The translations under genes were made by a program, and so were the position numbers. The notes under the pieces were generated by a model. That model saw only the letters and a list, made by a program, of their open reading frames with translations. It made no database searches and was not told the DNA's origin. From Anaerolinea sp. (GTDB lineage Bacteria; Chloroflexota; Dehalococcoidia; Tepidiformales; Tepidiformaceae): a stretch of 64,000 nucleotides of DNA. Positions 1 through 64,000 of this stretch are shown here, piece by piece; position 1 is the stretch's first letter; every line of letters starts with the position of its first letter. The stretch covers positions 1 through 64,000 of the forward strand of contig PNKC01000005.1 in NCBI GenBank assembly GCA_013822275.1, given 5' to 3'.

Positions 1-23
1 GATTATTCTGTGACGAGCCCTTA

Positions 24-51
24 GCCGTCGGCTATCAGCCATCGGCCGTCA
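24..51. repeat. Heptanucleotide tandem array (GCCGTCG GCTATCA GCCATCG GCCGTCA)
   Basis: Four consecutive 7-nt degenerate units read directly. Confidence 0.8.
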
Positions 52-187
52 GCAACGAGCGCCCCCGGCGGTCTCGCCCGGGGCGTTTTGGTGTCCGAAG
101 GCACGCGAATCCGTGCCGCGCCCGCCAAAACAGAGCCCGGAGCGATCAAGCGACGGGTTTGATCCCCGCCACGACGGGTCTGGCCTT

Positions 188-215
188 CATTCCTCATTCC
201 CCATTCCTCATTCCT
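188..215. repeat. Heptanucleotide tandem array (CATTCCT CATTCCC CATTCCT CATTCCT)
   Basis: Four 7-nt units read directly. Confidence 0.9.
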
Positions 216-379
216 TCGCCTCGAACCACGCCCCACCAGCCGCCGCCCGCGCCACAAGTCCCGGAGGCTAAACGGCTCCGCTACCCGCTCCACCGTTTGC
301 CCCTCACGCCGCCCTCCTCAGCCGCACACGCTCAAACCGCGAAGAACCGCGATCGTTGACATGGTATTGTTCCCCAGTC

Positions 380-1537
380 ATGCCGAAACTCTTCACTCAG
401 CCAAATACAGGCGAGACGGTTGGACAACTCTTGATCGATGCGCTGACCGGCGGTCGCTGGCATGGCTTGCTGGCCGCGGTTGCATTTGCCAAGCGTTCCG
501 GCGTGGCGCACATCGAAGCCGCGCTCGAAGCATTCGCCCAGACCAAATCGGTTACGTTGGCGGTCGGTATCGACTTGCGCGGGACCTCAATTGAGGGCCT
601 CGAATCGCTGCGACGAGCCCTGCCTCACAACGGTCAGCTACTTGTCTTCCACAACGAAGCTCCCGCTCCCCATCCAAGTTTCCATCCAAAGCTCTATCTG
701 TTCTTCTCGACGGATGCCGCACTGCTAATCGTTGGTTCGAACAACCTCACCTACGGTGGGTTGTTCACGAACTACGAAGCCTCGGCGGTCTTCGAACTCG
801 ACCTGTCTCACCCGTCCGACGCGATGCTGTTCAAACAGGCGAAGGACATACTCGACGGATGGCTCTCGTCCAAGGTACTCGCGCTGCCCCTCGACGATGA
901 CCTCTTCCTTCAACTGACAAGGGCTGGGCGGATAGTGGCGGAGGCCAACAGTGGCAGCTCAGACCCCGACGATGACGGGAATACAGCGCCTTCTAGCGAG
1001 CTCGCCGAGTCACCGTTTGGCATCGAACCGGTGCGCGGTGCTCCCCGGAGTCGCACGAACAAAGCTGGCGGCGCGCGGCCACCATCATCGACGTCGCGGA
1101 CTGGGGCTCCGATGGTCCATCGGTGGGTGAAACAGTTGCCGGCGACAGATGCACAGCGTCCACCTCAGCCCGGCTCGAACCCCACGGGCAACATCCGCCT
1201 CACGCAGGCGGGTAACCCAATCGACTGGCGCACCTTCTTCCGCGAAGAGATGTTCGGCGCCGCGCCGTGGGCGTCCGAACTCGACCCCAAGGGACATCCG
1301 AAGGAAATCGCGGTCGTTCCGTTCGCCGTGAAGCTGGGCGGAAGCGCCATTCGGACCGTTCCACTCAAACTGGACCACGCACCACACCGAGAGGCAAAAC
1401 AGGGCAACCACGTAACGGTGCTCCACTGGGGAGCCTTGGCCCCTGATCTCGCTGCAAAGGACTACTCTGGCTACTTCCTGGTGCTTGAGAGCGGGCCTTC
1501 AGGCTACAGCCTCGAGCTTCGCGAAACGGCGCCTTAA
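380..1537 (+). CDS. PLD-like (HKD family) nuclease, restriction-enzyme type
   Basis: Motif FHPKLYLFF...GSNNLTYGGLFTNYEA matches the H-x-K...G-S-x-N PLD signature; long C-terminal region. Confidence 0.75.
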   Translation: MPKLFTQPNTGETVGQLLIDALTGGRWHGLLAAVAFAKRSGVAHIEAALEAFAQTKSVTLAVGIDLRGTSIEGLESLRRALPHNGQLLVFHNEAPAPHPSFHPKLYLFFSTDAALLIVGSNNLTYGGLFTNYEASAVFELDLSHPSDAMLFKQAKDILDGWLSSKVLALPLDDDLFLQLTRAGRIVAEANSGSSDPDDDGNTAPSSELAESPFGIEPVRGAPRSRTNKAGGARPPSSTSRTGAPMVHRWVKQLPATDAQRPPQPGSNPTGNIRLTQAGNPIDWRTFFREEMFGAAPWASELDPKGHPKEIAVVPFAVKLGGSAIRTVPLKLDHAPHREAKQGNHVTVLHWGALAPDLAAKDYSGYFLVLESGPSGYSLELRETAP

Positions 1538-1589
1538 AGCAGTCCTCCCACGATTGCGTCCACGCTCGACAGGCCGGAGACTTCGGCTG

Positions 1590-3221
1590 GTGAAGACGCT
1601 CGATCAAGTGACTGACGATAAGCTTCGCGGCGGCTTCTATACGCCGCCGGACCTGGTTGAGCTTTGCCTCTCTAGAATCGATTCCTTGGTTGGCACGGGG
1701 GATAGAGTTCGCGTCTTGGAACCCAGCGTCGGCGATGGTGCATTCATCAGAGGGCTGGCACGGAACCCCCTCGGCGATCGCGTTGAGCAAGTTGTGGCGC
1801 TTGAGGTCGATGACATCGAGGCAGACAAGGCCCGCTCTGAAGGCAACTGTACGTTTTTCCCCGTGAGTGTCCTGCTTGAAAGCGCAGTCCAGTGGGCTGC
1901 GCGCACCGAGGACTTGTTCGATGCCGCCGTGGGCAATCCCCCGTTCGTACGGTTCCAGTTCATCGGGGACTCCGACGTTTTGGCTGTGGAACAGCTGGGC
2001 ATGAGACTCGGTATCGAGTTCCGCGGCGTTGGAAATCTGTGGATTCCCGTACTGCTTGGCGCCGCTAGCAGAGTGAAAGTGGGCGGGGCTATTGCCTTTG
2101 TCGTACCAACGGAGCTGTTCACCGGAGTATCCGCCGGGGCTGCGCGACGATGGTTGCTAGCCAACTACAGTGAGCTCCGCATCGACCTATTTGAGCCCGG
2201 CTCGTTTCCAGGGGTTCTCCAAGAGGTGATCGTCCTCAGCGGGCGACGGGCCGCCACGAGGAACGAAGGCTCGGCGGCTGTCGAGTTTGTGGAGCACGAC
2301 CCGGGTCAGATTGAAGTTCACTGGTCCCACTCGCTAGAAACAACTGCCCGCCCATGGACCCAGTTTCTGCTTGCTCCAAGGCAACTCGCTGCCTATCAGA
2401 CTCTCCGGGAATGCCGCGCGTTTCAGCCCCTTGCCGCCTACGCCCGTATCGAGGTCAGCATCGTGACGGGGGCGAACGAGTTCTTTTCCGTCTCCCGAAG
2501 CGAAGTCCAGGACTACGGCCTCGAGCCCTGGGCCGTACCCCTTCTCCCTCGCACGCGCCATGCTGACGGCCTTCGGTTTACCATCGGCGATCACGAGTTG
2601 CTGCTTCAGTCCGGTGCGCCTGCCTGGCTGCTCAGTTTCGACGAGCACCGCCCCAATCCTCAAGAGCAGCCCAAGGCTCGCGCCTATCTAGAACGAGGGG
2701 AGCGACAGGATCTCCACAGGCGCTACAAGACCGGAATCAGGTCGCCTTGGTACCGGGTGCCGTCGGTATGGGCGGGGGCGCTGCTGTTGTCAAAACGCTG
2801 CCATCGATTCCCCAGGCTCATAGTCAACGAGGCGGAAGTGGTTACGACGGACACCATCTACCGTGGAGTGATGCACACCGCCCACATCGGGCGCGAGCCA
2901 GCTCTAGCCGGTAGCTTCCACAATTCTGCCACTCTTCTAACGGCAGAGTTGGAGGGGCGAAGTTTTGGCGGGGGGGTTTTGGAGCTGGTGCCATCTGAGG
3001 TCGCCCGCTTGCTGGTCCCCTTTACCAGTTTCACGAACGACGATCTGATTGGCTTGGACGCCATAGCTCGGGCGACCGATCAGGGGTCCGACGAGGAGTG
3101 CCTCATCGACGCGACCGATCAGTTGTTGCTACAGCGGGTTCCAGAGATCAGCGCCGATCTACTGGAATGCCTCCGAGGGGCCCGGCGTTCGCTACTTGGG
3201 CGGCGGCTGAAGCGCAACTGA
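1590..3221 (+). CDS. N6-adenine DNA methyltransferase, Eco57I-like class I MTase
   Basis: GGFYTPPDLVELCL, VLEPSVGDGAFIRGL (SAM motif I) and catalytic GNPPFVRFQF; GTG start inferred. Confidence 0.8.
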   Translation: MKTLDQVTDDKLRGGFYTPPDLVELCLSRIDSLVGTGDRVRVLEPSVGDGAFIRGLARNPLGDRVEQVVALEVDDIEADKARSEGNCTFFPVSVLLESAVQWAARTEDLFDAAVGNPPFVRFQFIGDSDVLAVEQLGMRLGIEFRGVGNLWIPVLLGAASRVKVGGAIAFVVPTELFTGVSAGAARRWLLANYSELRIDLFEPGSFPGVLQEVIVLSGRRAATRNEGSAAVEFVEHDPGQIEVHWSHSLETTARPWTQFLLAPRQLAAYQTLRECRAFQPLAAYARIEVSIVTGANEFFSVSRSEVQDYGLEPWAVPLLPRTRHADGLRFTIGDHELLLQSGAPAWLLSFDEHRPNPQEQPKARAYLERGERQDLHRRYKTGIRSPWYRVPSVWAGALLLSKRCHRFPRLIVNEAEVVTTDTIYRGVMHTAHIGREPALAGSFHNSATLLTAELEGRSFGGGVLELVPSEVARLLVPFTSFTNDDLIGLDAIARATDQGSDEECLIDATDQLLLQRVPEISADLLECLRGARRSLLGRRLKRN

Positions 3222-3320
3222 ACGCGGTGCCAACCGCCCCTCGGACGTAACCCCCGCCCCATGCCACCCTGCCCCCAAATGCCCGCGCAACCGCCCTCTC
3301 ACTCCCCCTTTGGCCGCCGC

Positions 3321-3371
3321 AACGGCGTTAACGTGTTCGAAACGCGTTCAAACGCGTTGAAAACGTGAAAT
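3321..3371. repeat. ~10-bp phased AACGYGTT array A
   Basis: AACGGCGTT / AACGTGTT / AACGCGTTCA / AACGCGTTGA / AACGTGAAAT at ~10-bp spacing. Confidence 0.75.
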
Positions 3372-3466
3372 CGCTCTTGGAGACGCACGTTCGGGGAGGC
3401 GCCCGCCGTCTCACTCCTCGTTCCCCATCCCCGGTGCCTTCCCCCCGAGCGACGCTAGCGCGCGCG

Positions 3467-3513
3467 AACGCGCACACAACGCGCACTAACGCGCGGAAAC
3501 GTGAAATCACTTT
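3467..3513. repeat. ~10-bp phased AACGCGC array B, ending like array A in AACGTGAAATC
   Basis: AACGCGCACAC / AACGCGCACT / AACGCGCGGA / AACGTGAAATCAC. Confidence 0.75.
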
Positions 3514-3620
3514 TCGCGCGCCCACGTTGCCCAACCCCGCAACCACTCGGAAGAGCCTCGGGTCCCGTGTGGTCACCATGTGGATACACGTGTGATGACC
3601 CATGTGGACGCCGTGTGGTC

Positions 3621-3656
3621 GCGTGTGCTTTTGTGCGTTTTCGTCGCACCACACGC
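3621..3656. other. Hairpin GCGTGTG-ctttt-GTGCG-ttttcgt-CGCAC-CACACGC
   Basis: Two stacked complementary stems separated by a 5-nt bulge. Confidence 0.6.
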
Positions 3657-3675
3657 GCGGCCCGGTCAGCCCAGG

Positions 3676-3703
3676 GCTGGAAGCCGGAAGCTGGCGGCTG
3701 GAA
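3676..3703. repeat. Heptanucleotide tandem array (GCTGGAA GCCGGAA GCTGGCG GCTGGAA)
   Basis: Four 7-nt units; followed by GGGCTCT x2 at 3718-3731. Confidence 0.8.
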
Positions 3704-3734
3704 GCCCCGTACCCCCAGGGCTCTGGGCTCTCTG

Positions 3735-4955
3735 CTACGTCACCCCACGCTCCGCGAATCCCGCGATCTCCGCCTCGCTGAAGCCCATCTCCGCGAGGAC
3801 CTCGGCGGTGTGCTCGCCCACCTCCGGGGCGTGGCGCGGGCCAACGGTGGCCAGGCCGTCGATGTTTATCGGGTGGTTGATGACCACCTTCGCGGGCACG
3901 CCGGGGCCGGTCGGCGGGACGACCATTCGGTTGGCGTACAGCTGCTCGTCGTGGAGCAGGTCCTGCATCTCAGCGACCAGCGTCACCGGCACGCCTTCCG
4001 CCCGGAAGATGGCCATCCACTCCTTCGCCGTCTTCTGGCGGAAGGTGGCCTTCAGTTCGGCGATGAGCGGGGCCGCGTTCGCCATCCGGCTTTCGAGGTT
4101 CATGAAGCGCGGGTCGGAAAGCATGTCCAGCCGCCCGGCCGCGACGAACAGCCCGTCGAGCTCCTCCTGGGTGCGGACCATGTAGAGCTGGAGGAGCCGC
4201 TTGTCCGCCGTTTCGAACAAGACACGATTCGGGCTCCTCGGTGGCGCGGAACCGTCATCACGGACCGGGAACTCGGCCTCCACCAGCGCCGCCTGGCCAA
4301 GACACGCGTTCGCCCAGAGCCCATTCGCGAGGAGGCTGGTGTGGACCTTCCCGCCCTTGCCGGTGCGTTCCCGCCGCATCAGGGCGGTGACGATGGCCGC
4401 GTACATGGTGACGGCAGTCGGGTGGTCGCCCATGCCGGGGACGGACATTCCCGGGGTGGCGCCCGGCGCGCGGACCATGTCCATCAGGCCCGTCCGCGCC
4501 CACCAGGCCACGCCGTCGAAGCCCTCGAGCTGAGCATCCGGCCCTTCTTCGCCGTAGGCCGTCAGCGAGGCGTAGATCATCCGCTCGTTCAGCGGCGCAA
4601 GGTCTTCGTAGCGAAGCCCCAGCTTCTCCCTCGTTGGGAACGGCTGGTTCGTGACGTAGACATCACACTCCTTGACGAGCCGGATGAGGATGTGGCGGGC
4701 CTCGGGAGTCTTGAGGTTGAGGGTGATGCTGCGCTTGTTGCGGCCGTCGGTAATCCAACAGTAGTTGACATCCGAGTTCGGGCTCAGCGGCCCGCCGGCG
4801 AGCGCGCGGAAGGGGTCGCCCAGGCCGGGGCTCTCCACCTTGATCACGCTGGCGCCGAAGTCGGCGAGGATGGTGGCGGAAACGGGCCCGGCAATCCAGG
4901 TGCCGACATCGAGCACCTTGAGGCCGGAGAAGATGAGGCCGGAGTCGTCTGTCAT
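3735..4955 (-). CDS. CaiB/BaiF family CoA-transferase (family III)
   Basis: GLKVLDVGTWIAGPVSATILADFGASVIKVESPGLGDPFR...; NKRSITLNLKTPEARHIL. Confidence 0.9.
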   Translation of the reverse strand: MTDDSGLIFSGLKVLDVGTWIAGPVSATILADFGASVIKVESPGLGDPFRALAGGPLSPNSDVNYCWITDGRNKRSITLNLKTPEARHILIRLVKECDVYVTNQPFPTREKLGLRYEDLAPLNERMIYASLTAYGEEGPDAQLEGFDGVAWWARTGLMDMVRAPGATPGMSVPGMGDHPTAVTMYAAIVTALMRRERTGKGGKVHTSLLANGLWANACLGQAALVEAEFPVRDDGSAPPRSPNRVLFETADKRLLQLYMVRTQEELDGLFVAAGRLDMLSDPRFMNLESRMANAAPLIAELKATFRQKTAKEWMAIFRAEGVPVTLVAEMQDLLHDEQLYANRMVVPPTGPGVPAKVVINHPINIDGLATVGPRHAPEVGEHTAEVLAEMGFSEAEIAGFAERGVT

Positions 4956-5042
4956 GGGCTGCCCCGGTGAGAGGAAGTGTGTGGCCGGACTGTAGCAGAA
5001 GCGGCAGGGGTTCGTTTCGAGGGCGCGCCGTACAATCCGTCC

Positions 5043-5510
5043 ATGCGCAGGTTCGAACTCTCAGCCTCAGTCGTCCTCTGGCGCGGCGACGAGGTCCTTG
5101 TCATGAAGCGCGGGGCGGCCGGGTTCGCGGGCGGGGGCTGGTTCATCCCCGGCGGCCACCTCGAAGCCGGCGAACGCCCGGACGAGGCTTGCGCCCGCGA
5201 GCTGTTCGAAGAGACCGGCATCGCAATCGACCAGGCGGCTCTGCGGCTGGTGGACGTGATGACCTACGACGCGGGGGGCACGACCGCCCACACCATCATC
5301 TATTCCGCGGACTGCCCTGGCGGGGCGGAGTGCGTCATCAACGATGAGCATGTCGCCGTCCGCTGGATGATGCCCGAGGCCTACATCGCCCGCTTCCTGG
5401 AGAGCACGATGCTGCGTTCGCGGGGCATCGCCGAGCCGGCCGTCGCGCTTGCCGAGGAGGTGGCGCGGGTGGTGCGTGCCGCCGCGGCTCTGCGCCTCGC
5501 GAGGGCTTAG
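5043..5510 (+). CDS. Nudix hydrolase
   Basis: Nudix box GGHLEAGERPDEACARELFEETGI. Confidence 0.92.
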   Translation: MRRFELSASVVLWRGDEVLVMKRGAAGFAGGGWFIPGGHLEAGERPDEACARELFEETGIAIDQAALRLVDVMTYDAGGTTAHTIIYSADCPGGAECVINDEHVAVRWMMPEAYIARFLESTMLRSRGIAEPAVALAEEVARVVRAAAALRLARA

Positions 5511-5974
5511 AACGGCTTGAAGATCGCCAGCCAGGCGAGCAGCGGCACGCTCAGCACGAGCAGCGTGCTGAAGACGATCGGCACGCGGTCATCGAGGATG
5601 GCGCGCAGCTCGGCCGTCTCCTCGCCCTTCTTGTAAGCAATAAGCGAAGCCAGCCGCGCGCGCCGCAGCCCGAACCCCAGCAGCGGCAGGCAGACGAAGT
5701 AGAAGAAGACGTAGAGGAGCGTGAGGGCGGCGAGCCAGCCGTCCGTCGCGAAGTTGTACTCCCGCGAAACGCCCCAGAAGAAGCCCGTGATGCCGGTCGC
5801 CATCGCGCCGGGAAGGAGGATGCGGGTCTCGTTGTTCGCGGCCTCCACCAGGCAGTACATCTGGTACCTCACGTCCTTCGTCGCCCAGGCCTTCAGGATC
5901 AGCGGGTAGGTCGCGCCAAGGCCGGCGCCGAGCCAGATCATGCTCAGGATGTGGATCATCCGCCACCAGTCCAA
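5507..5974 (-). CDS. DUF2269-like integral membrane protein
   Basis: Four hydrophobic segments; MDWWRMIHILSMIWLGAGLG start. Confidence 0.6.
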   Translation of the reverse strand: MDWWRMIHILSMIWLGAGLGATYPLILKAWATKDVRYQMYCLVEAANNETRILLPGAMATGITGFFWGVSREYNFATDGWLAALTLLYVFFYFVCLPLLGFGLRRARLASLIAYKKGEETAELRAILDDRVPIVFSTLLVLSVPLLAWLAIFKPF

Positions 5975-6191
5975 AGGGTCCCTCCGCGGATGTGCCGCTG
6001 CTCGCCAGACTAGCGCGCCGATGTGCTAGGTGCTTCCCCCTGGGCTGGATGCCGGGGTGCGCGCGCGACCTCTCACCTCCTTCTGCGGCGTTGGCACAGC
6101 GACCGCTCTCTTACGGTCGCGGCTCCGAGTCGCGGGCACTGCGTTCCGCCGTGGGCTACTATCCGGGCATAACAAGCGGAGGAATTCAGAC

Positions 6192-6944
6192 ATGAAGTTC
6201 GAAGACGTGAAGACGGTCGGCGTGCTCGGTGGTGGCATCATGGGCGGCGGCATCGCCCAGACGTTCTGTGTCGCCGGCTACAACGTGGTCGTGCGCGACA
6301 TCAGCGAAGAGGCGATCAACGCTACCCACGAAGCGATGTTCAACGGCAAGTGGGGCATCAAGCGCTCCGTCGAACTGGGCAAGCTGAAGTTCGACGAGGC
6401 GGTCGCCGCGATGGACCGGGTCACCCTCACCCGCTACCTGGAGGAGATGCACAACTGCGACATCGTGATCGAGGCGATCCCCGAGAAGCTGGACCTCAAG
6501 CAGGCCGTCTTCGCGGAACTCGACGCGGCCGTGAAGCCGGAAGCGATCTTCGCCAGCAACACCTCCGGGTTCGTCATCGAAGAGGTCGGCCGCGATGTGA
6601 GCGAGTCACGTAAGCCGCTCTTCATCGGCATGCACTACAGCAATCCGGTTACCACGATGAAGATGTGCGAACTCATCTACACCCCGCTGACCAGCCAGGA
6701 GACGATCGACACCTGCCGCCAACTGGCCGAGGCGACCGGGAAGGTAGTCTCCATGGTCAAGGACACACCGGGGACGTACGGCTTCCTCCTCAACCGCATC
6801 TTCGGCGCCGCCGCCCGCGAAGCGCGGGCCATCGCCGAGGCGGGTATCGCCACGAAGGAAGACATCGACAAGGCGATGATCACCGGCCGCAACTGGCCGT
6901 CAGGGTTCTTCGGCTCCCGTGGCGGCATCGGCAGGGAGTGGTAA
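6192..6944 (+). CDS. 3-hydroxyacyl-CoA dehydrogenase, short at the C-terminus
   Basis: VGVLGGGIMGGGIAQTFCVAGYNVVVRD Rossmann motif; ASNTSG; FIGMHYSNP. Confidence 0.88.
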   Translation: MKFEDVKTVGVLGGGIMGGGIAQTFCVAGYNVVVRDISEEAINATHEAMFNGKWGIKRSVELGKLKFDEAVAAMDRVTLTRYLEEMHNCDIVIEAIPEKLDLKQAVFAELDAAVKPEAIFASNTSGFVIEEVGRDVSESRKPLFIGMHYSNPVTTMKMCELIYTPLTSQETIDTCRQLAEATGKVVSMVKDTPGTYGFLLNRIFGAAAREARAIAEAGIATKEDIDKAMITGRNWPSGFFGSRGGIGREW

Positions 6945-6974
6945 CAGTCGTGCTCTCGAGGAGCGTGGGGATCC

Positions 6975-7466
6975 GTGATCCGTGACATCGAAGTCCGCCC
7001 AGCTGGCGCGAAAGGGCTGGGAGTATTCGCACGGCGCACGTTCCAGCCTGGCGAATTCATCTTTCGGCGCCGCCACGGCCGGGTTGTCTCAAACCGCGAC
7101 ATCCCGTCGCTGAGTGAAGATGAGCGCCGCCACCTCTGCGAGCTTGACTTCGAAACCAGCGCCGTGCTGCTGCCGCCTGGATGCTATCTGAACCACTCGT
7201 GCGAACCCAACGCTATGCGAAGTGGCGTGAAGGTATTCGCGTGGCGCCCCATCGCTGCGGGCGACGAAGTCACTATCGACTACCGGCTCAATGCCTTCGA
7301 CGACGGGGACCGTTGGCCGTGCGCATGCGGGTCAACTTCGTGCCCGGGGGAGGTGGAGGGCAGCTTCTTCGCACTTCCCCTCGCACGCCAGCGCGAGTAC
7401 CTGCGCTACGCGCCATCCTTCATCCGGAGGGAGTGGCGGCGACGACGGGCCCAAACCGCCTCGTAA
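6975..7466 (+). CDS. SET domain protein with post-SET cysteines
   Basis: GLGVFARR, NHSCEPNA, GDEVTIDY, CACGSTSCPG. Confidence 0.88.
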   Translation: MIRDIEVRPAGAKGLGVFARRTFQPGEFIFRRRHGRVVSNRDIPSLSEDERRHLCELDFETSAVLLPPGCYLNHSCEPNAMRSGVKVFAWRPIAAGDEVTIDYRLNAFDDGDRWPCACGSTSCPGEVEGSFFALPLARQREYLRYAPSFIRREWRRRRAQTAS

Positions 7467-7756
7467 CTCATTGGAAAACCCCGTCGGGGCCATTGGGAAA
7501 CCCTTCGTCCGTCCAGGAGAAACCCCACCTCACCCGGGCGGTACTCGTCCTCGACGGTCCGACCGCCGTCCGTCGTCTTGTAACCCGGAGATCCCCCGGC
7601 GCTTCCCCATGCGGTTTCCAAACCGGCCAGCGCCCCTTCGCGCCTTCTCCCCAATCCTGAAGTGGCCCCGAACGGGCGCCTTTCCCAACTTCCCCCAGCG
7701 CTCATCCATCACCGTCGTATCCTTCTGCCGGCATTTCTGTTCAGATGGAATGACTG

Positions 7757-9016
7757 ATGCTTGATGCAATAACGATCCACATCTCCGGGGGGACCGGAGG
7801 GAACGGCGTGGTTTCCTACCACCGCGAGAAGTTCGTGCCCCAGGGAGGGCCCGATGGCGGCGACGGCGGACGCGGCGGGCGCGTGTTCTTCCGCGCCGTC
7901 GATGACGTCTATACCCTCGAGCAGTACCGCTCGAAGAAGAAGTTCCGCGCGGCCAACGGCGGGAACGGCGGGACCAACCTCCGCACTGGCGCCCACGGCG
8001 AAGACCTCTATCTAACTGTCCCGGCCGGGACAGTGCTCCACGATGCGGAGACCGGCGACTTTATCGCTGACCTGGCGAAGCCGGGCGACGAGGTCCTGGT
8101 CGCGCATGGCGGCCGCGGCGGCTGGGGCAACAAGCGCTTCGCCACACCCACAAACAAGACACCCTCGTTCTCCCAGAAGGGCCACGAAGGCGAGGAACTC
8201 GATCTCCGGCTCGAACTGCGCCTGCTTGCCGATGTTGGCATCATCGGCCTGCCCAACGCGGGCAAGTCGACCCTCCTCGCAAACGTCTCCAACGCCAAAC
8301 CGAAGATCGCCAACTACCCCTTCACCACCCTCGAACCGATGCTCGGGGTCGTGAACGTGGCCTATGACCGGTTCACCCTGGCCGACCTGCCTGGTCTGGT
8401 GGAAGGCGCGAGCGAGGGCTACGGCCTCGGCTTCGAATTCCTCAAGCACATCCGCCGCTGCCGCGTCCTCCTCCATCTTATAGACAGCAGCTCGCCAGAC
8501 CCGGTGACCGATTTCGAACTGATTGAAGGCGAACTCCGCGCCTACGACCCCAAGCTTGATGAAGTGGTGCGCGTGGTCGCTGTTTCGAAAGCGGACCTGG
8601 ATCCCGCTGCCGCCGAAGAATCAGCGAACAAGCTCGTCGCCCACCTCGGCCAGCCGGTCCGTATCATCTCGGCGGACGAAGGCACAGGCACGACGGAACT
8701 GATGACCGAGCTGATGGCGCTCGTCAACGCAGAGAAGGCGAGAACTGTGGGCGAAGAGCCGGACGAGATCCCAGTCCTCCGCCCCCAATCCCGCGAGCGC
8801 TTCAACGTCCGCAAGGAGGGCGAAGGGCGCTTCGTCATCGAAGGCTACCGCCCGGTGAGCTTCGTCGAGATGATGGACACGGAGATGGCGGGCGCGCGCG
8901 ACGAGATCGACCGCCGCCTGGACCGCTGGGGCATCAGCCGCGCCCTCCGCCGCGAAGGCATCCAGCGCGGCGACACCATGGTCTTCGGCGAAGTCGAACT
9001 GAAGTGGGACGACTGA
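7757..9016 (+). CDS. obg: GTPase Obg/CgtA
   Basis: Gly-rich Obg fold at the N-terminus, GLPNAGKST, DLPGLVEGAS, C-terminal OCT domain. Confidence 0.97.
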   Translation: MLDAITIHISGGTGGNGVVSYHREKFVPQGGPDGGDGGRGGRVFFRAVDDVYTLEQYRSKKKFRAANGGNGGTNLRTGAHGEDLYLTVPAGTVLHDAETGDFIADLAKPGDEVLVAHGGRGGWGNKRFATPTNKTPSFSQKGHEGEELDLRLELRLLADVGIIGLPNAGKSTLLANVSNAKPKIANYPFTTLEPMLGVVNVAYDRFTLADLPGLVEGASEGYGLGFEFLKHIRRCRVLLHLIDSSSPDPVTDFELIEGELRAYDPKLDEVVRVVAVSKADLDPAAAEESANKLVAHLGQPVRIISADEGTGTTELMTELMALVNAEKARTVGEEPDEIPVLRPQSRERFNVRKEGEGRFVIEGYRPVSFVEMMDTEMAGARDEIDRRLDRWGISRALRREGIQRGDTMVFGEVELKWDD

Positions 9017-9041
9017 GGGGGCGTGTGGGCGGGTGCCTTTT

Positions 9042-9131
9042 TGAGGACACGAAGGCGCGAAGGCGCAAAGCTGCACGAAGATTTCTAGGGGACCCCTTGC
9101 CTCCCGGAATCGTCTTGACTTCGTGTCCTCA
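9042..9131. repeat. Palindromic CACGAAGG-type element
   Basis: TGAGGACACGAAG ... CTTCGTGTCCTCA 13-bp perfect inverted repeat with internal GCGCGAAG octamers. Confidence 0.75.
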
Positions 9132-9176
9132 TCCAGAGGCAAGCTCGCAGGGACAGCAACGCTGAGGGGGAGCAGC

Positions 9177-10440
9177 TCAGGGCGCAATCACCCCTACCGG
9201 CTGCGGCAGGATGGCCATCCCCGCGAACTGGCCACCCACCCGCACCGTCCGTGGCGCGTCCGGTGGTTCGGCACGCCCCGTGCAGCCCAGGCTTGGCTCT
9301 CCCCAACGATCGACCGCCGGCTGGATGGCGTGGGCGCAGTCGGTCGTAAACAGCCGGTCGCCGTACCACTGGCGATGGAGTTCGGCGAGGTCGGCGACAC
9401 GCTCCGGCGCCCCAAACGATGTCCCGTTCTGCGTGCGCACCACATAGGCCGTCTGCTTGTCGATGGAAAGGTCTTCGCAGTTCGGCGCTTCCTGCTGAGT
9501 GAAGACGAACTGCGTCCCATCTGGCGACCACTCCCACGGGCTGAAGACGAGAGATTCGCTTCGACCGCGGACGGGAACAGACCCGTCATCGAGACCTCGA
9601 ATCAACCACTCGTGCGACCCCACGAACATGCACCCGACCCCGCCCACGTTGCCTGCCCACATCGTGCCCGTCGGGGACACGTTCCCGTAACCTTCGACAG
9701 CCTCGATGCGCACCCGGCCGTCGAGGAAGATGGTGGCGAGTGAGCCCCACATCTCGGTGTGGGTGGCGGTGCTTACGAGGATACCGGTGCCATCGGCCCG
9801 CCAGTGGAGCTCAGAGAAGTGGCCGCGCATCCCCTCGAAGCGGCCGTCGCCCTGACGCACCCGGAACGACTCCTTGAGCGTCCCAATGTCGAACACGCGG
9901 AGCTCGCCGAGGTTCGAGGGGTCGTTCCCGCTCACGACAACGGCCACGGACCCGCCGTCCGGAGACACCGCGATGTCCTGCACAACGGCCTCGCCTTCGG
10001 CTTCCAGCAACGGTCGTGGTTGAGTCCCGTCAAGCCGCGTGAACGTCACCTGCTTCTCCGTTGCGATGAAGACATCCCGGCCTGCCAGCGCAACCCCGAC
10101 CGGGTATACGCCCTTGCCGCTGTACTCGAACGACGAGGCGAGCTTGCCGGCGTTCAGATCCCAAACGATGAGCGCCCGGACCGGAAAACCGCGAGCGTCT
10201 GTCCAATCCACTCGAGGCTGGGTGGTGTAGACCGCGAGACGGTGAGACCAGTCGATCCCCATCGGCGTTACGCCCTGAGTGGAAGTCGCAGTGGCCGTTG
10301 GCTCACCGGTGGCCTGCGCGACTGTTGCTGCCGTCGTCGCGGTCGGAGCACCTGGCTTCGATCCGCCGGAACATCCGGATGCGAGCACCGCCACCGCGAA
10401 TGCAAGGGTACAGACCGTCAGACGCGCAGAGTCCGTGCGG
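9177..10440 (-). CDS. Lipoprotein with beta-propeller-like (WD40/TolB-type) repeats; start unresolved
   Basis: LTVCTLAFAVAVLASGC lipobox; PDGGSVAVVVS, SPDGTQFVFTQ. Confidence 0.6.
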
Positions 10441-10467
10441 CATCTCCTCGTTTCAACGCCGGTTTGC

Positions 10468-10581
10468 TTTGAGGACACAAAGACCCGAACGCACGAAGCG
10501 CCACAAAGGTTCCCGAAAATACTCAGCCACCCAACGACCCTTTTGTGCAACTTCGAGCCTTCGCGTCTTCGTGTCCTCAAA
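10468..10581. repeat. Long hairpin element of the CACGAAGG family
   Basis: TTTGAGGACACAAAGACCCGAACGCACGAAG... is the imperfect inverse of ...CTTCGAGCCTTCGCGTCTTCGTGTCCTCAAA (~42-bp arms). Confidence 0.85.
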
Positions 10582-10640
10582 CACAGCCGCCCGGTCTCAG
10601 CGTAGACTTGCCCCCACTCCCACCCCACAGAGGTGCACCG

Positions 10641-11465
10641 ATGGCCAAGGCCACGATCAACGGCGTTGAACTCTTCTACGACGAGCACGGCTCAGGCGAG
10701 CCGATCCTCATCCACCACGGCTACACCGGCTCGCACTACACCTGGGACGACGTGGTCCCGCACCTTGCCGACCGCTACCGCGTCTTCCGCATGGACTGCC
10801 GCGGCACGGTGGACAGCGGCCACCTGGCGGACGGACACACCATCGAACAGTACGCTGCTGACGTCATCGGCATGGCGGACTACCTCGGGCTGGAAAAGTT
10901 CACCTACGTCGGACACAGCATGGGCGGCGTCATCGGCTACGAACTCGGGCTCTCGTATCAGGACCGGCTCAACAAGCTCGTGCTGCTCACGCCAGCGCCC
11001 GCGGACGGCGTGAAGGCGCCGCCGGAGATGCACGCCCGTGCCCGCGCCCTGCGCATGGCCGGAGACGTTGAGACGATGGTGCGGGAGAGCATGGCGGCTG
11101 CCGCGCGGCCCCGCGTCCGGTCCTGGTACGAAGAGGACACGCGCCGCCGGCTGAAGATCTCCGACGCCCACTACGACCAGTCGTGGGATGCGCTCTGCAC
11201 CTACAACAAGGGCTCGCGCCTGGGCGAGATCAAGGTGCCAACGCTGATGATCGCCGCCGCGGCGGACAACCTGCTCACCGCCAACCTCGCCGACTTCGCC
11301 CGCCTGGGCAACGCCACCCTCCACGTCTTCAGCCGCGTCAGCCACGCCGTCCCCAGCGAAGTGCCAGCCGAGCTCGCCAACGTCATCGCCGACTTCGCCA
11401 AGCACGGCGTGGTCACCGCAGCCACCCTCCAGGCGAACCTCCGGGAGATGGCGGGGGCGCGGTAA
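10641..11465 (+). CDS. Alpha/beta hydrolase
   Basis: GEPILIHHGYTGSHYTWDDV; YVGHSMGGVIGYELG. Confidence 0.92.
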   Translation: MAKATINGVELFYDEHGSGEPILIHHGYTGSHYTWDDVVPHLADRYRVFRMDCRGTVDSGHLADGHTIEQYAADVIGMADYLGLEKFTYVGHSMGGVIGYELGLSYQDRLNKLVLLTPAPADGVKAPPEMHARARALRMAGDVETMVRESMAAAARPRVRSWYEEDTRRRLKISDAHYDQSWDALCTYNKGSRLGEIKVPTLMIAAAADNLLTANLADFARLGNATLHVFSRVSHAVPSEVPAELANVIADFAKHGVVTAATLQANLREMAGAR

Positions 11466-11469
11466 GGGG

Positions 11470-11504
11470 GCTATCGGTTGTCGGCCGCCGGCTGTCGGCC
11501 ACCG
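11470..11504. repeat. Heptanucleotide tandem array (GCTATCG GTTGTCG GCCGCCG GCTGTCG GCCACCG)
   Basis: Five 7-nt units immediately after the hydrolase stop. Confidence 0.8.
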
Positions 11505-11612
11505 GCGCTGCCTCATACAGCCGGACGGTTGCCACGGGATGTGATCCCGCGTCGCCAAGCGGGGTCTTGTCCGCCGGGGGCGGACCGCGGTCCTTTGCGG
11601 TACGGTGGGAGC

Positions 11613-13589
11613 ATGTCCGCGCAAGGGAGTCCCAGACGGCTCCTCCGCGATATGTCCCGGCGCCGCAAAGCGGTTGCTCTTGCCCTTGGGGCCGGGGTAG
11701 CTGTCCTTGCGGTGATCGGGGTGACGCTGGCCGTCCGGTCAGGTGGCGACACGGCCCCCACAAGCCCGGCAACCCCAGCCCAAAGCGAGCCAACCCGGAC
11801 CGCGGCAACTGAGACCCCGAGCAAGGCGCAGCTCCTCTACTGTCCGCCCGAAGTTGGCGAGGCGGTGTGTGACTTCGCTGCCGCGGCTGAAGGCTGGCTT
11901 CAGAGGCGCGAAGTCGGGCAGTTGGTGGACTCTGGCGGCCCCATGGACACACCCGAGGAACGCGCCGCGCTCCTCCGGACCATTGAGACCGGCTTCGCGG
12001 CGACGGGCTCCGTGGCCCCCACCTTGCGCAGCATCGCCTGCCCCGTCGGCCGCGACCCCACGCTGGGGATTCTGCCCGCGAGCTGCGACAAGAACTTCAC
12101 GCTCGTCTTCGCTACGGTGAACGAAGGGGCGCTGCCGGAGAGCGGAGGCGTCATCTCGCTCGGCTACAGCAGCGAGCCGCGTGGCCCGCAACTCGTTGGC
12201 CACCTCGTGGCGGCTCCTTCCGAGCGTGCATACCTTCTCCGAGGTCCGAACGCCAACGGCTGTCCGGTCGCTGGGACCGCCCAGAATCCCGAGGGCTGCG
12301 CCGGGGTGAAGGTCTACCCGGTGGAAGTCCTCGCCCCTGGCAGGGCGCCGGCTGTGGTCGGCGGTACCGAGACGATTGGCGGAGTTGAGGTGAAACAGCT
12401 CCGGATGGGGGGCGAAGCGGCGCTGCCGAAGGACTTCGTGGTCTACCTCTCGCCGGTCCCCTACGCGACGGACAGCAACCCGGTCCTCCTCTGGCGGGTG
12501 TACAAGGACGGCAAGGGAGAGATCCGCCGCGATGACCTGTTCGCCAACCTGAAGCAGCAGTTCGGGCCACTGGCCATCGTTTCGTGGGTCGGGGACGAAC
12601 GCATGGCCTGGATCGTCGTCGTCTCCTGTCCTGAGACGCGCTGCCGAGGGGTTTCCGTCGGCGGCTGGGAGGGCGAGTTCGAGGTCCACGCGTCCGAAGA
12701 CGGCGGCATGACCTGGCACCGCTTTCCCCCGGTCCCCGGCTCGGCTGTCCCGGCGACGGCGTTCCCTGCGGCAATTACAGCGGAGGGCGTGCTGATGCGT
12801 CATTTCCTGGGCCACGATGCGGAGGATGGCATTCGCTACCGGTTCTTTTTGCACCCAACGGGGCAGGAGGTCGTTGCCCCCGGACTGCGCGTGACGCCCC
12901 GGATCGTCCCGGGGTTCGGCCTCGCCTGGGAGTGGGACGAGACGGAAAACCGCGGCTATGCGCCCATCCCCGGCTACGACGCGACGGGCAGCGTCCTGAA
13001 ACAAACCGCGCTGACGCCCAACCTCCAGGCCCGGCTGATTGCCAGGACGCCGGACGGGTCCATCTACGCGACGTGGCGGTACGTGAAAGACCGCGCCACC
13101 GACCCGCACCCGCCCACGGACTACGTCGGCCGCATCGACAGCAACGGCAAGCCCATGGTGCTTTTCACGCCCGGCCCAATCGACCTCGTCGTGTTCAAGC
13201 GGCCTTTCTTCGCTGGTGCTGACCTGCTGCTGACCAATGTGAATCTGCCGGCGACGAGCGGGCCGTTCGACGTACCGGCGGCGCTCGTGGACCTGAAGAG
13301 CGGCCTTGTCCAGCCGGTGCGCGAACTCTCCGGCGGGTTGGTCGACAACCAACAACCGTTCGTGAGCGGGGTGGTGCCTGGCGCGGTTGTCCGCGTCGCC
13401 ACCGGCGGTGATTGCCTGAACGTCCGTGACGAGCCTTCGGTGACGGCGACCAGCCTGGGCTGCTTCAAGGACGCCGTGCTCCTCGCCGACCGCGGCCAGT
13501 CGACCTCAGTCGGAGCGATCACCTGGGTCGCCGTCTCGACCCCCGACGGCCGTCCGGGCTGGGCAAGCGCCGAGTTCCTCGAACGCTGA
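11613..13589 (+). CDS. Membrane-anchored secreted protein with C-terminal SH3-like domain
   Basis: N-terminal TM AVALALGAGVAVLAVIGVTLAV; C-term GDCLNVRDEPSVTATSLGCF...GWASAEFL. Confidence 0.75.
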   Translation: MSAQGSPRRLLRDMSRRRKAVALALGAGVAVLAVIGVTLAVRSGGDTAPTSPATPAQSEPTRTAATETPSKAQLLYCPPEVGEAVCDFAAAAEGWLQRREVGQLVDSGGPMDTPEERAALLRTIETGFAATGSVAPTLRSIACPVGRDPTLGILPASCDKNFTLVFATVNEGALPESGGVISLGYSSEPRGPQLVGHLVAAPSERAYLLRGPNANGCPVAGTAQNPEGCAGVKVYPVEVLAPGRAPAVVGGTETIGGVEVKQLRMGGEAALPKDFVVYLSPVPYATDSNPVLLWRVYKDGKGEIRRDDLFANLKQQFGPLAIVSWVGDERMAWIVVVSCPETRCRGVSVGGWEGEFEVHASEDGGMTWHRFPPVPGSAVPATAFPAAITAEGVLMRHFLGHDAEDGIRYRFFLHPTGQEVVAPGLRVTPRIVPGFGLAWEWDETENRGYAPIPGYDATGSVLKQTALTPNLQARLIARTPDGSIYATWRYVKDRATDPHPPTDYVGRIDSNGKPMVLFTPGPIDLVVFKRPFFAGADLLLTNVNLPATSGPFDVPAALVDLKSGLVQPVRELSGGLVDNQQPFVSGVVPGAVVRVATGGDCLNVRDEPSVTATSLGCFKDAVLLADRGQSTSVGAITWVAVSTPDGRPGWASAEFLER

Positions 13590-13725
13590 CAGCCGCGCCC
13601 GGCGCCTGCTGCCGCGAAGCCGCGCCCCAATTTAGAACCGCGCCCAGCGGGAGCGGGACGATGCCACGGTTCCCGCCGCACTCCCGGGACACCCAGCCGC
13701 GGCTTTGCAAGCCGCTCCGTTCCCC

Positions 13726-13753
13726 GGGCTCTTTGCTCTGGGCTCTTTGCTCT
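13726..13753. repeat. Heptanucleotide tandem array (GGGCTCT TTGCTCT GGGCTCT TTGCTCT)
   Basis: Four 7-nt units upstream of holB. Confidence 0.9.
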
Positions 13754-13795
13754 CTCCTCCCGCCGCCGCGCGGCGTACGCTACCCTTGTCCCTCA

Positions 13796-14908
13796 ATGCA
13801 TCCCCTCATCGGCCACGCCGGCATTGCCCGCGAACTGCGCGCCCTCGCGACCAGCAGCGAGCCGCCACACGCGCTCCTCTTCGCGGGCCCGGATGGCACC
13901 GGCCGCACCGCCCTCGCCATCCAGTACGCGATGATGCTCAACTGCGAGCGGAACCGCGCCACCGAGCCACCATCCGCCGGTGCTGCCCTCTTCGACATGG
14001 ACGCGGTCCCGGCCACTCGGGACTCGGGACTCGGGACTCGGGACTCCATCCCCTGCGGCGAGTGCCGCGCCTGCCACCTCATCTCGGAGGGCACACACCC
14101 CGACGTCATCACCGTCTCGCCGGGAGACACGCTCTGCCGCCCGCGCCCCAACGAAAGCAGCCACGAGAAGCACCCCACCTCGCGCGATATCCGCATCTGC
14201 CAGGTGCGCGGGATAATCGATTTGGCCGCCCGCTACCCCTTCGAAGCGAAGTACCGGATGGTGATTGTCGACCCGGCGGAGCGGCTCGCGCGGGAAGCCG
14301 CCCACACGATCCTCAAGACGCTCGAAGAGCCGCCGGGGCACACCGTTTTCGCGCTCATCACGGCCGCGCCGGAGGCGATCATCGAGACGATCATCAGCCG
14401 TTGCCGCCGCATCACGGTGCGGACGGTTCCGCGGGCGGAGATCGAGGCGGGGCTCGTGGCGCGGGGCATCGAACCCACCCTCGCGGCGCGTTCGGCGGAG
14501 GCTGCCCGCGGGAAGCCGGGCGTCGCCATCGGGTTTGCGGCCAAGCCCGACCTGATGGGGGACCGGGAGCGGCTGCTGCAGGTCTGCGCCCTCGTTGCGG
14601 CCGGCCGGACGGCCGAGCGCTTCCGCCACGCCAACGAACTGGCGGAGCAGTGGCGCCGCGACCGCGCAACGGTGCTCAACACCCTGGACATCTGGGAGTC
14701 GTTCTGGGAGGCGCGCCTGGCGGAGTCAGCAGGCGGCGACCCCCAGGATACGCGCGACGCCCTGCGCGCAATCGAAGCCGTCATGCACTGCCGCGCGGAC
14801 CTCCTCGCCCAGGTCCAAACGCGCCCCGCGCTCGAGCTGATGCTGCTGAGTTTCCCGCGGGTTACACTTCCCATAACCGTAGAGGAACCAACCGCAGCTC
14901 ATGCGTGA
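13796..14908 (+). CDS. holB: DNA polymerase III subunit delta'
   Basis: LLFAGPDGTGRTALA, CGECRACHLI zinc module, LAREAAHTILKTLEEPPGHTVFALIT. Confidence 0.85.
   Translation: MHPLIGHAGIARELRALATSSEPPHALLFAGPDGTGRTALAIQYAMMLNCERNRATEPPSAGAALFDMDAVPATRDSGLGTRDSIPCGECRACHLISEGTHPDVITVSPGDTLCRPRPNESSHEKHPTSRDIRICQVRGIIDLAARYPFEAKYRMVIVDPAERLAREAAHTILKTLEEPPGHTVFALITAAPEAIIETIISRCRRITVRTVPRAEIEAGLVARGIEPTLAARSAEAARGKPGVAIGFAAKPDLMGDRERLLQVCALVAAGRTAERFRHANELAEQWRRDRATVLNTLDIWESFWEARLAESAGGDPQDTRDALRAIEAVMHCRADLLAQVQTRPALELMLLSFPRVTLPITVEEPTAAHA
14015..14047. repeat. Heptanucleotide tandem array ACTCGGG x4 plus partial unit, inside holB
   Basis: ACTCGGGACTCGGGACTCGGGACTCGGGACTC, translated as TRDSGLGTRDS. 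Confidence 0.95.
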
Positions 14909-16397
14909 ACCACAGTCTTCCGTCGCCGGCGTGCGCTTTCGCAACGCCGGCAAGATCTTCTATTTCCACGCCGCCGGGATGCGGCTCGAACCGGGCGAAT
15001 ACGTCGTGGTGGAGACCGTGCGTGGCCCGGAGATCGCCAAGGTCGTCATCGGGCCGGACCAGGTGGTCGTCAACGAGCTCGGCCGCGAAGAGCTGAAGCC
15101 CATCCTCCGCCTCGCGACCGAGGCCGATATCCGGCGCGCCGATGCCCTCAAGCAAGAAGCCGAAGCACTCCTCCCCGAAGTGAGGCGTCTTGCCGTGGAT
15201 GCCGGGTTTCCCGCCCACATCGAAGGAGCCGACTTCACCCTCGACCGGCGACGGCTGACGCTCGCCTTCGGCAGCGAAGACCGGCTGGACTACCGCGACA
15301 TCGTCCGCAAGGTCGCCGACCGCTACGGCGTGAAAGTGGACATGCGCCAGATGGGGTCTCGTGACCGGGCGAAGCTGGCCGGCGGCTACGGCATCTGCGG
15401 GCGCGAACTCTGCTGTTCCAGCTGGCTGACCACTTTTCCCTCCATCTCAATCCGGATGGCCAAGGAACAGGACCTGCCCCTCAACCCGCAGAAGATCAGC
15501 GGGCTCTGTGGGCGCCTGCTCTGCTGCCTTTCGTACGAAGAAGAAGGCTACAAGGAGATGCGCAAGTCGCTGCCGAAGATCGGCCAGCGTTGCAGCACGC
15601 CAACCGGCGAAGGGCGGGTCATCGGCGTCAACATCCTTCGCCGCCAGGTCACGCTTGTCGTCGACGGCCAGCGGCTGGAGGTCGGCGACCGCGACCTTGG
15701 CCTGGTGGTGCGCTGGGACACCACGAGCAAGATAGGCGACCCGCCGCCGAGCATCAGCCGCGCCGACGCTATCGCCCAGGGGATGATCGAAGCCACGGAG
15801 GAAGACCTCCTCGACGCCGCCCGTAAAGAAGCTGGCGACGACAGCTGGGGCGGGTCGACCACGGAGCCGGGCCCCGGCCGGGGGCGACTGCCGGGAGGTG
15901 GACCTCGCAAGCAGGGTGGCGGGAGGCCGCCTCGCGGCGCCGCGCCGCAGCCCCAGCCACCGGCCGCGCGCGAGGCAGCCAGCAGGCGTCCGCAACAACA
16001 GGCTCAACCTCCAGCCGAACGTCCCGCCGGCCGCGAACGTGGCCAGCAGCGCGGCGAGGGCCGCCCACAACACGGCGTCGGGGCTCCGCGCCCGCAAGGC
16101 GGGCAGCCTGCCCAGGGCCAACCGCAGCAGTCGCGTGAAAACCGGCAACCGCGCGGTCAGCGTCGCGGAAGCGGCCAGCAGCAGGGCCCAGGATCAACAC
16201 CGGCCAACGCGGGCGAAGGGCGTGTCTTCCAGCGGTCGCCCGGCGCGAACCCGCCGCCGCCTCGTGATCAGCCAGCCGGCCCGCCGCCAACGCCGGGAGA
16301 AGAGGCCCAGGGACAGGCACGGAGTGCGCGCCGCCGTGGCCGCCGGGGCGGGCGAGGGCGTGGCCAGGGTGAAGGCGGCGGCTCTGCTCAGGCGTGA
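14901..16397 (+). CDS. ricT: PSP1-domain protein (RicT/YaaT-like) with long disordered C-terminal tail
   Basis: GICGRELCCSSWL, ISGLCGRLLCCLSYE; overlaps holB; P/Q/R/G-rich tail of ~190 aa. Confidence 0.85.
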   Translation: MREPQSSVAGVRFRNAGKIFYFHAAGMRLEPGEYVVVETVRGPEIAKVVIGPDQVVVNELGREELKPILRLATEADIRRADALKQEAEALLPEVRRLAVDAGFPAHIEGADFTLDRRRLTLAFGSEDRLDYRDIVRKVADRYGVKVDMRQMGSRDRAKLAGGYGICGRELCCSSWLTTFPSISIRMAKEQDLPLNPQKISGLCGRLLCCLSYEEEGYKEMRKSLPKIGQRCSTPTGEGRVIGVNILRRQVTLVVDGQRLEVGDRDLGLVVRWDTTSKIGDPPPSISRADAIAQGMIEATEEDLLDAARKEAGDDSWGGSTTEPGPGRGRLPGGGPRKQGGGRPPRGAAPQPQPPAAREAASRRPQQQAQPPAERPAGRERGQQRGEGRPQHGVGAPRPQGGQPAQGQPQQSRENRQPRGQRRGSGQQQGPGSTPANAGEGRVFQRSPGANPPPPRDQPAGPPPTPGEEAQGQARSARRRGRRGGRGRGQGEGGGSAQA

Positions 16398-16430
16398 TGG
16401 CTGCCCATCGCCGCGTGGTATCATTCGCGC

Positions 16431-16739
16431 ATGACAGCACCCGATGTAGTGCAGATCGATTCCCTGCTCACGCGGACGCCGGGCGTCTACGGCGGGCGCC
16501 TCTGTCTCGCGGGGACGCGCTACCCGATGACGCAAGTCGCGGTCCACTACCGTGAAGGCATGACGGCGGACGAGATCGTGGCCGAATTCGAGGGGCTCAG
16601 CCTGGCGGCCGTGCATGCGGCCATCGCCTACTACCTGGCGAACCGGGCTGCGGTGGACGCCGAGATCGAGGAAGATACGCAGCTTTACCGCGAGGCCGCC
16701 GCTGCGGACCGGCTTCGGCAAGCCGCCTCAGCCTCGTAG
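16431..16739 (+). CDS. DUF433-like antitoxin
   Basis: RTPGVYGGRLCLAGTRYPMTQVAVHYREGMTADEIVAEFEGLSLAAVHAAIAYY. Confidence 0.85.
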   Translation: MTAPDVVQIDSLLTRTPGVYGGRLCLAGTRYPMTQVAVHYREGMTADEIVAEFEGLSLAAVHAAIAYYLANRAAVDAEIEEDTQLYREAAAADRLRQAASAS

Positions 16740-17093
16740 ATGCCCCTGCGTTTGTACATGGATATGGACTCCCTTCGCCCCGCCGTGATTCGCGGTCTGA
16801 GGGCGAATGGAACCGATGTCCTCACGTCAGCGGAAGCCGGTCACCAACGGCTCAGCGACGAGCGGCAACTCGAATTCGCAACGGCCGAGGGCCGCGCCAT
16901 CTACACGGCGAACCTGGTCGACTTCACGCGGCTGCATGCGGCGTGGATGCGTGCCGGGCGCCATCATCACGGGATCATTGTCCGCATCAACCAGCAGTTG
17001 AGTGTTGGCGACCAGATCAGGGCGCTCGGGCACATTGGCTCAGCGATGCCAGCTGGACTGGAGGATGTTCTGGTCTACCTGGAGAACTGGTAA
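16740..17093 (+). CDS. DUF5615-like PIN-type toxin
   Basis: Starts next to the DUF433 stop; acidic residues D8/D10, ANLVDF. Confidence 0.8.
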   Translation: MPLRLYMDMDSLRPAVIRGLRANGTDVLTSAEAGHQRLSDERQLEFATAEGRAIYTANLVDFTRLHAAWMRAGRHHHGIIVRINQQLSVGDQIRALGHIGSAMPAGLEDVLVYLENW

Positions 17094-17112
17094 GCGCTGC
17101 TCGAGGCACCCA

Positions 17113-17799
17113 TCACTCCAGCCGCTTCACCATCAGCACCCGCCCGTCTATCCCCGTGATCGCCTGGTATTCGGGGTCGGTGCGGGTTTCGATGACTTCG
17201 AAGCCTGACCGTTCGTAGAGGTGGCGGGCCGGGTTGGTGGTTGTGGTCGTCAGGGACATGAGCGCGAACGCCTGGGCGCGGGCGATGCGTCCGGTTTCCG
17301 CGAGCAGCGCTGCGCCAATGCCCTGGTTGCGGCGGTTGGCGTCCACGTGCAGTTCGGCGATGTGGTACGTCCCCGCGGGGGCTGCCATGTGGACCCGTGA
17401 CCGCGCACGCTCCCGGCGGAGGAAGCCGCGAATACCGCGCGGCCCGAAGATCCGCAGCACACCCCAGGCGTTCGCCAGCGATGCGCCCCCCTCCCCACCG
17501 GCCTGCATGAACCCGACCACCTCGGACCCTTCGGCAGCGACTATGGTCCGCGAAAGCGGAGCCTTCCCGGCGATCACACGGCCGAACAGTTCCTGGAGGC
17601 GCGCTGCCCTGCGAGGGTCGCCGTCGGCGAGGCCCAACCGCTCCGCGGATGGCTCATGGCTGAAGATGCGCCTGACCGCAGGCGCGTCAGCGGGGGTTGC
17701 CTGCCGAAACTCGCGTGCCAAGCGGGACTCCTGGCCCGATTGTCCCCCCACAGGCCCGGAACCAATGTAGCCTGTCTGCCCGGCGGTGGACTGAGACAC
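17113..17799 (-). CDS. GNAT N-acetyltransferase
   Basis: ELHVDANRRNQGIGAALLAETGRIARAQ; NPARHLYERSGFEVIETR. Confidence 0.9.
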   Translation of the reverse strand: MSQSTAGQTGYIGSGPVGGQSGQESRLAREFRQATPADAPAVRRIFSHEPSAERLGLADGDPRRAARLQELFGRVIAGKAPLSRTIVAAEGSEVVGFMQAGGEGGASLANAWGVLRIFGPRGIRGFLRRERARSRVHMAAPAGTYHIAELHVDANRRNQGIGAALLAETGRIARAQAFALMSLTTTTTNPARHLYERSGFEVIETRTDPEYQAITGIDGRVLMVKRLE

Positions 17800-17825
17800 G
17801 CCTCACACTTCGCCGCCGGGTGGCG

Positions 17826-18614
17826 CTATCCCCAGAGGCGCTCGATCGCCTCGGCGACCCCACCCTCATCGACGCCGGCAACCACGAGGGACGCGGCGGC
17901 TCTGGCGGGCGGGGTGCTGTTGCCCATCGCCACGGCACAGCCCGCCGCGGCGAACATCGGCAGGTCCACTTCGCTGTCGCCCACCGCCACGGCTTCGGAT
18001 GGGTCGATCCCGGCTGCCGCGCACAGGCTGCGAAGCCCGGAGCCCTTGTCCACCCCTTTCGCGGTGAACGTGTGCAGCACGGCCCCGGCGAAGGAGACGG
18101 CGGTTGCCTGTTCCAGCTCGTCTCGCCAGCCGTCCACCTCCGCGAGGCCGCCGTCGGACCCATGTGTCTCAACCAGGACGGAGAGCAGGCTCGAAAGGTC
18201 CGCGTCGCGGAGGTGAGTCACGGGTTGGAGCCACTCGGGCGCGTTGGTGGCCCACGGCGGCAGGTCGTTGGCTCGGGTGTAGGCCCTGCCGGGCACGGAG
18301 AACGTGGCTGTCCAGCCCTCCCGGTCGCACAGCCCGGCGATGAACGCTGCAAACGCCGGCGAAAGCGGTTTCTGCTCGACGACGCTGCCATCCGCCAGGC
18401 GCACGTCGGCCCCGGCCGATGCGATCGCGGCAACGTTGACCCCAAGCTGGTCGAATGGGCGCCGCGCGGCCTGGTACCAGCGAGCGGTGGCGGGCGCGAT
18501 GATCACGCCCTTTGCCGCGAGCGCATGGAGCGCCTCGGCGTCGCGAGCGCCGACCCTGCCCTGCGAGTTGAGCAGCGTCCCGTCCAGGTCGAGCGCGAGC
18601 AGCCGGTAGGTCAC
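17826..18614 (-). CDS. HAD superfamily (Cof-type) hydrolase
   Basis: LLALDLDGTLLNSQGRVG; AVGDSEVDLPMFAAAGCAVAMGN. Confidence 0.93.
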   Translation of the reverse strand: MTYRLLALDLDGTLLNSQGRVGARDAEALHALAAKGVIIAPATARWYQAARRPFDQLGVNVAAIASAGADVRLADGSVVEQKPLSPAFAAFIAGLCDREGWTATFSVPGRAYTRANDLPPWATNAPEWLQPVTHLRDADLSSLLSVLVETHGSDGGLAEVDGWRDELEQATAVSFAGAVLHTFTAKGVDKGSGLRSLCAAAGIDPSEAVAVGDSEVDLPMFAAAGCAVAMGNSTPPARAAASLVVAGVDEGGVAEAIERLWG

Positions 18615-18628
18615 GCCACGAGTTTAGA

Positions 18629-18806
18629 ACCACGAGGACACCAGGGTCTCTTTGAACCACCGAGACAGCCATCGGCTGTGGGCGATCGGCCAGTGTCCGC
18701 ATTGCCGCGGCACCGGGCGCCCGCCTTCGCGCCGCCGTCAGACTTCGCGGCCACGCCAGGACTTTCTGTGCCGATTCCCCACGAAGAGATTGGCGTCCTG
18801 GTGGTT
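18629..18806. repeat. MITE-like element with ~25-bp imperfect terminal inverted repeats
   Basis: AACCACGAGGACACCAGGGTCTCTT / inverse AACCACCAGGACGCCAATCTCTT; inner heptad array 18668-18695. Confidence 0.6.
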
Positions 18807-18877
18807 GGGACCTCGCCGAGAGCTGACGGTTCTCCGCCCTCAAGCCGTCGTGGTTGACGTTCGCCGCCGTTACGTTC

Positions 18878-19237
18878 TTAGAAGCTCAGCGTCGACGCGC
18901 CCGACGCCATGTACTCGACGACGTTCGCCGCCGTAACGATCTTCGCGCCTTCGATCAGGTCATCCTGGCCGATGCCGCGAGGGTTGGTGCAGGCGCCGCA
19001 AGCCCAGATCTCGCCGCCGTTGCGAATGAAGGACTCCAGCGTTTCCTTCAAAGACGGGAAGCCCTCCTGCTGCACGCCCTCGGCGTAGCCCTTGGTCGCC
19101 AGCCAGACGCCGTCGATGGTCAAGAGTACTTTTGTCTCCTGGTCGGCGGAGGCGCTGACGTTGCCCACGACGAAGGCCAGGATGGCGCGCTCCGGGTCTT
19201 CCTTAGCGTGCGTGCAGTTCACCATTACCTTGGACAT
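18878..19237 (-). CDS. DsrE family sulfur-relay protein
   Basis: KVMVNCTHAKEDPERAILAFVVGNVSASADQETKVLLTIDGVWLA; EIWACGACTNPRGI. Confidence 0.85.
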   Translation of the reverse strand: MSKVMVNCTHAKEDPERAILAFVVGNVSASADQETKVLLTIDGVWLATKGYAEGVQQEGFPSLKETLESFIRNGGEIWACGACTNPRGIGQDDLIEGAKIVTAANVVEYMASGASTLSF

Positions 19238-19286
19238 ATTTGTCTCCTTTTCTTCTGTTTCGGTCTGCCTACGTGCCAGTTGGCTG

Positions 19287-19532
19287 TTACTTCTTGCGCA
19301 AGAAGAACCGAGCATTGCGTCCGCCGTCGGTGACCGAGGCGATCAGTTCATTGCCGGTCAAGCGGCTCCAAGCAGGCACGCCCTCCCGCGACGCCGGGTC
19401 GTCCGACAACACTTCCAGGACCTCACCGCTGGCCAGGGCCGAGAGGTGCTCCTTAATTAGGGGCGTGAGGTAGGCGCATGAAGCGCCGGGCGCGTCGAGG
19501 ACTGCCTGTGCCTCCGGGATTTCAGTGGCCAT
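19287..19532 (-). CDS. TusA-like sulfurtransferase
   Basis: ASCAYLTPLIKEHLSALASGEVLEVLSDDPASREGVPAWSR. Confidence 0.8.
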   Translation of the reverse strand: MATEIPEAQAVLDAPGASCAYLTPLIKEHLSALASGEVLEVLSDDPASREGVPAWSRLTGNELIASVTDGGRNARFFLRKK

Positions 19533-19570
19533 CTGTCTGCCTCCTTTCTCAGCGCGCCGTGTAGACGGCG

Positions 19571-20128
19571 CTAGACCATCTCGATGGTCACAGGGACCGG
19601 ATTTCGGAGAATGTCCAGGACAGGGGAGGTCTTCTGTACGTAGTTGCAGAGCTCCTCCAGTTTCTCTCGGGGCGCGTCTGCTTCCACGCGGTAGGTCAAC
19701 CTGATGCCGTGATACCCAGGCCGCACGGCCTCGGAGAGGCCGAGGAAGGCTTGCAGGTCGAGGTCGCCCTCGATGTCGAAGTTGAGCGAGCGGACGTTGA
19801 TGCCCCTGGCCGCCGCGTTGTAGACGAAGCCGACGGTGAGGCAGGAGGCCAGTGCGTGCAGGATCGCCTCGACCGCGTTCGGGCCGCTGTCCGCCCCAAG
19901 GAGTACGGCGGGCTCATCGCCGACCAGGACATGAGGCCGGTTGCGGGAGGTGTCCTCCTGGCCAGCGCCGAAGAAACTCTTGATCTCCGTGTGGCAGCGC
20001 CCGCCTCCGTCCCAGGATGTACGGGCGCGGAACTGGAACTTGGCCAGGTCCGGTTGTTTCTTGATCGCCTGAATTGTGTCAACGAGTTGCGTTACATCGA
20101 TGCCGTTTTGCATTGTCCGGGTGGTCAT
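19571..20128 (-). CDS. OsmC family protein
   Basis: GPNAVEAILHALASCLTVGFVYNAAARGI. Confidence 0.88.
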   Translation of the reverse strand: MTTRTMQNGIDVTQLVDTIQAIKKQPDLAKFQFRARTSWDGGGRCHTEIKSFFGAGQEDTSRNRPHVLVGDEPAVLLGADSGPNAVEAILHALASCLTVGFVYNAAARGINVRSLNFDIEGDLDLQAFLGLSEAVRPGYHGIRLTYRVEADAPREKLEELCNYVQKTSPVLDILRNPVPVTIEMV

Positions 20129-20328
20129 TGCTACCTCTTGCGCCTTTGTCTTGCTCCTCCGGGGCGAGGCGCGGAGCCGATGTTCAGGAGAAGAGAGGCC
20201 GCTGTACATCGGACGATTGTCCGATTCTGGCTTCGCGAAGGTGGAAAAGCGCATGCTATGCTGTCCAAGACGCGGGAGGAGTCCGCGATTCGTCGTTCGC
20301 CTCTCGCCCAGGTGCAGTGAGGAAGAAC

Positions 20329-21948
20329 ATGCCGTCAGTATCGGGCCCGGAGCCGCGTGACCCGAACGGAGGGGACGGGCCGCCGCCGGCGATCCGCACC
20401 TCGGATGTGCTCGGCGCGCTGTCACTTGCCAGCGACCTGGCGGTAGGCTTACCAGCCGAGCACGGCCTGCGTTCATGCCTCATTGCGATGCGCCTGGCCC
20501 GGCGGCTGTCCCTGCCGCCAGCGGAGCAGATCACCGTCTACTACACGAGCCTTCTCATGGATGCCGGCTGCACCGCGTGGACGAGCGAGATTGCCAAACG
20601 GATGTTGACGGACGAGATCGTCGCCAGGCGCGAGCTCGTCTTCCGTACGGACCTCAGGAACCCGCTGCGCGTGTTCGGCTGGATGTGGCGCTTCATTGCC
20701 CCGGATGCACCGCTGACCAAGCGCGCGTCGCGGATTGTGGACTTCGCAAAGCGGGGGCAGGACAGTTTTCGCGAGGGGTTCCTGAACACATGTGACGTCG
20801 CTCGCGACCTGGCGGCTCGACTGGGCATGCCTGAAGACGTGCAGCTTGCACTGCTTTCCGTCTTCGAGCAGTGGGATGGGGGCGGCTTCCCGCGCGGGCT
20901 CAAGGGCCAGAACATCCCGTTGGCCTGCCGAATTGTCTACCTGGCCGCCTTCTTCGAAGTGTTCCACGCCAGCGGCGGCCGGGAAGGAGCGCTCGGGCTG
21001 ATTCGGCGGGGCCGCGGGCGCGCGTTCGACCCAGAGGCTGTCGATGCGTTGTTGGCGGTGGCGAAAGAGGCTGAGTTCTGGGACGCGCTCGAAAGCGGCC
21101 AGGGGCCCTGGCCGACAGTGATGAGCCTCGAACCAGAGAGCCGGCTCCGCTGGACGAGCGAAGAGCAACTCAACGACGCCGCGGTGGCGCTCGCCGACTT
21201 TGCGGACATGAAGTCGGCGTACAGTCTTGGCCATTCGCGCCGGGTAGCCGCTACCGCTGAAGCGATTGCGCGCCGCTTCGAACTTTCTGAGGACGTCATC
21301 GACTTGCGACGCGCAGCGCTCACCCACGATCTGGGGTTGGTCGCCGTTGCTTCGTACGTCCTGGATAAGCCGGAGGGCAAGCTGACCCGGAGCGAGCGGG
21401 AGCAGATGCGGCTCCATCCCTATCACGGGGAGCGGATCCTCAGCAACGTGCCTGCGCTGCGCAGGGCAGCGGCGTTGGTCGGCGCCCACCATGAGCGGGT
21501 GGACGGACAGGGGTTCCCTCGCGGCCTCAAGGAACGGCAGATTCCCGTCGCGGCGCAGGTCATTGCGGTCAGCGACCGCTTCGATGAGCTCACCCATGAC
21601 GCTCCGGACCGGTCCGCTTTCTCCCCCGATGATGCGCTCACCACGATGGAACAGGAACTCGGGGGCGCTTTCAGCGCCCGCGTGTTCGAGCCCTTGCGAG
21701 AGGAACTGGGGTTCGCACGACGCGGGTCTTCCCCGCCCCGCCGGGAGTGGCCCGGTGGCCTGACGGACCGTGAAGTGGAGGTGCTTCGGTTGGCGGCTCG
21801 CGGCTTAAGCAGGCGACAGACGGCACAGAAGCTGTACGTAAGCGAGAGCACCGTGCGCACGCACCTGGAGCACATCTACGCGAAGATCGGCGTTTCCAGC
21901 CGGGCGGCGGCGACGTTGTTTGCGGTGGAGCACGACCTGCTCGGGTAA
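20329..21948 (+). CDS. Tandem HD-GYP-like domains fused to LuxR-type HTH
   Basis: GHSRRVA, THDLG, HHERVDGQGFPRGLKERQIPVAAQVIAVSDRFDEL; LTDREVEVLRLAARGLSRRQTAQKLYVSESTVRTHLEHIYAKIGV. Confidence 0.9.
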   Translation: MPSVSGPEPRDPNGGDGPPPAIRTSDVLGALSLASDLAVGLPAEHGLRSCLIAMRLARRLSLPPAEQITVYYTSLLMDAGCTAWTSEIAKRMLTDEIVARRELVFRTDLRNPLRVFGWMWRFIAPDAPLTKRASRIVDFAKRGQDSFREGFLNTCDVARDLAARLGMPEDVQLALLSVFEQWDGGGFPRGLKGQNIPLACRIVYLAAFFEVFHASGGREGALGLIRRGRGRAFDPEAVDALLAVAKEAEFWDALESGQGPWPTVMSLEPESRLRWTSEEQLNDAAVALADFADMKSAYSLGHSRRVAATAEAIARRFELSEDVIDLRRAALTHDLGLVAVASYVLDKPEGKLTRSEREQMRLHPYHGERILSNVPALRRAAALVGAHHERVDGQGFPRGLKERQIPVAAQVIAVSDRFDELTHDAPDRSAFSPDDALTTMEQELGGAFSARVFEPLREELGFARRGSSPPRREWPGGLTDREVEVLRLAARGLSRRQTAQKLYVSESTVRTHLEHIYAKIGVSSRAAATLFAVEHDLLG

Positions 21949-21962
21949 TAGAAGGGGAACCA

Positions 21963-21980
21963 CCGAGACACCGAGATGCC
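21963..21980. repeat. Single-ended AACCACCGAGACACCGAG repeat
   Basis: Same motif as the MITE-like termini at 35706 and 54232. Confidence 0.7.
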
Positions 21981-22046
21981 TTGCTGGTCCAATCGCCAGC
22001 GCCCCGCTGCGGCTGGTCGCGGTCCTGAATCCATGCGCCGCCGGCA

Positions 22047-22081
22047 GGCTGATGGCCGATGGCCGACGGCTGACAGCCGGC
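22047..22081. repeat. Heptanucleotide tandem array (GGCTGAT GGCCGAT GGCCGAC GGCTGAC AGCCGGC)
   Basis: Five 7-nt units; reverse complement resembles the 24-51 array. Confidence 0.8.
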
Positions 22082-22087
22082 TCGCCG

Positions 22088-22687
22088 TTACTTGGCGGCG
22101 GCGTCCAGGAGGCTTTTCCAGGTGGCGTTGTTCGCCGGGACGGTGGGCTGGAGCTTGCCGTTGACGACGAACGCGGGCGTGCCTTTGACGCCGGCGGTCT
22201 GGCCTTCGCGGTAGTCCGCGGCGATAGGGTCGAGGGTGGCGTCGGTGGCGAAGCAGGCTTCGAACTTCGCGGAGTCGAGCTTCAATTCGGCCGCGTAGGC
22301 TTTGAGTTTCGGCTCGCCGAAGCCTTCGGCGAGCGCGGGTCCGCCCTCTGTGAATTCCGCGTGGACCGTGAAGAGCCTCTTGGCGTACGCCCAGAATTGC
22401 CCCTGTTCGGCGGCGCACTGTGCGGCCACCATCATCGGCAATGAAGACTGGGACAGCGGGAAGTACTTGAACTCGATCTGGACGATGCCGGGTTTGACGT
22501 ACTGGTCGATGAGGTACTGTTCGAAGTACGCCGTGAACTCCAGGCAGTGGGAGCAGCGGAAGTCTTCGTAGACCTGCAGCTTGACCTTCGCGTCGTCCTT
22601 GCCCAGCTTGCGGCCGTTGGCCAGGCCGTCCGGGATGGTGATCGCCTTCACCTTCTTCGCCAGGTCGCCCTCGGTTGGCTCCTTCAC
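22088..22687 (-). CDS. DsbA-family thioredoxin-fold protein
   Basis: VYEDFRCSHCLEF CxxC; GVKGTPAFVVNGK. Confidence 0.88.
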   Translation of the reverse strand: MKEPTEGDLAKKVKAITIPDGLANGRKLGKDDAKVKLQVYEDFRCSHCLEFTAYFEQYLIDQYVKPGIVQIEFKYFPLSQSSLPMMVAAQCAAEQGQFWAYAKRLFTVHAEFTEGGPALAEGFGEPKLKAYAAELKLDSAKFEACFATDATLDPIAADYREGQTAGVKGTPAFVVNGKLQPTVPANNATWKSLLDAAAK

Positions 22688-22860
22688 GGGGTGCCGGTGG
22701 CCGCGGGGGAGTTTGACGTGGCTGGCTGGCCCTGTGCTTCTGTTGGCGCGGGCGGCCCATTTGTCGCGCCTTTGGCGATGTCGTCGTCACCGCCGCAGCC
22801 GGCCATCGCCGGCACGGCCAGGACGGAGGCGGCGAGGAGCGCAGACGCGCGCCTATTCAT
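22684..22860 (-). CDS. Lipoprotein signal peptide plus linker, apparently frameshifted from the downstream thioredoxin domain
   Basis: MNRRASALLAASVLAVPAMAGCGGDDD lipobox; TGA overlaps the GTG of the next ORF. Confidence 0.65.
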   Translation of the reverse strand: MNRRASALLAASVLAVPAMAGCGGDDDIAKGATNGPPAPTEAQGQPATSNSPAATGTP

Positions 22861-23758
22861 CGAGGAACTCGTTGACGTGGCTGATGAAGACTTCGAACTG
22901 GTCGTGGTGCACCCAGTGGCCTGCCTGTTCGACTTTGATCGCGCGGTAGTCATGGAAGGCGCTGAGGTCCAGGTCCATGGTGTTGAAGCGGGCGCCCCAG
23001 CTTTCTTCGCCCCAAATGATGAGCATGGGGCAGCGGATCTGGTTCCAGAGGTCCCGCGCATCCTCCATGTTGAATTCGTAGGGTGAGCCCGCGTGGGTAA
23101 AGTTGTCGAATTTCCAGGTGAGACCATCGCCTGTCTGGCGGGTGCCGGTCAGGGTCAGGTGGCGGGCGAGTTCGGGGGAAAGGTGGCGGTTCGCCTCGAC
23201 CATGCGCTGAGTCGCCTCGTCCACGGTAGAGTACGTGCGGAGCTCGCGCCCTTCCAGCTTGCGCATGCTTTCCACCCACTGGCGCATGCGGACGTGGGCG
23301 GGGCGCCGCTGGCCGTGTGACCAGCCAAGCCCGCCGAGGCCTTCGATGGAGACCAGCTTCGCCACTTTCTCCGGGAAGGTACCGGCGTACTGGAGGGCTA
23401 CGCCACCGCCAAGCGAGTGGCCGACGATCGTGTACGGCGCCCTGCCGATGGCTTCGCCGAGGGCGTGGATGTCGAGCGCGTAGTCGATGATGGAGTAGTC
23501 GCCGCCGGTGGCCCAGGCGGAGTCGCCGTGGCCGCGAAGGTCCGGCGCGTACACGCAGTAGCGGTCGATGAGCGCTTCGGCGGTGCGGTCCCAGGAGCGG
23601 GCGTGGTCGCGGGTGCCGTGGATGAGGATCAGGGGAGGCTTCGTCTCGTCGCCCCAGACCAGGTAGTGCATTTTGAGGCGCTGGGAAGTGTAGTAGCGGG
23701 ATTCGGGCTGCATGGTGTACAAGGCTACGCTTTGGCCGCGAGTAACGGCCAGTGCCAT
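22853..23758 (-). CDS. Alpha/beta hydrolase
   Basis: PLILIHGTRDHARSWDRTAEAL; IVGHSLGGGVALQYA. Confidence 0.92.
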   Translation of the reverse strand: MALAVTRGQSVALYTMQPESRYYTSQRLKMHYLVWGDETKPPLILIHGTRDHARSWDRTAEALIDRYCVYAPDLRGHGDSAWATGGDYSIIDYALDIHALGEAIGRAPYTIVGHSLGGGVALQYAGTFPEKVAKLVSIEGLGGLGWSHGQRRPAHVRMRQWVESMRKLEGRELRTYSTVDEATQRMVEANRHLSPELARHLTLTGTRQTGDGLTWKFDNFTHAGSPYEFNMEDARDLWNQIRCPMLIIWGEESWGARFNTMDLDLSAFHDYRAIKVEQAGHWVHHDQFEVFISHVNEFLDE

Positions 23759-23759
23759 T

Positions 23760-23869
23760 GAACCACCGCGGCACCGAGGGTTTTTGAGTGAGGACACGAA
23801 GTCGCGAAGGCACGAAGCGGCACGAAGGATTGGGGGTGAGCCGGTAGGACTCCGGTCACCGGTGGCTAT
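23760..23869. repeat. Palindromic octamer-rich element
   Basis: AACCACCGCGGCACCGAGG ... ACACGAAGTCGCGAAGGCACGAAGCGGCACGAAG ... CTCCGGTCACCGGTGGCT. Confidence 0.7.
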
Positions 23870-23925
23870 CCGTGGCCGCCCGCTTACTGGCGCGCGCGGC
23901 TCTGAAGAACCTCTGGGTCCCGACT

Positions 23926-24035
23926 GAACCAACCACCGACACACACCGAGGGTTCTTTGAATGAGGACGCAAAGGCGCGAAGGCACGAAGCGGCACGAAG
24001 TTTTGGGGGAAGGTTCCCGGTGTCCCGGTGGTTCA
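23926..24035. repeat. Palindromic octamer-rich element, second copy
   Basis: GAACCAACCACCGACACACACCGAGGGTTC...CGCAAAGGCGCGAAGGCACGAAGCGGCACGAAG...GGTTCCCGGTGTCCCGGTGGTTCA. Confidence 0.85.
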
Positions 24036-24677
24036 TCCCCCTGCGTAGCGAGCGATGAGGCTGTTGGCGGCCCGCTGGATGGCGAGCACCTCCCGTTCGG
24101 GCGAGCCGGGCCGGAAGACCTCGAAATCCTCCTCCGTTTCTGTGCCCAGCACGGCGGCGGCGGCGTGGAGGGCGCCCATGACGCCGAGGGCGACGGCGCG
24201 GAAGAGCGCTTCGCGGTCGAATTCGCTGGGTGCGGCGGAAATGTAGGCGAGGGGGTCGCGCAGGTGGGGGCCGGCGACGAGCGGCGTGCCACCTGCGGAG
24301 AGGCCCCAGTGCAGGTGCGGTCCGGTGGTCAGCCCCGTCAGGCCAACCAGCCCCAGGCCGTCTCCGCGGTTCACGTACTGCCCGGGCGCAACATCGATCC
24401 GCGAAAGGTGGGCATACAGCGAGGCGAAGCCGCCCATGTGGCGCAAGAGGACGTAGCTGCCGAAGACGCCACTGCTTTGATCGGCAGCCATGACGAGACC
24501 AGGGGCGGGCGCCACAAGCTGCGTGCCGATCGGCGCGGCGATATCCACGCCGCTGTGGCCCCCGGAGTGCTGAGGGATGGAACGTGAACCGAACGTTGCC
24601 GTGACAGGCCCGGCGAGCGGCGCACCAACGATGGATTGACCCTGGACGAGCGTGGGACCGAAGACGAGTGAAGCCAT
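24033..24677 (-). CDS. M23 family metallopeptidase
   Basis: HSGGHSGVDIAAPIGTQLVAPAPG; GLTTGPHLHWGL. Confidence 0.88.
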   Translation of the reverse strand: MASLVFGPTLVQGQSIVGAPLAGPVTATFGSRSIPQHSGGHSGVDIAAPIGTQLVAPAPGLVMAADQSSGVFGSYVLLRHMGGFASLYAHLSRIDVAPGQYVNRGDGLGLVGLTGLTTGPHLHWGLSAGGTPLVAGPHLRDPLAYISAAPSEFDREALFRAVALGVMGALHAAAAVLGTETEEDFEVFRPGSPEREVLAIQRAANSLIARYAGG

Positions 24678-24796
24678 GATCCAAACTTGAGCCCCGCGAA
24701 TACGAAACGCCAAGACCGTGTTGTCATCCCCGCGCGGCTCCCTATAAGGGAGTTCCCCCATTCCTGGGGAGTTGCGCAGAGGGAAGACTATGGACT

Positions 24797-27700
24797 GTGG
24801 CAGACTATGCCGGTCCCATGACGCCAGCGCCCGCCCTCCCGAGCCACCAGTCCATCTTGCTTGAACTTGCCTTGCTCGTGAACGAGCGGACGAGCGTGGC
24901 GGAGGTATTCGCGGCGTTCGCGGAGCGACTCCTGGCTGCTACCCGGTTCGAGTACACGGCTTTGGCCACCGTGGAGCCAGACGCCCGCTACATCCGCGTT
25001 GCCGGGAGGCATCCCGTGTGGGAGGGGTCCATGCCCGCCGGGACCGTGCTGCGCTTGCTGGACATGCCACCCGAGTGGCGGGAGGCGGGGATCGAGGGTG
25101 TTGAATACTTGCCAGGTCCGGGGGACCCCGAAGCGGCTCGCCGCCCGTACGACCGCGGATTCCGGCACTGTTGGGTGGCCAACTTGCAGGTGGAAGGCGC
25201 GTCCCTGGGCTTCCTGACGGTCGCCCGCCGGACGGTGGAGGCGACCAGCGCCGAGGAGCTTGGCTTCCTCCGGGCTGCCGCCAGATTGCTGGCCGCGGCC
25301 GTCCGGCAGGATCGGCTCCTCTTGCAAGCCGAACAGGAGGCGGCGCAGGGCCAACTCCTGCACGAGCTTGCGGTGCTGCTGCACGCGGGCGAGCCGATGG
25401 AAGCACTCTTTGACCGGATGCTGCTCCTCATCGAGCAGACGATCCAGCTGGACTACGTTTCGCTTTCGGCGAGCACGGCCCACGGCACGTACAGGATGGT
25501 TGGATCGCGCCCGGTGCTGCACTACGCGGTGGGTGAGGAATACACGAGTGACGTTGCCCAGGCGGATAACGTCTTCGCAGCTGAGGGCGCAATCCTGGAA
25601 TACCGCACCATGGGCAACGAAGGGCACTGGCCGGCGCTTCACCACGGTGCGGGGATTGAACGTGTCCTGACGGCCGGTCTCCGCTCGGGAGACGAACGGC
25701 TCGGCTTCATCAGCATCGGCCGGGCGGCGAATTTCGCCTTCACACCGGGAGACCGGCGCTTCATGGCGCAGCTCGCCGTGATGCTCAGCCAGGCCGAGGC
25801 GAACCGCCGCCACGTTGAGCAGATCGCCGCGTCCGCCGCCCGTGAGCGCATACTCAACGAACTCACGGTCCTCCTGAACGCGGGCGAACCAATCGAGGCG
25901 CTCTTCGACAGGCTCCTGGCCCTCCTGGAACGGGCTCTTGAGTTCGATTACATCGGGTTGCTGGCGCTGTCGGACCGGCCCGGGATGCTGCGGATGGTCG
26001 GCTCGCGGCCCGAGCTGGTGCGGCCCGCGGGGACGGAAGTTGACGAGGAAACGGCAATGCTCCGGCAGCTTGCCGGCCGGCCCGGTGTCTTCCAGTACCG
26101 TACCAGCCGGCAGCCTTCCCTGAGCAGCCAGGTGCTCGCCCGCGAAGGGATCACGCGCGCTATCGCGGTTGCTCTGCGCGCGGCCGGCGAGCCCGTGGGC
26201 ATGTTCTCCCTTGGGCGCCGGCGAGACGCACGGTTCTCGCCCGCGGAAGTCGAGTTCGTGGAAGTCCTCGCCACCATCCTTGGGCAGGCCGTAGGCAACC
26301 AGAGGCGGCTGCGGGCCGCGCGGGCGGACGCAGCCCGTAGCGGCCTGTTGAACGAAGCGGCCCTCCTCGTCAACTCCGGCGAGCCGCCAGAGCGCCTCTT
26401 TGACCGGCTGCGGGAGCTGCTCCAGGGAGCTCTCCCCTTTACCCACATGGCGCTTCTCCTTCCGGAGGACGGCGGGGCGCGACTGCGCGTCGGTGGTTCG
26501 CTCCGTTCCCGGATCCTTAAGCCGGGCGCCTCGTTTTCCACGTCCAGTCTCTTCACATCCGGGGGAGAAGGGGACGGCCGGCTCGTACACCAATACCGCT
26601 CCGAAGAGGTGGGGACCGAGCTCGCGCGAGAGGCAGCCCTCTCAGGCGTGGTCCGCGTTGCGGCCGCGGTCCTGAAGGATAGCGAGCAGCTTCTCGGCGT
26701 GTTCACCCTCGGGCGCCCGGAGGATGCCGCCTTCGACCAGGACGAGATGGAGTTGCTCGAACTCCTCGCCACGCTCCTTCGCCAGGCGCTCACGAACGAA
26801 CGGCGGCTCCAGCAGAGCAGGGCCGAGTCCGCGAGGAACAGGCTCCTCAGCGAGGTGGCCGTCCTCCTCAACGCGGGCGAGCCGATAGAGACGGTGTTCC
26901 ACGTCGTGGTGGAGTTGCTCAAGCCGATTGTCCCCTGGGACCGCGCCGCGCTGTTGGGCACGAACGAAGCGGGGACGGCCTTTCAGCGCGCCTGCTCGGT
27001 CCCCGGGGAGGTCCTCGCGCCCGGTGAAGAGATCGGCGTGGCGCCCGTCCTGGAGGCGCTGGGACGAGGTCCATCGGTGCGCTTCCGGCTGTCCGCCATC
27101 CCCCTTCCCCAGGCGCGGCGGTACGTGGAAGCGGGCGGAGACTGGCTGCTGGGGACGGCCTTGCGCAAGCGCCGCCAGTTACTGGGTGCGCTGGCGCTGA
27201 TCCGTAACGATGACGAGCCGTTCACTGATGAGGAGGCGCAGTTCGTCGAGGTGCTCGCGACCCTGCTCGCTGAAGCGGTCGCGAACCAGCGCCGCATGGA
27301 GTCGGCCTCGGCGGAGGCGGAGGAGCAGCGGCTGATTGCGGCGATTGCCGCTGCGGCTGCCGCCGAAACGGACCCCGGCGCGCTCGTGGCCGCCATGAGT
27401 GAACCGCTCCGCAGCCTGATCCCGCGTCCGTTCCTCGCGTTCGGCTACGTGGACGGCGACGAGGTGGTCTTTCCAGTCCCGGACGGGACGGAGGTCCGGC
27501 GGGCGCTGGCAGGTCCCCTGCGCGTGGCCCTGGAACAGGGCGAAATCCATGCCCGGGAACTCCCGGAGGACCTGGACCCGTCACACCCGCTGGTGCATTT
27601 CGGCCTCCACGCCAGCGCGCTCACGCTGGCGGTGTCGGGCGGCCGCCCGATTGGCCTCCTGCTCACGGGATCGCGGCAGGAGGGCTACGCGTTCGGCCGC

Positions 27701-29728
27701 CGCGAACTCCGGATTTTCCGGCTGATCGCGCAGATTATTGGGCCGGCCATGGAGAACGCGCGGGCTTCCCGGCGGGCGCGCATTGAAGCCGAAGAGCAGC
27801 GCATCCTCGCCGAAGTCGCGACCATTGCCGCTCACGAAGAAGAGCCGTTTGCCGTGCTCCAGGGCCTTGTTGAACCGCTCCGCGGCCTCGTTAGCCGGGC
27901 GTTCATTGGCTATGGCCACGTCAGCGGCGACAGCGTGATCTACACCGTATCCCCAAACGAAGAGCTTCCGCTCCCCATGTCACCGATGGAAGCCCGTGCC
28001 CGCGACCACGGGCAGGTTGTTGCCGGAGCAGCTGAGCTGCCGCCGGACCATCCCGCTCATCGCTGGGACCTTGCCCAGATCAGCCTGACGCCGGTCTGGT
28101 CTGGTGGGGTGGTGACGGGCCTGCTCAACGTCTCATCGCGAGATCCTGCCTTCGTCTTCGGCGAGCGGGAGCTGCGACTGCTGCGGGAAATCGCCCGGAT
28201 CGTTGGCCCGGCCATCGAGGCCGCCCGCGCGGCCACGAGCGTGGGCCGTCAAAGTGCCCTCTACGACCTCATCCTCCGTTCGCTGAACGAAGGTGTCGTC
28301 CTGCTGGATTCCGAAAGCCGGACGCGCTTCGAAAACGCCTTCGGGAGCGCCGTGCTTGGCGCCATTGACCCTTCCCGCGCCACAACCGGAGTGGAAGAAA
28401 TCAGCACTCTCCTTCCCTCCCGGTTCCGGGACGAGTTCCTCGCGGCGCTGCGCGAGGGGATTCCCGCGCGGGGGCGGGCGCCGCTTGAGATGGCTGGGGA
28501 GCAGCGCTGGGTGGACTACGAACTTATCCCGCTCAACGACGACCGCTTCCGGCTCCTCTTCGTGACGAGCGACGTTACGGAGTCGGTCCGCCGCGAGGAG
28601 GAGATGGAGCAGCATCGCGACCAGATGGAGCAGGCCTCCCGCCTGGCCGCGCTGGGCGAGCTGATCGGTGGTGTTGCCCACGAACTCAACAACCCCCTGA
28701 CGGCGATTCTCGGGTTCGCCGACATCCTCGCCCACGCGCCGGCCGCTTCAGAGCTTTCTGAAGAAGTCACGATCATCCAGAAGGAAGCGCTCCGGGCCCG
28801 CAACATCGTCCGCGACTTGCTGTTCATCGCCCGTCCCGGACCGGTGGACCAGGCGGAGGTGTCGTTGGTGGACGTGGTCGCCCACATTGAGCGTCTGCGG
28901 CGGGCGGCCTGGACGCAGCAGGGCGCGACGGTGACGATCGAGATGGCCCCCGAGGGCTGCGCGGTCTGGGGCAACGAACACCAATTGACGCAGGTCCTCC
29001 TCAACCTGGTTACGAATGCCGAGTACGCCATCAAAGACCGGGACCCGCGCACGATCAGGATCAGCACCACGCGGCAGTCGGGAGAGGTGGAGATCGTCGT
29101 CGAGGATACGGGCGTGGGGATGCGCCCGGAGGTGGCGGAGCGCGTCTTCGAGCCGTTCTTCACCACGAAGCATGGCTCCGGCACTGGGCTCGGGCTCAGC
29201 CTGTCCTACAGTATTATCCAGGCGCACGAGGGGCGCGTTGCGGTCGAATCGCGGCCGGGCCGGGGAACTCGTTTCCGCGTCACCCTCCCCGCCTACACGG
29301 ACGGTGCTTCCAACCGTCCCCCGGAGCTACCGCTTGCGAAGGCGCGGGCCGCCCGCGTACTCGTCGTGGATGATGAGCCGAGCCTTCGCAAGGTTTGCCA
29401 GCGGCTTATCCAGAGCATGGGTCACGAGTGCGAAGTGGCCGATTCCAGCACCGCCGCTCTCGCCTTTGCCGCCAGCCAGGACTTTGACCTCATCCTCTGC
29501 GATTACCGCCTCGCCACGGAAACGGCCGATACGGTGATCAGCGGGCTGGTCACAGTGGCGCCGCACCTCATCCGGCGGACGATCATCGCTACCGGCGCGA
29601 CCACGGACCCTGGCGTCCTCGAACTCGCCGGGCGTCACGGGCTGACGCTGATCGCGAAGCCGTACGGCGCCGAGGAGCTTGCGGAGATCATCGCCGCTGC
29701 GCAACGAAGGGCGACGGCGGGAGCCTGA
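24797..29728 (+). CDS. Multi-GAF/PAS sensor histidine kinase with C-terminal receiver-like domain
   Basis: About seven GAF-like units; LAALGELIGGVAHELNNPLTAILGFA; GSGTGLGLSLSYSII; ARVLVVDDEPSLRKVC. Confidence 0.93.
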   Translation: MADYAGPMTPAPALPSHQSILLELALLVNERTSVAEVFAAFAERLLAATRFEYTALATVEPDARYIRVAGRHPVWEGSMPAGTVLRLLDMPPEWREAGIEGVEYLPGPGDPEAARRPYDRGFRHCWVANLQVEGASLGFLTVARRTVEATSAEELGFLRAAARLLAAAVRQDRLLLQAEQEAAQGQLLHELAVLLHAGEPMEALFDRMLLLIEQTIQLDYVSLSASTAHGTYRMVGSRPVLHYAVGEEYTSDVAQADNVFAAEGAILEYRTMGNEGHWPALHHGAGIERVLTAGLRSGDERLGFISIGRAANFAFTPGDRRFMAQLAVMLSQAEANRRHVEQIAASAARERILNELTVLLNAGEPIEALFDRLLALLERALEFDYIGLLALSDRPGMLRMVGSRPELVRPAGTEVDEETAMLRQLAGRPGVFQYRTSRQPSLSSQVLAREGITRAIAVALRAAGEPVGMFSLGRRRDARFSPAEVEFVEVLATILGQAVGNQRRLRAARADAARSGLLNEAALLVNSGEPPERLFDRLRELLQGALPFTHMALLLPEDGGARLRVGGSLRSRILKPGASFSTSSLFTSGGEGDGRLVHQYRSEEVGTELAREAALSGVVRVAAAVLKDSEQLLGVFTLGRPEDAAFDQDEMELLELLATLLRQALTNERRLQQSRAESARNRLLSEVAVLLNAGEPIETVFHVVVELLKPIVPWDRAALLGTNEAGTAFQRACSVPGEVLAPGEEIGVAPVLEALGRGPSVRFRLSAIPLPQARRYVEAGGDWLLGTALRKRRQLLGALALIRNDDEPFTDEEAQFVEVLATLLAEAVANQRRMESASAEAEEQRLIAAIAAAAAAETDPGALVAAMSEPLRSLIPRPFLAFGYVDGDEVVFPVPDGTEVRRALAGPLRVALEQGEIHARELPEDLDPSHPLVHFGLHASALTLAVSGGRPIGLLLTGSRQEGYAFGRRELRIFRLIAQIIGPAMENARASRRARIEAEEQRILAEVATIAAHEEEPFAVLQGLVEPLRGLVSRAFIGYGHVSGDSVIYTVSPNEELPLPMSPMEARARDHGQVVAGAAELPPDHPAHRWDLAQISLTPVWSGGVVTGLLNVSSRDPAFVFGERELRLLREIARIVGPAIEAARAATSVGRQSALYDLILRSLNEGVVLLDSESRTRFENAFGSAVLGAIDPSRATTGVEEISTLLPSRFRDEFLAALREGIPARGRAPLEMAGEQRWVDYELIPLNDDRFRLLFVTSDVTESVRREEEMEQHRDQMEQASRLAALGELIGGVAHELNNPLTAILGFADILAHAPAASELSEEVTIIQKEALRARNIVRDLLFIARPGPVDQAEVSLVDVVAHIERLRRAAWTQQGATVTIEMAPEGCAVWGNEHQLTQVLLNLVTNAEYAIKDRDPRTIRISTTRQSGEVEIVVEDTGVGMRPEVAERVFEPFFTTKHGSGTGLGLSLSYSIIQAHEGRVAVESRPGRGTRFRVTLPAYTDGASNRPPELPLAKARAARVLVVDDEPSLRKVCQRLIQSMGHECEVADSSTAALAFAASQDFDLILCDYRLATETADTVISGLVTVAPHLIRRTIIATGATTDPGVLELAGRHGLTLIAKPYGAEELAEIIAAAQRRATAGA

Positions 29729-29731
29729 AGC

Positions 29732-31279
29732 CTACGGGCAGGCGCCGCCGCCGACCGCAACCTGCGTAGTCGCGGCCTTCTGTGTACCGTCCGCGAAGAA
29801 CACCGTCAGCGTTACCGTCTGACAGCCCGCCTGGGAAAACTTCACTGACGGCGCCGCGATGTTCGAGGCCGTGTACGTGCCCCCGGTTACGGACCACTTC
29901 ATGGTCGTCACCGGCCCGCCCGAACCCGTGCCGACGAACCCAACTGGCACGTTCAGCTCAGCCGAGGCTGGCCCACTGACGCGGGCCGCAGGGCCGGAAG
30001 GCGTTGCCGTGGGCGGGACTGGTGTGGGTGTGGCGGTAGGCGGCGCCGTGGTGGCGGTCGCGGTGGAAGCGCGCGTGGCCGTGGCGGCGAGCGCGGGTTG
30101 GGTTGCCGCGCTCGCGCCGGTCGTGGCAGTCGGCGTCACGGAGGCCCCCGCTACCGCGGTTGCCGGTGGGGCCGTGGCGCTTGCTGTAGGCGTTGCGGCC
30201 TGGTTGCTGCCGACCGTTGCCCCGGGGCCGGGGCCGGCCGAGCGCGTGCCGGCAACGAGGCTCAGGACCGTGGGCGTGGCGGTTGCCGGTGGCGCATCGG
30301 CCGCGGCCCGCACCTGACCCTCCGGATCGTCGTCGCCTCCGCGGACGAAGAAGACCGAGCCCGCGAGCAGGGCGAGCCCGCCGAGCACAAGCGCTCCGCC
30401 GAGGACCGTGAGCGCGGTACCGCCCCTCCGAGCGCCTTGCCCCGCCGGGGCGGAATCAGGGAGGTACGCCAGGTCCCGCGCGAACTCCACGACCGCTGCT
30501 TCGAACGCTTCGGGTTGTTCCAGGTTGGCGGCGTGGCCGGCTTCGGCCAGGTCCACCTGGCGGACCATCCCCTCCGGCATCCGGGCGACAAAATCGGGCA
30601 CGGCTCTGGCGAAGGCTTCTTCGCGCGTGCCGACAACGAGGAGGGTGGGCACCGCCAGTTCGCCCAGACGCTCGTAGCTGTTGATATCAATGACCAGCGA
30701 CTCCGCGGTGCCGGCCAGGCCGTTCGGGTCTGCCTGGTCGAACGCCTGCGTCAGGAGTTCGCGCGAGCGCGGGTCCAGGCGCTTGCTGTGGGCGGGGTAG
30801 AGGCGTGTCGTGCGGAGGAAGTCACTACCCTCTTCGCGCAGCCTGGCGGCCAGCTCGTCCATCCCGGGACGGGCGGCTTCCCGCCACTCAGGGGTGCCGG
30901 CGGCCGACATCGAGTTGATGAGGATGAGGCCGTCGAGCCGCGCGGGGGCATCCAGCGCCAGGCGCAGGCAAACGGCCGCTCCAAGCGAGTGGCCGCAGAG
31001 CAGCACACGGCCATAGCCGAGCCAGTCCAGGAGTGCAGTGATGCGCTCAATTGCCGGGCCGGGGGCGTAGGGCGCGGGGTCTTCCGGGGCGTCTGATTGG
31101 CCGTGTCCGAGCAGGTCAACCGTGACCACGGTGAAGTGGCCGTTCAGCGCGGGGATATTGGCGGCGAACGACGCGGCGCTGGCGGTGAAGCCATGGACGA
31201 GGACCAGCGGCGGGCCCTGGTCCGGGTGCGGGTGAACTTCGTAGCCAATGCGCTCACCCGGCTTTCCGAATCGCGGCAT
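29732..31279 (-). CDS. Alpha/beta hydrolase fused to a TM helix, Thr/Ala-rich stalk and PKD-like domain
   Basis: LVLVHGFTASAASF, CGHSLGAAVCLRL, TALTVLGGALVLGGLALLAGSVFFV, TATPTPVPPTATP, C-terminal Ig/PKD-like region. Confidence 0.85.
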   Translation of the reverse strand: MPRFGKPGERIGYEVHPHPDQGPPLVLVHGFTASAASFAANIPALNGHFTVVTVDLLGHGQSDAPEDPAPYAPGPAIERITALLDWLGYGRVLLCGHSLGAAVCLRLALDAPARLDGLILINSMSAAGTPEWREAARPGMDELAARLREEGSDFLRTTRLYPAHSKRLDPRSRELLTQAFDQADPNGLAGTAESLVIDINSYERLGELAVPTLLVVGTREEAFARAVPDFVARMPEGMVRQVDLAEAGHAANLEQPEAFEAAVVEFARDLAYLPDSAPAGQGARRGGTALTVLGGALVLGGLALLAGSVFFVRGGDDDPEGQVRAAADAPPATATPTVLSLVAGTRSAGPGPGATVGSNQAATPTASATAPPATAVAGASVTPTATTGASAATQPALAATATRASTATATTAPPTATPTPVPPTATPSGPAARVSGPASAELNVPVGFVGTGSGGPVTTMKWSVTGGTYTASNIAAPSVKFSQAGCQTVTLTVFFADGTQKAATTQVAVGGGACP

Positions 31280-31409
31280 GTGCGGAAGGTAACGCTGCCG
31301 GGGCGTGCAGGGAAGGGGAACTCCGTGATTGCCAATAACCTGCCGGCCAGTCGAAACCGGCCAGCGAGCCGGATACCGGCCGGGCCGAGGGCTGGTACCA
31401 TCGCCTGCG

Positions 31410-31814
31410 ATGGACATTGAGTACGCCCTGATCGCTGATTACGCCGAAATCGTCTCCGGGAAGCTGTACGTGATGGGCGCCGGCTGGGATCAGACGTTTG
31501 CGACCGAGGCGCCGGCCAACGTGCGCTTCGCCGCCGCCGTTGGTGTACGCGTGGGCTGGGAGGAGACGAACCGCTCCATCCCTGTGCAGGTGACGATTGA
31601 GGACGACGATGCGCGCGAATTGATGCGCGTGGACGGGGCCGTCCAGGTTGGCCGGGCGCCGGACCTCCCGCCCGGGACGAGCCAGTTGGCCCAGTTCGCC
31701 ATCAACCTCGTCCTCCCGCTGCCCGCGTTCGGGGGTTACCGGATGCGGGTCGTCGCGGGCACGGGAGACGAGCCGGCGATGGCGGCGCGGCCGTTCCGCC
31801 TGGTGAAGCGGTAG
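31410..31814 (+). CDS. DUF6941-like conserved protein
   Basis: MDIEYALIADYAEIVSGKLYVMGAGWDQ. Confidence 0.6.
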   Translation: MDIEYALIADYAEIVSGKLYVMGAGWDQTFATEAPANVRFAAAVGVRVGWEETNRSIPVQVTIEDDDARELMRVDGAVQVGRAPDLPPGTSQLAQFAINLVLPLPAFGGYRMRVVAGTGDEPAMAARPFRLVKR

Positions 31815-31832
31815 CGGCCTCCATCGTCTTTG

Positions 31833-31931
31833 GGGGGGGACACCAGGACTCGAAGTCACGAAGCCGCCCGAAGATCCTCTTTCTGCGGTTCAGGTTCCTT
31901 CGTGACCACGGGCGATTCTGCGTCCTAACGA
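31833..31931. repeat. Degenerate CACGAAGG-family element
   Basis: GACACCAGGACTCGAAGTCACGAAGCCGCCCGAAG ... TTCGTGACCACGGGCGATTCTGCGTCCT. Confidence 0.5.
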
Positions 31932-31946
31932 GGCACGGTGGACAAC

Positions 31947-32354
31947 TCAGCTGCGCGACAGGCCTTCGCGGATCTTCTCCAACGGTGTCCGGGCTGGCGG
32001 CACGACGCGGCCAGGCGCGCCCGCCGGCACCCGCGCGGCCATCTCCAGCCGGAGCGCTTCGCGGACGCGCGCCAGGGACGCTCGCGCAGCGGCGAAGCTG
32101 GCGTGGATGGAGTCGAAGCTGTCTCCGCTGACCATGGCGGGGTCCATCTCGGGCTCGGTGGCGAGCAGGGCGGCGCGGAACTGTGCCAGTGCCGCGGCTT
32201 CGCGGGCAGTACGGAGGGCGATCTCGGCTCGCAGGGCCTCAGCTTCAGGGCCGGCGCCGGGCCGGTCTTGGATGGTTGCCGGCGCCTCGCCAGGGAACGT
32301 GCCGTCGCCGGCCGGGGTCTGGTCGTGGCCGGGGTCTGCCATTTCAGTTTCCAT
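31947..32354 (-). CDS. Phage scaffold/head-associated-like protein
   Basis: Coiled LRAEIALRTAREAAALAQFRAALLATEPEM...VPAGAPGR...TPLEKIREGL resembles small proteins found next to prophage portal genes; GGAGAG RBS. Confidence 0.5.
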   Translation of the reverse strand: METEMADPGHDQTPAGDGTFPGEAPATIQDRPGAGPEAEALRAEIALRTAREAAALAQFRAALLATEPEMDPAMVSGDSFDSIHASFAAARASLARVREALRLEMAARVPAGAPGRVVPPARTPLEKIREGLSRS

Positions 32355-32467
32355 GAGCGGTCTCTCCGTGATGTGATGCGTCAACGGTGCGCACCGTGGG
32401 GCGGTAAAGCCAAGGGGCAGTTGTCACTCGCTCGCGCCAGAGCCGGGTGATAGCCTCATCCTTGCCC

Positions 32468-33016
32468 ATGAGATCTCGCCCCCTCGTCCTTCTTGCCGTG
32501 CTGCCAGCCGCGCTCGCGCTGTTCGCGGCCTGTGGCGACGGCCCGGATAACCCCTCCGGTGGAGGCGTGCCCACGCCCATCCGGACGCCGGTCCCGAACG
32601 CCACGCCTGACGGTTCGCCGACCCGCAAGCCGATCCCGGATGACTTCGGGCCGGCGCCGGCGCTTGGCGGCAACGTGTTGAAGGTGTCACCCGCCCATGC
32701 GGAGAAGGTGAAGCAGGCCGCCACGCGGACGGCCAATCCGCAGCGGCCGGCCGGCCTCTGCGCCGAGGTGACGTTCGAGGGGCTGCCGGAGAACGCCCAG
32801 TGGTTCCGCATCGCCTTCGATGACAGGGAAGTCACCTCGAAGCTGGTCTGGATCGTGGCAACGCAGACGAACCCCAGGGACGGCAAGGTGTGCTACGCGC
32901 CGGAGGAGGGCTTCACCGTGGGCAAGCATTCGGCCGCCATCTCCGTCCAGGACCCGCGCAACGCGCTTGCCGCCTCGAAGCAGGTGGTCGGCTGGGCGTT
33001 CGAAGTTGTCCCGTAG
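32468..33016 (+). CDS. Hypothetical lipoprotein
   Basis: LLAVLPAALALFAACGDG lipobox. Confidence 0.7.
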   Translation: MRSRPLVLLAVLPAALALFAACGDGPDNPSGGGVPTPIRTPVPNATPDGSPTRKPIPDDFGPAPALGGNVLKVSPAHAEKVKQAATRTANPQRPAGLCAEVTFEGLPENAQWFRIAFDDREVTSKLVWIVATQTNPRDGKVCYAPEEGFTVGKHSAAISVQDPRNALAASKQVVGWAFEVVP

Positions 33017-33031
33017 GGAAGCCTGGCGGGT

Positions 33032-33298
33032 TCAGAGGTCGCGGTAGACCTGGCCGCGCGGGGCGATGCGCTCAATGAGGACGAGGATTTCCGAGTCAAT
33101 GACTCGATATACGATGCGGAGGCTTCCAACCCGGGATGTCCGAAGGCCCTGCCTGCCGACCAGCGGTTTCGCCACATCCCCGTCCAGCGGACTGGCGACT
33201 ATTTGGTCGATTCTTCGCTGCACCCGCCGCTGCATCACCGCATCCAGGCGGGCAAGGTAGCGCTCTGCTTCCCGGGAGATCCGGAGCCGGTAGATCAT
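33032..33298 (-). CDS. RelE/ParE family toxin
   Basis: YRLRISREAERYLARLDAVMQRRVQRRIDQI...LRIVYRVIDSEILVLIERIAPRGQVY. Confidence 0.92.
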   Translation of the reverse strand: MIYRLRISREAERYLARLDAVMQRRVQRRIDQIVASPLDGDVAKPLVGRQGLRTSRVGSLRIVYRVIDSEILVLIERIAPRGQVYRDL

Positions 33299-33498
33299 AC
33301 CCCGTATTTCGCCCGGAACTCTTCCAGTGTGATGTAATCCCCGGCCGCCATCTCCCTTTCAATCTCGTCAAGCTCGGCCATCTCCTCGGCGGTCAGCTCG
33401 TCCGGGTCGTTCTTGTTGTTGATAAAGTCGATGAGGTCGAGGACTTCGTCCTCGGTCATCCGGTCGATCAACGCCTGCAGTTCGGCCTTGGCTTCCAT
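33295..33498 (-). CDS. Cognate antitoxin
   Basis: 4-nt overlap with the RelE ORF; MEAKAELQALIDRMTEDEVLDLIDFINNKNDPDELT. Confidence 0.8.
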   Translation of the reverse strand: MEAKAELQALIDRMTEDEVLDLIDFINNKNDPDELTAEEMAELDEIEREMAAGDYITLEEFRAKYGV

Positions 33499-33592
33499 GG
33501 CTGAAGTATACCAAGGTGCGGATTGGGAAGAGGTTCAGTAACTGCGGGCAAGGCTCTGCTGCGGACGAGCGTCGTCGCGTGGACTGTGTAAG

Positions 33593-33796
33593 TCACCAAC
33601 CGTACTTCGCTTTGACTTCCTCAAACGTAACGGTTTCGCCGCGCTCGTACTCCGCGAGGGCTTCGAGGACATCCGCCATCTCTTCGGGGGTGAGTTCGTC
33701 CGGGTCGTTCTTGTTGTTGATTAAGTCGGTGAGGTGGAGCACTTCGTCCTCGCTCATCTGGTCAATCAACGCCTGCAGTTCGGCCTTTGCGTCCAT
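33593..33796 (-). CDS. Orphan paralogous antitoxin
   Basis: MDAKAELQALIDQMSEDEVLHLTDLINNKNDPDELT, near-copy of 33295-33498 with no toxin next to it. Confidence 0.8.
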   Translation of the reverse strand: MDAKAELQALIDQMSEDEVLHLTDLINNKNDPDELTPEEMADVLEALAEYERGETVTFEEVKAKYGW

Positions 33797-33932
33797 GTCT
33801 CGAGTATACCAACGCCCGCATCCGGCCGAGCTGCAAGGGCCGGCACCGCGGCACATGGGGATGCGCGCGCTGCTGAACAAGGCCACTCGGGGCGTCCGCT
33901 CTGGCGCTTCACGCTTCTGCTCGCGTCACGGA

Positions 33933-33959
33933 TTAGCACTCATTGACAGGGAGTGCTAA
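33933..33959. promoter_or_regulatory. CIRCE operator TTAGCACTC-N9-GAGTGCTAA (HrcA site)
   Basis: Exact match to the consensus upstream of groEL. Confidence 0.97.
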
Positions 33960-34002
33960 TATGCTCCCTGCAGCACACCCAAACCCCCTTTCACAGAGGT
34001 AA

Positions 34003-35619
<1,617 letters not shown>

Positions 35620-35665
35620 GCCCAATCACCCCCGCCGGCCCCGGCCGGTAACCGGTGGACAATCC

Positions 35666-35704
35666 CGAGGGGGTGTGGCGCAAGCCCGCCCCCTCGTTTG
35701 GTTT
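35666..35704 (+). terminator. Rho-independent terminator of groEL
   Basis: CGAGGGGG...CCCCCTCG stem followed by TTTGGTTT. Confidence 0.75.
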
Positions 35705-35705
35705 A

Positions 35706-35909
35706 GAACCACCGAGACACCGAGAATATTCTCGAGAAGGTTTGGCGGGTTCGCCATTGTGGAGTAAGAGGTATGCAGAGGGCAGCGAGGCGTCCCTAAC
35801 AACTGTCTCGGTGTGCTCAGTCGCGCCTCTCTTCCATCGACATCTGGCGATGCGACCACGGTGAGACAGTTCACGGATCCCTCAAAACCTCTCGGTGTCT
35901 CGGTGGTTC
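35706..35909. repeat. MITE-like element with 20-bp perfect terminal inverted repeats
   Basis: GAACCACCGAGACACCGAGA ... TCTCGGTGTCTCGGTGGTTC. Confidence 0.88.
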
Positions 35910-35926
35910 AATGGACGGTGGCATGA

Positions 35927-36361
35927 ATGCGTACTGAGAACGGTTTGACCCTGGACCTGGATGCCGTTGGCGAGCTTCTTCGGAAGAGCGACGTCCTGAC
36001 GGTGGGTTTCACCCTGTTCCCCGAACGGCTTCTGGTGGACACGCGGGCGAATGACAAGCAGGGCCAGTTCGCCGAGATGGTGGAGCCGGTCGGCAGCGTG
36101 CAGGAGCGGTACGTCTGGCTGGGGCGGCATCGCGGCAGCTTCGGCGCGCCGGAGGCGTTCGCCTTCTTCGTCTGGCCCCACACCGTCCGCGGGCTGATCG
36201 AACGGGACATCCTTGCGCCCCTGCGCGAGCGCCTTTCACCGCTTGCCGCGGACGCCTTAAATGGCGCACTGCGCGAGGCGGCGGAGGCCGAAAACCGCGC
36301 GATCAAGGAGATGGTCCGCGGCACGGAGGCGTGGCCAGCGGTGTGGCAGGCGGCGAATTAG
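35927..36361 (+). CDS. Hypothetical protein
   Basis: Open frame with plausible composition. Confidence 0.55.
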   Translation: MRTENGLTLDLDAVGELLRKSDVLTVGFTLFPERLLVDTRANDKQGQFAEMVEPVGSVQERYVWLGRHRGSFGAPEAFAFFVWPHTVRGLIERDILAPLRERLSPLAADALNGALREAAEAENRAIKEMVRGTEAWPAVWQAAN

Positions 36362-36370
36362 CGCCCTCCC

Positions 36371-36958
36371 CTACCGCCAGAGCAGGATGTTGCGCTTCAC
36401 GAAGTGCCACGTCTGCGAATCCAGGTAGTGCATGACGTATTCCTGCAGCACTTTCGGCGGCCCAACGATGAGAAGGATCAGGACGAGGTTTCGCGGGCGG
36501 CCGATCTGGTAGGCGACATCGATCGTGCGCATGCCCGCCACCCAGAGGTAGAAGTTCTCGAAGACGTTCGGGCCAAGGTAGAAGAACAGCCCGCGTATGC
36601 CGGTGAGTTCGAAGAGCACGGCCGCGGAAAGCCGGAGTCCGTAGAGCACAAGCGCGGTCCATTTTGCCAGCGGGTCCAGCCAGCGCCAGGCGACAAACGC
36701 CTCCCAGGAGAGGTAGTAGGTGTCGAACAGTTTGTCGAAGACGTGGTAGTTGGCTCCGCGGGAGAGGACGTCGCTGCCCAGGGCGTCCTGGATCATCGTG
36801 TCCGTGGCATCGGCCAGGATGGAGGCGAGCCCGCCCCAGAACGGCCACCGCAGCACGGTCACGGGAACCAACGTACGGGCCGCGAAGACGGCGATGAGGA
36901 CGGCGAGGTCGTTGGCCGCCACGGTGCTTACCCCTGGCCCCGGCGCGGGGCCCGCCAA
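36371..36958 (-). CDS. Hypothetical multi-pass membrane protein
   Basis: Several hydrophobic segments. Confidence 0.6.
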   Translation of the reverse strand: MAGPAPGPGVSTVAANDLAVLIAVFAARTLVPVTVLRWPFWGGLASILADATDTMIQDALGSDVLSRGANYHVFDKLFDTYYLSWEAFVAWRWLDPLAKWTALVLYGLRLSAAVLFELTGIRGLFFYLGPNVFENFYLWVAGMRTIDVAYQIGRPRNLVLILLIVGPPKVLQEYVMHYLDSQTWHFVKRNILLWR

Positions 36959-37056
36959 TCCTGACGCTTCGCGGGCCGCCTGCCAACGTCATTCGGCCCC
37001 CGCTTCCGCCCCCGTCCGGGCATGCGGGCCGTGTGGCGGCGGAGTACGCTCACCCC

Positions 37057-37188
37057 ATGAGGCGAGACAGCGGGCAGGCGGCAAGCCGCCCGATGCGCTG
37101 GTTCATCATCGCGGTCGTGGTGGCTGTGGCCTGGATACCGGGCTTTGTGGCCCTGGCGATGCTCCTGAGTGGCAACGCCGGCGATTAG
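37057..37188 (+). CDS. 43-aa single-TM small protein, not in the ORF track
   Basis: MRRDSGQAASRPMRWFIIAVVVAVAWIPGFVALAMLLSGNAGD. Confidence 0.55.
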   Translation: MRRDSGQAASRPMRWFIIAVVVAVAWIPGFVALAMLLSGNAGD

Positions 37189-37790
37189 CGTGAGCCGCCA
37201 GTTGAGGCCGTGGAGCTTCCCTCCCGGTAGGAGCCAGCCGGAACCCGGGCCGGTCTCACATGCACGAGGAAGTCATCCGTAAAGCGGTCCAGGGCTTCCC
37301 AGTCGGCGTACCTCTGAGCCTCGCGCGGGGCGGTTGGACCGGCCGGGCCGGCGCCAGGCTTCTTCGGCAACCGGCGCTTGATGAAGCCGTAACGGGTATC
37401 GGGGCCGGCCCCGCCGACGAGCGAGACAATGTCCGGGTGCCAGCCCGTTTCCGCGATGAGATGGGAAACGGCGTCCAGCGCCCGCGCCCTGCGCGCGCGG
37501 TCGTGGGTGGCGGCAGGAAGGCCGACGGAGAAGAACCCATTCGGGACGTGGTCAAGGTCCTTCTTGCGCGCGCGGACGAACTGTTCCAGTTCTTTGTGGT
37601 GGCGCCCGAAGTGGATGGAGCCGCCCACGATGAGCCCGCTGTAGTGGCGCAGCCGGGCCGGCGCCTGGTCGCATTCGAAAACGTCGGCGGGGACGCCACT
37701 GGCGCGGGCACGGCTGGCGATGTGTTCCGCGGCCGCGGCTGCATCGCCCTCGCAGCTGTGGCAGATGATGGCGATGCCTGGCGTGTCCAT
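37185..37790 (-). CDS. Flavodoxin-like protein (HemG type)
   Basis: GIAIICHSCEGDAAAAAEHIA; LIVGGSIHFGRHHKELEQFV. Confidence 0.85.
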   Translation of the reverse strand: MDTPGIAIICHSCEGDAAAAAEHIASRARASGVPADVFECDQAPARLRHYSGLIVGGSIHFGRHHKELEQFVRARKKDLDHVPNGFFSVGLPAATHDRARRARALDAVSHLIAETGWHPDIVSLVGGAGPDTRYGFIKRRLPKKPGAGPAGPTAPREAQRYADWEALDRFTDDFLVHVRPARVPAGSYREGSSTASTGGSR

Positions 37791-37926
37791 GCCCGGAGCG
37801 TGGCGCCCGGCGGCGCTGGTGTCTGCGTCCACTGGGATGGCCGCTGTGGGACGAAAGACCCAAGTTTCGCCCCACACCGTCCGGCCCGCGACATGCGCCG
37901 CTGGTGTACGCTGTGTCCCACACAAG

Positions 37927-38334
37927 ATGAAGTACGAAGAACGGTTGCTGCAGGTGCGCACGTCCATCGCCGAGACGCAGCGCGCGGACGATGAGCGGCG
38001 CAAGGCGCAGGAGGCGGAGCGTCCGAGCCGGGCGCGCAACGTCATCCTCGGCGGTGGGCCTCACCTGCTCTGGAAGATCCCGGTCCTCATTGTCACCGTG
38101 ACGATGTTCGTGATGTTCCCACGGACGATCATCCGGGAGGCGAACCGCTATCTGCGCATCCCGAACTGGGTACTGAACCTTGTGCCGGGGCTGGATAACG
38201 GGGGTTCGATGCCCGGTCCCTTGGCCCTGGGGATGATGGGCTTCGCCGGGCTCGCCATCATCGTTGGCGGCCTGGGCGTCTACGTCTGGGTCCGCCGCGC
38301 GCAGAACCCGAACCCGCCACCCGTGCGCTGGTGA
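37927..38334 (+). CDS. Hypothetical membrane protein
   Basis: Two TM segments. Confidence 0.55.
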   Translation: MKYEERLLQVRTSIAETQRADDERRKAQEAERPSRARNVILGGGPHLLWKIPVLIVTVTMFVMFPRTIIREANRYLRIPNWVLNLVPGLDNGGSMPGPLALGMMGFAGLAIIVGGLGVYVWVRRAQNPNPPPVRW

Positions 38335-38419
38335 GCGGCCAGGTTTGAGCCCGGGTTGAAGGGCCTTTGTGCCGCTTCGTGATCTGTGCCTGTGCTTCCC
38401 CCGACAGGAAACCAGAGTG

Positions 38420-39022
38420 TCAGCTGGCCGGCAAGAACGTACGCCGGACGCGCACGCGGTTTCGCCGGCCGTGCTGGATGAGGAGCTGTTTGTAGGCGAT
38501 TTCGCGGGCGCGGGCCCAGGCGAGGAACTGGGCCGGTACCTCGGGGCCACCCGTCGCAAGCCGGTCGATCGCGTTTGCCGCGGAATCCAGCACCGCGTAG
38601 GCCGCGGCGCCCGTCGCGACGATGTCCTCCTGGAAGCCCGCGAGCGTCGTCCCGCTGCCGTCGAGGGTGTGTTGGACCGTGCAGTAGAGCTTCACAGGCT
38701 CGGCCGGAGGTGGTTCGTCCAGGTGGAGGGAGAGCGTGTTCGCCCAGCGCGAGAAGGGCGCGTACGAGGGCGGGAATTGGCCCACCGGAAACTCGGCCGC
38801 CTCCACGTCCATCAGGCCCATGATCGACGCCAGCGAGAGGTCACGGCTGCCGGCGGTGGCGGTCATTGTGACGGCCGATTCGTTCGGCATGGCCCGGCTG
38901 GTTTCGTCGAGCGCGCGCTGGATGTGACGGTCGAGCTGGCTGTCCGTCCAGCGGTAGTTGGCGGAATCGGTGTCGTGCAGGTCTTTGCGGATTCGCGTAC
39001 GGAGATCGGCGAGGGTGGTCAT
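38420..39022 (-). CDS. Phage head-tail adaptor-like protein
   Basis: MTTLADLRTRIRKDLHDTDSANYRWTDSQLDRHIQRALDETSRAMP; matches adaptor family style. Confidence 0.7.
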   Translation of the reverse strand: MTTLADLRTRIRKDLHDTDSANYRWTDSQLDRHIQRALDETSRAMPNESAVTMTATAGSRDLSLASIMGLMDVEAAEFPVGQFPPSYAPFSRWANTLSLHLDEPPPAEPVKLYCTVQHTLDGSGTTLAGFQEDIVATGAAAYAVLDSAANAIDRLATGGPEVPAQFLAWARAREIAYKQLLIQHGRRNRVRVRRTFLPAS

Positions 39023-39207
39023 GGCGACAGCGTGAGCCGGGGAGGCGCCCATCTCCAACACGCCCATGTCACCCCGGCGGGGTCTGTCTCCATCCCGGTA
39101 TGCGCCGGCTGTCTGGGCCCACCGGGCGAAACAGCCCTCATCCCCCGACCCGGCGGGCGACGAGAGCGATGCGCTCGCCCGCCTCGCGACGAGTTGAGTT
39201 ATGCGCG

Positions 39208-39858
39208 CTATTTCGCGCTGCCAACTCCGGTCAGCTTCCTGATCTCCCCAACGGTGTGGCGGAGTTCACGAGCGATGCTTTCGGGCCCACCGTTATCGAA
39301 TATCTGGACGAGCGACCCGTAGTACCAGAGCTGGTCGGCGGGTTCGGCGCGGAAGCGCTTCCAGACTTCGTCGCCGTATTCGCGGAGGTCGGCCAGGATC
39401 GCGCGGGCGTTGTGGAGCTTGTCCGAGCCGGAAACAAGGCGGACGGAGTAGGGCGCTTCCGCGAGGTGGGCGAGGTATTCCTCCTTCCGCTTGCGCCAGG
39501 GCGGCTTCGGAGAGACGACCGAATCCGTGCAGCCCGCGACGATGTCCGCGACGCGGTCGCCGAAGCGGTTGCGGATGGCGGCCAGGCGGGCGGTCCCGCC
39601 CTGGTCTTCCACGGCGTCATGGAGGAGGGCGGCGATCGCTTCGTCCTCGTCGGCGCCGTGTTCAAGGGCGAGGCTGGACGCGCCCATGAGGTGCGAAAAG
39701 TAGGGGATGGTGGTGCTGTTTCGCACCTGGCCATCGTGGATGTGGACGGCGTAGATAAGCGCCTCTTCAAAGCGCGAGGAGAGATGGGGCAATTGCTGAC
39801 TCCTGCCAGGGATGCTCGAACGGGTGACTGTCCGAAGGCTACCAGATCGTCTCGACAT
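39208..39858 (-). CDS. HD-domain (ppGpp hydrolase/MESH1-like) protein
   Basis: HDGQVRNSTTIPYFSHLMG; ALLHDAVEDQGG; KLHNARAI. Confidence 0.85.
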   Translation of the reverse strand: MSRRSGSLRTVTRSSIPGRSQQLPHLSSRFEEALIYAVHIHDGQVRNSTTIPYFSHLMGASSLALEHGADEDEAIAALLHDAVEDQGGTARLAAIRNRFGDRVADIVAGCTDSVVSPKPPWRKRKEEYLAHLAEAPYSVRLVSGSDKLHNARAILADLREYGDEVWKRFRAEPADQLWYYGSLVQIFDNGGPESIARELRHTVGEIRKLTGVGSAK

Positions 39859-40224
39859 CGTACTGGCGGATCAAGGCGTCGTTCGTGACGAGGGGGATGC
39901 CTTCAATCCGGCTTTGCGCAATGAGCAACCGATCCATCGGGTCGAAGTGGATCTGGGGCAACTCGGCGCCGAACAGCGCATGCTCCACCTGCAGCGACAA
40001 TGTGCTCATCCACCCTGATGCGACGAGGGCACGAATGGATCCGATGGAGACTCCGGGAAACGAAGTCGGCCCCGGCGCTCCTTGGCGGCAATTTCCCAAG
40101 CGCTCACAGGACTCAAGAGCAGCTCGTTGGCCGGGTCAGAAATCAAGAGCCGCACCCTCGAAGACAGCCGGCGATCAGCGGCAAGAACCCACAGGAACGT
40201 CTGCGTATCGAGGAGAAGTTGCAT
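39839..40224 (-). pseudogene. VapC-like PIN toxin interrupted by a frameshift
   Basis: MQLLLDTQTFLWVLAADRRLS...VSAWEIAAKERRGRL in one frame; HFDPMDRLLIAQSRIEGIPLVTNDALIRQYDVETIW in another. Confidence 0.8.
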
Positions 40225-40508
40225 TAGCGCCCTGAATCGGGCTCGGGGAAGAGCTTCGACTCGTACCAGAGCTTTGCGTCTTCCTCATCAAGGGGGCCGT
40301 CGATGTCGTCGGCGTACCAGATTTCGCCTTTCAGAATGCCCAGAATGGAGCCGCCCATGCCGGCGGGCTCGTCGAGCGCTGGCATCTTCACCAGCTTCGC
40401 GACCGGTTTCCCGTCGCGCTCGATGACGACCTCGTCGCCAGCCTCGACCAACTCGAGCAGTTCGGGCAGGCGCGTGCGGGCTTCTTGCGGGTTGACCACG
40501 GTCGTCAT
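40224..40508 (-). CDS. Phd/YefM-type antitoxin
   Basis: VNPQEARTRLPELLELVEAGDEVVIERDGKPVAKLV. Confidence 0.9.
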   Translation of the reverse strand: MTTVVNPQEARTRLPELLELVEAGDEVVIERDGKPVAKLVKMPALDEPAGMGGSILGILKGEIWYADDIDGPLDEEDAKLWYESKLFPEPDSGR

Positions 40509-40715
40509 GGTTCAGGCTTCGCGCATGCGGCAAGCCCCGAAGGTTTGCAGGGCAGACCTCACCAATCTCTCCGCAGGCGCGCCAGCGGCGAGCGCGAGCG
40601 TGGTGCCGACGCTAGGGCGGCCTCCGCAGCGGTCTCGGTCACCGCCGCAATGCTACGCGAAGCTCAGCTCAGCAACGCCGAGGGCCGCTCCCTGGCAGAT
40701 CGGCGCCGTTCGCGG

Positions 40716-41138
40716 TCAGCAGGCGGGCGCGACGATATTCTTCTTCCGGTCGATGCTGTCCCGCAGGGCGATGCCACCGAACAGGCCGACCGCGACAACC
40801 AGCCCAAGGCCGCTGCCGCTGACCGTCATCGCGAGGGCAGGGACGGGGCAGGTGCCAGCGACGGCCCAGCCGCTTCCGAAGACCGCCGCGCCCATGACTG
40901 TGCGCCGGGTGACCGGCTGACGGAGGACGGTCAGTTCGCCGCCGAACATGGTCTGGATGCGGCGCCGCTCCAGGATGAGCAGGATCGGCGCGGCCACGCC
41001 CACGGCGGAACCCATGAGCAGAAACACGTCTGGCTCGCGCAGGAGGAGCATATCGTGGATGACCTGGTAGTCGCTCAGGCGGGCGGCGGCGACCAGGAAG
41101 CCGAAAGCGGCGCCCATGAGGAACGCGGCGGATTTCAC
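40716..41138 (-). CDS. YeeE/YedE family half-transporter (second half)
   Basis: AGTCPVPAL; translationally coupled to 41135-41605. Confidence 0.78.
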   Translation of the reverse strand: MKSAAFLMGAAFGFLVAAARLSDYQVIHDMLLLREPDVFLLMGSAVGVAAPILLILERRRIQTMFGGELTVLRQPVTRRTVMGAAVFGSGWAVAGTCPVPALAMTVSGSGLGLVVAVGLFGGIALRDSIDRKKNIVAPAC

Positions 41139-41605
41139 AGGTCACCCCCCGTGAAGAAGTGGAGGAGTCCAGTAACGGCGACCGCGGTGGCCATGAAGGT
41201 AGCGGTGGCAGCCAGGCTCGCGGGCGAAAGCGACGAGGTGCCTCGCAGCCCGTGGCCAGATGTGCAGCCGCCGGACCAACGCGCCCCAAAGCCCATCACG
41301 ACGCCGGCGCCGAGGAGGATTGGGATGAGGGCGGCGAGCGGGACAAGGTCGCCGAGTGTGCCGTAGCTCATCCTGGGCGAGATGCCATCGCCGAGGAGCG
41401 TGGCCAGGAGCGCGCCCGCGACCAGCCCCACGAAAAGCCAAACGCGCCACGGTTCGTAAGCCTGCCGGCGAAGGAACGAGAACGTTTGGGAATAGGCCGT
41501 GGTCGCCCCCAGCGGGCGATTGGCCAGGACGTAGAGGCCCACAACGCTCAGTCCCATGAGGGGGCCGGCGATGTACCAGGCGAGGCGGTCCGGGAGGAGG
41601 TCCAT
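41135..41605 (-). CDS. YeeE/YedE family half-transporter (first half)
   Basis: GFGARWSGGCTSGHGLRGTSSLSPAS. Confidence 0.85.
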   Translation of the reverse strand: MDLLPDRLAWYIAGPLMGLSVVGLYVLANRPLGATTAYSQTFSFLRRQAYEPWRVWLFVGLVAGALLATLLGDGISPRMSYGTLGDLVPLAALIPILLGAGVVMGFGARWSGGCTSGHGLRGTSSLSPASLAATATFMATAVAVTGLLHFFTGGDL

Positions 41606-41735
41606 GGGTTGCTCCGGGGCACCAGAAGAGGTGAGTTGTAAGCAGTATAAAGTTGAGTAAGTCGCTCGACAAATAGCCGGCTCCCTGCCAACAACGGCCA
41701 CCGGGCACGGGCGGTTGTGGCACACTCGAGCGGAG

Positions 41736-41993
41736 ATGGCACAAATCACGGGTTCCGTCAGGTTATCGAAGGACGGCCGGATCGTGCTCCCGGCCAAAGT
41801 CCGGCGCGCCCTGGAACTGAAGAGCGGCGACGAACTGCTGGTCAGGGTCGAGGATGGGGAGATCCTGCTCATGACCCGGATGCAGAGGATCCGGAGAGCG
41901 CAGCGGATGGCATCCCCCTTCGTCAAAGACAGGCCGTCCCTTGCCGACGAACTGATCGCCGAACGCCGCGAGGAACCCGCGCGCGAGAATTAG
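41736..41993 (+). CDS. AbrB/SpoVT-type antitoxin, orphan copy
   Basis: SVRLSKDGRIVLPAKVRRALELKSGDELLVRVEDGEILLM. Confidence 0.88.
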   Translation: MAQITGSVRLSKDGRIVLPAKVRRALELKSGDELLVRVEDGEILLMTRMQRIRRAQRMASPFVKDRPSLADELIAERREEPAREN

Positions 41994-42033
41994 CTATGGC
42001 GCGGAGAGTCGGACCTGGCGTAGGGTAGTTTCT

Positions 42034-42297
42034 ATGGTACGGATGACAGAAACGGTCAGATTGTCTGAAGGGGGCCGGATCGTGCTCCCGGCGAAAGTCC
42101 GGCGCGCCCTGGACCTGAAGTGCGGCGACGAACTGCTGGTGATCGTCGATGACGGAGAGATCCTGCTCATGACCCGGATGCAGGGGATCCGGAGAGCGCA
42201 GAGGCTGTTAGCCCCGTACCTGGAGGGCCGCGGCTCGTTGGTCGACGAACTCATCGCCGAACGCCGGGCAGAAGCCGCCCGCGAAGAATTGGAATAG
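42034..42297 (+). CDS. AbrB/SpoVT-type antitoxin
   Basis: TVRLSEGGRIVLPAKVRRALDLKCGDELLVIVDDGEILLM. Confidence 0.9.
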   Translation: MVRMTETVRLSEGGRIVLPAKVRRALDLKCGDELLVIVDDGEILLMTRMQGIRRAQRLLAPYLEGRGSLVDELIAERRAEAAREELE

Positions 42298-42302
42298 CGC
42301 AT

Positions 42303-42692
42303 TTGGCCCGGATCACCCTGGACGCATCCTGCGTGCTCGCCGTCGTCCATGGTGAGCCGGGCGCGGAAGCAGTCCGGGGCCAACTGGACCAGCAGGGTTG
42401 CGTCATGAGCGCCGTCAACTACTCAGAAATTACGGCCAAACTCGCCGACTTCGGAGCCACGATCGAGGTCATCCGTTCAAGCCTGGATGGCTTCGACTTC
42501 GAGGTTCTCAGCTTCGATGCGGAGCAGGCAATGGAATCTGGCCTTCTCCGCCCGGCGACGCGCGCCGCCGGGCTTTCCTTCGGTGACCGCGCCTGCATCA
42601 GCCTCGCGTTGCGCCTTGGGACGCCCGTGCTCACCGCCGACAGGACGTGGGCGTCGCTCTCGCTACCCCTCGAAGTCATCCTCGTGCGCTGA
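42303..42692 (+). CDS. VapC-like PIN toxin
   Basis: ITLDASCVLAVVHGEPGAEAV; LSFGDRACISLALRLGTPVLTADRTW. Confidence 0.9.
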   Translation: MARITLDASCVLAVVHGEPGAEAVRGQLDQQGCVMSAVNYSEITAKLADFGATIEVIRSSLDGFDFEVLSFDAEQAMESGLLRPATRAAGLSFGDRACISLALRLGTPVLTADRTWASLSLPLEVILVR

Positions 42693-42713
42693 GCCGAGTG
42701 AAAGGGACCACCC

Positions 42714-42765
42714 ATGAACCCACTCCAGGGAAAACTCGTCCGCCTGCGGGCCTTTGAACCGGAAG
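42714..42765. repeat. 52-bp direct repeat copy 1 (truncated 5' end of GNAT gene)
   Basis: ATGAACCCACTCCAGGGAAAACTCGTCCGCCTGCGGGCCTTTGAACCGGAAG, 51/52 identical to 43526-43577. Confidence 0.97.
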
Positions 42766-42808
42766 GCCGCCGCAAAGATCCCATGAGGTCGCGTGATACA
42801 CTCTGCAG

Positions 42809-43054
42809 ATGCGGACGCAGATAACACTGGAAGATGACCTCTACCGGGTGGCGTGCGCTGTTGCGGAACGCCAGGGTACGACAGTGTCCGAGGTCATCGT
42901 GCAGGCTCTGAGACGGCAGCTCTTCGAGCCGCCGGTCACCGCCAGACAGCCGGTCGAGCTGCCGGTTTCGTCAGCCAGTGGCGGATTGATGCCTGGCGTG
43001 ACGCTCGAGCCCAAGTCCGGCCTGTGGGCTCTGCTCGACGATGAAGCTGTTTGA
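42809..43054 (+). CDS. RHH-type antitoxin
   Basis: MRTQITLEDDLYRVACAVAERQGTTVSEVIVQALRRQL. Confidence 0.85.
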   Translation: MRTQITLEDDLYRVACAVAERQGTTVSEVIVQALRRQLFEPPVTARQPVELPVSSASGGLMPGVTLEPKSGLWALLDDEAV

Positions 43055-43478
43055 CGTAAACCCGCTCATCTACGCCTTCCGCGAGGATTCCACGCAGCAC
43101 CGGGAGCACCGCGCGGCCGTCCTCGCTGTGGTAAACGGCGATGAAGAGTTCTCAGCGCCGGACATTGTGCTGGCGGCGGTGCTCAGGATCTGCACGAACC
43201 CGCGGGTTTACCGGGTACCGTCAGATATGAACGAGGCGATCGCCTTTGCAAACGCACTGAGGGCATCTCCGGCATTCCGGGAAGTGCGCTCAGATCACCG
43301 TCAGTGGGATGTCTTCACGGACTTGTGCTCTCGCCCGGGCGTGTTCGGTGGCCACGTCACGGATGCCCTGATCGCGTCGTTCGCCATCACTTCGGACGCC
43401 GACCTGATCACGAGCGACCGGGCGATGGGCCGATTCCCCGGGCTTCGGGTGAGACACCCCTTCGATCCTGCTGGCTAA
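43041..43478 (+). CDS. VapC-like PIN toxin
   Basis: MKLFDVNPLIYAFREDSTQHREHRAAV; HVTDALIASFAITSDADLITSDRAMGRFPGLRV. Confidence 0.93.
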   Translation: MKLFDVNPLIYAFREDSTQHREHRAAVLAVVNGDEEFSAPDIVLAAVLRICTNPRVYRVPSDMNEAIAFANALRASPAFREVRSDHRQWDVFTDLCSRPGVFGGHVTDALIASFAITSDADLITSDRAMGRFPGLRVRHPFDPAG

Positions 43479-43525
43479 CCAGCCGGCAACACGCCGCCCA
43501 CCACGGCCACACGGAGCAGCCACCA

Positions 43526-44062
43526 ATGAACCCACTCCAGGGAAAACTCGTCCGCCTGCGCGCCTTTGAACCGGAAGACGACCCCATCGTGCTTGGCTGG
43601 TTGAACGACCCGGAGGTCCAGCAGTACCACGGCACCCGCTACCCGCGCGGCCTGGTGGAACTGAAGCGCCGCAACGAAAACCCGCAGGGCATCCGCTTTT
43701 CCTCCGCCAACTTCGCTGTCGAGGCGCTGGACGACGGCAAGCTGGTTGGCGAAGTCTGGATCGGCTGCGAACACCCGGAAATGCGCGTCGGCGACCTCGG
43801 CATCACCATCGGCGACAAGTCGCGTTGGGACAAAGGCTACGGCACCGACACGATGCGCACGGTTTGCCGCTTCGGATTCGAGATGATGAACCTCCACCGC
43901 ATCGAGCTGCACGTGTTTTCGGAGAACCTGCGCGCGCGGCGGGCGTATCAGAAGGCTGGCTTCCGTGAGGAGGGCGTGTTGCGGGACGCGGTCTTTAAGT
44001 TCGGCCACTACATGGATGACGTGGTCATGGGGCTGCTCGAAGGCGAGCTCATCCTCGAATAG
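43526..44062 (+). CDS. GNAT (RimJ/RimL-type) acetyltransferase
   Basis: LGITIGDKSRWDKGYGTDTMRTVCRFGFEMMNLHRIELHVFSENLRARRAYQKAGF. Confidence 0.93.
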   Translation: MNPLQGKLVRLRAFEPEDDPIVLGWLNDPEVQQYHGTRYPRGLVELKRRNENPQGIRFSSANFAVEALDDGKLVGEVWIGCEHPEMRVGDLGITIGDKSRWDKGYGTDTMRTVCRFGFEMMNLHRIELHVFSENLRARRAYQKAGFREEGVLRDAVFKFGHYMDDVVMGLLEGELILE

Positions 44063-44347
44063 CGCGCGGCAAACCCCTCGGAGCCAGCCGTTGCGGCTGA
44101 GCGGGAGGGGCAAACGAAGCCGCCATTACCGACGCGAGGACACTGTCGAAGCGGGCTGGCGCGTCCGGCGTCGGCGCCATCCCGGCGGCGGCCCAGGCGC
44201 GCTGATCGTAGGCTCGGGCGGCGTAAGCAGGGGAGACTCGCGTAATCACCCTCCAACGGTAGCTCAGGGCGGCGGCGGCGCGTCATTGGGGCAAAACCAG
44301 TAGGGGTGTAGGGGTTTTGGGGCAACCCGTAAGGGGGACCGTGCGGA

Positions 44348-44692
44348 TCAACCTCTCCGCGCGTTCCGCTTCGGCGCCGTCATGGCGTGACTCTCTGCGA
44401 TCAGTCCGGCGACTTCGTCCCAATCGGTGGCGGCATCCAGGCGGATACCGATCCAGCCTTTGTGGCCGACGTACCGGGGCACGAAGAAGCGCGCGGGGTT
44501 GGAGCCTACCAGCACCTTCTGTGCCCCCGGCAGCGCCTTGAGGGTCATCTCCGAGAGGTCTTCGCTGATCATGACGAAGAGCTTGTCGCGCACGCGGAAG
44601 CTCGGCGCGGTGTGGCCGCCGAACGGCTTCTCCTCGGCGCCGGGCAGGGCCATGCAGATCTCGCGGATGCGTTGGACCGCGTCGTCAACCAT
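44348..44692 (-). CDS. MmcQ/YjbR family protein
   Basis: LPGAEEKPFGGHTAPSFRVRDKLFVM; GWIGIRLDAATDWDEVAGLI. Confidence 0.82.
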   Translation of the reverse strand: MVDDAVQRIREICMALPGAEEKPFGGHTAPSFRVRDKLFVMISEDLSEMTLKALPGAQKVLVGSNPARFFVPRYVGHKGWIGIRLDAATDWDEVAGLIAESHAMTAPKRNARRG

Positions 44693-44701
44693 CGCCGGAC
44701 G

Positions 44702-45853
44702 CTATGCCTCTCGCTTCAGGATGTGGACCACGCAGACCGAGCCGGCGCCCATCATGTGGGCAAGGCCGATCCGGGCGCCCTCTACCTGGCGTGCGCCCGA
44801 TTCGCCCCGCAGCTGTTGGGTGACGTCCCATATCTGCGCGAGGCCCGTTGGGCCGCCGGGATGCCCACGGCCGATGAGCCCGCCGTCCGTGGAAAACGGG
44901 ATGCGCCCACCGATCGTCGTCGCCCCTTCCGCCACGAGCCGGTCACCTCCGCCATCCGGGCAGATGCCGAGCAGCTCGTAATACATCAACTCCTCAATCG
45001 GGAAAGCGTCGTGCACGTGGACGAGGTCGAGGTCCTCCGGGCCCACGCCAGCCTCCTCGTAGGCGAGGTTCGCCGTCATCCGGGTCGATTCCGAGGGCCC
45101 GACGATGGCCCCGAGAAAGACGTGCCCCGGTTGGTATCGCTCGGACTGCATTTGCGAGGCGATTACCTTCACCAGTGGGCGGCTGTTGGCCAGCCGCTCG
45201 GCCACTTCGCGTGTGGCGACGATCGCCGCCGCGGCGCCAGCTCCCGCTCCGCAGGCCATCATGGCGGTGTGCGGGTAGGCGACCATCGGGGCGGCGAGGA
45301 CCATCTCCGGCGTGATCTCGTTCTCCGCCTGCCGTTCGGCGAACTTGTTGAATCTGGCGTGGTTCCAGTTCTTCGCTGCGATCTTTGCGAACGTTTCCAC
45401 CGTTGTGCCGTTGTCGTGCATGCGGCGAACCGCCCAGAAGGCGAAGAAGGCTGCGGGCAGCAGGCTCGTGTCCATGGTGGGCCGGCGGGGGCCGCCAGCA
45501 GCGGCCATGTTCCCCAGGCGGCCGTCGAATGCGACCGCCATCGCCACCTCGCTGCTGCCGCCGGCGACCGCCATCACGGCCTCGCGGAAGGCGGACGAAC
45601 CGGTCGCGGAGGCGTTCTCGACATGGACGACGGGCAGGCCGGTGAGTCCGAGATCCTTGGCGAACGAGACGCCGTCCAGCATGTTGCCGCCGATGTAGCC
45701 TGAGTAGAGCGTGCCCACGTCGCGGAACGAGATGTTGGCGTCCTCAAGCGCTGCCAGCCCGGCGGCGTAGTGCATGTCGCGGCGGCTGACATCGTGCTTG
45801 CCGAAGCGGTGCATGCCGACGCCGATGACATAGACATCGCGGTTCATGCTCAT
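44702..45853 (-). CDS. Thiolase family protein
   Basis: VHVENASATGSSAFREAVMAVAGG; GLIGRGHPGGPTGLAQIWDVTQQLRG. Confidence 0.93.
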   Translation of the reverse strand: MSMNRDVYVIGVGMHRFGKHDVSRRDMHYAAGLAALEDANISFRDVGTLYSGYIGGNMLDGVSFAKDLGLTGLPVVHVENASATGSSAFREAVMAVAGGSSEVAMAVAFDGRLGNMAAAGGPRRPTMDTSLLPAAFFAFWAVRRMHDNGTTVETFAKIAAKNWNHARFNKFAERQAENEITPEMVLAAPMVAYPHTAMMACGAGAGAAAAIVATREVAERLANSRPLVKVIASQMQSERYQPGHVFLGAIVGPSESTRMTANLAYEEAGVGPEDLDLVHVHDAFPIEELMYYELLGICPDGGGDRLVAEGATTIGGRIPFSTDGGLIGRGHPGGPTGLAQIWDVTQQLRGESGARQVEGARIGLAHMMGAGSVCVVHILKREA

Positions 45854-46302
45854 CGCCCTTCCCCTGTCAGCCGGAAGGCGATGGCGCAAAGTTCGTTGCC
45901 GGCGTCGTCCTTGCCCACGGTCCGCGTAACGAGCCGGACCTTCTGGCCGATGCTCCAGTCGCCCATCTTCCCATCGAGCGGGGCCTGGATGCGCACGCCC
46001 TCGGGCAGGTCCACCTGGCAGGCGCCGAAGCCACCCCCGGCGTCCGCTTCCATGCTGCCGAGCCACGGCAGGAGGACGAAGGTCCACGAGTAGATCACTC
46101 CGTCGGTGGACAGTTCGCAGTCTTCGACGGGCTCAAGCGTGATCGGGCATCGCTTTCGCCGGGGCCAGAAGTAGGTCTTCGCGGCCGGGCTGAAGGAACC
46201 GAGGAGCACCGGCGGCGCGGCCGGGTCCTCCGGGATGCGGAAGTATCCTTCTTCGACGGGGACTTTCACGGGGCGGCAGCGCCTCCAGATGGATTGATGC
46301 AC
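45850..46302 (-). CDS. DUF35/OB-fold acyl-CoA-associated protein
   Basis: Coupled to the thiolase by ATGA overlap; SWTFVLLPWLGS...FGACQVDLPEGVRI. Confidence 0.82.
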   Translation of the reverse strand: MHQSIWRRCRPVKVPVEEGYFRIPEDPAAPPVLLGSFSPAAKTYFWPRRKRCPITLEPVEDCELSTDGVIYSWTFVLLPWLGSMEADAGGGFGACQVDLPEGVRIQAPLDGKMGDWSIGQKVRLVTRTVGKDDAGNELCAIAFRLTGEGR

Positions 46303-46402
46303 GAGGGCGGCATCGTCGCATTGGAGCGCGAACCTGACAATGGCCGGCGCACGGCGGCGCCTCCGCGCGGTTCGGGAGGCGCTGCCGCCGCGAGAGCTCG
46401 GA

Positions 46403-46720
46403 CTACATCGCGTTGAAGGTTTCGTAGACCTCGACGCCGCCGCCGGAGGCGAGGTGCGGGCAGCCCTTGGCCAGGGCGGTCGCCGCCTCGATGTTGTCGG
46501 CCTTGATGACGGAGTAGCCGGTCAGCCCGGAGGGGGCGCCGTCCGTGACCTTGCCGTTGCTGGAGATGGCCTTCGAAATTGAAATCGGGTTGCCGCCATC
46601 GACAACCGCCTCGCCCATGCCGCCAAACCAGGACATCCAGGCGTTCATCACCTTCTGCCCCTCTGCTTCGCTCGCCGGCGGGGCGCCGCCGCCCGTGTAG
46701 ACCAGGAGATAGTTAGCCAT
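46403..46720 (-). CDS. YCII-related domain protein
   Basis: ANYLLVYTGGG...GYSVIKADNIEAATALAKGCPHLASGGGVEVYET. Confidence 0.85.
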   Translation of the reverse strand: MANYLLVYTGGGAPPASEAEGQKVMNAWMSWFGGMGEAVVDGGNPISISKAISSNGKVTDGAPSGLTGYSVIKADNIEAATALAKGCPHLASGGGVEVYETFNAM

Positions 46721-46917
46721 GTTCGATTCCCCATTGATGAATTCGCCCCGGTCCCGGGCAGCCGCTCAGTCGGCGGCCCGAGTTCCGTAAGGCGTGCCTT
46801 ACACTCTACACGAAGGCGGAGCGGAAGTGGTGAAGGTTTGGTGAAGAAACTGCACGTGGCGCGAACACGGCGGAACCCCGATCGTGCGCGCTTCGCCGGG
46901 TGTACTATCGAAAAGCC

Positions 46918-47637
46918 ATGGCGGGCACCACGCGGGCCAAGCGGCAACCACCAAAGGAAGCACCCAGGCCTCCCCGGCCGCACGCGCACAAGAAGCTGCA
47001 CGATGCTGGCTTGAGCCCGGGCAGCAGCAAGCTCGCGGCCCTCCAGCGCGCGCTTGGTAACCGGGCGGTCGCCCGGCTCGTGCAGCGCGAGGCAGCAAGC
47101 CCCGCCCAGCGCGACGCCCTGCTGCCGCTCGCCAGGCAACAGATGGAACAGGGCGCCCGGATGGCCCTGGCCAGCGCGGGGATGGCGGGCCAGCTGGCGA
47201 GCGGGCCGGTGAACATCCCGGGCGCGCTCGCCGCCGGAGTGGAGCCATCGGCGGCGGCTGCCCGGGCCATCCTGGCGAACCTGACCGCCGCCGGAAACCT
47301 GATCGACTCGGGTGTCGACATCTTCCAGCAGGTTGGCGGTGAGCTGGCTGACGTCGAGCACATGCTCCGTCTCCGCGCGCGCGTCAGCGATGCAATCTTC
47401 TGGCTGACCCAGATGGTCGCGGGGAACGCGGGTGCGGGGCCGCCCGCTGCTCAGGCGCTCATGGGCGTCCCCGCCGAATGGGCCCTGTACCAGGCGGGCG
47501 AGGCGCCGAACGTCGTCAAGGCGGCAACCACCGCCCCCGGCCCCCCGGCCGAAGCAGAGGCGCTGCAAGCCCAGGCCAGGAGCGCCGCGCTTAAGCCCCT
47601 GCTCGCCCCCCTCGGCGCGGCCCCAATCAGCCCGTAA
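46918..47637 (+). CDS. Protein with LQRxxGNRAVxRLxQR motif (eCIS/DUF4157-associated type)
   Basis: KLAALQRALGNRAVARLVQR near the N-terminus. Confidence 0.6.
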   Translation: MAGTTRAKRQPPKEAPRPPRPHAHKKLHDAGLSPGSSKLAALQRALGNRAVARLVQREAASPAQRDALLPLARQQMEQGARMALASAGMAGQLASGPVNIPGALAAGVEPSAAAARAILANLTAAGNLIDSGVDIFQQVGGELADVEHMLRLRARVSDAIFWLTQMVAGNAGAGPPAAQALMGVPAEWALYQAGEAPNVVKAATTAPGPPAEAEALQAQARSAALKPLLAPLGAAPISP

Positions 47638-47858
47638 CTGCCGCCGCTCTCTTCGCGGCACGAAGGCGCACAAACCGGGTTCGAAACCGCCTCCGTGCCC
47701 CCACCTCGTCCCGTGGGCACTACGCAACGCCTCCGTCGCGCAGGTAAACAGCCGGCCCTCCTCAAACTCCCGCGGGCCCCATGGTCCCAGCATCACGTAT
47801 TGACATTGGCTCGGCCGCCGGGCTACAGTCCCGCTCTCACTTCATAGGAGGCATAACA

Positions 47859-48215
47859 ATGGCTGACGCAGCGCTGTTTATCGGCTGGGGCGAAGTGGTT
47901 CGAGGCCGGGAGATGAAGGCACTCCAGGTCTTCAATGAAACACAGCAGTACTACGCCCGGCTCCAGCAGGCCGGGACGATCGAGAGTTTCGAAGCCGTCA
48001 TCCTCAACCCGCACGGCGGAGACCTGGTGGGGTTCATCCTCATCCGGGGCGACCAGGCAAAGCTCGATGCCTTGCGCGCCACTGAGGAGTTCCAGAAGAA
48101 CCAGACTCGGGCGCAGCTCATCGTGAACAACCTGGGCGTGATCCCGGCCGCGATCGGGGCGAGCCTCGCGACTGGCATGGCGACCTACGCGCAGGCGGTC
48201 CAGGAACTCGCCTAG
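47859..48215 (+). CDS. Hypothetical dimeric alpha/beta-barrel-like protein
   Basis: Strong AGGAGG ribosome-binding site; coherent ORF. Confidence 0.65.
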   Translation: MADAALFIGWGEVVRGREMKALQVFNETQQYYARLQQAGTIESFEAVILNPHGGDLVGFILIRGDQAKLDALRATEEFQKNQTRAQLIVNNLGVIPAAIGASLATGMATYAQAVQELA

Positions 48216-48328
48216 CGCTCAGCCGAGTGCCGCTGGGCAGTGACGGCCGAACCGGTGTACCGTAACGCCGTTCGTATTCTGGCCTGACGCAGCGGTGACA
48301 ACATGACGATTCTCGGCCCTGTAGCCTC

Positions 48329-49066
48329 ATGAGGGGCGGCCGCAAATTCGCGAGGGAGTTGCGCCGCTACGACTGGGACGCCATCGTCGGTATCGTCGCG
48401 GCCGGGGCCGCCCTGATTCTTCACTTGCTCCGCATCATTGAGCAGGAAGTGCTGCTGACGATTGGGCTCGTCCTCCTCGCCCTGCTTCTTATCCGCGATC
48501 TCCGCCGGGAAGAGCGTGACGAGCGCCTCGAGGAAATCGTAGCCCGTACCGAGGCTGGGATCGCGAGGCTCCACGCCTTCATTACGCCACCCGACGCCGT
48601 GCTCTTCGGGCCGCGGCAGCTCCGCGCCAAGGGCGAAGCGTTCGCCTCGCAGGCGAGGGGTGAGATGGTCTGGTTCAACGTCTGCCTGTTGATGTTCCGG
48701 CCACAGTCGCTGTTCGACGCGCTGCTCCGGCCCGCCATCGAAAACCCCGCCGTGAAGAGCATCCAGTTCGTGCTGGATGAGAGTGAGCGCGAACGTTGGC
48801 GCGACGATGTGATCCCAAAGGCAGAAAAGTGCGCGGGATACGAACGGCTGCTCGAACCGCGCTGGCGCACACTCCGGGAATCCGTCTCGTTCATCCTTGC
48901 CGATACCGCGGCCGGCCAGACGGAAGCACCGTTGAGCTTCTGGGGCGAGCCATTCATGTCGCGCACCACGGCGCAGGACATTCCGCGCTACATCTTCGAG
49001 GTGCAGGGCCACTCCGAGCTTATCCCGCGGCTGGTCGAACTGGAGCGCAGCTACCGGGGCAGGTAG
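48329..49066 (+). CDS. Hypothetical protein with N-terminal TM hairpin
   Basis: TM segments at residues ~19-58, soluble C-terminus. Confidence 0.6.
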   Translation: MRGGRKFARELRRYDWDAIVGIVAAGAALILHLLRIIEQEVLLTIGLVLLALLLIRDLRREERDERLEEIVARTEAGIARLHAFITPPDAVLFGPRQLRAKGEAFASQARGEMVWFNVCLLMFRPQSLFDALLRPAIENPAVKSIQFVLDESERERWRDDVIPKAEKCAGYERLLEPRWRTLRESVSFILADTAAGQTEAPLSFWGEPFMSRTTAQDIPRYIFEVQGHSELIPRLVELERSYRGR

Positions 49067-49123
49067 GCCGCGAACCGGGGCTCGCACAGCGCAGGTGCGC
49101 AGGGAACTACGGTAGCGGGGCCG

Positions 49124-50128
49124 TCAGTCCGTCCCTGGCGGCAGGTCCTCCGCCCGCGCGACCGGGAAGAAGTGGCGGTGGTGCGCGCCCGTTATCTCGT
49201 ACGCTGCGGTGCCTTCGCGGCCGTCGTCCGTGCGGACAACCATGTGCTGCTGGCCGCCGCCCATTTGGCCGTAACGTGCGTGCCAGCGCCCGTGGCCTTC
49301 GATGCGGAACGAGCGGCCATCTTCCAGCGCGGCGGTCACCAGGCCCTCGAGCCCGGCTACCTTCTCTCCGTCACGCTCGTAGCTCACGCGGGCGCCGGCG
49401 TCATCCGTCCAGTGGAGGTCGTGCGTGAATTCGACCACCTGGACGGGTTCGCTCATACCGGCCGGGGCCCAGTAGCCATCCATATAGACACGGTGGCCGT
49501 TGGCGTACTCCCAGTTCCAGATGCCCAGCATCCCATCGGGCAGCTGGATGGCGAGCCACATCCACATCGGGCAGCGGCGGTGGTCGCGAATCCCCCAGGA
49601 GTGGTCGCGCTGGCCCCACCAGTCGCGCACCTGGACCGTCTTGCCGCCATGCGTGTAGCTGCCGTTGAAACGCCCGGACTGGATCATGTGGCTCTGGTCC
49701 CAGATCGTCTCGCTGCCCCGCTTCATCGTCCCGCGCCGAAGCCCGCACTCGCGCGTCCGCGCCGTGAACGTGATGTCCAGCCCGACCGGTGACGCGGCCG
49801 GGTCGACCCACAGCTTCACCGTCTTGTACGGCTCGGTAATGTCGATGCGCACCGGCCCGACGGCCATGGTGTGGGGGTCGCCGTCGTAGGGACGCCCGTG
49901 GCGCAGCATCACCAGCTTGCCGTCCAGGCGGCACATCTGCAGCGAATCCATCTCCTCCCGCCGGGGGAAGTGCGCCAGCGTCAGGATCAGCACATCGCCC
50001 TCGCCGGACTCCGGGTGCATGACGAAGAACAGGCTCTCCCGCCAGTGCTCCGGAAACGTCGCGACGTTCGGCAGCGGCTCGGGGATCTGGTGGTAGAAGA
50101 ACTCGTCAGCAGGCGTAAGGCGTGGCAT
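49124..50128 (-). CDS. Hydroxyneurosporene/AttH-like (lipocalin-like) protein
   Basis: DWWGQRDHSWGIRDHRRCPMWMWLAIQL. Confidence 0.7.
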   Translation of the reverse strand: MPRLTPADEFFYHQIPEPLPNVATFPEHWRESLFFVMHPESGEGDVLILTLAHFPRREEMDSLQMCRLDGKLVMLRHGRPYDGDPHTMAVGPVRIDITEPYKTVKLWVDPAASPVGLDITFTARTRECGLRRGTMKRGSETIWDQSHMIQSGRFNGSYTHGGKTVQVRDWWGQRDHSWGIRDHRRCPMWMWLAIQLPDGMLGIWNWEYANGHRVYMDGYWAPAGMSEPVQVVEFTHDLHWTDDAGARVSYERDGEKVAGLEGLVTAALEDGRSFRIEGHGRWHARYGQMGGGQQHMVVRTDDGREGTAAYEITGAHHRHFFPVARAEDLPPGTD

Positions 50129-50187
50129 GGCGCGGCTCCGAGGGAGGGTTGGCGGGGAGTGTGGGCCGGGGCGGAGGCGCCCCGATG

Positions 50188-50523
50188 TCACTTGGACTGG
50201 GACCTGGCGATGCGTGTCATCACGCGTCTACCTATTTCCGCCATGACCTCGTCATTCACGACCGCCAGCATCGCATATCGACCCGGGCGACCGGGAAGAG
50301 GAATCCAATGTGCAAGGAGACCGTTGCTCACTTCGAGTATGTGCCCCTTGTACTTGAGGCCAAACGCTTCGCCTTCTCGATACGGCTTGCCACGCTTGAG
50401 TATTGTCGACTGAAAGGCCACAGCGTCGGGCGCCAACGCCTGCACCACGTCCGGGGAAAGGTCCTCACCCGTGCTGTGGGCGGCATCCTGGGCAATCGCC
50501 TTCTTGAGCTTGTCTTCGTTCAT
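50188..50523 (-). CDS. Hypothetical protein
   Basis: Open frame with RBS-like context. Confidence 0.5.
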   Translation of the reverse strand: MNEDKLKKAIAQDAAHSTGEDLSPDVVQALAPDAVAFQSTILKRGKPYREGEAFGLKYKGHILEVSNGLLAHWIPLPGRPGRYAMLAVVNDEVMAEIGRRVMTRIARSQSK

Positions 50524-50729
50524 TCGCCAGAGTGTACCCCGATCACGACCACCGCTACCACGTCCCTTTGGGATCCGCCTTCTGAGGGAAAGCCGTAGCC
50601 CGGGGAGGTCGACCACCAAGCGCTTGCGTTCCCATTCCGCACATCCCATCCTGTGCCTCGTCGCCCGCCGCGCCGGGGCCGACCTTCTTCCCGGAGCCCC
50701 GGGGCCGCCACCGGCTGAGGAGGCACTAG

Positions 50730-51389
50730 ATGGAAAACCCAGAAGCGTTCTTCGCACGCATTCGAAGAGAGGTTTCGATCGCCTTCGAGCAAAGTGACAT
50801 TCGGAAACGCCAAACTGACCTGGGCGAGAGCTGGAACTACTCGATCTGCGGGCTTCCGTTGCGGCCACGAAAACCCCTGCTCCTCGGCTTGAAGTGGGGG
50901 GCAGACAGCGCAATCCGTCACGCCCCGCAGGACACCATGCCGACCTCGTCGGCTTATTCAAGTGTGGTGCGCTATCCTTTCATTGATCGCTCACTGCCGT
51001 ATCTGGCCAGATACTTCGGTTCGTTGGAACAAAGCAACTACCTGAACGTGTTGCCATTCCGTGCGCCCGACCTCTCCTACTTGACCCCTCGTGATTGGGA
51101 CCTTGGCATCGGGGCATTCTTCGCGCCGGTCATGGAATACCTTCGGCCACCGCTTACTTTGATTCTCGGCACGACGGCCGTGAACCAGATGGCTCCCCAT
51201 GTCCGACTCGAGTACTCGACCGTATCGGTGACAAGCAACGCGAAGAATGTGAACGCACATGTTGGCGTAATAGTCGGGTCCGGAGCCCGCCACCCGTTCA
51301 TCGCCTTGCCCCACCCAAACAACCGTCTAACGGGCGATGCACGGTCGCGTATCTGGGCAGCCGCCTTCGAAGCCGCAAGCACTCACTAG
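50730..51389 (+). CDS. Hypothetical protein in lower-GC accessory block
   Basis: Coherent 219-aa ORF. Confidence 0.6.
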   Translation: MENPEAFFARIRREVSIAFEQSDIRKRQTDLGESWNYSICGLPLRPRKPLLLGLKWGADSAIRHAPQDTMPTSSAYSSVVRYPFIDRSLPYLARYFGSLEQSNYLNVLPFRAPDLSYLTPRDWDLGIGAFFAPVMEYLRPPLTLILGTTAVNQMAPHVRLEYSTVSVTSNAKNVNAHVGVIVGSGARHPFIALPHPNNRLTGDARSRIWAAAFEAASTH

Positions 51390-51404
51390 CCAGGGGGTCA
51401 AACA

Positions 51405-51830
51405 GTGACAAGCAAACGAGCCAACCAGGCTTTGTATCCAATCGCGAAAGCGTATACGCGGGCGGTCGAGAACGATGACGGTGCACATCCCGTTCAACTA
51501 GCGGCTGACTGCATCCCGGCGCAACTCATCGACCGCGGCCTGCTTACTACGGCGAAGGATCTCTACGACTACTCGGTCTGTGCCTACGATGCGTCGGACA
51601 CGCCGCTGATGCTCTCCGACCCTGTCGGAGTAGCGCATTGGATCATCTTCGAGAATGTCTACTTTAGGGGAGACCATGGCTGCCACCCGGAAAACGCCGA
51701 TATATCGAAGGCTGTCCGGGCTGGGTTTCGCGAGAAGCCGGGGCGTAACGATCAAAGACGCGCGAAGGAGTTGTGGACAGTCGTGTCTGGTCTTTGGGGC
51801 ACGCCGCCCACTGCTGACTCGCCGCGCTGA
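51405..51830 (+). CDS. Hypothetical protein in lower-GC accessory block
   Basis: Coherent ORF 15 nt downstream of the previous gene. Confidence 0.5.
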   Translation: MTSKRANQALYPIAKAYTRAVENDDGAHPVQLAADCIPAQLIDRGLLTTAKDLYDYSVCAYDASDTPLMLSDPVGVAHWIIFENVYFRGDHGCHPENADISKAVRAGFREKPGRNDQRRAKELWTVVSGLWGTPPTADSPR

Positions 51831-51880
51831 TACCCGGCCACACCAAACCTTCGTGTTGGCGAACTACCAAAGCCCGTCTC

Positions 51881-52084
51881 TTACGCCCAGACGGCGAAGA
51901 TGACGAAGTCTGCGGGGTCGTTGTGGTCGCCGGTATCGAGGAGGACCTTGCGGCCGGCAGCCATGGAGGCGACGGCGTCCAGGCTGACTTTGGTGGTGGT
52001 GATGGTCTGGGGGGCGGAGCCTTCCAGGCGGATGGTGGCCGTCGGCGAGGACCAGGCGGCGATGACGCCGCGGAGGACGCTCAT
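51881..52084 (-). CDS. Small phage tail-locus protein
   Basis: MSVLRGVIAAWSSPTATIRLEGSAPQTITTTKVSLDAVASMAAGRKVLLDTGDHNDPADFVIFAVWA downstream of the tail hub gene. Confidence 0.6.
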   Translation of the reverse strand: MSVLRGVIAAWSSPTATIRLEGSAPQTITTTKVSLDAVASMAAGRKVLLDTGDHNDPADFVIFAVWA

Positions 52085-52100
52085 GGCGCCCTCCGCGGGC

Positions 52101-52135
52101 GAGTGCTGAGTGCTGAGTTCTGAGTGCTGAGTGTG
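52101..52135. repeat. Heptanucleotide tandem array (GAGTGCT GAGTGCT GAGTTCT GAGTGCT GAGTGTG)
   Basis: Five 7-nt units between the two tail-type genes. Confidence 0.95.
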
Positions 52136-52142
52136 GCGGGCA

Positions 52143-54170
52143 TCAGAGGCCTCCGAGGGTGTAGGTGGACTCGTAGGTGGAGGGCGACCTGGCGCCCCCC
52201 CGGCGGTCCTTCCCGCCGAAGGATCTTCGATATTCCCAGGCGAGGGCGATGATGCGCGCTTTGCGCGCGGTGACGCCGAGGAGGGGGGCGGTGATGCTGA
52301 GGACGTCGAAGAGTTCCTGGCCGGCGTGAAGCGGGCAGCGGAGCTCGCCCTGGTCGTCCAGGACGGCCTCGCGCCTGGCCGCGTTAGCGGCGTAGGCGTT
52401 GGCTTTGGCGTCGGTGGTGGCGTCCTGGCTGCGGACGACGCGCAAGCGGGGGCCATGCTGGTAGAGCTCGGCGAGGGCGACGCTGTCGGCGTAGCGGTCC
52501 GGGCCCTGGAGGCGGAGCCAGTTGGCGATCGCCGGCGAATCGGAGAGGCGAAGGCTGACGATGGGGTGTTCGCCGGCGGCGCCGTAGCTGGCGTCCGTGG
52601 CGTCGCCGGCGGCCAGGGGGCGGACGGTGAGGCCGACGCCGGGGCGGAGGAAGTCCGAGGCGACGGAGAGGAGGCGCTCGGCGACGGATGCGCCGGTCTC
52701 GCCGGCGGCGATGGCGAAGGCGGGCTGGAAGGTTGTCCAATCGCTGGAGCCCGAGCCGGTGACGGGGACGCCGGCGCGGGCACAGAGGCGGGCGAAGATG
52801 GCGCCGCGGGTCATGGCGGCGGCGGCGGTCTGCCAGGCCTGGGGGGCGCGCCAGTGGGCGAGGGCTTCCCAGGGGCCTGTTGCATCCAGGGTGACGGTGG
52901 ATCTGCCGTCTCTGAGGCCGTAGGAGAGGCGAGAGACGGTGAGATCGTGGAGGACGCCGAACTGTGGCGCGCCAGCGGCGCCGCTGGCGTAGCCGGGCGA
53001 GACGGCGACCGAGCCCCCGGCGAGGAGGGCCGGGAAATTGGCGTTTGGGGCGCCGTTCAAGAGGCCGTCGTGGTTGGCGAGCTCGATGGTGCAGCTGGTG
53101 CCGCGGTGGTCCTGGCGGAAGCGGCAGCTGAGGACGCGGCTGGTGAGTGACTGCGAGGCGGGGCGCGGGGCTGACCAGACGCCGGAGGGCGTGGTCGCCC
53201 AGGCGGCGCCGCTGGCGGCCGCGAGGGCGAGGCCGAAGGCGCTGGCGGCTTCGTGGGGGGCGGGTTCCGCCCAATCGGCGCTGATGCCGGAGCCGTGGGG
53301 CGGGTGGGTGAGATAGGCGCGGTTGGCGGCGACTGGGCCGGCTTCTTTGTGGGCGAAGGCGGCGCGGATATCGATGCCGAGCATGATGAGGGCGGGGCCG
53401 GCGTAAGAGATGCTTGATAGGGAGTCGCTTTCGGCGACGGAGACGAGGGAGCCCCAGGCGTTAGGGGGGAAGTTGCCATCGCCCATGATGCAGCCCCAGA
53501 CGCGTTTATGGGTGGTGGTGACGGCGGTGCCGGTGATGAGGAGCTGGAAGTCGCCGCCGTCGTGGGTGGCGGCGACGCCGGTGAGGGAGGCGACGTTGCC
53601 GCCCTGGGTCCAGGCGGTGCCGGCGCCGGCCCAGACGCCCGATGTACGTCTTAAGCGTTTGAGGGTTGTGGTGGTTCCGAGGGTAAAGAAGAGGCAGGCG
53701 TCGCCGGCGGGGTTGTAGGCGGCGGCGAGGGAGCCGATGGCGGAGGCCTCGGTGACGATGGTGGTGGCGGCGGCCCAGGAGGCGCCGTTGTCGGTGGATA
53801 TCCGGACCTTGAGGGTGAGGCCGGCGTTGTCGACGTAGGCGAGGAGGAGCTCGCCTGTCTTGCTGGCGAGGGCGACGCCGGTGCCGGCGCTGACGGCTGC
53901 GAGGTTAGTCCAGGAGGAGTAGGTGGAGCCGGAGCCGGGGGAGGTGACGCGGGAGAGGAAGAGGGTACCGGCGTCGTTGCGGGCGCGGACGAGGGAGCCG
54001 TCGTTGGCGATCGCCAGGGCGTGGGGGGAGTCGTTTTCGGCGCCGGAGTAGTACCTGGTCCAGCGGAGGATTTCGGAGCCGAAGCGGGCAGCGGAGGCAG
54101 TGACGGCGAGGACGGGGACGCGGTTGGTCTGCTTCTGGTGGGCCTCCAAAGATGACGCGATGGGGATCAT
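52143..54170 (-). CDS. Phage tail/baseplate-hub-like protein with N-terminal sialidase-like repeats
   Basis: KVRISTDNGASWAAATTIV Asp-box-like; C-term LRLQGPDRYADSVALAELYQHGPRLRVVRSQDATTDAKANAYAANAARREAV. Confidence 0.7.
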   Translation of the reverse strand: MIPIASSLEAHQKQTNRVPVLAVTASAARFGSEILRWTRYYSGAENDSPHALAIANDGSLVRARNDAGTLFLSRVTSPGSGSTYSSWTNLAAVSAGTGVALASKTGELLLAYVDNAGLTLKVRISTDNGASWAAATTIVTEASAIGSLAAAYNPAGDACLFFTLGTTTTLKRLRRTSGVWAGAGTAWTQGGNVASLTGVAATHDGGDFQLLITGTAVTTTHKRVWGCIMGDGNFPPNAWGSLVSVAESDSLSSISYAGPALIMLGIDIRAAFAHKEAGPVAANRAYLTHPPHGSGISADWAEPAPHEAASAFGLALAAASGAAWATTPSGVWSAPRPASQSLTSRVLSCRFRQDHRGTSCTIELANHDGLLNGAPNANFPALLAGGSVAVSPGYASGAAGAPQFGVLHDLTVSRLSYGLRDGRSTVTLDATGPWEALAHWRAPQAWQTAAAAMTRGAIFARLCARAGVPVTGSGSSDWTTFQPAFAIAAGETGASVAERLLSVASDFLRPGVGLTVRPLAAGDATDASYGAAGEHPIVSLRLSDSPAIANWLRLQGPDRYADSVALAELYQHGPRLRVVRSQDATTDAKANAYAANAARREAVLDDQGELRCPLHAGQELFDVLSITAPLLGVTARKARIIALAWEYRRSFGGKDRRGGARSPSTYESTYTLGGL

Positions 54171-54231
54171 GCGGCGCAGCGTCGGGGTGGCGGGCCGCAG
54201 CTCCAACACCCGGTTGGCACAGCGTTCTTGA

Positions 54232-54421
54232 ACCACCGAGGCCCCGAGAGTCTTGGAGGGGCGATGATCCCGGCCAACGACGTTCGCGCGTGCCGGCCGT
54301 CGTGCGGTGATCGAGTTCCGTTGAGGTCACCGAGGGACCTTCCCGAGAACTTCGTGCCCCTTCGTGCCTTCGCGGCTTGGTGTCCTCAACCACAAGACCA
54401 ACCTTGTTGTCTCGGTGGTCC
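54232..54421. repeat. MITE-like element, octamer array in reverse orientation
   Basis: TTGAACCACCGAGGCCCCGAGAG ... CTTCGTGCCCCTTCGTGCCTTCGCGGCTTGGTGTCCTCAA ... TTGTCTCGGTGGTCC. Confidence 0.8.
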
Positions 54422-54501
54422 GGCTGCCAGTTTGAAATGCCGCGCCATTCCTGCGATCGTTCCCCCGCCCGGCGGCCCAATGAGCCGGGCGAGGTAGGCA
54501 A

Positions 54502-56751
54502 ATGACGGCAACCAGAGAAAGCTCGACCACCACCCTCCCGGCGCTTGATGGCGCCTTCACCATCCGGCGCGACGCCTGGGGCATTGCCCATGTGGAGGCG
54601 TCAACGTTCAAAGACGCGATCTTCGCGCAGGGCTTCGCCGCCGCGCAGGATCGGCTCTGGCAGATGGAGTACGACCGCCTGCGGGCCGTGGGCCGTTGGT
54701 CTGAGGCCGCCGGTAAGGCCGGGATTGCGGCCGATGTCGTGGCCCGCCGGCTCAACCTCGGCGCCGCCGCCCGCGCGGACGTTGAGGTGATGGGCGCCGA
54801 GACGCGGATGTTGTTCGAGGCCTATGCGGCGGGCGTGAACGCCTTCCTCGCATCAGGCGAAGCGCTGCCGCCCGAATACGTGCTCACGGGCATCAATCCC
54901 GAGCCGTGGGAGCCGTGGCACTCGGTGGCGCTTTTCAAAATCCGGCACATCCTCATGGGGCTCTGGCAAACCAAGATGGCGCTCGGCGGCCTGCGGGCGC
55001 GCATCGGCGCCGAACGCTGGGCGGAACTACGGTTCCTTCCGCCTCTCGGCAGCGCTGTCATCCTCCCTCCCGGCGGGCAGGCTAGAGAACTCTTCGACCA
55101 CGCGAACAGCGAAATCGGGGCGGCGGCCCAGCACCTCGGGTTCCTCGCGGAGGTCGACGCCGGTTCAAACTCGTGGGCCGTCCACGGCTCCCGCACAACC
55201 ACCGGCAAGCCCGTCATCTGCAATGACTCCCACCGCGCCCTCGATGTCCCCAACGCCTACTGGCAGGTACATCTCCGCTGCCCCGAATCCGACGTCTCCG
55301 GCGCGACCTTCGCCGGTTTCCCCGGCTTTCCGCACTTCGGTTTCAACGGCCACGTCGCCTGGAACATCACGCATACCCAGGCGGACTACCAGGACCTCTA
55401 CGTGGAGCGGTTCGAAGGGCCCAACGGCGAACGCTACCTCAGCATCGACGGCTGGAAGGACGCCGAGCGCAGCACGGAGACTATCACCGTCCGCGGGGGC
55501 GAGGACGTCACCGTCGATTGCTGGCGGACGGCGCATGGACCGGTGGTCCACGGCGACCCCGCCCGGGGGTTCGGCATCAGCCTGCGGTACACCGCGAACG
55601 ACGGCGCGAAGCCGGCCTTCGAATGTCTCGCGCCGATGCTCCGCGCCAGGACGGTCGAGGAGTTGTTCGAGGCCCAGCGGGATTGGGTCGACCCGGTGAA
55701 CAACCTTGTCGCGGGGGACAGCTTGGGCAACATCGGCTTCATGGTGCGTGGCGAACTTCCCATCCGGCCAACCACGGCGGCGCGGCTCATCCCCGTGCCG
55801 GGCTGGACGGGCGAATACGAGTGGCAGGGGAGCGTCCCCTTCGAAGAGCTCCCCCGTTCCGTCAACCCGCCGGAGGGCTTTATCGCCACCGCGAACCAGC
55901 GCGTGATCGACGGCGACGAGCCGTACATCAGCGAGATGTTCGCCCCGCCGGGGCGGGCGGACCGGCTGGCGGAGTTGCTGAAGGACACCGGCACGCTCTC
56001 GCCGGAGACGATCGCCTCCTGGCAGGGCGATACCACCTCCGTCCCGGCGCGAGCGTGGGCAAAGTTCCTGGCGGGCAACGAAACCTTCGCAGGCGACGCC
56101 GAGCAGGCGCGAATGATGCTCACGGCCTGGGACGGCAACCTGCGCGGCGACCGGCCGGAAGGGCTGGTGTATGCGCTCTTCCGCCGCTTCATCTTGCGCG
56201 AGATCTTCGTCGCGATCGTGGGCGAGGACACCTGGGCCTGGCTGACTTCGGAGGCGAACCCGGGACTCGGTCGCGTGGTAACGGGCCTCGCGAGCGCGGT
56301 TGGGGCGGGCCTCGCGTCGGGCTCACCGCCACCCGGGGAGAAGCCCTGGCCGCTGGTGCTGGAACCAGCGCTGCGCGCCGCCTGGGAATCCGCGGTGGCG
56401 GCGTCCTCCGGCGCGGACCCCGGCCAATGGCGCTGGGACGCCCGGCACGCCACCGGCAGTCCACATCCTCTCGCGGCCGCGTTTCCGCGCGAAGCGGAGT
56501 GGCTCAACCCGCCCTCCACGGCGGTCGGCGGCGACGGCGACACCCTCCAGGCGGCGGGCTACGGCCTCAGCGGCCGCAACGACTTCGTCATCACGCTGCT
56601 CTCGGTCTACCGCCAGGTCGTGGACTTCGCGGCTCCGGAAACCGCCTCATACGTTGTGCCCGGGGGCGCCAGCGGCAACCCGGAGAGCCCGCACTACGCG
56701 GATCAACTGTCGCTGTGGCAGCGCCACGAACGGGTGCCGATGGGGCGGTAG
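54502..56751 (+). CDS. Penicillin acylase family (S45) protein
   Basis: AFAQGFAAAQDRLWQMEYDRL-type N-terminus; GSNSWAVHGSRTTTGKPVICNDSHRAL. Confidence 0.95.
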   Translation: MTATRESSTTTLPALDGAFTIRRDAWGIAHVEASTFKDAIFAQGFAAAQDRLWQMEYDRLRAVGRWSEAAGKAGIAADVVARRLNLGAAARADVEVMGAETRMLFEAYAAGVNAFLASGEALPPEYVLTGINPEPWEPWHSVALFKIRHILMGLWQTKMALGGLRARIGAERWAELRFLPPLGSAVILPPGGQARELFDHANSEIGAAAQHLGFLAEVDAGSNSWAVHGSRTTTGKPVICNDSHRALDVPNAYWQVHLRCPESDVSGATFAGFPGFPHFGFNGHVAWNITHTQADYQDLYVERFEGPNGERYLSIDGWKDAERSTETITVRGGEDVTVDCWRTAHGPVVHGDPARGFGISLRYTANDGAKPAFECLAPMLRARTVEELFEAQRDWVDPVNNLVAGDSLGNIGFMVRGELPIRPTTAARLIPVPGWTGEYEWQGSVPFEELPRSVNPPEGFIATANQRVIDGDEPYISEMFAPPGRADRLAELLKDTGTLSPETIASWQGDTTSVPARAWAKFLAGNETFAGDAEQARMMLTAWDGNLRGDRPEGLVYALFRRFILREIFVAIVGEDTWAWLTSEANPGLGRVVTGLASAVGAGLASGSPPPGEKPWPLVLEPALRAAWESAVAASSGADPGQWRWDARHATGSPHPLAAAFPREAEWLNPPSTAVGGDGDTLQAAGYGLSGRNDFVITLLSVYRQVVDFAAPETASYVVPGGASGNPESPHYADQLSLWQRHERVPMGR

Positions 56752-56774
56752 GGGGCTGCGCCGCTACGGTGCAA

Positions 56775-58076
56775 CTACGCTGGCACGCCTGCTTCTTCCC
56801 TCACTCGCGCCCACTCGGCTTCCGGGTCGTCCAGGCCGAGGCGGGCGGCCGCTGTGCGCCGGGATTGGATGCGGGCCTCCACCAGCGCGCGTTCGTCGGC
56901 CACTTCGCGGGAGCGGTCGATGGGGAGGATCGGGCCCCAGTACATCGCCGGCCGCAGTCCCTCGACATCCAGCCCCGCGAACTGGTGGAGCAGCCGCAGG
57001 ATGAACGCCGCCCGCCGCTCATAGACGGCGGTCCGGATGCGCTGCTTGCGCATCACCTTGCGCGCGATCGGGTCCAGCTCGGTGTTCAGGGCGATGCCGC
57101 TCAGGCCCTGCGGGTTGTGCCCGAAGGCCGTCCGCGGCGATTCGCCGAGGTCGTGAAGCGTCCGGTAGATCAGGTCGATGTAATCGCGGTGGAGCGCAAC
57201 GCCACCGCCCTTGAGCAGGTCCAGCAGGTACGCCTTCGCGTTCTCCGGCACTTCCCAGACGGCGCCCGGTTGGACCTCGATGTCCGAAGAGCCTGTGACG
57301 CCTTCGATCACGGCGATCGGGTTGCCGGAAAGTTCGAGGATCTGGCTCAGCTGGCTGTATGCCCGGTTCAGCTCGCGGTTCGATTCCACCAGCGCCGGCA
57401 CGTCGCTCGTCCCCCACGCCTGCTTCGGTTCGCGCACGTTCGGGAAGACGACTAAGGGGATGAAGCCGTAGGGGTTGGGCTGGCGCTCGCTCAGCTCTTC
57501 GCCATGCCAGAGTTCGAACGCCTCGTTCGTCCAGTATTCCGTGACCAGCATGCTGGACGCCGGCGATCCAACCTCTGCCGCCACGCGGTACTGGGAAGCG
57601 ATAGCCGTGACCTGTGACGGGTCGTCCGGCTGGCGCCAGGCGAAAATGCCCTGCACGTCGGGTGCGCTCACGCGCACCCGCCCCGCGGACGCGTCCCACG
57701 TCACCTTGTAGGCGGCGTCACCGAGGACGGCGCAATCCAGTTCGGTTTCGAAGTCGAGTTGCGCCAACGCGTTGTCCGATTCCACTTCGCGCAGGACGCG
57801 CTCCGCGGCCCTGGCGCGGTCTCGTCCGACGGCCGTTTCGCCGTCGCTTGCCTCGACCTGGATGGAGCCGCCGTTGAGGAGGTAGCTGGTGACCTTGTCC
57901 GCGAACGCCTTGGCGTAGTTGAAGGTGAGCCTGCGCTCCCCCCGCCGGGCCCGGCCGGGCCACTGCCGTCCTTCATAGAAGGCGAGGTTTTCGCGGTAAC
58001 GGCGGAGGCGGTCTTCGTCCATCCGGCGAAGGATGACGGGAAGGGTGGGTTCGGCTGTGGCGCGGCGCGCTGGCAT
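56775..58076 (-). CDS. Phage portal protein (SPP1 gp6-like)
   Basis: YYEGRQW-type start, PNPYGFIPLVVFPNVREPKQAWGTSDVPALVESNRELNRAYSQLSQILELSGNPIAVI; DYIDLIYRTLHDLGESPRTAFGHNPQGLSGIAL. Confidence 0.85.
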   Translation of the reverse strand: MPARRATAEPTLPVILRRMDEDRLRRYRENLAFYEGRQWPGRARRGERRLTFNYAKAFADKVTSYLLNGGSIQVEASDGETAVGRDRARAAERVLREVESDNALAQLDFETELDCAVLGDAAYKVTWDASAGRVRVSAPDVQGIFAWRQPDDPSQVTAIASQYRVAAEVGSPASSMLVTEYWTNEAFELWHGEELSERQPNPYGFIPLVVFPNVREPKQAWGTSDVPALVESNRELNRAYSQLSQILELSGNPIAVIEGVTGSSDIEVQPGAVWEVPENAKAYLLDLLKGGGVALHRDYIDLIYRTLHDLGESPRTAFGHNPQGLSGIALNTELDPIARKVMRKQRIRTAVYERRAAFILRLLHQFAGLDVEGLRPAMYWGPILPIDRSREVADERALVEARIQSRRTAAARLGLDDPEAEWARVREEAGVPA

Positions 58077-58265
58077 GGGCGTTCTCCAGGCAGAGGAATG
58101 CCTTGCACGGTGAAGCCGGCCCGTGATTATCTCCAAGGCCTTGATGGCGCTTGCGGGGGCCCCTTGGTCGCCGTGCATGAGGAACGAGGAAGGAGGCATG
58201 AGAGGGCGACACCCGCCCGCTCCGAACCCGTAACGTGCCCCGCGCGGCTGTGGCGCGAGGAGACC

Positions 58266-58300
58266 GCCTCGTGCCTCGTGCCTCGTGCCGCGTGCCGCGT
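58266..58300. repeat. Heptanucleotide tandem array (GCCTCGT x3, GCCGCGT x2), left of Uma2
   Basis: Five 7-nt units ending at the Uma2 ATG. Confidence 0.95.
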
Positions 58301-58840
58301 ATGATGTTGCCCATGACGACGCGGACACGGCTGACGCTGGATGACTTCCTCGCTCTGCCTGAGGACAAGCCGTACCTGGAGCTGATCGACGGGGAGGTCT
58401 GCCAGAAACCTGTGGGCAAGAAGAAGCACAGCCGCGCCGCCCGGCGGATCGCGCGGCTGCTCGAAGACCACCCCGCCACGCGCGCCGGCGAGGTGCTGCC
58501 TGAGTTGGGGATGCACTGGTGGGGCACGGCCCGCTCCGACCATCGCGTCCCGGACGTGTCGTACTATGCGGGCGGCCGGCGCGTCACGGAACCGTATCCG
58601 GATGAACCGCCGGACCTCGTCATCGAAGTCCGCTCGGAAGGCCAGTCAACGGAGAGCATCGAAGCGCGGCTCACATTTCTGCGCGACCAGGGCGTCCCCC
58701 GCACCCTGCACATCGACCCGGAAAGCGAAAGCGTCTCGGTCTGGGAGCGCGGACGAAGCTGGACGGTCCAGCGCGACGAGGAAGTGCGGCTCGAATCGCT
58801 CGGCGGCTTTTCGTTCGCCGTCTCCGACCTCTTCGACTGA
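58301..58840 (+). CDS. Uma2 family putative endonuclease
   Basis: LTLDDFLALPEDKPYLELIDGEVCQKP; RVPDVSYYAGGR; PDLVIEVRSEGQS. Confidence 0.92.
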   Translation: MMLPMTTRTRLTLDDFLALPEDKPYLELIDGEVCQKPVGKKKHSRAARRIARLLEDHPATRAGEVLPELGMHWWGTARSDHRVPDVSYYAGGRRVTEPYPDEPPDLVIEVRSEGQSTESIEARLTFLRDQGVPRTLHIDPESESVSVWERGRSWTVQRDEEVRLESLGGFSFAVSDLFD

Positions 58841-58847
58841 CCAGCCG

Positions 58848-58882
58848 GCCTCGTGCCTCATGCCTCATGCCTCGCGCCTCGA
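58848..58882. repeat. Heptanucleotide tandem array (GCCTCGT GCCTCAT GCCTCAT GCCTCGC GCCTCGA), right of Uma2
   Basis: Five 7-nt units of the same family as 58266-58300. Confidence 0.95.
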
Positions 58883-58903
58883 ATTTGGTAGACTCAACGA
58901 TCC

Positions 58904-59236
58904 ATGGCCACGCTCCCCACGCCCGGCACGCACGTCATCGAGGACACGGATACGCGCCTCGAGCCGCCGTACCACCTCATCCTCCTGGACGACGACCACC
59001 ACACCTACCAGTACGTGATTGCGATGATGGCCGCGATCTTTGGCTACTCGCGGGACAAGGGATTCGCCATCGCCTGCATGGTCGACAGTCAGGGCCAGGC
59101 GATCGTCATGACGGCCTCCATGGACGAAGTCACCCTGAAGCAGCAGCAGATCCACAGCTACGGCGCGGACCCGCTCATGAAGACGTCGAAGGGCAGCATG
59201 TCGGCGATCATCGAGCCGGCGACGAGCCCGGGGTAG
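58904..59236 (+). CDS. clpS: ClpS adaptor protein
   Basis: PYHLILLDDDHHTYQYVIAMMAAIFG. Confidence 0.9.
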   Translation: MATLPTPGTHVIEDTDTRLEPPYHLILLDDDHHTYQYVIAMMAAIFGYSRDKGFAIACMVDSQGQAIVMTASMDEVTLKQQQIHSYGADPLMKTSKGSMSAIIEPATSPG

Positions 59237-59253
59237 TGGGGGCGGGCGCGCGC

Positions 59254-59502
59254 CTACGCGCTCAAACGCATCGCTTCAGGCTCGGGAATTGGGTCTCCGG
59301 CGACCAGGGCGCATTCGATCCAGCCCTCCATGGCGTCCCGCAGCATGACGAGAGCTTCTTCAACCGTTTCGCCAGCGGTGACGCATCCGGGAAGTTCAGG
59401 CGCCTCGGCAAGGTAGCCGTCGATGTCGTCGCCACTGATCACCTTTCGGTATGGTCGCGAGACGATTTCGTGGATCAAGTCTTCGCGTTCGTCGTCAGTC
59501 AT
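59254..59502 (-). CDS. hicB: HicB-like antitoxin
   Basis: YRKVISGDDIDGYLAEAPELPGCVTAGETVEEALVMLRDAMEGWIE. Confidence 0.92.
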   Translation of the reverse strand: MTDDEREDLIHEIVSRPYRKVISGDDIDGYLAEAPELPGCVTAGETVEEALVMLRDAMEGWIECALVAGDPIPEPEAMRLSA

Positions 59503-59776
59503 CGCCTTCCTCACGCGTCCGTTGGAGCACGTCGCGGACGTACGCAAACAGTATAGGCCCCCGGCGAAACGGCACCGTGATGCGTTCTGTTCCTTTTCGG
59601 TAGTGTTTGTGGCTTCCCCGAGTACGCTCGAGTGTCCAGCCGGAGAGGAACAACAGCCACTCGACCTCATCGAAGCGGACGTTCCTCGGGCGAGTCGCGA
59701 GCCGTCTCCAGAGTTCGCGCCGTTCCACGTCGAGATAGTAACGTCGCCACTCATCTCCGGACGAGGTCGACGTCAT
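59495..59776 (-). CDS. hicA: HicA-like toxin with N-terminal extension
   Basis: LERTRGSHKHYRKGTERITVPFRRGPILFAYVRDVLQ; overlaps hicB. Confidence 0.88.
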   Translation of the reverse strand: MTSTSSGDEWRRYYLDVERRELWRRLATRPRNVRFDEVEWLLFLSGWTLERTRGSHKHYRKGTERITVPFRRGPILFAYVRDVLQRTREEGDD

Positions 59777-59938
59777 CCTCCGGCCAGCGCCCTCGGACGG
59801 GCCTCTGGTCGTGGAAGTTCACCGCCCTCGCGGATCCAGCGCGCCAGTCGCGGCGTCATCGCGCTTGTGAACCGGAAGGCCCTTCACGAAGGCCCGTTCG
59901 GACGGCGTCCGTTGCCCCGCGGGCGGCAGAGTGGAGTG

Positions 59939-60835
59939 ATGGACACGTCGCTGTTCGTCCCGTTCGAACAACCCGCAACGCGCGCCGCCGAAAACCCCCC
60001 GGCGACGACCCTCCCGGCCGGAGTATCCGCACCGCTGGGCCGTGGCCTCCGCCTGTGGCAGTTGCTTTCGCTCACCGCCCTCCTCGCCTTTGCGGCCGGC
60101 GGCGCTGCTGGTGGCGTCACCGGATCGTGGGTTGACGACGGGCCGCAGGCCACGTCCTCCACGCCGTCCAATGGCGAGAGCATGACGGCGGCGACAGCCG
60201 GCGTCGATCTGCCGGCCCTCATCGCCGGCATAAACCGCTCGGTGGTGGCGATCGACGTGACATCGCGCGCGCAGATCGGGACGCGAGGCCAGACGGTAAC
60301 CAGCGAGAGTTACGGGACCGGGTTCGTGCTCTCCGCGGACGGCCTCATCGCCACGGCTGCGCACGTCGTGGAGGACGCGGTGATCATCAAGGTGACTATG
60401 CCGGACGGATCCTGGGCGAACGGGACGCTGGTGGGACAGGATACCGGCGCAGACCTCGCCGTGATCCGGGTTGCGCGCGAGGGATTGAGGCCGGTGGCGT
60501 TCGACAGTTCCGCCGGGCTTCGTCCCGGCGAAATGATCGTCGTCGTGGGTAACGCCCTCGCCCTCCAGGGAGGGCTGTCCGCAACCCTCGGCATCGTCTC
60601 CGCGACCGGCCGGACGATAACGACCAGCGATCGGACGACCTATACGGGCTTAATCCAGGTGGACGCCGCGATCAATTCTGGCGATTCGGGCGGGCCGCTT
60701 GTGAATGCAGCGGGGCTGGTCGTGGGGGTCAACACGGCCGCTGTCAAAGCAGATGCCGGCAACAGCGTGGGGTTCGCGATCCCGATCGACGTCGCAGCGC
60801 CGATCCTCCTCGAACTCGCCGGCATTAAGCGTTGA
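59939..60835 (+). CDS. HtrA/DegP-like trypsin-type serine protease, no PDZ domain
   Basis: GTGFVLSADGLIATAAHVVEDA; DLAVIRV; AINSGDSGGPLVNAAGLVVGVN. Confidence 0.93.
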   Translation: MDTSLFVPFEQPATRAAENPPATTLPAGVSAPLGRGLRLWQLLSLTALLAFAAGGAAGGVTGSWVDDGPQATSSTPSNGESMTAATAGVDLPALIAGINRSVVAIDVTSRAQIGTRGQTVTSESYGTGFVLSADGLIATAAHVVEDAVIIKVTMPDGSWANGTLVGQDTGADLAVIRVAREGLRPVAFDSSAGLRPGEMIVVVGNALALQGGLSATLGIVSATGRTITTSDRTTYTGLIQVDAAINSGDSGGPLVNAAGLVVGVNTAAVKADAGNSVGFAIPIDVAAPILLELAGIKR

Positions 60836-60963
60836 GTCGCTCGCCGGCGCCGCCCGGGCGGAGGAAGGCTGCAAGCCGGCGCGCCGCGGTCCACCGCCGC
60901 AAGACGGGCAGACCACAACTGGGGCGGCCTGCCCGCCGTTTCCCCCACGGCCCGCCCTGGCTG

Positions 60964-61878
60964 TCAGGCCCGCGCTTTCAGCCTGGCGCCAGCCACCAGG
61001 CCCCCGCCTGTGACCACCAGCACGGCAGCCAGGACCGCCAGCCAGGAGGTGCTGCGGGCTGGCGAATCGGCGCTCGTGCCGGTCGATGGCGCGCCCGGCA
61101 CGGAAGTGATCTGTGCCCGCACTTCACCGCCCGGGTTGGCGATGGTGTGGAAGTTCGCGTAGAGCTGGCCGGAGGCCAGGGCGCGCGAGAAGTCCGCCCA
61201 TTTTCCGGCCATGGGGCCTACAAGGTTCGCTTCCGTAATCGTGCCGGAGAGGTTCAACTGGTTCTGGCCGGCGCTGTCCGGGCCGAAGAGGAAGGCGACG
61301 ACTGGCCCGTTTGTCCCGGCGGCGCCGGAATGGATATGCGCGGCCGTGAACCCGGTACCGTAGACCTGCGCGGCCCACGTGAGCGAGTTCGCGCCCGGGG
61401 TGGCCGTGAACGTCCCGTTGGCGACCGTCGTCACCGCAGGTACTTCCTGCGCGCCCTGCAGCCGGACACTGATTGGCGCAGGCGCGAGGGCCGCCAGCGG
61501 CGCCGAGGGCGAACCCGTGGCCGCGCCCACGTTGACCACGCCGCGCATTCCAGGGTGAATGACGCAGAAGTACGGATAGGAGCCTTCCGCCGTGAACGGC
61601 TCAGTCAGGTACGAATCGCCGGAGCGGAGGGTCTTGCTGCCGAAGCCGGTCTTTTCGGCCGTCGCCGTGTGGGGGACGGTGTCCTCGTCATTGATCCAGC
61701 GGACCTGCTCGCCGACCTTGATGGTGATGGTGGCCGGCGAAAACCGGAAGTTCTTGATTGAAACGCCGCCCGTTGCGGCGCTCGCTGTCTCGTGCCCATT
61801 CCCAACAACCCCGGACGCCAGAACGAAGGCGGCCAGCGCGGTGATCGTGGTGAGGGCGATCCTGGTAAGTGAACGCAT
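60964..61878 (-). CDS. Cupredoxin plus CHRD domain protein with C-terminal TM
   Basis: SYPYFCVIHPGMRGVVNV; FTAAHIHSGAAGTNGPVVAFLF...NFHTIANPGGEVRAQI. Confidence 0.9.
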   Translation of the reverse strand: MRSLTRIALTTITALAAFVLASGVVGNGHETASAATGGVSIKNFRFSPATITIKVGEQVRWINDEDTVPHTATAEKTGFGSKTLRSGDSYLTEPFTAEGSYPYFCVIHPGMRGVVNVGAATGSPSAPLAALAPAPISVRLQGAQEVPAVTTVANGTFTATPGANSLTWAAQVYGTGFTAAHIHSGAAGTNGPVVAFLFGPDSAGQNQLNLSGTITEANLVGPMAGKWADFSRALASGQLYANFHTIANPGGEVRAQITSVPGAPSTGTSADSPARSTSWLAVLAAVLVVTGGGLVAGARLKARA

Positions 61879-61950
61879 TTCGGTCTCTCCTGAAGGTTTC
61901 TATCGCGGCGGCAAAGACCTGAAAAAGCCAGTGCCTGTCAAACGGGATGC

Positions 61951-61969
61951 AGTGACTTCTACAGTCACT
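61951..61969. promoter_or_regulatory. Operator-like palindrome AGTGACT-N5-AGTCACT
   Basis: Perfect 7-bp inverted repeat ~75 bp upstream of the 61878 start, next to a TTGACT -35-like box on the minus strand. Confidence 0.5.
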
Positions 61970-62218
61970 TACTCTCCGTAGTCAATACCCTAACAGCACA
62001 GCTTCGGAGCTCCGCCTTTACCAGAAGCGAGTTGCGCCCCGTACTTACTGGCAAAACATTCCCGTGGCCTTATTACCCGGTTCTAGTACGGCCAACGGAG
62101 GCGATCTGGATTCCGCCGGGTTGGTCGCCCTTGACCGACGCTTAACCGCATCCTGGCGTCCGAACAAACCAGCCCGGCGGGGCTGGCGTAGTGCCAAGGA
62201 GCGGGTGTCTTCACCACT

Positions 62219-62809
62219 ATGGGACGCATGCTCTTGCCTGACCGCCTGCCAGTTCGCCCGCCACGCCGTCGCACGAAAACCCGTAGGGCGTTCATCCACG
62301 CATTCGCCGCCGCGATGGCCGCCCTTGCGGCCGCCTGCGGGGGCTCATCCGATGAGGGCAATAGCAATCCGCCACCGGCTGCTTCGCCAACCGCGCGCGG
62401 GGTCGACATCGCGACACGCCCGGCCGCGGCGGCGGTGACCCCCGTCAGCCCCACCGTGCCTGCGCCAACGGCCACCGCGACCGCGACGACTCCCCCTGCG
62501 CCAACTCAACCGGCCCAACCAACCGCCACACAGCCGCCGGCAGCAACCCAGCCGCCCGCACCCACGGGCCGCGCCGTCTCGGTTGCCGGGTTCACCTTCA
62601 CGCCAAGAACGCTGACTGTGCCGGTGGGCACCGTGGTGACGTGGACCTGGTCGACGGAGGAGCCCCACAACGTTGCTGGGCCAGGTTTCAATTCCGGCGC
62701 GCCGACCCGGGACGGGCGCTTCTCGTTCACGTTCAGCAGCCCCGGCAGCTACGCCTTCAATTGCGAGGTCCATCCCGTGGACATGACGGGGACGGTGACG
62801 GTGCAGTAG
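62219..62809 (+). CDS. Plastocyanin-like cupredoxin lipoprotein
   Basis: FAAAMAALAAACGG lipobox; TEEPHNVAG; GSYAFNCEVHPVDMTGTVTV. Confidence 0.9.
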   Translation: MGRMLLPDRLPVRPPRRRTKTRRAFIHAFAAAMAALAAACGGSSDEGNSNPPPAASPTARGVDIATRPAAAAVTPVSPTVPAPTATATATTPPAPTQPAQPTATQPPAATQPPAPTGRAVSVAGFTFTPRTLTVPVGTVVTWTWSTEEPHNVAGPGFNSGAPTRDGRFSFTFSSPGSYAFNCEVHPVDMTGTVTVQ

Positions 62810-62810
62810 C

Positions 62811-63071
62811 TCAGCCAGTCCGGCGGGAGGCCAATTCCTCTCGCACAACCCTTCTCAAGGTCTCCTCGAGAGCTTCGCGGTTGCCGGTCACGTATTCGCG
62901 CAGCGCGCGGTTGACCAGGGTCTGGTAGCTGCCGCCACCCATCTGATGCACCTGCTCACGGAACCAGTCGAGGATGTCAGAATCGATGCGGATGGTGATC
63001 CGCGTCTTCCCCGGTTCCGGGGGAAGGATCGGCCCTCGTTTGGCGCCTTCAAAACGATACTCACGCTTCAT
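62811..63071 (-). CDS. BrnA-like antitoxin, no BrnT seen
   Basis: PEPGKTRITIRIDSDILDWFREQVHQMGGGSYQTLVNRALREYV. Confidence 0.85.
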   Translation of the reverse strand: MKREYRFEGAKRGPILPPEPGKTRITIRIDSDILDWFREQVHQMGGGSYQTLVNRALREYVTGNREALEETLRRVVREELASRRTG

Positions 63072-63229
63072 ATGTGTCCCTCGTACCGCGCAATTTCCCG
63101 GCGAGTTGCCGTGCAGCACCCTCGCGTATGCACAAACGCATGTACATCCTGCCTGGGAAGTTGACCAGCGCACCTCGCGCCTCGCCGCCTCCGCGCGCCC
63201 GCCCCCAACTCTTGCCGTAGACTCGACCG

Positions 63230-64000
63230 GTGGCCGAAGCCGAAGCCGTCGCCGTCCCCGCTTCCCGCCGCCGGGTTGACCGCGTTTTCTATGGCTGGTG
63301 GATTGTGGTCGCGGGCGCGGGGGTGCAGTTGCTCCAGAGCGCCCTCTTGGGGCAGGCCTACGGGGCCTACGTGGTCCTCCTGCGAGACGAATTTGGCTGG
63401 AGCAAGACCCTCCTCTCCGGCGCCTCCGCCCTGCGCGAGGCGGAAAGCGGCCTGACAGGGCCCGTGCAGGGCTGGCTGCTCGACCGCTTCGGCCCCCGCG
63501 CCGTTGCCCGCACGGGCGTTGTCATCCTCGCCATCGGCTTCATGCTCTTTAGCCAGGTGAACAGCCCGCTCACCTTCTACGGCGCGTTCATCGTGATGTC
63601 CATCGGCGCGAGCCTGATGGGCTACCTGACGATTACGTTCACGGTCGTGCACTGGTTCGAACGGCGGCGCGCGACGGCGATCAGCCTTACGAGCGCGGGG
63701 TTTGCCCTGGGCGGGATGGCGGTGCCGCTTGTCGTCCTCGTCCTGGACAATGCGGGCTGGCGGGCGGCTGCCTTCTTCTCGGGCGTCGTGGTGCTCCTGG
63801 CCGGCGTCCCGCTCACGCAGGTCCTTCGCCACCATCCCGCAGAGCTGGGGCTTGCGCCGGACGGTGACCCCGTGGCACCGGCACATCACGCGGGCCCTGG
63901 ATACGCCCGCTCGGCCGATGGCCGCCTCGACTACACGCTCGGCGAAGCGCTCCGCGAACCGTCGTTCTGGTGGATTTCCCTTGGCCACGCTTCGGCCCTC
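63230..64000 (+). CDS. MFS transporter, truncated by window end
   Basis: FYGWWIVVAGAGVQLLQSAL...VHWFERRRATAISLTSAGFALGGMAVP; open frame to 64000, missing from the ORF track. Confidence 0.88.
   Translation, partial: MAEAEAVAVPASRRRVDRVFYGWWIVVAGAGVQLLQSALLGQAYGAYVVLLRDEFGWSKTLLSGASALREAESGLTGPVQGWLLDRFGPRAVARTGVVILAIGFMLFSQVNSPLTFYGAFIVMSIGASLMGYLTITFTVVHWFERRRATAISLTSAGFALGGMAVPLVVLVLDNAGWRAAAFFSGVVVLLAGVPLTQVLRHHPAELGLAPDGDPVAPAHHAGPGYARSADGRLDYTLGEALREPSFWWISLGHASAL

What the first reader, a model, noticed from the sequence alone, without database searches (positions are those of the whole stretch)
3321..3515. Two homologous ~10-bp-phased motif arrays after the methyltransferase gene
Array A (AACGGCGTT, AACGTGTT, AACGCGTT, AACGCGTT, AACGTGAAATCGCTCTT) and array B (AACGCGC x3, AACGTGAAATCACTTTT) each place an AACGYG core once per helical turn and end in the same AACGTGAAATCRCT tail. 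The copies lie 136 bp apart in a non-coding convergent region. This looks like cooperative binding on one DNA face, or a defence-linked regulatory or recognition array.
Basis: seen in the sequence. Interest (0 to 1): 0.7.

Follow-up and report, generated by a model that had tools for sequence, protein, structure and literature searches.

The report
Dispersed repeat with helix-phased motif array
The two motif arrays are real, but they are two copies of a short DNA element scattered at about 17 places between genes in this bacterium and also found in one related genus; it has nothing special to do with the neighbouring defence-type genes, and its conserved once-per-turn spacing suggests that an unknown protein binds it.

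Summary
The arrays exist as described: AACGYG cores 9-11 bp apart in both, tails 136 bp apart. Array B is longer than reported; a G variant extends it to about 3447. The defence link fails. The same array occurs at many other places in the genome: 20 pattern hits against 0 in the reversed control, and 9 strong model copies at five loci. None lies beside 16 homologous methyltransferases. The array is the front part of a composite intergenic element: constant core GATTTCACG, then CGCGTT units at 10-11 bp, then in 13 of 13 module copies a G-rich 61-bp module behind it. A related genus (G014) carries six copies with the same order and spacing; none was found in 36 other family genomes or elsewhere among 393 class genomes. 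In G014 copies, units plus core differ at 2.6% of positions and linkers at 55%, while linker length stays fixed. That argues for constraint on a DNA site read on one face of the helix. Best reading: a lineage-restricted dispersed repeat whose array binds a head-to-tail oligomerising protein. The protein is unidentified; regulatory site and mobile-element site remain undecided.

The parts
3319..3377 (-). Array A (A-type copy): core GATTTCACG at 3372-3364, then ACGCG/ACACG units towards lower coordinates, terminal AACGCCGTT ending at 3321
   Evidence: Model R1 match E = 4.9e-13 (the window is among the model's sources, so the match itself is by construction); sequence; one unit shorter than the other A-type copies
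3447..3513 (-). Array B (G-type copy): core GATTTCACG at 3508-3500, four GCGCG units, terminal CTAGCGTCGCT
   Evidence: Model R1 match E = 7.9e-20 (also a model source); alignment A1
3385..3391 (-). Single divergent AACGTGC unit on the other side of core A (counterpart of the AACGCGC units in G014)
   Evidence: Read; inferred correspondence with alignment A2
3227..3288 (-). G-rich 61-bp module that follows arrays throughout this genome; its end lies about 6 bp from the methyltransferase stop codon
   Evidence: Model R3 match E = 9.2e-15 (also a model source); 13 of 13 module copies in the genome have the core/array on the same side
3564..3627 (.). Second, degenerate phased array (TGTGG / CCACA units), part of the composite shared with contig C75
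   Evidence: Tandem Repeats Finder 3565-3617; C5-C75 alignment 73% over 352 bp; ACCACA chain in C75
1590..3221 (+). Flanking type II DNA methyltransferase (M.Eco57I-like); not part of the element
   Evidence: Pfam PF22837 E = 9.2e-36; PADLOC MTase_II E = 3.2e-114
3735..4955 (-). Flanking CaiB/BaiF-type CoA-transferase (family III); not part of the element
   Evidence: Pfam PF02515 E = 4.1e-90

Best explanation
The two arrays are copies of a short, lineage-restricted, dispersed intergenic DNA element. It has a constant AT-rich core (GATTTCACG or TTGATTTTCGCGT), a run of about 3-6 CGCGTT units one helical turn apart, a terminal ACGTGCGTT-like unit, one or two divergent units on the other side of the core, and in this genome usually a G-rich 61-bp module downstream. 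Shown: dispersal, fixed order, conserved units with unconserved linkers of conserved length. Inferred: the array is a double-stranded protein-binding site, occupied by a protein that assembles head to tail along one face of the helix, nucleated at the core. Whether that protein is a host regulator or architectural factor, or a recombination or transposition factor of a mobile element, is not decided.
For: Own genome: 20 triple-unit hits against 0 in the reversed control; 9 copies with E < 1e-12 at five loci plus a weaker third subtype. Module copies found by an independent 16-mer (C84, C153, C29, C4, C15) each turned out to have a core and a short or degraded array upstream; 13 of 13 module copies lie 3' of a core/array. 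Related genus G014: six copies, same order, spacing 10-10-11-11; similarity between copies stops at the element, about 80-110 bp. Constraint: G014 units plus core 2.6% pairwise difference against 55% in linkers; own genome 10.5% against 55.6%. With hexamer columns predicted from the own genome only, 3.7% against 41%, minimum within one base of the predicted frame. Five of six copies folded within about 1.5 sd of shuffles and Rfam gave nothing, so an RNA is unlikely. Precedent for variable-length operators read by head-to-tail wHTH proteins: BldC (PMC5859096) and RdfS (PMC11963761).
Against: No binding protein was identified and no binding data exist. Unit columns were recognised from the same copies, though one G014 test used units defined in the other genome. 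Apparent constraint would also arise if all copies descend from a few active templates. The linker comparison assumes that copies share ancestry. Patchy distribution (ObgE identity to G000: G014 77%, while G003 78% and G024 79% lack it) is odd for a core host regulator.
Confidence: 0.55

Rival explanations
1. Non-autonomous mobile element (MITE-like or another class): the array is a recombinase or transposase binding region at one end, the G-rich module marks the other end, and constraint reflects what the enzyme needs.
For: Many copies at non-orthologous sites with similarity ending at the element; two constant end parts about 125-190 bp apart with variable interior; patchy occurrence in two genera; several copies at contig ends, as repeats cause.
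Against: No terminal inverted repeats or target-site duplications were seen by eye in the 13 copies (no systematic search); no transposase recognised beside the copies on reading the neighbours (no domain search of them); G014 lacks a recognisable copy of the downstream module.
Confidence: 0.3
2. Passively amplified intergenic repeat without function, one of several simple repeats in this genome.
For: The genome is rich in 7-bp tandem repeats (31 arrays of three or more in 350 kb, against 3, 0, 1 and 2 in smaller samples of four relatives), and intergenic regions are mosaics of short shared modules.
Against: Units and spacing are conserved while linkers are near saturation; the core and terminal unit are fixed; G014, whose sample has hardly any 7-bp repeats, has the element; no other 10-11-bp arrays in 200 kb each of G022 and G012.
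Confidence: 0.12
3. Regulatory or recognition array of the adjacent PLD-like/methyltransferase pair.
For: Adjacency in the window only.
Against: Copies at about 16 other own loci without such genes recognised; none beside 16 methyltransferase homologues; the methyltransferase's target is unknown and a target site would not need arrays.
Confidence: 0.02
4. Structured non-coding RNA.
For: One G014 copy has a 17-bp perfect inverted repeat (z -4.0).
Against: Other copies fold no better than chance (z -0.5 to -1.5); few compensatory changes; no Rfam match; module folds like shuffles.
Confidence: 0.02

Closest known systems
BldC operators and the BldC family of MerR-like wHTH proteins (PMC5859096)
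   Same: Variable-length runs of direct repeats, read head to tail, cooperative; one DNA turn between bound molecules is described for the longer smeA-sffA site (PMC11963761)
   Different: BldC's consensus is AATT-N4-C with 9-bp sites in promoters; here CGCGTT at 10-11 bp in intergenic repeats, often behind genes; no protein identified
RdfS/Xis-type recombination directionality factor sites (PMC11963761)
   Same: Oligomeric wHTH protein loaded on a 40-bp stretch at an attachment site
   Different: No integrase or attachment site recognised at the copies looked at
REP / REPIN elements (PMC3116915)
   Same: Short, dispersed, extragenic, many copies, lineage-specific
   Different: REPs are palindromic hairpins (PMC3733652 abstract); these are direct-repeat arrays without consistent hairpin
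Intergenic heptamer repeats, e.g. TAACTGA repeats of marine Beggiatoaceae (PMC4679880)
   Same: Direct repeats concentrated between genes in a few lineages
   Different: 7-bp period against one helical turn; no core, terminal unit or downstream module mentioned in what I read (title and start of abstract only)

Membership tests
BldC-type operator | Tandem direct repeats of varying number spaced about one turn | tested here: met
   10-11 bp spacing, 3-6 units
BldC-type operator | AATT-N4-C consensus | tested here: not met
   Units are (A/G)CGCGTT; consensus from PMC5859096
BldC-type operator | Bound by a BldC-family protein | not testable with these tools
   No protein identified; needs pulldown or EMSA
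REP / REPIN | Palindrome or hairpin in each copy | tested here: not met
   Five of six folded copies within about 1.5 sd of shuffles
REP / REPIN | Associated RAYT transposase | not tested
   No search for RAYT was made
MITE | Terminal inverted repeats and target-site duplication | tested here: inconclusive
   None seen by eye in 13 array-module copies; G014 copies have inverted arms around the core; no empty sites available
Structured RNA family (Rfam) | Match to a curated covariance model or covarying structure | tested here: not met
   No match up to E 0.5 in seven own-genome loci; little covariation
Array tied to the restriction-modification pair | Found beside homologous methyltransferase genes | tested here: not met
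   0 of 16 homologous loci, within the DNA fetched around them

The most novel reading that the evidence does not exclude
A previously undescribed dispersed element whose double-stranded, helically phased CGCGTT array nucleates a protein filament at an AT-rich core, serving either as a chromosome-wide regulatory or architectural site or as the assembly site of an unrecognised recombination system.
Probability: 0.3. Interest if true: 0.65.

Novelty: new variant of a known kind. Interest (0 to 1): 0.42.

Why it matters
The best-known short dispersed bacterial repeats (REPs) are palindromes. Here a direct-repeat array keeps its letters and its 10/11-bp phase while the linkers drift, in two genera. 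That is a clear sequence signature of one-face protein binding, and it makes the search for the binding protein a defined experiment. It also warns against reading a spacer array as defence-linked because of one neighbour.

Tried and rejected
The first genome-contig scan gave no answer; the second gave eight hits in unrelated organisms that look like chance. Viral contigs, plasmids and phages gave nothing. Weak R2 hits in G024, G011, G006, G013, G017 and G009 do not show the array on reading and were set aside. RNA structure was tested and dropped. Neighbouring CaiB/BaiF genes (C5, C3, C104; G014 C212) looked enriched, but the genome has 60 such domains, the count is post hoc and the genes compared are paralogues at about 30% identity, so no claim is made. 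A literature search for phased intergenic repeats returned nothing. The unit spacings printed by the regular expression are off for G-type copies, because CGCGCG can be read in two frames; spacings quoted here come from the alignments.

Full report
Observation. Both arrays are present at the stated coordinates. The core AACGYG recurs at 9-11 bp and the tails are 136 bp apart. Seven paired-core matches lie in this one region (one on the opposite strand of array A) against 0.28 expected from shuffles of the window. Array B is longer than described because its last units read GCGCGC and CTAGCGTCGCT instead of AACG.

Not specific to the methyltransferase. The window is contig C5 of a 3.28-Mb draft genome, 77% complete. 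The triple-unit pattern occurs 20 times in it and never in the reversed control. A sequence-only model built from nine copies finds those nine (two each on C5, C85, C75 and C104, one on C3, all E < 1e-12) and weaker ones. The weaker ones include a third subtype, TGATTTTGCGTTnTTAGCGCGTTTAGCGCGTT, on C10, C26, C32, C63, C66, C80 and C127. Five more core/array places were found through the downstream module: C84, C153, C29, C4 and C15, with the array short or broken up by other sequence in C29 and C153. That makes about 17 loci in all. Neighbouring genes are varied. Homologues of the methyltransferase in 16 other genomes of the class have no such array within the fetched loci.

Anatomy. Read from the core, a copy is GATTTCACG, then CACG/CGCG units at 10 or 11, 10, 11 and 10 bp, then a terminal unit such as AACGCCGTT or AGCGTCGCT. 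An A-type (ACGCGTTnnn) and a G-type (GCGCGTTnnn) sit in tandem about 130 bp apart on C5, C75 and C85; on C5 and C75 a TGTGG/CCACA array precedes them. A G-rich module, GCGCGGGCATTTGGGGCAGGGTTGCAC..GAGGGGCGGATGGCAC, lies on the 3' side of the core/array in 13 of 13 module copies, about 125-190 bp from core to module end where a core was located automatically, longer where other sequence lies between. In the window this module ends about 6 bp from the methyltransferase stop codon.

Relatives. Of 38 genomes of the family only G000 and G014 carry the array with significance, and of 393 class genomes again only these two. G014 copies read AACGCGC(1-2)-N-TTGATTTTCGCGT-N4-GCGCGTT-N3-GCGCGTT-N4-GCGCGTG-N4-GCGCGTT..ACGTGCGTT. 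The core, unit, near-identical spacing and terminal unit therefore agree between two genera whose ObgE proteins are 77% identical; G003 (78%) and G024 (79%) lack the array. The flanking genes compared are not orthologous between the two genomes, and similarity between G014 copies stops at the element.

Constraint. Between G014 copies, units and core differ at 2.6% of positions and linkers at 55%; in the own genome 10.5% against 55.6%. When hexamer columns are fixed from the own genome and applied to G014 the result holds (3.7% against 41%), with the minimum within one base of the predicted frame. Linker lengths do not change between the five aligned G014 copies. This is what a double-stranded site read once per turn would look like. 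It is not what slippage or an RNA would leave: single-strand folding of five of six copies is within about 1.5 sd of shuffles, and Rfam has no match.

Mechanism. The best-supported reading is a protein that oligomerises head to tail along the array, nucleated at the AT-rich core. BldC and RdfS show that such binding to variable-length sites exists. Steps shown here: dispersal, order, unit and spacing conservation. Steps inferred: binding, cooperativity, function. I cannot separate a host regulatory or architectural site from the recognition region of a non-autonomous mobile element; no inverted ends or target duplications were seen by eye.

Context. The genome also carries many 7-bp tandem repeats in intergenic DNA that the sampled relatives mostly lack, and several array copies lie close to contig ends, so the draft probably underestimates copy number.

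Noticed in passing
window 187-215, 14015-14046, 52101-52133, 58266-58300, 58848-58881; L108, L116, L029, L104: Many intergenic 7-bp tandem repeats (AATGAGG, GAGGCAT, CCAGCCT, ACTCGGG and others): 31 arrays of three or more in 350 kb of this genome, 0-3 in smaller samples of four relatives.
   Followed up: partly
window 3564-3627; L026 11678-11715: A second phased array (TGTGG/CCACA units at about 10-13 bp) shared by the C5 and C75 composites.
   Followed up: partly
window 380-1537: 385-aa protein with an HPK..SNNLT motif like phospholipase D enzymes (read by eye), upstream of the methyltransferase; no Pfam, PADLOC or PDB match.
   Followed up: partly
G000 contigs C75, C85, C104, C80, C127; G014 C198, C436, C212: Array copies lie within a few hundred bases of contig ends, which may reflect assembly breaks at repeats or strain variation.
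   Followed up: no
L028 1017-2183: AGAGCAAAGAGC-type heptamer repeats run into the predicted start (signal-peptide region) of a gene in contig C63.
   Followed up: no
L099 287-372: The G014 C198 copy has a 17-bp perfect inverted repeat AACGCGCTGGAACGCGC/GCGCGTTCCAGCGCGTT around the AT-rich core.
   Followed up: partly
whole genome G000: 60 CoA-transferase family III (PF02515) domain matches, a large set; three of the five strong array loci are next to such a gene.
   Followed up: partly
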